Positions 1-29,869 of a DNA stretch of 29,869 nt are shown here, in pieces; the first letter of the stretch is position 1; each line of letters starts with the position of its first letter. Made by a program: the position numbers and the translations under genes. This DNA is from a virus. The stretch is from positions 1-29,869 of IMG/VR virus record IMGVR_UViG_3300044535_000346; one strand, written 5' to 3'. The notes beneath the pieces were generated by a model. The model saw only the letters and a list, made by a program, of their open reading frames with translations. It had not been told where the DNA came from and did not search any database.

Positions 1-18
1 AAAAAATTTAATAATAAA

Positions 19-50
19 TTTGCATTTTTGGAAAATATAAAATATCTTTG
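19..50 (+). promoter_or_regulatory. Host-type (Bacteroidota housekeeping) promoter
   Basis: TTTG at 19-22 and TATCTTTG at 43-50 are separated by 20 bases, matching the Bacteroidota housekeeping promoter (TTG, 17-23 bases, TAnnTTTG). The first gene starts 23 bases downstream. The segment ATCTTTGATAAACAAT at 44-59 recurs exactly at 19243-19258 in front of another early-looking gene. Confidence 0.75.
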
Positions 51-73
51 ATAAACAATTTAGAACTAGCAAA

Positions 74-310
74 ATGGAAAACTTAACACAAGACGAAATC
101 GCTGACCGCATCGAGATGCTCGAACAAGCGGACTGGAATTTAAGAACTGCAATCAAACAGATCGCTGATGCTTTACAAGGAACAGAGCATGAAAGCCACG
201 CCAATGCTTACATCATTGCTCATTTAACCACATGGCTTGATGGAGGACGATTCGACATGGGAATCGCTCAATACCAAGAGGCTTTACAAAACCCAAATAA
301 CGACAACTAA
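74..310 (+). CDS. Small hypothetical protein (early gene)
   Basis: I do not recognise this 78-residue acidic protein. It is mostly predicted helical (MENLTQDEIADRIEMLEQAD at the start) and has no signal peptide, membrane segment or cysteine motif. It begins 23 bases after a host-type promoter and is followed one base later by the gene at 312, so the two form one small unit that ends at the hairpin at 665-683. The promoter type suggests expression early in infection, before the late promoters. That timing is inferred, and no function can be assigned. Confidence 0.75.
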   Translation: MENLTQDEIADRIEMLEQADWNLRTAIKQIADALQGTEHESHANAYIIAHLTTWLDGGRFDMGIAQYQEALQNPNNDN

Positions 311-311
311 T

Positions 312-641
312 ATGGACTTTGAATCACTTAACAAAATGTGTGGCTGGGAAAGACAAAAAGCACTTTACCTAGTACAAATCGCTGAATCGCTTGGAATGGA
401 CATTGATGGCTACGGGCAATTAGGAGTTAACAATACCTCTGGCTATACCTACCTTTGGCTGGAGGATTACCAATTTACTCTCTACATGCCGATTCATTGC
501 GACCTTAAAAAGACCGATGTCTCGGCTATCTGGATGAACTCTGAGGATGGAACTGAGGAGGAGTTTGATTTAAAAACAGATACGGATTTGGACGATCTCG
601 AAAAATGGGCTAACGATTTATACAATCAAAGCGAGGATTAA
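312..641 (+). CDS. Small acidic hypothetical protein
   Basis: This 109-residue protein is not recognised. It is rich in Asp, Glu and aromatic residues, with an acidic C-terminal third (residues about 75-109). I chose the ATG at 312, which follows the stop of the previous gene by one base. An in-frame TTG at 237 would add 25 residues lying wholly inside that gene. It shares the host-type promoter upstream of base 74 and is the last gene before the hairpin at 665-683. Small acidic early phage proteins are sometimes host-takeover factors, but nothing here shows that directly. Confidence 0.75.
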   Translation: MDFESLNKMCGWERQKALYLVQIAESLGMDIDGYGQLGVNNTSGYTYLWLEDYQFTLYMPIHCDLKKTDVSAIWMNSEDGTEEEFDLKTDTDLDDLEKWANDLYNQSED

Positions 642-664
642 CTCAAACAAACAACTACTGCATT

Positions 665-683
665 GGCTGGGAAACCAGCCTTT
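665..683 (+). terminator. Probable intrinsic terminator with GAAA tetraloop
   Basis: GGCTGG (665-670) and CCAGCC (675-680) form a 6-bp stem closed by a GAAA loop, followed by TTTGTAATT. The U-tract is weak. It lies between the early pair of genes and the late promoter at 692-717, where a transcription boundary is expected. Confidence 0.6.
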
Positions 684-691
684 GTAATTCA

Positions 692-717
692 AACATATTA
701 GGTAAACATCGTTATAT
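692..717 (+). promoter_or_regulatory. Putative phage late promoter 1 (AAC-N15-CGTTATAT)
   Basis: AAC at 692-694 is followed by 15 bases and then CGTTATAT at 710-717. The tail-chaperone start codon is at 724, 14 bases after the C of CGTT. The same pair with the same spacing occurs upstream of 8413, 9448, 11924 and 15542. AAC near -35 and CGT near -10 are typical of ECF sigma promoters. It would drive the tail module. Confidence 0.7.
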
Positions 718-723
718 TAGAGA

Positions 724-1485
724 ATGAAACAAATTCAAAAACTGGAGGATATTGGTTTACATCAATGGCTGGAACTCATGGATTTTATTGATACAAATCC
801 TAGTACAGAAGCATTGGCTATTCAGACCATTTCCATTATGTGCGAAATAAGTACAGAGAAGGCACGCAGGTTAACGCTAGAGCAGATGGAGGATATCACC
901 TCCAAGATAAACGAGATATTGTCACAGAAGCCAAAATATGAGCCTCGTTTTACTTATCTCGGTGTTAAATATGGATTCATTCCTAACCTAGATAAAATTA
1001 CCGCAGGGGAGTTTGTCGATTTAGAGACATATCAATCAAGTAGAAAAAATCTGTGGAAGGTCATGAGCGTATTATATAGACCGATTACTGAGGAACATCC
1101 GTATGACCATTATCTAATAGAGCCATACAAAGGAATTGTAAATGAGGCTTTTAAAGAAATGCCAGTTACTATTGCGTTAGGTGCACATCTTTTTTTTTGC
1201 GATATCGGGACCGAATTATTGAGTTATATCCAGAAATATTTGGAACCAAAGACGAGCGAGAAAGCACCGAAAAAACTGCGGGATGGGGGTTTGAAACAAG
1301 CCTTCAGTCATTTAATAACAAGTGGGGCTGGTCTGGATGGCTTATCGGGTTATGTAATGGAGACCCTCTCAAACTTGAACCTATATCGGAACTTACTTTA
1401 CATCAAGCCCTTATATTTACAAGTTATAAAATCGACTGGCAGAAAGTCCAAGAGAAAGCAATCAAACGAAAATGAACATAACTAA
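724..1485 (+). CDS. Tail assembly chaperone-like protein (unshifted G-type product)
   Basis: This is a 253-residue reading frame at the head of the tail module. Residues 1-160 resemble the Bacteroidota-phage protein usually found in the tail-chaperone position: a helical N-terminal domain, then a GEFVDLETY segment near residue 100 and an ALGAHLFF segment near 153-160. A run of nine T at 1190-1198 gives a U UUU UUU slippery heptamer in this frame. A -1 slip enters the frame that ends at 1475, which carries the tryptophan-rich region typical of the family. The remaining 96 codons of the unshifted frame look less family-like and overlap the next gene by 14 bases. It may serve as the G product of a G/GT pair, guiding tail-tube assembly on the tape measure. 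A homopolymer length error is the main alternative. Confidence 0.7.
   Translation: MKQIQKLEDIGLHQWLELMDFIDTNPSTEALAIQTISIMCEISTEKARRLTLEQMEDITSKINEILSQKPKYEPRFTYLGVKYGFIPNLDKITAGEFVDLETYQSSRKNLWKVMSVLYRPITEEHPYDHYLIEPYKGIVNEAFKEMPVTIALGAHLFFCDIGTELLSYIQKYLEPKTSEKAPKKLRDGGLKQAFSHLITSGAGLDGLSGYVMETLSNLNLYRNLLYIKPLYLQVIKSTGRKSKRKQSNENEHN
1191..1197 (+). other. Putative -1 ribosomal frameshift site (U UUU UUU)
   Basis: In the frame of the gene at 724 the codons here read CTT TTT TTT TGC, giving the ideal slippery heptamer T TTT TTT. The -1 frame is open from 1155 to 1475. A slip joins 158 residues to 92 more, making a 250-residue product. I see no convincing downstream hairpin or pseudoknot. Confidence 0.55.
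1197..1475 (+). CDS. Tail chaperone, frameshifted C-terminal (T-type) segment
   Basis: This 92-residue frame lies entirely inside the gene at 724 but is shifted by -1. It has no ATG near its start and opens with TTG in the T-run, so it is best read as a frameshift extension. It contains NNKWGWSGWLIGLCNGD, a tryptophan-rich segment I associate with the C-terminal part of Bacteroidota tail-chaperone-like proteins. Its stop forms an ATGA overlap with the next gene (1472-1475), the same junction used by many other gene pairs here, whereas the unshifted frame runs 10 bases further. Both points support real coding. An indel in the T-run, or a separately initiated gene, are alternatives. Confidence 0.6.
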   Translation: MRYRDRIIELYPEIFGTKDERESTEKTAGWGFETSLQSFNNKWGWSGWLIGLCNGDPLKLEPISELTLHQALIFTSYKIDWQKVQEKAIKRK

Positions 1486-1966
1486 AAATCACATAGGAAC
1501 TGGTAATTACTATTGGAAACAAGTAGCCGAAAGGATGGAGGCACAATACTCTCATGGTACTCTAACTGAATTTGATTTTAAGGCAATTACTGTTTTTCCA
1601 TTATTGCATATCACATTAACCAGAATTGATGTCGATTCCAGTACCGCAAGGCTGACATATTCCATCATGGTTGCCGACCAAAATATTCACTACTCAAATG
1701 ATTTTCAAGGCATGACCAATGCTGAGTTATTTGCAAAATACGGATATACGGAAAACGCCAATTACGCTTTTGTCTTGCAGGAAATCTATATCCGTCTAGT
1801 TAAGCAGATGGAGTACATGGAACAAGAATTGTACAACACATTGCAAATTGATAAGCCTTATACATTAACTCCGTTTGCGGAGGATTTGGATGCCGTTCTA
1901 ACTGGGTATACTGGGGAAATAACATTGACAATCCTTAACCCAATCGTAACTGATGGCTGGTGTTAA
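1472..1966 (+). CDS. Tail/neck completion-like protein
   Basis: The 164-residue protein has an N-terminal helix, a FPLLHITLTRID strand region near residues 42-53, a second strand region (ARLTYSIMVADQ, about 59-70), then a long helix. This layout, and the place just before a gp10-like protein, resemble Bacteroidota-phage tail-terminator or completion proteins that act at the head-tail joint. The assignment rests on general resemblance and position, not on catalytic residues. Its ATG overlaps the stop of the -1 frame upstream. Its end overlaps the next gene by 14 bases. Confidence 0.5.
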   Translation: MNITKNHIGTGNYYWKQVAERMEAQYSHGTLTEFDFKAITVFPLLHITLTRIDVDSSTARLTYSIMVADQNIHYSNDFQGMTNAELFAKYGYTENANYAFVLQEIYIRLVKQMEYMEQELYNTLQIDKPYTLTPFAEDLDAVLTGYTGEITLTILNPIVTDGWC

Positions 1967-2510
1967 TCTACCCAAGACAGATGCTCAACTAGAGCGTATA
2001 GCAATCGCTTTTAAAGAAGCGTTGCAGAGTGCCATGAGGCGAAAGCGGAAGCGTACATCATTGCGTGTTAAATGGGCTAGAAATGGCAAGGGGTGGAAAC
2101 CGCTGAGTGTCAAAAAAGGTTCCTATACAAGCAACATGGTAGCCTCTGGATATATGCTGGACAACACAAAAGTTGTTTCTAGGGGACCAATGGATTACGC
2201 AGTAACAATGCCATCTTACGCTAAGTTCCTAATCGAAGGGCGTAAAAAGGGCAAAGGGATTCCCGTTCAAAATATGGATCGTTGGCTAAAACAGAAACGC
2301 ATCAAACCAAAAAATGAGCAAGGGCAATTTAAGAAAATGGACAAGCGTACTCTAGGATTTTTGATGAATAGAAAAATTAAGTATTTCGGAATTGAAGGCT
2401 ACGATTTTGTAGCACCAGAACGCAAGGAGATTTTACGCAGATACAATAGTGCTTTAAGCAAGGCAATGAATCAAGATTTACAGAAAATAATAACTAAAGG
2501 ATTACGATAA
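1953..2510 (+). CDS. HK97 gp10-like neck/tail completion protein
   Basis: This 185-residue, strongly basic protein carries the segment YAKFLIEGRKKGKGIPVQNM (about residues 89-108) followed by a tryptophan and basic residues. That pattern, with a later helix containing MNRKIKYFGIEG, is typical of gp10-like morphogenesis proteins of Bacteroidota phages. Such proteins form part of the connector between head and tail. The start overlaps the previous gene by 14 bases and the stop shares one base with the next start (TAATG). The basic N-terminal stretch RRKRKR (29-34) could contact DNA or an acidic partner, which is an inference. Confidence 0.65.
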   Translation: MAGVNLPKTDAQLERIAIAFKEALQSAMRRKRKRTSLRVKWARNGKGWKPLSVKKGSYTSNMVASGYMLDNTKVVSRGPMDYAVTMPSYAKFLIEGRKKGKGIPVQNMDRWLKQKRIKPKNEQGQFKKMDKRTLGFLMNRKIKYFGIEGYDFVAPERKEILRRYNSALSKAMNQDLQKIITKGLR

Positions 2511-3637
2511 TGGCAATTACATATACTCAGCAACCGAGTGGAAAACTAGGGGCGAATAGCCCTTTGATTTATCAAGTCAACGATGCAAGTCAAAAAGCAA
2601 CGGCAGGATTTTACTATAAATTTGAGGTCTTTGTTTGGACCGGTTCTACAACTATTCCAGTAACTCCAATAGCAACGCTAAGCAAGTTACCAGACACCTA
2701 TGGAGACGGCAGGGCATATATGGATATTAGCCGAATAGTAACTCAATATGTAAAAACGAATTATCTCGTATTTGGGGCAACTGCACCATTGATTGATTTA
2801 GGTGCATATTGGGTACAAATCAAAGTATCTGGATTTAATACGGCTGGAGGTACAACTGCGGTAAGCGTAGCAGTAAATAGCAATCGCATCCTAGCCACTA
2901 GAGGCTATGCGTTTACAAAGGATGGAATCAATAGTGCCTTTGCTCAAAATGTATATACGGATAGAACTCAGATTTTTTTAACCTTAGAAACAACAATCGA
3001 TTACCTATGGTACAATCAGAGCGGAGTTTCAAGCGTAACTATTGGTGGAACGACAATTACCCCCATCGCTGGAACGCTAAGCACTCAGCAGATTCAAGGG
3101 TTTGAAATTAAAACTGCATTGACTACGGCAGGATTATGGGGTACTAATTGCAACATCGTTTTCAATTTATCAGCAGGAGGAACACAAACTATTCCAGTCA
3201 TATTCGATTGTGCTACGCGATACGGAGCGTATTCTGTTTTATTCCTAAACCGATTTGGAGTTTATGAAGGCATGACTTTTAATGGAGTTTATCAGCCAAC
3301 ATGGGCAGTCAATAGGGAGGACTATCAAACTGCGTTATTTACCAATGCGGATTTAACAACGGCATGGTCAGTAGGCATGAGGCAAACAAAACAATTCAAT
3401 ATCCAGAGCAAAGAAAACATGGTCATTAGTACAAATTGGATTCCAGAAAGTTATGTTACATATCTAGGTCAATTATTTATGAGTGAGGCAATTACTTTTG
3501 AATATAACGGAATCTATTATGGAGTAAATTGCACCGATGTCAATATGGAGCGTAAGCGTGTAACCAATGCCAAATTGATTCAGTATACGCTGAATCTGGA
3601 ATATTCTCAGCCTTACATAAACAAAATAGTACGATGA
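2510..3637 (+). CDS. Tail-tip protein, distal-tail-like
   Basis: A 375-residue, beta-rich protein with few charged residues, as expected for a virion structural protein. The segment VLFLNRFGVYEGMTF (about 243-257) is a recurring feature of a Bacteroidota-phage tail protein encoded next to the large tail-tip protein, as it is here. Function as a distal-tail or baseplate component is inferred from this resemblance and from position before the 922-residue protein. It starts with TAATG coupling and ends with an ATGA overlap with the next gene. No enzymatic motif is visible. Confidence 0.55.
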   Translation: MAITYTQQPSGKLGANSPLIYQVNDASQKATAGFYYKFEVFVWTGSTTIPVTPIATLSKLPDTYGDGRAYMDISRIVTQYVKTNYLVFGATAPLIDLGAYWVQIKVSGFNTAGGTTAVSVAVNSNRILATRGYAFTKDGINSAFAQNVYTDRTQIFLTLETTIDYLWYNQSGVSSVTIGGTTITPIAGTLSTQQIQGFEIKTALTTAGLWGTNCNIVFNLSAGGTQTIPVIFDCATRYGAYSVLFLNRFGVYEGMTFNGVYQPTWAVNREDYQTALFTNADLTTAWSVGMRQTKQFNIQSKENMVISTNWIPESYVTYLGQLFMSEAITFEYNGIYYGVNCTDVNMERKRVTNAKLIQYTLNLEYSQPYINKIVR

Positions 3638-6402
3638 GATTTGCGTTGCTTATTGGCAATAGTACAACAGATACTATTACGCCTATCGTCACTTCGCTAG
3701 TAGCACGATCTATTAGTGGATATATAGAAGGACAAGAATGTTTGACTGCTAAATTAATGGCTTTAGGCGGGTCATTTAGCGAGATGATACCAGCCGATTT
3801 GTATCAAGACGAGAGCGTTAACCTTACTAGGCAGGTCAAGGATTTTTCTCGTATTGAAACCATATTTACCGATTACACGCAGTCATTCCAGATACCAGCA
3901 ACTGATATTAACAATGGTATTTTTGCCAATTACTTTTCGGAGAATATTGAGTTCCCAACATGGAACCCAAATTTGCGTTTACCAGCATCGATTGAAATTT
4001 ACGGGATGCCCGTTTTTTATGGTAGCCTCGAAATGCTTAGCGTAGATTTTAGCAATGGTTTACCTCAATCATATTCAGTAGTTTTTTACGGGCAGGTTAA
4101 AAATCTAACTTCCATCTGGGGTGAGAAAACTCTAGATGAAATTGATTGGAGTTACTATAACCATACGATTGACAATGCGACTGCGGAATCATCATGGACT
4201 GGTGGATTGTTTAGCGGACAAATAATTTGGGATTTCAAGGATTACAATCAAGGATGGACATATAGCAAATACGCGATTGACAACAATATTTATTTTGGTG
4301 ATGGAATAACATATCTGGATTTAAGACCTAGTATTCGATTAAAAAACATGATTGAATATGTCTTTACAAAGGCAGGATATACTATGGGTGGAACTCTATT
4401 TAGCAGGTCAGAATTTACCAATCTATATGTAACGCCAATGGGTAATGCTGGTCCTTTGCTCGATTACACCGCCCTCCAATATGGTTTGTTTGATGCTGAG
4501 AATATAACTCCAGTTACAATCAATCCTTATTCAACGACAAAAGCCACATGGTCAACATTGCCATTAGGTGTAAATGTAATTACTAATCCATCTGGATCGT
4601 GGAACGCTGGAACATTCGAGTATACTATGCCTATCAATGGAGATTATGCGTTTCAAATTGACATTACTCAAACCTCTGCAAGTCCTTTGGTTGTCAATCA
4701 ATACAATGCGTTGCTCAATGGAGTGTTTTTAGATTCGTTAAGTGGAAATGATGCTGGGTTAAATGTATGGACTATCTATGTACGCAAAGCATCTAAGGGC
4801 AGTAAATTTAAAATTGTTTACAACGCCTTTAAAACATCGCAGATATCTGGAGAAATAAGGTGTACATATAGCCCTTACAATGTAAAACCAGCAGTTGTAA
4901 TGTCGGAAGCCATGCCTAAGATTAAGGTAACTGATTTCGTTAATTCTGTCCTGCAAACTTTTAACGCAGTTATTATACCAAACGGGCAGAATGGATTTGC
5001 AATTCATAACATAGAGGATTGGTATAACGCAGGTGCCAATAAGGACTATACGAGTTATATCGATTTTACCAAAATGACACATAAGAAAATGGACATACCA
5101 AGTTCAATTTCCATGAAGCACAAAACTGGTGAATCTCAAAGCGATCTGTTCTTTAAGAGTACAATGAGCAGGGAATACGGGTCAATTACCTTTAAACCCG
5201 ATGTTGACTTTGCATCGGCTGAAATGAAGATTGAATCTATTTTTAATGTATTCCCACCCCAACGGATGAACATGGTCAATCAAGTAGGAATCAAGATGAG
5301 TGAAACTGATATTGATATGCCAGTTATTCTAAACAATGACGGCAAAGGGATTCAGCAGGATTTGTTATTGTTCTACTTCCAAGATTACAAGGTTGTAACT
5401 AATCCTTATCGATGGGCAAATACTACAAAAACTTATCAGCCCGTAAGTATGCCATATACCAATACGCCTACAAGCGGTGCAAGTTCGGTAACTTGCTCTT
5501 TTGGATTAGAGGCAAGTGCCGTCGGCAATATGCCAACTCAGACATTTTACATGAATTTCTGGAATGAGTTTGTATCTAGGCTTTATTCTACTCGTAGTAG
5601 AATTGTAATTTGTTCTGGCTATATACCAGTTGGCGAATGGATTAATATGTCATTAAATGACAACATCGTTATCTCTGGTAATTACTACAAGATACAGAAA
5701 ATTGATTACGATATCTTGACCGAGGAGGCTAAATTGGAATTGATTACCTATCCAAAAGTAAACAAAATATCCATCAGCGGAGTAACGGGCAGAAAGCCGA
5801 CAATCGGATATCCCGTACTTAATTCGGAGGGTAAAACCTATATTGACGGAGTACCATTGTCGCTTGGGATTACCAATGCACAGATTTTTGGAGGGGTATT
5901 AGTAACTGATGCTCAGCCTATGCAGGAATACAATTACTCCATGAACCAAATGTTAGATGCCATGATGGGGAACTATCTTCGACAGATAACGATCAGCAAG
6001 GCGACAATGTGGACTACCGCAGATTACAATTTAACGATATCCAATGTTGCACAAAAATTAACCTATACCAATGAAGGGATTGAAGGGCAAAATAATTTGT
6101 ATACTTCGTCTATCGGTGCTGGGACAATAACAATAAACCAAAATGGACAATATAGGATAAGGGCTTGGGCGGTCATTGATATATCTGGTAGCCATGATGT
6201 TGAATTTGTTATCGCATTAAATGGCATCGAAACTGAAGGGTATTGGAGAATTGAATTAAATCACATACAAACTGCTAATTGCGAAACTATTGTCAATATT
6301 CCTAATACTGGAGTTGTGTCATTTAATGTACGAAGCAATGATGGAGGCACCCATACAATGACAATCAAAAAGAGTAACATCACCATAGAAAAAATGTTCT
6401 AA
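3634..6402 (+). CDS. Large tail-tip / baseplate hub-like protein
   Basis: This 922-residue protein has near its N-terminus the segment YTQSFQIPATDINNGIF (81-97), preceded by LTRQVKDFSRIE. I recognise this as the hallmark of the large tail-tip proteins of Bacteroidota phages, likely functional equivalents of the hub or tail-associated protein. The middle is beta-rich. The last 90 residues (TITINQNGQYRIRAWAVIDI and a following series of strands) suggest a small beta-sandwich of the kind found at the ends of receptor-facing proteins. The ATG at 3634 forms an ATGA overlap with the previous stop, which fixes the start. It probably sits at the tail end and contacts the fibre. No peptidase or lysozyme motif is evident. 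Confidence 0.65.
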   Translation: MRFALLIGNSTTDTITPIVTSLVARSISGYIEGQECLTAKLMALGGSFSEMIPADLYQDESVNLTRQVKDFSRIETIFTDYTQSFQIPATDINNGIFANYFSENIEFPTWNPNLRLPASIEIYGMPVFYGSLEMLSVDFSNGLPQSYSVVFYGQVKNLTSIWGEKTLDEIDWSYYNHTIDNATAESSWTGGLFSGQIIWDFKDYNQGWTYSKYAIDNNIYFGDGITYLDLRPSIRLKNMIEYVFTKAGYTMGGTLFSRSEFTNLYVTPMGNAGPLLDYTALQYGLFDAENITPVTINPYSTTKATWSTLPLGVNVITNPSGSWNAGTFEYTMPINGDYAFQIDITQTSASPLVVNQYNALLNGVFLDSLSGNDAGLNVWTIYVRKASKGSKFKIVYNAFKTSQISGEIRCTYSPYNVKPAVVMSEAMPKIKVTDFVNSVLQTFNAVIIPNGQNGFAIHNIEDWYNAGANKDYTSYIDFTKMTHKKMDIPSSISMKHKTGESQSDLFFKSTMSREYGSITFKPDVDFASAEMKIESIFNVFPPQRMNMVNQVGIKMSETDIDMPVILNNDGKGIQQDLLLFYFQDYKVVTNPYRWANTTKTYQPVSMPYTNTPTSGASSVTCSFGLEASAVGNMPTQTFYMNFWNEFVSRLYSTRSRIVICSGYIPVGEWINMSLNDNIVISGNYYKIQKIDYDILTEEAKLELITYPKVNKISISGVTGRKPTIGYPVLNSEGKTYIDGVPLSLGITNAQIFGGVLVTDAQPMQEYNYSMNQMLDAMMGNYLRQITISKATMWTTADYNLTISNVAQKLTYTNEGIEGQNNLYTSSIGAGTITINQNGQYRIRAWAVIDISGSHDVEFVIALNGIETEGYWRIELNHIQTANCETIVNIPNTGVVSFNVRSNDGGTHTMTIKKSNITIEKMF

Positions 6403-6560
6403 TGTACACAAGCATAATCAAACTTTTAAAAGCCAACGAATACCATGGCGTGTCGTTTAATATAGAGAGGGCAAAAGGTCACCATGAAATCCCATCTGGA
6501 TTCAAGGATTTTTTTAAACAATTTAAACGCATAATCAATGGCAAACGATATAAACTTTAA
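6402..6560 (+). CDS. Small basic protein between tail tip and tape measure
   Basis: This 52-residue reading frame starts with a TAATG overlap on the tail-tip stop and runs 23 bases into the tape measure gene. The protein is basic (MYTSIIKLLKANEYHGVSFN at the start, KRIINGKRYKL at the end). I know of no function. Support comes from the coupled start, the full use of the gap, and the habit of this genome of joining genes by short overlaps. The overlap with the next gene is longer than most, so a shadow frame is possible. Confidence 0.55.
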   Translation: MYTSIIKLLKANEYHGVSFNIERAKGHHEIPSGFKDFFKQFKRIINGKRYKL

Positions 6561-8397
6561 GGTAGATGCTGACACCAGTAAAGCCACGAAAGGGGCTGAG
6601 CAATTAGCCCAAGCACTAGGCAAGGCAGGTAAACAAGCAGAAAATACTAATCAATCCCTTAAAGAAAGTGGGAGTGCAGGTAGTCGATTTAGCAAGGTAC
6701 TCGGTGGATTAAAATTTGGTGCAGGACTGGCAGTCGGCAAGGGATTACTTGATAAGGTCATGGGTTCCCTAATCGAAAACGAGAAGGTAGCCAATTTATT
6801 TAATGATGCCTTATCGGTAATTACTGGTACGGCTACTGGCTTAGTAGAGATAATGGAACCTGGGTTTAAAGCCATTGGTGATGCCATTAAAAACCCAAAA
6901 CAAGCATGGGACGATCTAGTTTCTGCGTTTGAACGAGGTGGAAAATGGATTAAGGAAAATCTGATTGACGGAGTAATTGGCTTGTTCTCAGAACAGATAA
7001 ACAATCTGGAGATGGGGATTTTAAAACTGCGTAAAGGTTGGAACGAATGGACTGGCGATACTGAGGAGGCATCGGTCATGCAGGAACGGATTAATGAGTT
7101 GCAAAAGGAAAACATCGAGATACAAAAAGAGCAATCAGAACGCCTTACAAACATCAAAGCAGTAGCGACGGGGGCAGTTGAAACTCTAACATCATGGGGT
7201 AATACCATTGCCAAGAACATCAAGAGTACGATACAAGGGAATCAAGCCTTACGCGATTCAACAAATGCGTACATTACACAAAATGCTCAAATCGAGGAAA
7301 ACATAAAATCGTTAGAACGCCAACAAGCCCAAAATGAGGCAAGTGCTAACAACGAAACATTAACATTTGCAGAACGCAAAAAATCGATTGAGGCAAATAT
7401 CGAGTTAAAGAAGCAACAGATTGAACAAGAGAAGCAGTTAATCCAAAACCAGATTAATTTACTGGCACTTGAAAACAAAGCCAAAGGATCGTCAGCAGAG
7501 CGTACTGCACAGATAGGGGCGTTAAATGTTCAAATGAAGGGGCTGGATGCGACTATTAGTGAAACTCAACTTACCGTAGATGAAACATTGCGTACCATAG
7601 CAGAGCAGGAGAAGGAAACGACAAAAGCAATTAGTGAAGCGATACTAGAGAAGAACAGAGTAGAAGCCGAAGCCTTTGCACAGACAACTGGTCTAGAGCA
7701 CGAGAAACTCAAGATGCAACTTGATGTTATCGATGCACAGAAAAAAGCCTTTATGCAGTCCTACGATGAGCGATTGGCTAAGGAGACGGAAGGAACATCG
7801 AAATACAACGAGATATTGGCTGAGCGACTTGCTAAAGAGGGCGAGTTCAATGCACAGCGTATTCAAGGAGAAGCCGAATATACCGATGCTGTAAAAGCAT
7901 TTAAGAAAACGCAAAAGGAGGAGGAGGTACTTTTAATGCAGGCAAAAGCACAAGCCATTTCACAAGGACTTAATGTCGCACGTGCTTTAATCAAGGAGGA
8001 TTCCAAAATGCAGAGTGCGATTAACATCGCGGAGGCTATCATGCAAACTTATGTTGGTGCGAATGTCGCGTTGGCTAGCAGTCCACCGCCTTTGAACTTT
8101 ATAAATATGGCTGGAGTTATTGCTGGAGGACTAGCGAATGTTATCAAGATTCAGCAACAGGCTCGTAAAATGGCAAGTGAAACTGGAGGCTCAGCACCAA
8201 GCGGAGGCTCTGTAACCGCTCCATCGATGGGACCTAATATTTCTGTGGCACGAAGCAATGTCGATAGTAATATGCAGTTAGGAAATGCCATGAAACAAGC
8301 AGGGAAACCCCCTAGAGCGTATGTCGTTTCTGGAGACATTAACTCCGCTGAGTCACTCGATAGGAAAATTTATCAAAATGCAACACTAGGAGGTTAA
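6538..8397 (+). CDS. Tape measure protein
   Basis: The 619-residue protein has the build of a tail tape measure. It has a charged N-terminus, a Gly/Ala-rich hydrophobic region (about 55-110), a long coiled coil rich in Gln, Glu, Lys and Ala (about 180-450), and a second hydrophobic region near the C-terminus (about 470-540, including NFINMAGVIAGGLANVIKI). It would set tail length and pass through the membrane during DNA entry. At about 0.15 nm per residue it predicts a tail of roughly 90 nm. It is the last gene of the first late unit. The next late promoter begins inside its final codons. Confidence 0.8.
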   Translation: MANDINFKVDADTSKATKGAEQLAQALGKAGKQAENTNQSLKESGSAGSRFSKVLGGLKFGAGLAVGKGLLDKVMGSLIENEKVANLFNDALSVITGTATGLVEIMEPGFKAIGDAIKNPKQAWDDLVSAFERGGKWIKENLIDGVIGLFSEQINNLEMGILKLRKGWNEWTGDTEEASVMQERINELQKENIEIQKEQSERLTNIKAVATGAVETLTSWGNTIAKNIKSTIQGNQALRDSTNAYITQNAQIEENIKSLERQQAQNEASANNETLTFAERKKSIEANIELKKQQIEQEKQLIQNQINLLALENKAKGSSAERTAQIGALNVQMKGLDATISETQLTVDETLRTIAEQEKETTKAISEAILEKNRVEAEAFAQTTGLEHEKLKMQLDVIDAQKKAFMQSYDERLAKETEGTSKYNEILAERLAKEGEFNAQRIQGEAEYTDAVKAFKKTQKEEEVLLMQAKAQAISQGLNVARALIKEDSKMQSAINIAEAIMQTYVGANVALASSPPPLNFINMAGVIAGGLANVIKIQQQARKMASETGGSAPSGGSVTAPSMGPNISVARSNVDSNMQLGNAMKQAGKPPRAYVVSGDINSAESLDRKIYQNATLGG

Positions 8398-8407
8398 TCC
8401 GTTATAT
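8382..8407 (+). promoter_or_regulatory. Putative phage late promoter 2 (AAC-N15-CGTTATAT)
   Basis: AAC at 8382-8384, 15 bases, then CGTTATAT at 8400-8407. The gene at 8413 starts 13 bases after the C of CGTT. The element overlaps the last codons of the tape measure gene. Confidence 0.7.
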
Positions 8408-8412
8408 TTAAA

Positions 8413-8829
8413 ATGTCTATGAAAAATACATCGTACCATAAATTCATGTCCTCCAAAGGCAAAGCGGAACATTTAGTAAATACAAAACTTAAGGAACATA
8501 ATATTGATTTAGGCTTGATTGACGATGCAAAAATCGGTTCCAAAGAGATACTAGATGCGTACAATAATCCTATATGGAATGAATTGTATAAATTACCAAA
8601 TGAAGTTTTAAGAATTTTAAACCAAGCCAAAACACAACTTGAATTAGGTCGAAAAGGACAAATTAAAGCAATAGAAAACGCAAGGAAAGTATCAGCGATG
8701 GCTAAAGAATTAGGTATACCAAACCCAAAAGAAATTGACGACATTTTTAAAAACAATGATTTTGAAGCATTAATGGATTCTTTTGATAGTGACTTAGGTC
8801 GTATAGAGGCTATAATTAAAAAATATTAA
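8413..8829 (+). CDS. Unknown helical protein with its own late promoter
   Basis: This 138-residue protein is charged, Lys- and Glu-rich and predicted almost wholly helical. I do not recognise it. It lies between the tape measure and the protease and has its own late promoter. Its codons look more AT-rich than those of its neighbours, which fits a later arrival, though I did not compute this. The ATG at 8413 sits 5 bases after CGTTATAT. A second Met codon follows at 8419. Possible roles are a head-internal or scaffold-related protein, or a moron-type accessory gene. None can be chosen from the sequence. Confidence 0.75.
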   Translation: MSMKNTSYHKFMSSKGKAEHLVNTKLKEHNIDLGLIDDAKIGSKEILDAYNNPIWNELYKLPNEVLRILNQAKTQLELGRKGQIKAIENARKVSAMAKELGIPNPKEIDDIFKNNDFEALMDSFDSDLGRIEAIIKKY

Positions 8830-8831
8830 AA

Positions 8832-9419
8832 ATGCGTATTGTAGAACTCATATTGGATGAGGACCAGTTAGCACATGGTATTGATGCAATTTCGATTGTA
8901 TCGGCACCAGCGATTGAGTCTAATTTTATAGCCTTAAAAAAGCACAATGTCAAGTTCGCCACTCTAGATTCTGACAAGCGTATTTTGATGGGACCAGCAT
9001 TGATTCCAGACAAGCCTATTTATCGCAACCAAGACGGGGAGGAGTTCTATTGTTATTTTAGTCAGAATACAGTTCGCAGAGCATCGGAACTTTATTTGAC
9101 ACGAGGTAATCAAAACAATGCTACTCTAGAACATGAGTTTAACATTCATGGATTGAGCCTTGTCGAGACTTGGATTAAGGAGGATATGGTTAAAGACAAA
9201 AGTGCCATGTATGGATTGAACGATCCTATTGGAACTTGGATGGTAACAATGAAAGTTGCCAATGACCAAATCTGGAATGAATATGTTAAAACGGGATTAG
9301 TAAAAGGCTTTTCAATAGAGGGTTTTTTTGCTGAGAACTCAAGCATCAAAGCCAAGAAACTTGCGGTCAATCCAGAACTTGATGAATACCTCCAAAGTTT
9401 AGGCTACTCAAAAATCTAA
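8832..9419 (+). CDS. XkdF-like prohead protease
   Basis: The 195-residue protein matches the XkdF-like phage serine protease family. GPALIPDKPIYR (54-65) is followed by TLEHE (98-102), then GLSLVETWI and GTWMVTMKV, and finally KGFSIEGFF (158-166). His101 and Ser161 are the likely catalytic pair of the herpesvirus/HK97-type protease fold. It would cleave scaffold and capsid precursors during head maturation. The context agrees, with a scaffold-like gene and then the capsid gene following. It begins two bases after the preceding gene. The next late promoter overlaps its stop codon. Confidence 0.8.
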   Translation: MRIVELILDEDQLAHGIDAISIVSAPAIESNFIALKKHNVKFATLDSDKRILMGPALIPDKPIYRNQDGEEFYCYFSQNTVRRASELYLTRGNQNNATLEHEFNIHGLSLVETWIKEDMVKDKSAMYGLNDPIGTWMVTMKVANDQIWNEYVKTGLVKGFSIEGFFAENSSIKAKKLAVNPELDEYLQSLGYSKI

Positions 9420-9443
9420 CACATTAAAATTAATCCGTTATAT
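9418..9443 (+). promoter_or_regulatory. Putative phage late promoter 3 (AAC-N15-CGTTATAT)
   Basis: AAC at 9418-9420, 15 bases, then CGTTATAT at 9436-9443. The scaffold-like gene starts at 9448, 12 bases after the C of CGTT. It would drive the scaffold and capsid genes, the products needed in largest amount. Confidence 0.7.
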
Positions 9444-9447
9444 AGTT

Positions 9448-10248
9448 ATGTCAAACGAAGCACAAAATATCTTAGACCGAGTTTTAGGTCAATTAGGATA
9501 TAAGAAACCAGTTGCCATCAATATGTCTCAAAAAAAGACAATCGATGGACAAACCATATTTGATTCTGAAAATTTTGCTATTGGCGACTCAGTATTTATT
9601 GTAACTGCTGATGGCAACATTCCAGTACCATCTGGAGATTACGAATTGGAGGATGGCTCAGTTGTAAGCGTAGACGAATCTGGCATCATTTCAGCAGTTT
9701 CAACTACTGCACCAGAAAGTGCGGAAATGGAAATTTCTCCAGTTGCAGGAACTCCACCAATGACACCCAAGACAATTATTGAATCTATGACAAAAGAAAC
9801 ACAATTTGCCGAAACTCCAGTAATGGACAATCCTGCAATAGAGGAAAAAATCGGTGAGCAGACAATGGGAAAACCAGCCTTGCTAGTAAAATGCGAGGAT
9901 ATGGTAGGACCAGAAAACTCCCCACTAGCAGAGAAAATCGCTGAGGCGATTGTAAGCATCGTCGATAGTGGACAAGTAGCCCCTTTAATCGAGGAATACA
10001 AAAAGGCTAAAATGTCAACTAAGATGAGTGCACATTCAACAGATCTCTCTGAAACAATGCGTGCCTTTGAATTGAAACTTAATGCGTTATCACAAGAGAA
10101 CGAGGCTTTAAAAGAGGCTTTGTCTACTGAAGGAAATCGCACATTTTTCAATCCAGAGCAAAATAGTAAAACTAAAATCAATTTTAAAATCGGTGCTCAA
10201 CGTGAAGAAACAATCACAGACCGAGTATTCAGTCAATTATTCTCTTAA
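9448..10248 (+). CDS. Scaffold-like capsid assembly protein
   Basis: This 266-residue protein lies directly upstream of the capsid gene. Residues about 30-85 form a beta-rich segment with repeated DG turns (TIDGQTI, GDSVFIVTADGN, YELEDGSVVSVDESG), seen in capsid-associated proteins of Bacteroidota phages. A Pro- and Thr-rich linker follows (about 88-130). The rest is helical, with a probable coiled coil around 205-235 (ELKLNALSQENEALKEAL). A coiled-coil tail beside protease and capsid genes suggests a scaffold that the protease removes. That role is inferred. Confidence 0.6.
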   Translation: MSNEAQNILDRVLGQLGYKKPVAINMSQKKTIDGQTIFDSENFAIGDSVFIVTADGNIPVPSGDYELEDGSVVSVDESGIISAVSTTAPESAEMEISPVAGTPPMTPKTIIESMTKETQFAETPVMDNPAIEEKIGEQTMGKPALLVKCEDMVGPENSPLAEKIAEAIVSIVDSGQVAPLIEEYKKAKMSTKMSAHSTDLSETMRAFELKLNALSQENEALKEALSTEGNRTFFNPEQNSKTKINFKIGAQREETITDRVFSQLFS

Positions 10249-10260
10249 AAAACCACAACC

Positions 10261-11196
10261 ATGAAAAATAGAAAACTTCACCTATCTGGTCCTACGCTAT
10301 CTACTAATACCTATGCAGGTGAATTTAGTGGTAAGTATATCGCCGCAGCACTTTTGTCTGGCGAAACTTTGGCGAAGGAATTGATTACAATTCACCCTAA
10401 TGTTAAGTACAAAGAGGTTATCCGTAACTACGCATCAAGCGTAAGCATCGATAACGCTACTTGTGATTACACCGACAACTCAAGCGTAACATTGACAGAA
10501 TATGTTATGACCATGACTGAAAAGCAAGTAAACCTTACTTTGTGTAAGAAAAACTTGTTCAGCACATGGGAAACAATGCAGATGGGATTCTCAGCGTTTG
10601 AGAACTTACCTGCTACATTTGAGGAGTTTGTTCTTGCTCAAACCTCAGCCCAAGTCGCTCAACAAAATGAGTTGGGTATCTGGAAATCAAGCCTTTGGTA
10701 TGACTCCGCGATTGTCGCTGGTCAAGATGGCATGGTTGGATATTTAGTAGATAACTCTGCAATCGTTAGTACTGCGTCTGGTGCAAACTCTAGTTCAAAC
10801 ATTGTAACTCGTTTACAAGCAATGTTGGATGCATCACCATCAGCATTGTATGGTAAAGAAGGCTACCAATTCTATGTTGGACCTTTGTCAATGAAGGCGT
10901 ATCAAGGTGCGTTATCTGCTGGTAATTATAACTTCCAGTTTTATGTTGGAGAGAAGCCGATGAACTTCCAAGGTATTCCAGTTGTTATGTGTCCTGGTCT
11001 AAATGACTCAGATTGCGTATTGGGATTGAAATCTGACTTGCACTTTGGTACTGGCTTGGTTTCTGATTACAACGAAGTGAAATTGATTGACATGGCGGAT
11101 ATTGACGGAAGTCAAAACTGCCGTATCATCATGCGTTTTACTGGCGGAATCCTTGCAACAAATCCAACTCAACAAGTTGTATTAAACGTAACCTAA
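10261..11196 (+). CDS. Major capsid protein
   Basis: This 311-residue protein resembles the major capsid (coat) proteins of Bacteroidota phages. The N-terminus has GEFSGKYIAAALLSGETL (20-37), then HPNVKYKEVI (45-54), a CDY motif (68-70) and LCKKNLFSTWETMQMG (94-109). It is presumably of the HK97 fold. There is no long N-terminal delta domain, which agrees with a separate scaffold gene upstream. It is followed by a strong terminator at 11218-11243, as expected for a highly expressed gene. It shares late promoter 3 with the scaffold-like gene, 12 bases upstream. Confidence 0.85.
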   Translation: MKNRKLHLSGPTLSTNTYAGEFSGKYIAAALLSGETLAKELITIHPNVKYKEVIRNYASSVSIDNATCDYTDNSSVTLTEYVMTMTEKQVNLTLCKKNLFSTWETMQMGFSAFENLPATFEEFVLAQTSAQVAQQNELGIWKSSLWYDSAIVAGQDGMVGYLVDNSAIVSTASGANSSSNIVTRLQAMLDASPSALYGKEGYQFYVGPLSMKAYQGALSAGNYNFQFYVGEKPMNFQGIPVVMCPGLNDSDCVLGLKSDLHFGTGLVSDYNEVKLIDMADIDGSQNCRIIMRFTGGILATNPTQQVVLNVT

Positions 11197-11217
11197 TCCG
11201 TTACTTGAAAATATATA

Positions 11218-11243
11218 GGGCTAGGTAAACTAGCCCTTTTTTT
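11218..11243 (+). terminator. Intrinsic terminator after the capsid gene
   Basis: GGGCTAG (11218-11224), loop GTAAA, CTAGCCC (11230-11236), then seven T. The stem is a perfect 7 bp. Confidence 0.85.
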
Positions 11244-11270
11244 AAAATGTAAAAATAAAAAAATAAAACT

Positions 11271-11837
11271 ATGCCATGTAATGTAATCGATGCCCGTCTC
11301 GAACCCTGCAAAGAGTATGTAGGCGGTATACAAGGAATTTTCCTAATCCCTTTTGTTTGGAGTGATGTTATTGAACTTCAGACAGTTGGTCAAATAGGTA
11401 CTGTAAAAACTATCAAAACTTCCTCTGCGGTATTGGTAACTGGTTATTTCTGGGAATTGAAAGGCTCATCATCTTTTGATGTTGCCATGACTTCTAGCAG
11501 GGATAATGGTACTACTATGTACGATCAGAATTTGACGGTTGTTTTTAAACCTAAATCTTTGACTACCCCTATCTATGATTTCAACGATTACAACACATTA
11601 GCCAAAGGCAGATGGCGTATCGTTGTTTGGGATAGGAACGACAACTTCTGGTTGGTAGGCGAGGAGTATGGTGCTGATGCTACAACTGGCGTAGAGAATT
11701 TTGGTACTGCATTGGGCGACCCTCGTAACTACTCTGTTACCTTTGTTGCTAGTGAATCAAATCCTCCACGACCATTGGATTCTACAACTTACGCTGGTTT
11801 GAGTACAATCTTTACTCCCGATTCAACTCCGACTTAA
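11271..11837 (+). CDS. Major tail tube-like protein
   Basis: The 188-residue protein has the features of a Bacteroidota-phage tail-tube protein. It opens with a Cys-containing CKEYVGGIQGIFLIPF (about 13-28), then has FWELKGSSSFDVAMTSSRDN (60-79), a strand pair WRIVVWDRNDNFWLVGEEYG (115-134), and a GTALGDPRNYSVTF segment (145-158). It would polymerise into the tube around the tape measure. It has terminators on both sides and no promoter of its own that I can see, so its message must come from read-through past the terminator at 11218-11243. The start is preceded by an A-rich leader and no clear Shine-Dalgarno sequence. Confidence 0.65.
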   Translation: MPCNVIDARLEPCKEYVGGIQGIFLIPFVWSDVIELQTVGQIGTVKTIKTSSAVLVTGYFWELKGSSSFDVAMTSSRDNGTTMYDQNLTVVFKPKSLTTPIYDFNDYNTLAKGRWRIVVWDRNDNFWLVGEEYGADATTGVENFGTALGDPRNYSVTFVASESNPPRPLDSTTYAGLSTIFTPDSTPT

Positions 11838-11863
11838 TTGTTGTTTTAATTATATTTTCCATA

Positions 11864-11890
11864 GCCTCCGTAACTGGAGGCTTTTTTTTT
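11864..11890 (+). terminator. Intrinsic terminator after the tail tube gene
   Basis: GCCTCC (11864-11869), loop GTAACT, GGAGGC (11876-11881), then nine T. The late promoter at 11893 begins three bases after it. Confidence 0.85.
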
Positions 11891-11892
11891 CT

Positions 11893-11918
11893 AACAAAAT
11901 CCGTATATTCCGTTATAT
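11893..11918 (+). promoter_or_regulatory. Putative phage late promoter 4 (AAC-N15-CGTTATAT)
   Basis: AAC at 11893-11895, 15 bases, then CGTTATAT at 11911-11918. The ATG at 11924 is 13 bases after the C of CGTT. Its place directly after a strong terminator makes it the only visible source of message for the portal region. Confidence 0.75.
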
Positions 11919-11923
11919 TGTAT

Positions 11924-12271
11924 ATGTACATCAAGCCAACTGATACAACGATATTTATTTATCCGTTTATACCATTTCCAGTAGGGAACATAACTTTAGT
12001 AGTCGTACATAAATTAACTAAAGTTCAAGTATCTCTTACGCAATCATATTCAAGTACAAATTCTGGAGTTACACTAACTTTGCCGAATCTTACTAATATT
12101 AACAATGTGGCTACTAATCTGGATGAACTAGTTATCCGTTGCTTTGATGCGACAAATACCTTGTATTACGAGATGGTAAACCGATGGGTAACTAACTCAC
12201 CGAATATCCTGCTTAATCGCAAAACATGGACTGCTACAAATAACAATACAAAAGAATGGTTGACACTATAA
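11924..12271 (+). CDS. Small beta-rich structural protein before the portal
   Basis: A 115-residue, mostly beta-strand protein with low charge, so probably a virion component. I do not recognise the family. The ATG at 11924 is preferred over an in-frame TTG at 11918, because that TTG overlaps the -10-like element of the promoter. It is the first gene of a late unit and overlaps the portal start by 16 bases. Position suggests a head decoration, neck or fibre-linked protein, but nothing in the sequence decides. Confidence 0.7.
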   Translation: MYIKPTDTTIFIYPFIPFPVGNITLVVVHKLTKVQVSLTQSYSSTNSGVTLTLPNLTNINNVATNLDELVIRCFDATNTLYYEMVNRWVTNSPNILLNRKTWTATNNNTKEWLTL

Positions 12272-14058
12272 GCAATAGCAAAATTCGGGTACTCAATTTA
12301 AGTACCTATACTACCCCTAGCATCATTGAACGCAAGAACAAGTTATGGGTTGAATATGGCGACGATAACGATTACTACGGATATCTGATTGATATGTTTC
12401 ATGGCAGTCCTACTAACAATCGTTGCGTTAAAGGGATAGCCGACTTAATCTATGGTCAAGGCATCGATGCAAAGCGAAGCAACAGAAACTTAACTGCTTA
12501 TGTTGAACTACGCAAATTGTTTGACGAAAAATGCCTACGCAATGTAGTCATGGATTTAAAGTTACTAGGACAAGCGTGTTTCCAGATTGTAAAAACTAAG
12601 GACAAAAAGAAAATCGCTAAGGTATACCATTTTCCCATTCAAACGATCAGACCAGAAAAATGTAACGATAAGGGTGAGATTGATGCGTATTACTATTTTC
12701 ATGATTGGACCCAGTTAAAAAGAGGGCAAGAACCCAAGCGGATTCCAAACTTTGAGTTTAACCAAGAAGCACCAGAAAGCCTTTTAGTAATTCGACCTTA
12801 CTCTACTGGTACATTTTATTTTAGTCCAGTTGACTATCAAGGAGGTTTGCAATATGCGGAACTAGAAACTGAAATTGCCAATTACCACATTAACAATATC
12901 AAAAATGGCTTAGCACCATCAATGTTAATTAACTTCAATAATGGTGAGCCACCAGAGGAAACTAAATTATCCATCGAAGGGGCTATCATGAGTAAATGGT
13001 CGGGTAGCAGTAACGCAGGTAGGGCGATTATCTCGTGGAACGATTCAGCAGATACAAAAGCCGATATAACTGCGGTGCCTTTGAGCGATGCTCATAACCA
13101 ATACCAATTTATGTCAAGCGAATCGCAGGACAAGGTTTTAGTAGCACATGGAATTACAAGCCCATTGATTTTTGGTATTAAAAATACAGCTAATGGATTC
13201 TCGTCTAACGCGGAGGAACTTAAAACAAGCATAGTGTTATTTGACAACATGGTTATCCGACCATTTCAGAATATGATTTGTGAGGCGATGAACATGATTC
13301 TGAGTTACCAAGAGGTAAATCTTGAACTATATTTTAAATCTTTAAATCCTTTGAAGGGAGACGAGTTAATGACTACCAACGAGGACAAAGATTTTGCGTT
13401 TAAATTTTCAGAACAAATGGGAGTAAACATGAGCGATGGCGATGAATCGGATTGGTTATTACACCTTGCCGACAAAGGAGAAAAAATTGACGAGAGCGAA
13501 TGGGAACTTGTAGACATATCTCCAGTAGAAAATACTGAGGACGAAGCAGACATTCATTCAGACAAATTCGAGTTCTTTAAACGCTTCGCAGACCCAGATG
13601 CTAAGAGTGATGATGATAAGGGAATTTTCAAAATCCGTTATCGTTATGGACCAGACAAATATTCTAGCAATAGCAGGATTTTCTGTAAGGACATGGTTGC
13701 CAATCGCAACTTAAGTGTTGTATATCGGAGGGAGGACATTTTGACTATGGGTGACGAGGGCATCAATGGTCAATTTGCACCAGCAGGAAAATCATCGTAC
13801 TCAATCTGGAAATTTAAGGGAGGAGTTAATTGTCACCATTACTGGGAACGATTGACATTTAAACGAAAGCAAACGGCAGGTAAATTTTTGCCCTTGCAAC
13901 CTAACGAAATTGGAACAGATCAAAGGGATTTAGAGAATTACCGCAAAGTACCTAATCTGGAGGCTACGGCATCTGGAGTTCCATTTAGCCCACCAGCATG
14001 GAGTAAAGCAAACACACGACCTATTGATATGCCGAATAAAGGAGGATTAAAGAAATGA
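12256..14058 (+). CDS. Portal protein with extra C-terminal Cys/His domain
   Basis: The 600-residue protein has a portal-like body at about 1-400. It opens with YGDDNDYYGYLIDMFHGSPT, then NRCVKGIADLIYGQGID, a VYHFPIQTIRP stretch near 123-133, and a long helix region around 315-350 (NAEELKTSIVLFDNMVI). Portals form the ring through which DNA enters the head. After an acidic linker (about 400-450), residues 455-535 form a second domain. It contains FRIRYRYGP-like and FCKDM segments (Cys477) and KGGVNCHHYWER (521-532), which looks like a small metal site. This tail recalls C-terminal domains fused to head proteins in Bacteroidota and Mu-like phages; its job is unknown. The stop overlaps the next start by ATGA. 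Confidence 0.75.
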   Translation: MVDTISNSKIRVLNLSTYTTPSIIERKNKLWVEYGDDNDYYGYLIDMFHGSPTNNRCVKGIADLIYGQGIDAKRSNRNLTAYVELRKLFDEKCLRNVVMDLKLLGQACFQIVKTKDKKKIAKVYHFPIQTIRPEKCNDKGEIDAYYYFHDWTQLKRGQEPKRIPNFEFNQEAPESLLVIRPYSTGTFYFSPVDYQGGLQYAELETEIANYHINNIKNGLAPSMLINFNNGEPPEETKLSIEGAIMSKWSGSSNAGRAIISWNDSADTKADITAVPLSDAHNQYQFMSSESQDKVLVAHGITSPLIFGIKNTANGFSSNAEELKTSIVLFDNMVIRPFQNMICEAMNMILSYQEVNLELYFKSLNPLKGDELMTTNEDKDFAFKFSEQMGVNMSDGDESDWLLHLADKGEKIDESEWELVDISPVENTEDEADIHSDKFEFFKRFADPDAKSDDDKGIFKIRYRYGPDKYSSNSRIFCKDMVANRNLSVVYRREDILTMGDEGINGQFAPAGKSSYSIWKFKGGVNCHHYWERLTFKRKQTAGKFLPLQPNEIGTDQRDLENYRKVPNLEATASGVPFSPPAWSKANTRPIDMPNKGGLKK

Positions 14059-14567
14059 CACCAAACGACATTGTACTGCTAGTAACGACTGATGATATCT
14101 TTAAGTATACATCATTAAATGGGAATGTCGATGTTGACAAGATTACCCCGTTTATTAAGGTAGCCCAAGATATCGAAGTACAAGAGGTATTGGGAACTGT
14201 ACTATATCAAAAAATCCTAACGGATGTTCGTACTACGGGGCTATCTGGAAATTATGCCGTCTTGGTTTCACAATATGTTCAGCCTATGCTTATTCACTAT
14301 GGCATGAGTGATTTTTTACAATTTCATGGCTACGAAATAAGCAACGCAGGGATATTAAGGAATAGTCCAGAGAACTCTCAGTTACCAGACAAAGGCGAAA
14401 TCGCAACTATCGTTGGCAGACAAAGAGCCATTGCGGAAACTTATCGGCATCGCTTGATTTCGTACTTGACTTATTATCCTCAGTATTTTCCAGAATATAC
14501 GGCAAACCAGAATGACGGAGAATATCCAACTACTAACCCAAATAACTATTGTGGATGGAATCTATAA
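14055..14567 (+). CDS. Head-tail adaptor-like protein
   Basis: The 170-residue protein is helical and opens with a threonine-rich segment (VLLVTTDDIFKYTSLNGNVD). It continues with KITPFIKVAQDIEVQEVLGT and a C-terminal RHRLISYLTYYPQYFPEY. This is the layout of the adaptor-like protein that follows the portal in many Bacteroidota phages, which probably attaches beneath the portal ring. It starts with an ATGA overlap on the portal stop. The assignment comes from recalled family resemblance and position; I see no catalytic residues. Confidence 0.6.
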   Translation: MTPNDIVLLVTTDDIFKYTSLNGNVDVDKITPFIKVAQDIEVQEVLGTVLYQKILTDVRTTGLSGNYAVLVSQYVQPMLIHYGMSDFLQFHGYEISNAGILRNSPENSQLPDKGEIATIVGRQRAIAETYRHRLISYLTYYPQYFPEYTANQNDGEYPTTNPNNYCGWNL

Positions 14568-14692
14568 AAATACCTTACAAGCCTAAAGAGGAGAAATTCA
14601 ATAAACTCAAATCGTACTATACTAAACTCAAAAAAAATGAAAGCAAGACTGATAAAAAACATACAAGTTACATATTTGGTAAATCCCAATGA
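14555..14692 (+). CDS. Possible small basic peptide (overlapping frame)
   Basis: A 45-residue frame starts inside the end of the adaptor gene and runs 56 bases into the next gene. The product is Lys-rich (MESIKIPYKPKEEKFNKLKS at the start). It fills the 69-base gap between the two recognised genes, which argues for it. Its large overlap with the next gene argues against it. No function is suggested. Confidence 0.35.
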   Translation: MESIKIPYKPKEEKFNKLKSYYTKLKKNESKTDKKHTSYIFGKSQ

Positions 14693-14948
14693 GCGGACTA
14701 AATACCATTTTTGGATTGACGAAAATGGGAATGAATCTTTAGTACATAGTTGGAATTACAATATACCAGATAAGGATGCCGATGCTATCTACATTGGAGT
14801 AGATATGAGTGAGCATAATATCGAAGCCCAAAAAGATGCTTTGTTTCTCATTTTAAAGCGATTTGAAGGCACCGAGGTTGTATTCCTTGATGAGATATTA
14901 AAAGAATCAAAGAAAGCCACTAAATCGGCTAAGAAAGAGGCACAATGA
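14637..14948 (+). CDS. Hypothetical protein with Lys-rich tail
   Basis: This 103-residue protein has a beta-rich N-terminal half (VTYLVNPNERTKYHFWIDEN) and a C-terminal tail of Lys, Ala and Ser (ILKESKKATKSAKKEAQ). I do not recognise it. The start is preceded by an A-rich stretch. Its stop overlaps the lipoprotein gene by ATGA. The position between head-completion and lysis/fibre genes, within the unit from late promoter 4, suggests a late product, perhaps a virion-associated or DNA-contacting protein. Confidence 0.65.
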   Translation: MKARLIKNIQVTYLVNPNERTKYHFWIDENGNESLVHSWNYNIPDKDADAIYIGVDMSEHNIEAQKDALFLILKRFEGTEVVFLDEILKESKKATKSAKKEAQ

Positions 14949-15361
14949 AATGTACAATTTTCATATTGGCAATCGTACTTAGCGGATGTTCGGCTCAATG
15001 GCATCTTAAACGAGCCATTGTAAAAGACCCTAGTATCTTGACAGAGAAAATTGTAACGATCATTGACACTATTATAGTAAAAGAAGGATTTCAGAGAATC
15101 GATACATTTGTAACCAAAGAAACCGATACACTCTTAATCCACGAAAAGGGCGTAAATGTGCACATAATTCGATTTAAGGATAGGCTAATCGTTAAAACGG
15201 AGGTCAAAAATGACACAATTCGCATCAAAAAGACAATTAAGGATTTTCAGTTAATCTATAAAGAGAAGCCAAAATCCAACAAATCGTTCTGGATAGCGTT
15301 TATTATAGGTGTGGCAACTACAATTATCTTTGTAATTGGACTTAAACAACTATTGAAATGA
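14945..15361 (+). CDS. Lipoprotein with C-terminal membrane anchor; possible unimolecular spanin
   Basis: The 138-residue protein begins with a lipoprotein signal: a basic Met-Lys, a hydrophobic run, then the lipobox LSGC with Cys15 as the lipidated residue. A beta-rich or extended periplasmic stretch follows. The C-terminus is a single hydrophobic span, WIAFIIGVATTIIFVIGL (about 117-134). A lipid anchor at one end and a membrane span at the other is the plan of unimolecular spanins, which link outer and inner membranes and fuse them in the last step of lysis. Bacteroidota hosts have two membranes. It lies some 3 kb before the holin/amidase genes. A plain surface lipoprotein is the alternative. 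Confidence 0.6.
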   Translation: MKCTIFILAIVLSGCSAQWHLKRAIVKDPSILTEKIVTIIDTIIVKEGFQRIDTFVTKETDTLLIHEKGVNVHIIRFKDRLIVKTEVKNDTIRIKKTIKDFQLIYKEKPKSNKSFWIAFIIGVATTIIFVIGLKQLLK

Positions 15362-15513
15362 CCGCAATAAATCGAAAATTTACTAACCCATCTAGGTCAA
15401 GCCCAAAATCAAATGGCAGGGCTTGTCTATGTAAAGACAAAAACAAATATTCTAAAAAATGTTGTGATGGCAATTTATGGGCACAAGGCATCGGTAACAT
15501 TACACAACCCTAA
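15358..15513 (+). CDS. Small cysteine-rich protein
   Basis: A 51-residue protein starting by ATGA overlap on the lipoprotein stop. It contains ACLCKDKNKYSKKCCDGNLW followed by AQGIG, with four cysteines (23, 25, 35, 36). I recall similar small proteins ending in WAQGIG next to the fibre genes of other Bacteroidota phages, which supports real coding. The cysteines could bind a metal ion. The function is unknown. The late promoter at 15512-15537 begins at its stop codon. Confidence 0.65.
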   Translation: MTAINRKFTNPSRSSPKSNGRACLCKDKNKYSKKCCDGNLWAQGIGNITQP

Positions 15514-15537
15514 CAAATCAATTTAAAATCGTTATAT
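15512..15537 (+). promoter_or_regulatory. Putative phage late promoter 5 (AAC-N15-CGTTATAT)
   Basis: AAC at 15512-15514, 15 bases, then CGTTATAT at 15530-15537. The ATG at 15542 follows 12 bases after the C of CGTT. It would drive the fibre and lysis genes. Confidence 0.7.
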
Positions 15538-15541
15538 ATAT

Positions 15542-15814
15542 ATGAGTATCGCAGGTTCCGCATTCACCGCAGGGTACACTGGTAGTGTAGCCGTTGCCAA
15601 TACATCAGCCAAAACGGGTCGTTTCCGTGGATTTTTCGTTAATTCAAATGCCGTTGTTTCGGCTTGTTTGGACAAAGACGGAAATTCATTAATGACGATC
15701 ATGGGATTGACAAGTACAACATTGTTGCCTGGTCCATTCCATTGTGTTGCTGATGGCAATTACATTTCATCAATTACCTTAACATCGGGTTCAATCGTAC
15801 TTTACAACGAATAA
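15542..15814 (+). CDS. Small structural protein upstream of the fibre
   Basis: A 90-residue protein rich in Gly, Ser, Thr and Val, probably all beta (GSVAVANTSAKTGRFRGFFV near 14-33). Small proteins of this composition stand before the tail fibre in other Bacteroidota phages. It may be a fibre-base or decoration protein. This is inference from composition and position. It is the first gene of the fifth late unit and is coupled to the next by TAATG. Confidence 0.65.
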   Translation: MSIAGSAFTAGYTGSVAVANTSAKTGRFRGFFVNSNAVVSACLDKDGNSLMTIMGLTSTTLLPGPFHCVADGNYISSITLTSGSIVLYNE

Positions 15815-15972
15815 TGTTTGTTGGAATCGCAATGGGTGTTACCCCTTTCCCACAAGGCGATGGAGGGGTGTTGGCATTGGCATATACCAATCGTGTAACT
15901 GCGGATGGTGGTTATTACGAAGGGGTGGATTGTATGATTTTTAAGTTGAATAATTTAGACACTCAAGAATGA
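15814..15972 (+). CDS. Small fibre-associated protein
   Basis: A 52-residue frame linked by TAATG to the gene before and by ATGA to the fibre gene after. The C-terminal half, YTNRVTADGGYYEGVDCMIF, is a pattern I recall from short proteins placed before flavobacterial phage and prophage fibres. The double coupling and resemblance make it a real gene. It may be an adaptor or chaperone for the fibre; no evidence fixes this. Confidence 0.7.
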   Translation: MFVGIAMGVTPFPQGDGGVLALAYTNRVTADGGYYEGVDCMIFKLNNLDTQE

Positions 15973-17690
15973 GCACATTATTAGAACAAGCGAGTTTGGT
16001 AATGATACCAAGCGGGTATAAAGAGGACATCGTATATTCAGCAGTCCCAACCGACGGAAGCGGTGATTTATCATTTACAAGGGCGAGCAATGGCACGCGG
16101 GTAAATAGTGCGGGGTTGGTGGAGGATGTGCCGTGGAATTTGGCGCAAAACTCCGAGCAATATAATGCAGGAACTTGGTTGCTTGCTTTTTTAAGTATTT
16201 CAATAGATAGTGCAGTTGCACCAAATGGAACAACTACGGCAGATTTATTATACCCATCAAGTAGTCAAGCATATTGTTATGTATCTACAACATCATTTAG
16301 TGTTGTTGCGGGTCAAACATATACGCAAAGTGTTTACTTAAAACGAAGTGGATTTAGATGGGGTATTGTCGATAATATGGCAGGAAGCCCAGGTGCATGG
16401 TTTGACTTATTAAATGGCGTTGTTGGCAATGTTGCAAGTGGTTGCACGGCATCAATAGAAAGTGTTGGAAACGGATGGTATCGTTGTAGTGTTTCAAGTG
16501 TAGCACAATCGGGTACAAACTATGCCGATTTTCGTATGTCTGATGCCAATGGTGGCAGTACAGTAACTGCAAACGGAACTGACGGATTATTGGCTTGGGG
16601 ATTTCAATTAAACATCGGCTCAACCGCGAAACCCTATTTCCCCACAACTGACCGCTTAAATGTTCCACGATTAACTTATCAAAATGGCGGGGGCGGGTGT
16701 CCTTCGTTATTACTTGAAAAGCAGAGTACGAATTTGTGTTTATATTCAGAACAAATTGATAATGCAAGTTGGGATAAAGTCAATGGTAGTGGTGGAACTG
16801 CGCCCGTTGTAACTGCAAATTATGGAATTAGCCCCGATGGAACGCAAAATGCAGACCGCATACAATTAGCACGAACAACTGCGGCAGGTAGTTATTCCTA
16901 TGTATATCAAACTATAACATTATCGGCTTCGGCAACATATACAGTTAGTGTTTATCTTAAAAGTTTAAGTGGAACTCCAACAATTTCAATTGCTCTTGAT
17001 GGTGTAGGTTATGACCATGTTGTAACTATGACAACGGAATGGGCAAGATATGAAGTTGAAATTGTTGCGGGTGGTTCTTTTGATAGAGCGCAACTTTTGT
17101 TATATCAAGCAGTTCCATCGACTTCTTTAACCGCAGATTTTTTGGCTTGGGGATTCCAAGTAGAGCAATCATCTTACCCCACATCCTACATAAGTACCAC
17201 ATCAGCAAGTGCAACAAGGGTGGCGGATACTTGTAGCAAGACGGGGATAAGTAGTTTGATAGGGCAGAGTGAGGGGGTTTTATTTGTGGATTTTAACAAT
17301 GTAACAAACCCAGAAGCGGGAGATTACAATATGTTAGCAACAATTTCTGATTCAGCAAATGACTATATTTATATAAGCAAAAGAAATCCTACAGGCATTG
17401 AAATTTACGGAGGTGTGGGTGCAACAACTTACATAACAAGTGGAGTATTTGTAGATGGTCAAAGATATAAAGTTGCGTTAGCGTATAAGAATAATGATTT
17501 TGCAGTTTATATTAACGGCAGTTCAATTTGGACAGATACAAGCGGAACAATAGCTGTTAACACTCCAAATAAATTATCGGTTGGTAGTTATTATTCGCAA
17601 ATCTTAAATTTTAATAGTGGAATTAACCAATGCGCACTATTCAAAACCCGCCTTAGTAATTCAGATTTAATCGCCTTAACAACTATCTAA
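15969..17690 (+). CDS. Tail fibre / receptor-binding protein with repeated sugar-binding-like modules
   Basis: The 573-residue protein starts with a short attachment region ending in LSFTRASNGTRVNSAGLVED (35-54). Two similar beta-sandwich modules follow. Module 1 runs from NLAQNSEQ (57-64) to LLAWGFQL (207-214). Module 2 runs from NLCLYSEQ (255-262) to FLAWGFQV (391-398). Both resemble carbohydrate-binding modules. Residues about 430-573 look like a LamG/concanavalin-type domain (ALAYKNNDFAVYINGSSIW, then a strand series). The protein should bind host surface glycans. G-runs and GCG/GGG codons seem commoner than in neighbouring genes, which would fit exchange of receptor-binding genes between phages, though I did not count them. 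Confidence 0.75.
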   Translation: MSTLLEQASLVMIPSGYKEDIVYSAVPTDGSGDLSFTRASNGTRVNSAGLVEDVPWNLAQNSEQYNAGTWLLAFLSISIDSAVAPNGTTTADLLYPSSSQAYCYVSTTSFSVVAGQTYTQSVYLKRSGFRWGIVDNMAGSPGAWFDLLNGVVGNVASGCTASIESVGNGWYRCSVSSVAQSGTNYADFRMSDANGGSTVTANGTDGLLAWGFQLNIGSTAKPYFPTTDRLNVPRLTYQNGGGGCPSLLLEKQSTNLCLYSEQIDNASWDKVNGSGGTAPVVTANYGISPDGTQNADRIQLARTTAAGSYSYVYQTITLSASATYTVSVYLKSLSGTPTISIALDGVGYDHVVTMTTEWARYEVEIVAGGSFDRAQLLLYQAVPSTSLTADFLAWGFQVEQSSYPTSYISTTSASATRVADTCSKTGISSLIGQSEGVLFVDFNNVTNPEAGDYNMLATISDSANDYIYISKRNPTGIEIYGGVGATTYITSGVFVDGQRYKVALAYKNNDFAVYINGSSIWTDTSGTIAVNTPNKLSVGSYYSQILNFNSGINQCALFKTRLSNSDLIALTTI

Positions 17691-18077
17691 ATGAAAACTT
17701 TCGCTAAATTCGAGTTCACCCCTACACAATGGGCAACCCTTCGCAAGTTAATAGAAACAACTACAACCACACCCGACGGAGAGCAAACAACGACTTGGAA
17801 AGATTGTGCAGTTGTTGAAATTGGATTTATTTGTTTAGAGTGGGGGCAAGTGGATGACAAACCCGTTTGCACAAAGCAGTCCGACAAATGGGCGGTGGAT
17901 ATTCTATTCTATGCAGAACCACCGAAAGAGTTTGAGCCGTATGCGGTTTATCCAAATCCTTGCGGGGTGCATACATTCAGCGGTGATGAGAGTTTGTACC
18001 TAAAGACCTTTTGTGCGAAGTTCCCCGATTCACCTTATTGTGTAATTCCAACACCAAATGAAACAATTTCAGAATGA
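17691..18077 (+). CDS. Fibre-associated hypothetical protein
   Basis: A 128-residue protein starting directly after the fibre stop. It has an N-terminal segment FAKFEFTPTQWATLRKLIET, a middle region with WKDCAVVEIGFICLEWG, and a C-terminal region with PNPCGVHTFSG and FPDSPYC. The several cysteines and tryptophans suggest a compact fold. I do not know its function, although similar proteins follow fibres in flavobacterial phages. It may be a fibre tip or assembly protein. Its end overlaps the first holin-like gene by 20 bases. Confidence 0.65.
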   Translation: MKTFAKFEFTPTQWATLRKLIETTTTTPDGEQTTTWKDCAVVEIGFICLEWGQVDDKPVCTKQSDKWAVDILFYAEPPKEFEPYAVYPNPCGVHTFSGDESLYLKTFCAKFPDSPYCVIPTPNETISE

Positions 18078-18252
18078 TACAACGGCGTCGATTGCAACTG
18101 CCATTAGTGGCTCAAGTGCAGTCGTTACTTTTGCTCAAATCTATACACCTTTGGTTACCTTTGGCGTGGGGATTCTTGGTATTGTATCGGGCATTTTGGC
18201 TATTGTTTATTGGGGTAAAAAAATCAATAAGTTAGATGGCAAAAATCACTAA
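18058..18252 (+). CDS. Small membrane protein, holin-like
   Basis: A 64-residue protein with a long hydrophobic region from about 15 to 53 (VTFAQIYTPLVTFGVGILGI, then VSGILAIVYW), probably one or two spans, and a basic C-terminal tail KKINKLDGK. Its size, hydrophobic content and position two genes before the amidase fit a holin or antiholin that opens the inner membrane at lysis. Another holin-like gene follows, so the pair may act together. Confidence 0.55.
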   Translation: MKQFQNDTTASIATAISGSSAVVTFAQIYTPLVTFGVGILGIVSGILAIVYWGKKINKLDGKNH

Positions 18253-18358
18253 GGGCAATATTTCAGCATATCAGCCCAAACCCAAGAAAAAATTGCGTAG
18301 GCATACTAAACACAAGAACAAGCATAAATCATGGAAACCAAGCGTAGGGCAAGGCTGA
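18236..18358 (+). CDS. Very basic 40-residue peptide in the lysis cassette
   Basis: This frame overlaps the previous stop by 17 bases and the next start by 28 bases. The product, MAKITKGNISAYQPKPKKKL continuing with RRHTKHKNKHKSWK, is almost entirely basic. I recall short basic proteins ending in GQG at this place in other Bacteroidota phages, so I judge it real. It could bind nucleic acid or the membrane surface. No function is established. Confidence 0.6.
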   Translation: MAKITKGNISAYQPKPKKKLRRHTKHKNKHKSWKPSVGQG

Positions 18359-18552
18359 AATGGAAATCTTATTTTAGTCCTACTCCAAAAAGGATTAGGG
18401 TACTTGGCGATAGTTTAGCGGTTGCTAGTATTTTTGTGGCTGGGTTAAATCTGGAGGATGCACGAGTTATGATGGCTTGTGCTATATGCGGAGGCTTAGG
18501 AAAATTTATCAGTAACTTTATCGACATAGACAATGGGGTTGACAAATCATAA
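18331..18552 (+). CDS. Holin-like membrane protein
   Basis: A 73-residue protein with a basic N-terminus (METKRRARLKWKSYFSPTPK) and hydrophobic spans at about 28-38 and 46-60. The PTPKRIRVLGD segment before the first span resembles Bacteroidota-phage holins. It lies directly before the amidase, which it overlaps by 20 bases. The most likely role is to form the hole that releases or activates the endolysin. Which of the two holin-like genes is the effector is not visible. Confidence 0.6.
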   Translation: METKRRARLKWKSYFSPTPKRIRVLGDSLAVASIFVAGLNLEDARVMMACAICGGLGKFISNFIDIDNGVDKS

Positions 18553-19171
18553 ACTGGTTCCTTTCAATAGTTTCATGCACGAAATTACCGAGAAGAAACA
18601 GATCTATTTGCATCATACGGCAGGAGGTCCAGATGCAGAACAAGTTTACAAGTGGTGGGATATGGATGCTAGACCAGTTGCTACTTGCGTAGTTGTTGGC
18701 AGGAATGGATTGATAGCACAAGGGTTTCATTCTATGTATTGGGCGTACCATTTGGGATTGAGTAACCAAGTTTTTGCTCAGCATCATGTACCATACAAAA
18801 GTTTAGACAAGATTAGTTTGGGCATTGAAATCTGTTCTTACGGATGGGTAGAATATAAAAATGGGGCTTACTACAATTATGTCAACGGCAAGATTTCAGC
18901 AAACGAGGTAGTTGAATTAGATTCTCCGTTTCGAGGTCGCAAATTATATCAAGGTTACACAGACCAGCAAATTGATAGCGTACTCGAGTTACTGCAATTA
19001 TGGAAAACCCGTTACAGCATTGACATCAGTTACAAATCAGAACAAATGTGGGATATCTCAAAAAAGGCATTGATGGGCGAGAACGGATTGTATACGCATT
19101 GTTCGGTACGAGGGGATAAATCAGACATATTCCCAGACCCAAAATTGATTACTGCATTAAAGTCATTGTAA
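18533..19171 (+). CDS. N-acetylmuramoyl-L-alanine amidase (endolysin)
   Basis: The 212-residue protein fits the zinc-dependent Amidase_2 family. LHHTAGG (26-32) carries the first zinc histidine (His27 or His28). THCSVRGDKSD (188-198) carries the second (His189), with Asp198 a likely third ligand or catalytic residue. GLIAQGFHSMYWAYHLG (59-75) matches the conserved middle of the fold. It would cut the bond between muramic acid and the stem peptide of peptidoglycan. There is no signal peptide, so it needs the holin to cross the inner membrane. It is the last gene of the late region. Confidence 0.85.
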   Translation: MGLTNHKLVPFNSFMHEITEKKQIYLHHTAGGPDAEQVYKWWDMDARPVATCVVVGRNGLIAQGFHSMYWAYHLGLSNQVFAQHHVPYKSLDKISLGIEICSYGWVEYKNGAYYNYVNGKISANEVVELDSPFRGRKLYQGYTDQQIDSVLELLQLWKTRYSIDISYKSEQMWDISKKALMGENGLYTHCSVRGDKSDIFPDPKLITALKSL

Positions 19172-19218
19172 GCAGGGAAACGGCTACCTAAAAAAAATTT
19201 GATTATTTTTTATTTATT

Positions 19219-19249
19219 TTTGGAAAATGCAAAATTAGTATTATCTTTG
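19219..19249 (+). promoter_or_regulatory. Host-type promoter at the start of the early region
   Basis: TTTG (19219-19222), 19 bases, TATCTTTG (19242-19249). It repeats 16 bases of the first promoter exactly (19243-19258 equals 44-59). The next gene begins 19 bases downstream. The rest of the 97-base gap after the amidase is AT-rich. I see no clear terminator in it. Confidence 0.75.
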
Positions 19250-19268
19250 ATAAACAATAAAAAATAAG

Positions 19269-19766
19269 ATGAAACAAAAACAAACCAAACTCAGCCAAAC
19301 TGGCTCATTCATTAACTGGATGATGTCAAGCAACTCCTCAATCCCAGAAGTTGGAAAAGGGGCTACCGAATTACATTGGAGTGACCGCACTCCTTATGAA
19401 GTACTCGATGTTGCCAACGATGGCAAATCAGCACTTATCAGACAATACGATACTAAAGCATCTCGACAGATGCAAATGGGTGAACAAGCATGGGATTTAA
19501 TACCTAACGGAGATAACGAAGCCAAATGGGTACATTGGAAATGGAACGCATGGAGGACTAAACATTCACGCTGGTATAAAACAGATAAATTTTGGGAAGA
19601 TTTAGAATCCAACAAACAGACAATGGACAAAGAGCAGTTACAAATCTGGCTTGATAGTATGCAGAACAAATCAAACTTTCCAGAATATTACGAATTTCAC
19701 ACAGAATGGAATGTTAAAAAATTGATTTTTGGACATGCTGAATACTACTACGACTGGTCTTTCTAA
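19269..19766 (+). CDS. Early hypothetical protein rich in Trp
   Basis: A 165-residue protein with about ten tryptophans (for example WVHWKWNAWRTKHSRWYKTD, about 86-105) and a TELHWSDRTPYEVLDV segment near residue 34. I do not recognise it. It is alone behind a host-type promoter almost identical in its core to the promoter at 19-50, and another promoter follows it, so it is probably an early single-gene unit. The function is unknown. Confidence 0.75.
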   Translation: MKQKQTKLSQTGSFINWMMSSNSSIPEVGKGATELHWSDRTPYEVLDVANDGKSALIRQYDTKASRQMQMGEQAWDLIPNGDNEAKWVHWKWNAWRTKHSRWYKTDKFWEDLESNKQTMDKEQLQIWLDSMQNKSNFPEYYEFHTEWNVKKLIFGHAEYYYDWSF

Positions 19767-19775
19767 CAATTAAAT

Positions 19776-19806
19776 TTTGATTTTTGGCAAAATAAATATA
19801 TCTTTG
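19776..19806 (+). promoter_or_regulatory. Host-type promoter upstream of a short early gene
   Basis: TTTG (19776-19779), 19 bases, TATCTTTG (19799-19806). The first ATG downstream is at 19810, only three bases away. Confidence 0.7.
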
Positions 19807-19809
19807 TAC

Positions 19810-20013
19810 ATGACAAAATGGGAAAAAATTGACAAACTGCTTAACATGAAAAAAGGTACGATGATAATCTATACTCCCCACTTTGGAGACGGCATCCCAC
19901 AAGAGGCTCGATTCTACAGAGTACGCGAAAATAAGCAAGATTACATGATTGATGTCGAACTCCTTGATGGAGGGGTTCGATGGGGCTACCTTGACCAGAT
20001 AACGATATTTTAA
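19810..20013 (+). CDS. Short hypothetical protein (start uncertain)
   Basis: From ATG 19810 the product is 67 residues; from ATG 19846 it is 55. The recognisable part is a compact beta-rich domain beginning KKGTMIIYTPHFGDGIP and ending GVRWGYLDQITIF. The ATG at 19810 lies three bases after the promoter's TTTG, so it would need a leaderless message. The ATG at 19846 would have a leader of about 35 bases. A still earlier frame opening at 19777 precedes the -10-like element and is not plausible. The function is unknown. The HTH gene follows after four bases. Confidence 0.6.
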   Translation: MTKWEKIDKLLNMKKGTMIIYTPHFGDGIPQEARFYRVRENKQDYMIDVELLDGGVRWGYLDQITIF

Positions 20014-20017
20014 AATT

Positions 20018-20233
20018 ATGAATAATAAACAAGCACTAGACGAGATTTTTAATCTCAGCAACCCAGAACTCTCTAAGCGGTTAGACGCTCCTTATCAGAC
20101 CGTAGCCTCATGGAGATTTAAACACCAACGAGGCGACTTATCGATTGAGAAACAAATCGAGATTATTGGAAAAATGAATTACAAAATGCAAAACACAATA
20201 CTATGGAAAAAACTAGCAAAGTCACAAGCGTAG
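20018..20233 (+). CDS. Small helix-turn-helix DNA-binding protein
   Basis: A 71-residue protein with an HTH at about 15-40: NPELSKRLDAPYQTVASWRF, with the recognition helix near TVASWRFKHQ. A basic C-terminal part follows. It is the size of a phage Cro-like regulator. Known relatives in Bacteroidota phages are usually annotated only as DNA-binding proteins. It lies in the early unit before the SSB-like gene and overlaps it by 31 bases. It could control early promoters, which is an inference. Confidence 0.6.
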   Translation: MNNKQALDEIFNLSNPELSKRLDAPYQTVASWRFKHQRGDLSIEKQIEIIGKMNYKMQNTILWKKLAKSQA

Positions 20234-20700
20234 CCTCAAACGGCACATTTAACTCCCAGTATGGGATTCTTTACAAATTCGAAGTCAACTTTGAAAACGG
20301 AGATTCTGGAGAGTACGCATCTAAAAGCCAAGACCAAACAAAATTTGTTAACGGGCAGGATGCAACTTACACAATCACAAGTAAACAATGGAATGACCGA
20401 ACTTTTTACACGATCAAACCAGCAATGGCACAAGCATCATCTGGCGGTGGAGGATTTACACCCAAGCCAAAAGACCCAGAGACGGAGAAACGCATTACTC
20501 GAATGAGCGTACTCAAAGCATCGATTGACTTGGTAACTAATGGCAACATCGAGTTACGACAAGCCCTTGCTTACGCCAAAATTTTTGAGGCTTATGTAAT
20601 CGATGGAACCGATTTATTAGGCACGCAGAAAACAACCAAACCAGATGCGTTCAAAAGCATGGGCTTAACATCACCATTGGACGACGATTTACCTTTTTAA
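20203..20700 (+). CDS. Single-stranded DNA-binding-like protein
   Basis: The 165-residue protein has an N-terminal beta-rich part that fits an OB fold (LYKFEVNFENGDSGEY, then DATYTITSKQWNDRTFYTIK, about 24-73). A Gly/Ser/Pro linker follows (about 79-92), then a helical region, and the protein ends in DDDLPF. An acidic tip ending in Pro-Phe is the signature by which SSB proteins contact replication partners. The neighbours are replication genes. The OB part is diverged, so the call rests largely on the tail and the layout. Confidence 0.6.
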   Translation: MEKTSKVTSVASNGTFNSQYGILYKFEVNFENGDSGEYASKSQDQTKFVNGQDATYTITSKQWNDRTFYTIKPAMAQASSGGGGFTPKPKDPETEKRITRMSVLKASIDLVTNGNIELRQALAYAKIFEAYVIDGTDLLGTQKTTKPDAFKSMGLTSPLDDDLPF

Positions 20701-20711
20701 CAAAACAAAAC

Positions 20712-21134
20712 ATGGAAACGCATACAATTAATTTACTCGAGGATTTTATCCTAACGCAAGTAACGGCAGTCGAGAATGGGAACTTAAACCCCCTTGACCT
20801 TAAAATCGCTTTAAAGCGACTATCAGAACTCATTGAAGGGGTAGATAGCCAAATCAAACCATTAGTCCAGCAGGAGGCACGAAAATGGCATTTGCAGGAC
20901 TATGCAGGGTATCGCATCGAATACATGGAAAGCGGTGGACGATATTCTTACGATCATATTCCAGAATGGAAACAACTCAAAAGTCAAATGAAGGAAATCG
21001 AGGAGAGCAGTCAAACGGCATACAAGCAACTCAAACTCGGTGCCATGATGATTACTGCTGATGGGGAGGTCATTGAACCAGCCATATTCAAACCATCAGA
21101 ATCCTATGTCAAACTAATAAAGTCAAAAAAATAA
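20712..21134 (+). CDS. Hypothetical replication-region protein
   Basis: A 140-residue protein, mostly helical, with a central segment YRIEYMESGGRYSYDHIPEW (about 67-86) and a probable coiled-coil helix after it (QLKSQMKEIEESSQTAYKQL). I recall proteins of this form beside SSB or recombination genes in Bacteroidota phages, with no known activity. It is followed by a strong terminator, so it ends the first early operon. A partner of the SSB-like protein is possible but unproven. Confidence 0.65.
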   Translation: METHTINLLEDFILTQVTAVENGNLNPLDLKIALKRLSELIEGVDSQIKPLVQQEARKWHLQDYAGYRIEYMESGGRYSYDHIPEWKQLKSQMKEIEESSQTAYKQLKLGAMMITADGEVIEPAIFKPSESYVKLIKSKK

Positions 21135-21140
21135 AAACAA

Positions 21141-21168
21141 AAAAGGGGTTCTCACACCCCTTTTTTTT
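21141..21168 (+). terminator. Intrinsic terminator
   Basis: AAAAGGGGT (21141-21149), loop TCTCAC, ACCCC (21156-21160), then eight T. The A-run before it could also make it act on the opposite strand. Its T-run overlaps the TTTG of the next promoter. Confidence 0.85.
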
Positions 21169-21197
21169 GCAAACATGGAAAACATTTGCTAAATTTA
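21166..21197 (+). promoter_or_regulatory. Host-type promoter for the replication genes
   Basis: TTTG (21166-21169), 20 bases, TAAATTTA (21190-21197), which differs from TAnnTTTG only in the last base. The initiator gene starts 24 bases downstream. It follows the terminator directly. Confidence 0.6.
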
Positions 21198-21221
21198 GAA
21201 CACGCTTAACGGCACAAATAT

Positions 21222-21935
21222 ATGGAAACGCAAGAACAAAACAATTATTTTATTATGTTCCCATCTCATTTGCTAGACGAATTGAACGCTCATGAATGTG
21301 TACTCATGGGCGTATTGATTAGCCTCAGCAAAAAAGAGGGGTACGCTTACCCATCAAATCAGATGTTATCTGATACGCTTAAAACTAGCATCCCTACGAT
21401 TGGCAGGATGCTATCAAAACTCGAGGAGAGTAAACACATTACAAGGAAAATTACTAGAGACAAATCTGGACAAATCATATCCAGACAAATCTATATCCAG
21501 AACTCACTTGTGAGGGGAGGTCATATCAATAATGATACTACCCTCCTATCAGAAATGAGTACACCCCTCCTATCAAATTTGAGTATACCCTCCTATCAAA
21601 ATCGAGAACATATAAGTATAAGAGATAATATAACTTCTATAAGTAAAGATGATAAGATAAGTATAGAGGCGATTTTTGACATGATTTGGAATAAATATCA
21701 AAAACGAGGCAATCGCAAAACAAGTTACTCAGCCTTTAAAAAACTAAATACGCAGGACATGAAATCAATCATTGAACATATTGCAAAATATGTCGAGGCT
21801 CATGTTAACGCGGACAAGATGCAATTTTTACCGCATTTAAGCACTTACATAAATCAACGCAGATGGGAGGACCAGATGCCATATCAAGACGGGAAAGTAA
21901 ATTTAACTAAAGAACTAATTAACTGGAATGAATAA
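21222..21935 (+). CDS. Replication initiator-like protein with N-terminal winged helix
   Basis: The 237-residue protein starts with a winged-helix domain (about 10-95). GYAYPSNQMLSDTLKTSIPT (35-54) and IGRMLSKLEESKHITRKI (55-72) make the HTH and wing typical of phage replication initiators such as lambda O. The middle (about 100-145) is low in structure and is encoded by iterons and an AT-rich stretch. The C-terminal domain (about 150-237) is helical and may recruit the helicase loader. The gene carries a probable origin inside itself, as lambda O does. The next gene overlaps it by 8 bases. Confidence 0.65.
   Translation: METQEQNNYFIMFPSHLLDELNAHECVLMGVLISLSKKEGYAYPSNQMLSDTLKTSIPTIGRMLSKLEESKHITRKITRDKSGQIISRQIYIQNSLVRGGHINNDTTLLSEMSTPLLSNLSIPSYQNREHISIRDNITSISKDDKISIEAIFDMIWNKYQKRGNRKTSYSAFKKLNTQDMKSIIEHIAKYVEAHVNADKMQFLPHLSTYINQRRWEDQMPYQDGKVNLTKELINWNE
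21541..21610 (+). repeat. Three iteron-like direct repeats
   Basis: CCCTCCTATCA occurs at 21541-21551, 21565-21575 and 21588-21598. Each copy is followed by AAAT/AATT/AAAT-like bases and GAG (units of 24 and 23 bases). The first two copies are in the same reading frame, but the third is shifted by one base. The DNA is therefore conserved while the encoded peptide changes, which points to a DNA-binding role. Confidence 0.7.
21606..21668 (+). other. AT-rich putative unwinding region of the replication origin
   Basis: Directly after the iterons comes a strongly AT-rich stretch of about 60 bases inside the initiator gene. It contains five ATAAG repeats. Iterons followed by an AT-rich segment within the initiator gene is the arrangement of the lambda origin. 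Confidence 0.5.
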
Positions 21936-22611
21936 CGAGACAATTTACATCATTGATGCCGACAACCAACTTATTGGCAATGAGATTCAACGCCTATGTG
22001 TACTGGCAGATATCCAAATTCCTACCATGCCAAAACTGGTAGCCGAATTTATCAAAGAACATTTTGGGTCATTACCGATTGACATAATACCAAAGGCGTT
22101 CGATAATTGGATATCTGGCAAGACCTCGATTAAAAAACCAATGACGATGAACGCACATTTTTTATCTGTAATCATGAGGGAATATTACGATCATCACCGC
22201 CACACAATTCAGTTGAAGCCACGCAAGATGCTAGAGGCACCAAAACACCAGCAAACGAAGGAGGAGGCACAAGCCCAATCATTGAGAACTTATGAGATAT
22301 GTTATGACGAATATCTGGATGCGAACAATGGAGGGATTAAACTGATACCGCACATATTAGAGATTATTGCTAATTGGAGATTACGAGAGAATGACTATGT
22401 AACTACGGATAAGGATATCCAATACGCTGAGGATTGGTTAAACAGATATGAGCATCGCAGAGATAACGCAATGAGAAAGGTTTTAAAAGATGCAGGACGA
22501 TTAAGGATTTACGAGGCGATGCCAACTCCAAAGCGTAACATGGAATTGATTGCAATTACAATTACTCATTTTGAGAAACGAAAAAAAGGACAAGAAAAAC
22601 CATGGATTTAA
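21928..22611 (+). CDS. Putative helicase loader or replication protein
   Basis: The 227-residue protein follows the initiator with an 8-base overlap. It is helical, with the segment PKLVAEFIKEHFGSLPIDII (about 35-54), then MTMNAHFLSVIMREYYDHHR near 71-90 and a basic C-terminus. There is no Walker A motif, so it is not an AAA+ loader of the DnaC type. Position after a lambda-O-like gene suggests a loader or primosome accessory protein (P-like role), which is inference only. Confidence 0.5.
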   Translation: MNNETIYIIDADNQLIGNEIQRLCVLADIQIPTMPKLVAEFIKEHFGSLPIDIIPKAFDNWISGKTSIKKPMTMNAHFLSVIMREYYDHHRHTIQLKPRKMLEAPKHQQTKEEAQAQSLRTYEICYDEYLDANNGGIKLIPHILEIIANWRLRENDYVTTDKDIQYAEDWLNRYEHRRDNAMRKVLKDAGRLRIYEAMPTPKRNMELIAITITHFEKRKKGQEKPWI

Positions 22612-22619
22612 TTTTTAAT

Positions 22620-22650
22620 TTTGAAAAAAGAAAAATATAGTTTATCTTTG
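22620..22650 (+). promoter_or_regulatory. Host-type promoter
   Basis: TTTG (22620-22623), 19 bases, TATCTTTG (22643-22650). The next ATG (22658) is seven bases downstream, so the leader would be very short. Confidence 0.7.
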
Positions 22651-22657
22651 AAATACT

Positions 22658-23053
22658 ATGGAAAACAAGCAAAAACCAGAACCGACCTATCCTTGCGGAT
22701 GGACTATCGAAACTCAAGCCAAAATTATCATTATGCACAAAGAAGGCATGGAGGCAATTCTCAGAACCGATTTGCATAACAACTCAAATCTACTGATCAA
22801 ATTTATGTCATTTACTTGGAAACTAATGGTCGACGGGCATCTCTACCAAGACCATTGCTCGATTGATGGCAACAAGGACAAAATAAATTGGGAAAACATT
22901 AACTACATTTTTAACGAGATTGACTTCCCAAAATTGACGGCTTATTTATTAGCCGAATACAAGCAAAAACTAGATTATTTTCAACATTGCTCAGATATCG
23001 AGGACCATATTCACGAAATATGGGATGGTGACTGGAAACATTTATACATTTAA
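22658..23053 (+). CDS. Hypothetical protein, acidic with many aromatic residues
   Basis: A 131-residue protein with no recognised family. It has a PTYPCGWTIE segment at the start, a helical middle, and several His, Asp and Trp residues near the end (HCSDIEDHIHEIWDGDWKHL). It is the first gene behind a host-type promoter, with the ATG seven bases after the -10-like element. The gene at 23058 follows after four bases. Confidence 0.7.
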   Translation: MENKQKPEPTYPCGWTIETQAKIIIMHKEGMEAILRTDLHNNSNLLIKFMSFTWKLMVDGHLYQDHCSIDGNKDKINWENINYIFNEIDFPKLTAYLLAEYKQKLDYFQHCSDIEDHIHEIWDGDWKHLYI

Positions 23054-23057
23054 GAAC

Positions 23058-23375
23058 ATGGAAAACAAAACAACAATAAAGAGCGTAGTAGAGTACATCC
23101 TAAAATCAAACCCCTCGTCTAGGGATAATGATTATCTGCTAACGCTATCTGTTTGGAGGGCACTTGAAATAGAGCCGTTAACAGAAACTGGATTTACCAC
23201 GCTACATGGTATGATTACTGGCAGGATTCCTGCACTTGAAACAATTAGCAGGTGGAGGCGAAGATTACAACAATTAAATCCAGACCTCAGAGGCTTACAA
23301 TACGAGAAGCGACACGCACACATTATTGAGCGATTAGATGAGTTAGGATATAATACGACCGGTCATGTATCATAG
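23058..23375 (+). CDS. Hypothetical protein, possibly DNA-binding
   Basis: I take the ATG at 23058, giving 105 residues. The frame is open further upstream to 23025, but that part lies inside the previous gene. The protein has a SSRDNDYLLTLSVWRALEIE segment (about 20-39) and a basic helix TISRWRRRLQQLNPDLRG (about 65-82). That combination recurs in small phage proteins of unknown function and could contact nucleic acid. It overlaps the methyltransferase-like gene by 11 bases. Confidence 0.65.
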   Translation: MENKTTIKSVVEYILKSNPSSRDNDYLLTLSVWRALEIEPLTETGFTTLHGMITGRIPALETISRWRRRLQQLNPDLRGLQYEKRHAHIIERLDELGYNTTGHVS

Positions 23376-23934
23376 TGCAATAAAAAAATTTAAAGAGTAT
23401 ACAGAAACTCAATCGCTTTATTTTGAGCAGGATGGGTTTTACGGAATGGTATACGATCTTGAGGAACGCAATCCACCAATCATAGTTAACAAAGCAGATT
23501 TCATTTACTGCGAACTTCCATGGTTAAAGGGCTATTCAATTTTTAATAAACGAGCCAAATCGGACTCAATTAATGACTGGAAATATTTGTTACTCTCAGC
23601 AAGGAAACTAGCAATCGATTTAGGAATGCCCTATTATTTTGCAGGTAACAAGCAATTTGCAAAGGTTTTTACTACCGAATACCAAGTACCAATGAAATGG
23701 CATATACATAATTGCGAAGTTATAATTTATACTAATGACCCAATTTATGTTACCGATTCCAACGATCTAATTGATGCCTTATATTCCAGACATAACAAAG
23801 GAATGGACATGGCGTGTGGATATGGCTATTTAGGTAAAAAGGCACTAGAGCATAACAAGACCGCAATATTGATGGACATTAATCCTTATTGCATTGGCTA
23901 CATTAAAGACGTACTACTAAAAAAACAACTATGA
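23365..23934 (+). CDS. SAM-dependent methyltransferase-like protein
   Basis: A 189-residue protein with two methyltransferase-like motifs. MDMACGYGYLG (147-157) with ILMDINPYC (168-176) is a good AdoMet-binding motif I. YCELPW (48-53) stands where amino-methyltransferases carry DPPY or DPPW. The order, motif IV before motif I, is that of beta-class DNA methyltransferases and is the same as in the gene at 27170. The first Asp of DPPW is replaced by Glu and the next Pro by Leu, so activity on adenine is uncertain. It may modify phage DNA against host restriction, or may have become a different AdoMet enzyme. Confidence 0.55.
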   Translation: MYHSAIKKFKEYTETQSLYFEQDGFYGMVYDLEERNPPIIVNKADFIYCELPWLKGYSIFNKRAKSDSINDWKYLLLSARKLAIDLGMPYYFAGNKQFAKVFTTEYQVPMKWHIHNCEVIIYTNDPIYVTDSNDLIDALYSRHNKGMDMACGYGYLGKKALEHNKTAILMDINPYCIGYIKDVLLKKQL

Positions 23935-24098
23935 CAAGCGTAGAATTTTTACTCGATTGGCTTAAAAGAAACCACCCACAAGTTGAATTGGGTCCAGAGC
24001 AAAAAAACCATTTTCTTTTGTTAGAAAAAATCGAATGGCAGAACCAATACAATCTGGGGTTTGCGAAGGCAAAGGACATTTATCTGGACTCAGAATGA
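23931..24098 (+). CDS. Small hypothetical protein
   Basis: A 55-residue frame with ATGA overlaps at both ends (23931-23934 and 24095-24098). The protein begins MTSVEFLLDWLKRNHP and ends FAKAKDIYLDSE. This resembles short helical phage proteins with an N-terminal VEWL-type segment, whose function is unknown. The double overlap is strong support for coding. Confidence 0.65.
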   Translation: MTSVEFLLDWLKRNHPQVELGPEQKNHFLLLEKIEWQNQYNLGFAKAKDIYLDSE

Positions 24099-24331
24099 GT
24101 AAAAGCAAAGCCTATAAAGACCTATTGTTTGGAGAGTTATATTGTAACTGCGAATCCATTGCGACTAAATTTTTTGGAGTTGCCATTAAAAAATTGGACT
24201 GGGAAGATGAGTATCAATTCCTAACTTTTGACGGAGTTAAAATAGGCAAGGCAAAATACTGCACAAAGGTATTTGAGAAAAATACTCTGTTAGAACATAG
24301 ACCGCTAATCGATGAAGCACGAGGAAAGTAA
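24095..24331 (+). CDS. Small hypothetical protein
   Basis: The ATG at 24095 overlaps the previous stop by ATGA and gives 78 residues. An upstream start at 24035 in the same frame would lie inside the previous gene. The protein has ELYCNCESIATKFFGVAIKK near its middle and a basic C-terminus. I do not recognise it. It overlaps the nuclease gene by 20 bases and belongs to the same operon. Confidence 0.6.
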   Translation: MSKSKAYKDLLFGELYCNCESIATKFFGVAIKKLDWEDEYQFLTFDGVKIGKAKYCTKVFEKNTLLEHRPLIDEARGK

Positions 24332-24665
24332 CTTACAGATATCCTGCGTGACTTGGTTTAGATACCAATATCCAGAACTCCGATTAAACTTATTTTCGGT
24401 TCCCAATGGAGGGCATCGCAGAATTGAAACTGCAGTATGGATGCAAAAGGAGGGTTCCGTTTCTGGCGTATCGGATTTGATTTTACTTGCACCGAGTAAA
24501 GGATTATGTGCTTTGCTGATTGAACTCAAGATAAAACCAAATAAGCAGAGCAAAAACCAAATAGAATTTCAGAAAGCAACCGAGCGATTGGGTTGCTACA
24601 AATACATAGTTTGTTACACCCTAGAACAATTTAGAGATGAAATCAGCGACTACCTTAAAAGTTAA
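24312..24665 (+). CDS. VRR-NUC domain nuclease
   Basis: The 117-residue protein is a complete stand-alone VRR-NUC domain. It has an N-terminal Glu (Glu4 or Glu5), VPNGGHRR (30-37), then SGVSDLIL (51-58) with catalytic Asp55, and LLIELK (68-73) with Glu71 and Lys73. A Gln (83) follows, as in the PD-(D/E)XK superfamily. Stand-alone phage members of this family act on branched or flapped DNA during replication or recombination. It is part of the early operon, just upstream of the sigma factor. Confidence 0.8.
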   Translation: MKHEESNLQISCVTWFRYQYPELRLNLFSVPNGGHRRIETAVWMQKEGSVSGVSDLILLAPSKGLCALLIELKIKPNKQSKNQIEFQKATERLGCYKYIVCYTLEQFRDEISDYLKS

Positions 24666-24795
24666 CGTACCAATTACATTTATTGACCATTGCAATGTCA
24701 ACGGAATCGATTTAAAGGCTTGGTATAAATGGAGGCTACACATAGCCAGAGAATCAAAGAAACTCTACCAAAAAAGGAATGAGATAGACAAATGA
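24637..24795 (+). CDS. Small basic hypothetical protein upstream of the sigma factor
   Basis: A 52-residue frame starts 29 bases inside the nuclease gene and ends with an ATGA overlap on the sigma factor start. The protein is basic, with WYKWRLHIARESKKLYQKRN near the end. The ATGA link and the exact filling of the gap support it. Short proteins co-encoded with ECF sigma factors are sometimes anti-sigma factors, but those are usually larger and often membrane-bound. No such role is shown here. Confidence 0.6.
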   Translation: MKSATTLKVNVPITFIDHCNVNGIDLKAWYKWRLHIARESKKLYQKRNEIDK

Positions 24796-25388
24796 CGTTA
24801 ATGCTCGTGGATATAGGCAAACGCCACAAGGAGTGGATTCGTATAGCGATATATGTTGGCTCACCTATATCCACCGCAGAGGACATGGTACAGAATATGT
24901 ACCTAAAATTGGCAGACATGCAGATTCGCGAAGGATCGTTAAATCGGATTCAAAACAATAATGGCTCAGTTAATACCGTATATGTATTTAAGATGCTATC
25001 TAACCTTGTAGTCGATGAAGTACGCAGAGGCTCTAAGGAAACGAATCTAGACGATTCAATAGATATCCCTATCAATGACGAGATAGTTGACGATAGGGCT
25101 TACAATGACCTCATAGAGCACATCAAAGTAGTTATCGATGATATGCACCAATACGACAAGATGCTTTTAGAACTGCATTTTGTATACGACATGAGCATGA
25201 GGGCAATTCAACGCAAAACAGATATACCAACACATTCAATATTTAACACACTAAAAAATGCAAAACAAAAAATCAAGCAGGAAACTAGTCAGAGATACAT
25301 TAAATATATCCGAGACCGAAACGACAGAGAAACCGATGATGGGATTGGGCGACCTAATCCAGAAAGTAACGAAGGCGACTGGTATTGA
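24792..25388 (+). CDS. Phage sigma factor, sigma-70 family, ECF-like
   Basis: The 198-residue protein shows the two domains of a group IV (ECF) sigma factor and lacks region 3. Region 2 is at about 12-80: STAEDMVQNMYLKL (27-40) matches the core-binding helix, and VFKMLSNLVVDEVRRGSK (65-82) matches the -10 recognition part. Region 4 is at about 107-162: YDKMLLELHFVYDMSMRAIQ (121-140), then an HTH with IPTHSIFNTLKNAKQKIKQ. A charged tail follows (165-198). It probably directs host RNA polymerase to the five AAC-N15-CGTTATAT promoters. The gene lies mid-operon in the early region and overlaps the next gene. Confidence 0.75.
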   Translation: MTLMLVDIGKRHKEWIRIAIYVGSPISTAEDMVQNMYLKLADMQIREGSLNRIQNNNGSVNTVYVFKMLSNLVVDEVRRGSKETNLDDSIDIPINDEIVDDRAYNDLIEHIKVVIDDMHQYDKMLLELHFVYDMSMRAIQRKTDIPTHSIFNTLKNAKQKIKQETSQRYIKYIRDRNDRETDDGIGRPNPESNEGDWY

Positions 25389-25689
25389 GAAAGCCGTCAA
25401 ATTTATTGCTGGAGAAGATTGTGGATGCGATGCCAGACGAGAGAAACTGAACAAATTGTTCCCAATCAAAAAACCGCTTTGTTTAACTGAGGACGAATAT
25501 AATTGGTTAACAGAGTTTAGAGAAGGCAAAACAGATACGCTAACTGGGGTAGAAAGCAAAACGCTAAGTGCCATTTATACAAGAGTATTCCAGATAAGAA
25601 AAACATATAGCCCATGCCATTGCGACCCAAATGCGTGGAACGAATTAATCGGTAACTTAAATGACATCTACAACACATACCAAAATTGA
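25258..25689 (+). CDS. Hypothetical protein with GEDCGCD motif
   Basis: The 143-residue protein has a core recognisable from Bacteroidota phages: GLGDLIQKVTKATGIEKAV (29-47), then FIAGEDCGCDARREKLNKLF (49-68) and a C-terminal PCHCDP. The paired cysteines may bind a metal. The function is not known. The start is uncertain. ATG 25258 gives a Lys/Ser-rich N-terminus but overlaps the sigma gene by 131 bases; ATG 25336 or 25339 would begin just before the core. Homologues often carry a basic N-terminal tail, so I keep the longer form. Confidence 0.65.
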   Translation: MQNKKSSRKLVRDTLNISETETTEKPMMGLGDLIQKVTKATGIEKAVKFIAGEDCGCDARREKLNKLFPIKKPLCLTEDEYNWLTEFREGKTDTLTGVESKTLSAIYTRVFQIRKTYSPCHCDPNAWNELIGNLNDIYNTYQN

Positions 25690-25858
25690 GGATTATCCAA
25701 AATACCAAGGAGTATTTGCTACTCGATTGAATGACGAGATTTTTAGAATTTACAAGCACCAAATTTTGTTTGCGGAGTTCTATGATATCGAGGCTGGACA
25801 AGAATACCTTAACAAAATAACTAATGGCAAAAGCGATAGTAATACCAGCACAGATTGA
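25661..25858 (+). CDS. Small hypothetical protein
   Basis: A 65-residue protein that overlaps the previous gene by 29 bases and the next by 35. It has a YQGVFATRLNDEIFRIYKHQ segment and a polar C-terminus. No family is recognised. The operon continues through it without a gap. The overlaps are larger than the usual ATGA, so confidence is moderate. Confidence 0.55.
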   Translation: MTSTTHTKIEDYPKYQGVFATRLNDEIFRIYKHQILFAEFYDIEAGQEYLNKITNGKSDSNTSTD

Positions 25859-26204
25859 AGGGATAAGCACCAGAGCAGATAGGACATTAAAGATTACCAT
25901 ATCTACTCAAGAGATGCCACCGAGCGAAGCAGGGCGTTTATTTGCATTGAACCAGAAAATGTCTTACATCGCAATCAAGGAGGAATCGTTCCAACAATCA
26001 GAAGTTGACATGGTCGAAGGGCTGGCAGTTAATCCAGACGATACCAAGCAAAGAACTCCAAGCCAAAGGCTCAGAGCGATACTCTATGTAAGTTGGAAAG
26101 AATGCGACGAAGGGCATCCTGCGTTTGATTCGTTTTACGCTCAAAAGATTGAACGCATAATTACCCATTACAAAGACAAGTTAGATGCGTTAAAATTAGA
26201 TTAG
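25824..26204 (+). CDS. Conserved hypothetical phage protein
   Basis: A 126-residue protein with an N-terminal strand region (TLKITISTQEMPPSEAGRLF, about 21-40) and a C-terminal segment TPSQRLRAILYVSWKE (about 78-93) followed by FDSFYAQKIERIITHYKDKL. I recall this layout from Bacteroidota-phage proteins in the DNA-metabolism region, with no known activity. It ends the operon, as a new promoter follows. Confidence 0.65.
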   Translation: MAKAIVIPAQIEGISTRADRTLKITISTQEMPPSEAGRLFALNQKMSYIAIKEESFQQSEVDMVEGLAVNPDDTKQRTPSQRLRAILYVSWKECDEGHPAFDSFYAQKIERIITHYKDKLDALKLD

Positions 26205-26232
26205 GAAACCTCAACAATTATTTGTATATTTG
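26201..26232 (+). promoter_or_regulatory. Weak host-type promoter
   Basis: TATATTTG (26225-26232) matches TAnnTTTG. The -33 part is only TTAG (26201-26204), 20 bases upstream. The ATG at 26237 follows four bases after it. Confidence 0.45.
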
Positions 26233-26236
26233 GAAA

Positions 26237-26545
26237 ATGGAAATCAGCGTAGAACAACAACAAGACGAGGATAGGGCTAGGAAATTCATTGAAAAACACT
26301 CGTGGAAATTTGCCAAAACAATGCCTTGGTCTCCTCATTTTTATGTAGTCAAAACATCATTGCATCCTCAAGACCAATTAGAGTTTGATTGGTTTGTAAC
26401 TGCATCGAGGATATACGGCAGACAAATGAAATGGGGCAAAAAAGAATCTAAGCCTTACTGGTTTATTGATAACTATAAATACTGGACAATGATGTTCCCA
26501 GTTGAAGAAACGATCATTCTCAATAGAGCAAAACACCATGTATAA
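26237..26545 (+). CDS. Hypothetical protein, Trp-rich
   Basis: I take ATG 26237 (102 residues). An in-frame TTG at 26222 would overlap the promoter. The protein contains HSWKFAKTMPWSPHFYVVKT (about 21-40) and many aromatic residues after it. Proteins of this type recur in phages, often near DNA-modification genes, with no proven role. The stop overlaps the glycosyltransferase-like gene by 8 bases. If the promoter is real, the message is nearly leaderless. Confidence 0.65.
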   Translation: MEISVEQQQDEDRARKFIEKHSWKFAKTMPWSPHFYVVKTSLHPQDQLEFDWFVTASRIYGRQMKWGKKESKPYWFIDNYKYWTMMFPVEETIILNRAKHHV

Positions 26546-27173
26546 TACAATTCCCATAGCCATCCAATGCGTTCCAAAACGCAAAGACCATGTCGATAAA
26601 ATGATATTAGAACTCAGAGAAATGGGGTTTATTAATATTATCCCTTTTTACGATCATGAATATAAGGGTACGCTATATAATTTTAAACGCATCATGACTG
26701 GGAATTATGGCATGTCTACTCATTTATTGGTTCTACAAGACGATGTTATTTTTGCGGATAATTTTGCAGACCATTTGATGGAACTGATTAAATTCAATCA
26801 TCATTGCATCAGTTTATTTGCACCACCTAGAAAAGTATACAAGCAACAACTGGACATAGGAACGAGGTTGTACATTGAGAAAAACTTCTTATGGTGCCAA
26901 GCCGTTTTATATCGTACAGATTTTCGCATGGGTTTAATGACACACAATTATAGCGATGCTCAATTAAAGGAGATAAGAGGCAAACACGATGATGTTATGG
27001 TAGGGCAATACGCAAAGGACACAAAGCAATATGTATTGATTACCATCCCTAGCATCGTTCAACATGATATCGCAATTCCTAGCACTCTAGGAACTGCACC
27101 AAAAATAGGAAGCATTACAAGAGAATCGTCTTTATTTTATACCATACCTCCAGATTACTTTAAACAATCATGA
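26538..27173 (+). CDS. Glycosyltransferase-like protein (GT-A type)
   Basis: From ATG 26538 the protein has 211 residues; a longer frame from 26502 lies inside the previous gene. It opens with a strand-helix pair (IPIAIQCVPKRKDHVDKMIL), then LLVLQDDVIFADNF (63-76). The QDDV fits the Asp-containing metal motif of GT-A glycosyltransferases. HDDVMVGQYA (150-159) and PSIVQHD (171-177) follow, and also occur in phage glycosyltransferase-like proteins. It could add sugars to modified phage DNA or to a protein. No base-hydroxylating enzyme is visible in the window, so the acceptor is unknown. The methyltransferase overlaps by ATGA. Confidence 0.55.
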   Translation: MYNTIPIAIQCVPKRKDHVDKMILELREMGFINIIPFYDHEYKGTLYNFKRIMTGNYGMSTHLLVLQDDVIFADNFADHLMELIKFNHHCISLFAPPRKVYKQQLDIGTRLYIEKNFLWCQAVLYRTDFRMGLMTHNYSDAQLKEIRGKHDDVMVGQYAKDTKQYVLITIPSIVQHDIAIPSTLGTAPKIGSITRESSLFYTIPPDYFKQS

Positions 27174-27757
27174 ATAAGGCAGAATGTAAATCAATCCTCG
27201 ATTATCAGCAGTTCCCAACTTATGATATCCTTTGGTGTGACCCACCATGGGAGGAGCGTATGACCAAATGGTTTAGAACCAAATTAACAAAGGATGCAGG
27301 GATTAAAACTGATTTTACCTTTGAGCAGATTATCGATAAACTAGGGGCGTTAGCAAATCCATCAAAGCCACTCTACATAGAATATGACATAAAGCATTAC
27401 ATCAATGTCATTGCCAGATTGAGTAAGCATGGACATAATTTTGTTAATGTCTCAGAGCATCCCCTATACGACAAAAGCCGATTCGTTATCCTTGCGTTCA
27501 ATACAGATAAATTCCCTACCGCAGAAACAAATGGAATAACCGCCATAAAGGAAACGCTGAATCAATACCAAGCACCGCAATTAATATTTGATCCGTTTGC
27601 AGGATTAGGAATTACTGCAAAGGCAGTTATAAACGCAGGGCACTATTATCATGGCTCGGAAATTAATCCATCCAGATACGCAAAGTTGCAGGGAGTAATC
27701 GAACAAAACGGACATAATAAAAAAGGAGATGAAAAAACACACGCAGGTTTATCTTAA
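27170..27757 (+). CDS. DNA adenine N6-methyltransferase-like protein
   Basis: The 195-residue protein has catalytic motif IV as DPPW (24-27). The AdoMet motif I, FDPFAGLGITAKA (140-152), comes later, followed by GSEINPSRY (162-170). Motif IV before motif I is the beta-class order. Such phage enzymes protect DNA from host restriction or replace a host methylation pattern. A clear target-recognition domain is not visible, so specificity cannot be read. It is flanked by the glycosyltransferase-like gene (ATGA) and an HNH nuclease gene (29-base overlap), a pairing that could be a modification-and-cut unit. Confidence 0.7.
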   Translation: MNKAECKSILDYQQFPTYDILWCDPPWEERMTKWFRTKLTKDAGIKTDFTFEQIIDKLGALANPSKPLYIEYDIKHYINVIARLSKHGHNFVNVSEHPLYDKSRFVILAFNTDKFPTAETNGITAIKETLNQYQAPQLIFDPFAGLGITAKAVINAGHYYHGSEINPSRYAKLQGVIEQNGHNKKGDEKTHAGLS

Positions 27758-27989
27758 TCATTTCGGTTACGATACTAGCGATTTTATTCCTTGTGAATGT
27801 TGCGGAACTAAAGCCGTAGACATCCATCATATTGAATCGCGTGGAATGGGGGGTACTAAAAATGCGGATATCATCGACAATCTACAAGCGTTATGCAGGG
27901 AATGTCACATGAAATTTGGTGATAAAAAGGAATACAAAAACTGGCTGAAATCTATACACGAACAAAAATTGAGTACCATAAAAAAATAA
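27729..27989 (+). CDS. HNH endonuclease
   Basis: The 86-residue protein is a short HNH nuclease. CECC (22-25) and CREC (56-59) form a zinc-binding pair. HHIE (33-36) holds the catalytic histidine, GMGGTKNADIIDN (39-51) the loop and Asn, and His60 follows the second pair. In tailed phages a small HNH protein near terminase can help packaging cuts; others are homing enzymes. Proximity to the presumed terminase genes beyond the right edge favours the first role. Pairing with the adjacent methyltransferase is another option. Confidence 0.8.
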   Translation: MKKHTQVYLNHFGYDTSDFIPCECCGTKAVDIHHIESRGMGGTKNADIIDNLQALCRECHMKFGDKKEYKNWLKSIHEQKLSTIKK

Positions 27990-27993
27990 AGCG

Positions 27994-28098
27994 ATGGACA
28001 AAATAACTACCCAAGAGCGGTTACTAATTTTACTGGAACTATGCGTTGCATTTCCTTTATTGATTCTAGTAGCCCTAACATATAATCGTAAGCCATGA
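27994..28098 (+). CDS. Short single-span membrane peptide
   Basis: A 34-residue frame fills the gap after the HNH gene and ends by ATGA on the next gene. It has a hydrophobic span LLILLELCVAFPLLILVALT and a basic tail (YNRKP). I see no relative. A tiny inner-membrane protein in the early region could act in host takeover or superinfection exclusion, which is speculation. Confidence 0.5.
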   Translation: MDKITTQERLLILLELCVAFPLLILVALTYNRKP

Positions 28099-29219
28099 AA
28101 ATCTACTCAAAGCAGAATGTACTAGAGGCTGGGTTAGATAGGATGCGTTACCTATTTGATGAGTTTGAAAATATTTATGTCAACATAAGCGGAGGCAAGG
28201 ATTCAACAATCGTTTATAACCTAGCCATGCAAGTAGCCACAGAAAAAAATAGGCTACCTCTCAATGTTCTGTTTCTAGACCAAGAAGCCGAGTGGGATGC
28301 GACGATTGATTATGTAAAAGAGATTATGTATTCTCCAAATGTTAAACCCTTTTGGTTTCAAATCCCTTTTCGCATGACCAATAGCACCAGCCAATTTGAT
28401 GCCTTTGTAAATACTTGGGGTGCAAATGAGGAGTGGCTCAGAGAGAAGGACCCCATCGCGATACACGAGGCAGGATGGAAAACAGATAGGTTTCATCCGT
28501 TCTTTGAGGAATTTATGGCTCACTATCATCCAAACGAAAAGGCAATCCACATCGCAGGTGTAAGGGGTGAGGAGAGTCCAAGCCGATTGTTAGGGTTAAC
28601 CAATGCCTCAACTTACAAATGGATTACTTGGGGTAAATCATTGAATGGCTCAAAAGGTCACTATAATTTTTACCCTATCTACGATTGGAGTTACAAGGAT
28701 GTCTGGAAATACATTCTCGATAATAAGTTAAAATACAACCTCGTTTACGATTACCAATATCAGCATGGGATTCCAGTCAACAAGATGCGTATCTCAAACC
28801 TCCATCATGAAACTGCAATCCATCAGTTGTTCTACATGGCAGAAGTCGAGCCAGAGAATTACAATAAATTATGTGCTAGAATACATGGCATCGATTCAGC
28901 AGTAAAGAGCAATAGCGGTGGATTCTTTGTTTACGAGTTGCCCTTTATGTTTTCTGACTGGAAGGAGTATAGAGATTTCCTATTAGAGAACCTCATACAA
29001 GACGAGGCAGAGAAGATTAAGTTCCGTAAAGCGTTCGCTCAACAGGAGGCAATCTATGAGCCTTATATGGCAAACAAAATGTTCAAGGTGCATGTGCAAA
29101 CTATTGTGGCAAATGATATCAGCCATACCAAGTTATCCAATTTCGACAGATCGCGAGAATGTTATGAAGTACGCAAAAGATTAAAACTAGAAAATGAAAA
29201 CGATACACGAGTTAATTAA
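28095..29219 (+). CDS. PAPS reductase-like PP-loop protein (IbrA type)
   Basis: The 374-residue protein belongs to the PAPS-reductase/ATP-PPase superfamily. SGGKDS (32-37) is the PP-loop, LFLDQEAEW (59-67) follows the second strand, and GVRGEESPSR (155-164) is the third conserved motif. The length and its pairing with a ParB-like gene downstream match IbrA of the IbrA/IbrB pairs found in phages and mobile elements. IbrA and IbrB of E. coli prophages are known as activators of eib genes; their chemistry is not settled. Related PP-loop proteins (DndC) put sulfur into DNA. It is not an ordinary sulfate-assimilation enzyme, since no such pathway genes are near. Confidence 0.75.
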   Translation: MKIYSKQNVLEAGLDRMRYLFDEFENIYVNISGGKDSTIVYNLAMQVATEKNRLPLNVLFLDQEAEWDATIDYVKEIMYSPNVKPFWFQIPFRMTNSTSQFDAFVNTWGANEEWLREKDPIAIHEAGWKTDRFHPFFEEFMAHYHPNEKAIHIAGVRGEESPSRLLGLTNASTYKWITWGKSLNGSKGHYNFYPIYDWSYKDVWKYILDNKLKYNLVYDYQYQHGIPVNKMRISNLHHETAIHQLFYMAEVEPENYNKLCARIHGIDSAVKSNSGGFFVYELPFMFSDWKEYRDFLLENLIQDEAEKIKFRKAFAQQEAIYEPYMANKMFKVHVQTIVANDISHTKLSNFDRSRECYEVRKRLKLENENDTRVN

Positions 29220-29850
29220 AGCCGAGTACGAAAAATCCTGCTACAAGGAATCATTCGTCTACGAACTAAGGGAGTGGATTCACAAAGAACTCAGCCCATT
29301 AAAGGAACAACCGATTGATTTTGTTCGATGGGTACCTATTGGAGAAGTCCAAGCCAATGACTACAATCCAAATAGCGTAGCCAAAAATGAGATGCGTTTA
29401 CTTTACACATCAATCCTGCATGATGGCTATACGCAACCAGTTGTAACCATTTGGGATGAAACGATTGGCAAGTATGTTATAGTCGATGGGTTCCACCGAT
29501 ATTTTACCTGCAAGACCAATAAGGATATTCTAGAGCGTAACAATGGAATGTTACCAATCGTTGTAATTAACAAGGATATCAATGATCGTATGGCATCGAC
29601 AGTCCGACACAATAGAGCCAGAGGGAAACACTCCGTTAATGGAATGAGCAACATGGTTTTCCAGATGCTCGATAACGGATGGTTAGATGCGGATATCTGC
29701 AACGAGTTAGGAATGGAACCAGATGAACTATTGCGTTTAAAACATATTACTGGGTTCTCCAAACTATTTATGAATGTCGAGTACCAGAAGGCATGGGAAA
29801 CTCATAAACAAACCAAGATAAGACAAGATTATGAAAAACAAAAAAAATAA
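29194..29850 (+). CDS. ParB/Srx-like protein (IbrB type)
   Basis: The 218-residue protein has a ParB N-terminal domain. VPIGEVQANDYNPN (47-60) is followed by YVIVDGFHRYF (94-104) with the GFHR box, and then RHNRARGKH (138-146), the phosphate-binding signature of this fold. A helical segment with a possible HTH follows (about 165-190, DICNELGMEPDELLRLKHI). Members of this fold bind and hydrolyse nucleotides, bind DNA, or act as nucleases. It overlaps the IbrA-like gene by 26 bases, so the two are made together. A place before the terminase is common for ParB-like phage genes. Confidence 0.75.
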   Translation: MKTIHELIKAEYEKSCYKESFVYELREWIHKELSPLKEQPIDFVRWVPIGEVQANDYNPNSVAKNEMRLLYTSILHDGYTQPVVTIWDETIGKYVIVDGFHRYFTCKTNKDILERNNGMLPIVVINKDINDRMASTVRHNRARGKHSVNGMSNMVFQMLDNGWLDADICNELGMEPDELLRLKHITGFSKLFMNVEYQKAWETHKQTKIRQDYEKQKK

Positions 29851-29869
29851 GGTCGAAGAGATAGCACTC
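29831..29869 (+). CDS. Start of a truncated gene, possibly the small terminase subunit
   Basis: An ATG 20 bases before the end of the ParB-like gene opens a frame that reads MKNKKNKVEEIAL and is cut by the edge of the window. The overlap style matches other junctions. A ParB-like gene is often followed by terminase genes in Bacteroidota phages, and no terminase is seen elsewhere here. The identity is a guess from position; only 13 residues are visible. Confidence 0.4.
   Translation, partial: MKNKKNKVEEIAL

Follow-up and report, generated by a model that had tools for sequence, protein, structure and literature searches.

How might a phage turn the RNA polymerase of its host to the genes for its own virion? 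The question is raised by a gene at 24792-25388 on the + strand of the window, the whole 29,869-nucleotide stretch of DNA analysed here, from a virus of Bacteroidota-type bacteria (IMG/VR record IMGVR_UViG_3300044535_000346), whose product the original prediction had taken for an ECF-like sigma factor that redirects the host polymerase to late genes. Profile searches, fold, gene context, conservation and controls support this claim. We put a probability of about 0.86 on the whole explanation, in which the gene encodes a two-domain ECF-type phage sigma factor that would bind core polymerase and direct leaderless late units of virion and lysis genes, while the early genes would rely on promoters of host type. 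What we observe is the family of the protein and the sites with their positions and conservation, from which we infer core binding, promoter recognition, timing and leaderless 5' ends.

ORF translation, profile search and structure prediction agree that the 198-residue protein has sigma regions 2 and 4 and lacks region 3, as had been read from the sequence originally. The sigma2 domain spans approximately residues 5-82, the linker 83-100 and the sigma4 domain 101-166; in the translation, region 2 contains AEDMVQNMYLKL and region 4 contains LLELHFVYDMSMRAIQ plus a helix-turn-helix. The AF2 model (mean pLDDT 78) has helices at 5-82 and 101-182, and between the helices of sigma2 and sigma4 only a short low-pLDDT linker (83-100). 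The best 25 PDB matches of this model in Foldseek are nearly all ECF sigma factors, SigL, SigW, RpoE and SigH among them, and sigma4 superposes on region 4 of E. coli sigmaE bound to -35 DNA (2h27) with a TM-score of 0.87 by target length and an rmsd of 1.1 Å. VIA structure comparison gave Z values of 10.0 for sigma4 against 2h27 and 10.7 for the sigma model against the sigmaE initiation complex, and sigma2 by itself reached 8.4 on Bartonella RpoE; since a hinge connects the two domains, the global rmsd of the model is large. While the fold search found these matches, a sequence search of the PDB with the window protein returned nothing significant. The NCBIfam sigma70-ECF profile TIGR02937 matches residues 18-164 and thus covers both regions (2.3e-9), although the window protein alone, at 37.1 bits, lies under the curated cut-off of 42.9; the same profile matches 12/12 relatives of the protein, the best of them with 1.6e-11. 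The PHROG sigma family phrog_1740 is matched with 7.6e-8, and a weak Pfam match to Sigma70_r4_2 (0.0053) falls under the Pfam curated cut-offs. With the window protein as sole query tblastn found nothing among isolate phages, and a scan of genome contigs yielded just three weak relatives and no host assignment via a prophage.

Could the protein be a Q-type late antiterminator instead, or another DNA-binding activator with a sigma4-like domain, whose site at host-sigma promoters would be the motif described below? Its C-terminal half does weakly match Phage_antitermQ (PF06530, 0.0073) and the Q-like phrog_79 (8e-5), but the Q-family profile covers this half only and reaches 16.7 bits against a cut-off of 26, and sigma profiles that span the full length give the better score (2.3e-9). 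Moreover, region 2 is present, and the best-conserved residues lie in it (V33, Q34, M36, Y37, K39); across 44 aligned relatives W15, G23, V33, Q34, M36, Y37, K39, N61 and I145 are invariant, most of them in region 2. An activator at host-sigma promoters also agrees poorly with the sites themselves, which have -35/-10 geometry against start codons and no TTTG/TAnnTTTG promoter beside any of the five. We consider an antiterminator or activator of this kind very improbable.

Which promoters would an ECF-type sigma factor serve in this genome? The AAC-type -35 and CGT-type -10 elements of ECF targets are both present in AAC-N15-CGTTATAT, which the window sigma factor would read and which occurs exactly five times, always on the + strand (at 692, 8382, 9418, 11893 and 15512), where 0.01 occurrences are expected from dinucleotide shuffles; the reversed control contains no exact occurrence. 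When two mismatches are allowed, 20 sites face 12.3 expected, a weak excess near chance, and therefore it is the exact form that constitutes the signal. The first predicted late promoter, AACATATTAGGTAAACATCGTTATAT (692-717), ends 6 nt before the ATG at 724, the second, AACACTAGGAGGTTAATCCGTTATAT (8382-8407), 5 nt before the ATG at 8413, and the third, AACACATTAAAATTAATCCGTTATAT (9418-9443), upstream of the capsid gene, 4 nt before the ATG at 9448. The fourth, AACAAAATCCGTATATTCCGTTATAT (11893-11918), heads the portal unit directly after an intrinsic terminator (11863-11891, + strand) and lies 5 nt before the ATG at 11924, which is the start of this unit, and not the mechanically called TTG at 11918. 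The fifth, AACAAATCAATTTAAAATCGTTATAT (15512-15537), precedes the ATG at 15542 of the receptor-binding and lysis unit by 4 nt. Another intrinsic terminator (11217-11243, + strand) closes the capsid unit. Downstream of the sites, the units include a tape-measure-like gene (6538), a head protease gene (8832), a putative capsid gene (10261; called from gene order and size, without a strong family match) and the portal gene (12256), and the last unit contains receptor-binding and amidase genes (15969, 18533). Thus all five sites precede units with tape-measure/tail, head protease, capsid, portal or receptor-binding/lysis genes, and the earlier statement that the five ECF-style elements stand only before structural and lysis units holds.

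The position of the sites relative to the start codons suggests how the late messages begin. In the window, every late site ends 4-6 nt before the ATG and places the G of the -10 element 11-13 nt before it, and in 33 of the 51 sites from all genomes analysed this distance is 11 nt. At the experimentally mapped sigma promoters of phages phiEco32 and 7-11, transcripts begin 6-9 bp from the promoter element (PMC8948821). Given the 11-13 nt between the -10 G and the ATG, transcription is predicted to start at or within ~2 nt of the start codon, and since genes that start beside the A of their ATG must still be translated, leaders of ~0-2 nt are expected. By this geometry the late virion and lysis mRNAs should be leaderless. 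The very constant distance to the ATG might also be taken to indicate that the motif acts chiefly in the message, as an element of translation start or of the mRNA, and is for this reason fixed relative to the ATG. To this reading we give very little credence, since the bipartite pattern of AAC, 15-18 nt and GTTA is typical of ECF promoters, one site directly follows the terminator at 11863-11891, and the element is found upstream of genes that head units and not upstream of every gene.

Leaderless transcription as such has precedents. Leaderless promoters in Deinococcus likewise have a -10 element few bp before the ORF and give leaderless mRNA, but they belong to a cellular genome, have the -10 motif TANNNT and form no phage sigma regulon (PMC12340547). 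Phage transcripts are often leaderless according to the AR9 paper (PMC5312081), and in Flavobacterium psychrophilum leaderless genes are rare, with 5.5% of mapped mRNAs (PMC9723704). A search of the open-access literature found no report of a leaderless late regulon driven by a phage sigma factor. An all-leaderless late regulon where leaderless genes are rare would make translation start in Bacteroidota a testable question.

How would the early genes be transcribed? Host-type Bacteroidota promoters of the form TTTG-N18-20-TATCTTTG occur four times in the window (0.7 expected), all on the + strand and outside the late units: at 19-50 (TTTG-N20-TATCTTTG), at 19219-19249 in front of the early/replication region, at 19776-19806 within 4 nt of the ATG of the served gene, and at 22620-22650 ahead of a run of co-directional genes to which the sigma gene belongs. 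This half of the window also carries the replication-type genes. The prediction that early genes are under host-type promoters is in keeping with these four sites, which serve the early region. Judged by gene content, early and middle genes would be expressed from host promoters and late genes from AAC/CGTTATAT promoters. In the proposed sequence of events, TTTG/TAnnTTTG promoters would first be used by the host RNA polymerase and its primary sigma factor to express early and middle genes, the sigma gene among them. The phage sigma factor would then bind host core polymerase, with sigma4 reading the AAC -35 element and sigma2 the CGTTATAT -10 element 15 nt away. Five late units (tail, head protease, scaffold/capsid, portal and receptor-binding/lysis) would be started in this way, transcription beginning at or within ~2 nt of the start codon and producing leaderless late mRNAs. 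The host-type promoter at 19776-19810 (TATCTTTGTACATG) itself ends 3 nt before an ATG, and at least one early mRNA may also be leaderless; leaderlessness is therefore not exclusive to the sigma sites.

Are the sites maintained in related phages? Close relatives, whose sigma factors are ~90% identical, keep all motif letters while the spacers vary: when the window is compared with one of them, 0/55 motif letters have changed as compared to 12/75 spacer letters (p = 9e-4). The site in front of the portal gene (window 11893) has an ortholog in 37 of 66 portal loci, against none on the reverse strand, one inside the portal gene and a maximum of seven in shuffles; most of the remaining 29 loci keep a -10 element such as CGTTATAT at the ATG together with another -35 (GCAAA, ACAAA). 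In more distant relatives AACA is combined with -10 variants that differ by clade ([CGA]GTTATAT, AGTTAT[AT]T, GTTTTATA, CGTTTTATA), the spacer is also clade-dependent, and orthologous late genes in G006, G013/14, G016 and the Nonlabens phage P12024S carry the element with a clade-specific -10. Because the -10 differs by clade, AAC-anchored word counting was effective in some genomes only. The same arrangement thus recurs, with orthologous sites, in a phage family whose members are mostly uncultured but include the isolates P12024S and P12024L. The original prediction contained neither this family-wide conservation nor the leaderless geometry, both of which are new here. The proposed switch would make the control of late genes legible from sequence in a widespread phage group, of which two isolates are in culture.

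The motif and the sigma gene, whose co-variation the original prediction had proposed to examine, do co-occur. Of the newly scanned portal-family contigs, ten are at least 27.7 kb long and all ten encode the sigma factor, and the strict motif stands at 56/1292 gene starts in sigma-bearing records versus 0/420 in six sigma-less Bacteroidota phages (11b, P2559S, RAP44, B124-14, P12002L and FCL-2), which are not close relatives, so that the co-occurrence is not phylogenetically independent. The permutation test within genomes is modest (53 observed, mean 21, maximum 33). AAC-type sites were not found in the sigma-bearing records G033 and G036-G039, which are fragments of 12-19 kb, and no complete relative with sites and without the sigma gene was found among those scanned. 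Shorter portal contigs with the site and without the sigma gene (e.g. L143, 20 kb) were rejected as a refutation because they are fragments. Promoters of the host's own ECF sigma factor, with some other role for the phage protein, would be an alternative explanation of the sites, as ECF-type promoters of F. psychrophilum (SM6) likewise have a CGT box at -10 (PMC9723704). However, the sites are absent from the six sigma-less phages, and -10, spacer and -35 all change from one phage clade to another along with the divergence of the sigma factor, which makes a host ECF sigma factor a very unlikely reader.

In the deep branches with a CAAA-type -35 (G028, G040, G046) the recognition helix starts with Y[YD][ST][IL]Y, and in the AAC-type branches its first position is T, V, S, R, L, K or similar. 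The change of the -35 in deep branches accompanies a different predicted DNA-reading helix, a comparison of few independent branches that is suggestive only. Such diverging sigma/promoter pairs offer a natural set for the study of specificity evolution. Upstream of the portal gene in L160, L161, L173, L203 and L205 a conserved TTACACTTTATAAA is found together with CATTATATAnGTATG, a different upstream element.

How does the proposed switch compare with known systems? T4 gp55 is a small phage sigma factor for late genes, as proposed for the window protein, but it has no -35 recognition of its own and needs the T4 gp33 and gp45 clamp system. Another counterpart is gp33 of the Nonlabens phages P12024S and P12024L (Inhavirus), a link that was reached through the portal gene. 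It is a homologous sigma factor encoded after a VRR-NUC gene as in the window, although only 28% identical to the window sigma and with a longer promoter spacer; gp33 of P12024S scores 3e-14 in a profile built without it, and in P12024S seven AAC-N17/18-CGTTA sites stand immediately ahead of ATGs. The record annotates gp33 as a hypothetical protein with Sigma-70 region 2 and notes no regulon. Functional likeness extends to two further phages. Phage 7-11 gp47 is a sigma factor with region 4 that serves bipartite promoters upstream of late genes (GTAAtg-16-aCTA), the early genes being left to the host primary sigma factor; host phylum, phage type and promoter sequence are different, and the description of 7-11 consulted here mentions no leaderless late mRNAs. 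Its bipartite late promoters are counted as an experimental precedent for the window reading (PMC8948821). Counted against it is that an earlier computational 7-11 motif (TGATGT core, PMC4331800) differed from the one later mapped experimentally (PMC8948821). The sigma factor gp36 of phiEco32 acts on host core polymerase for middle and late genes, but is described as lacking region 4, as using the single-element promoter tAATGTAtA and as having a co-regulator, gp79 (PMC8948821). The original remark that no late switch of this kind is well described in Bacteroidota phages stands insofar as the open-access literature search found no report of a phage late sigma factor in this group; the strategy itself is established in phiEco32 gp36 and 7-11 gp47 (PMC8948821). 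A late phage sigma factor is hence of a known kind; what is new is the predicted late regulon, unusual in being wholly leaderless, and its maintenance throughout a large uncultured family.

The 3' tail of the sigma gene overlaps the next ORF (25258-25689, + strand; phrog_32048), whose product has a CxC...CxC pattern, a possible zinc site. This cysteine-rich partner is matched in 23/23 scanned sigma-bearing records, in several of which it is split into two ORFs (G028, G033, G036, G037), and has no match in Pfam. Remote matches also in a Microcystis phage mean that it is not exclusive to the portal/sigma phage family. A cognate anti-sigma factor is usual, though not universal, for ECF sigma factors. 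A wider scheme for a large and almost entirely uncultured family of Bacteroidota phages, in which the viral sigma factor would switch the late programme to wholly leaderless mRNAs and this one protein would thereby alter transcription as well as the way in which translation starts, with the -35 shifted from AAC to CAAA-type along with the recognition helix and the cysteine-rich neighbour acting as cofactor or host-sigma antagonist, is speculative and appears rather doubtful. In the sigma homologs of L071, L072 and L073 a stop codon precedes a still-conserved tail, a pattern to be expected if it is the overlapping downstream gene that keeps this part intact.

Other features of the window concern its extent and its virion genes. 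No large terminase gene is present; the close relative G002 has one (L024:6924-8081, PF04466 1.6e-21), flanked by the ParB-like gene on one side and the gene at 74 on the other, and the window is therefore probably a fragment with ~2.7 kb missing. The portal protein of G002 has an in-frame insertion of ~147 aa (L025:6086-6526) that is absent from the window portal, and L143 and L198 have similar long portals; considered as a possible intein, the insertion had no Pfam match. The putative receptor-binding protein at 15969-17690, unlike its neighbours, has no match in G002, which suggests rapid exchange.
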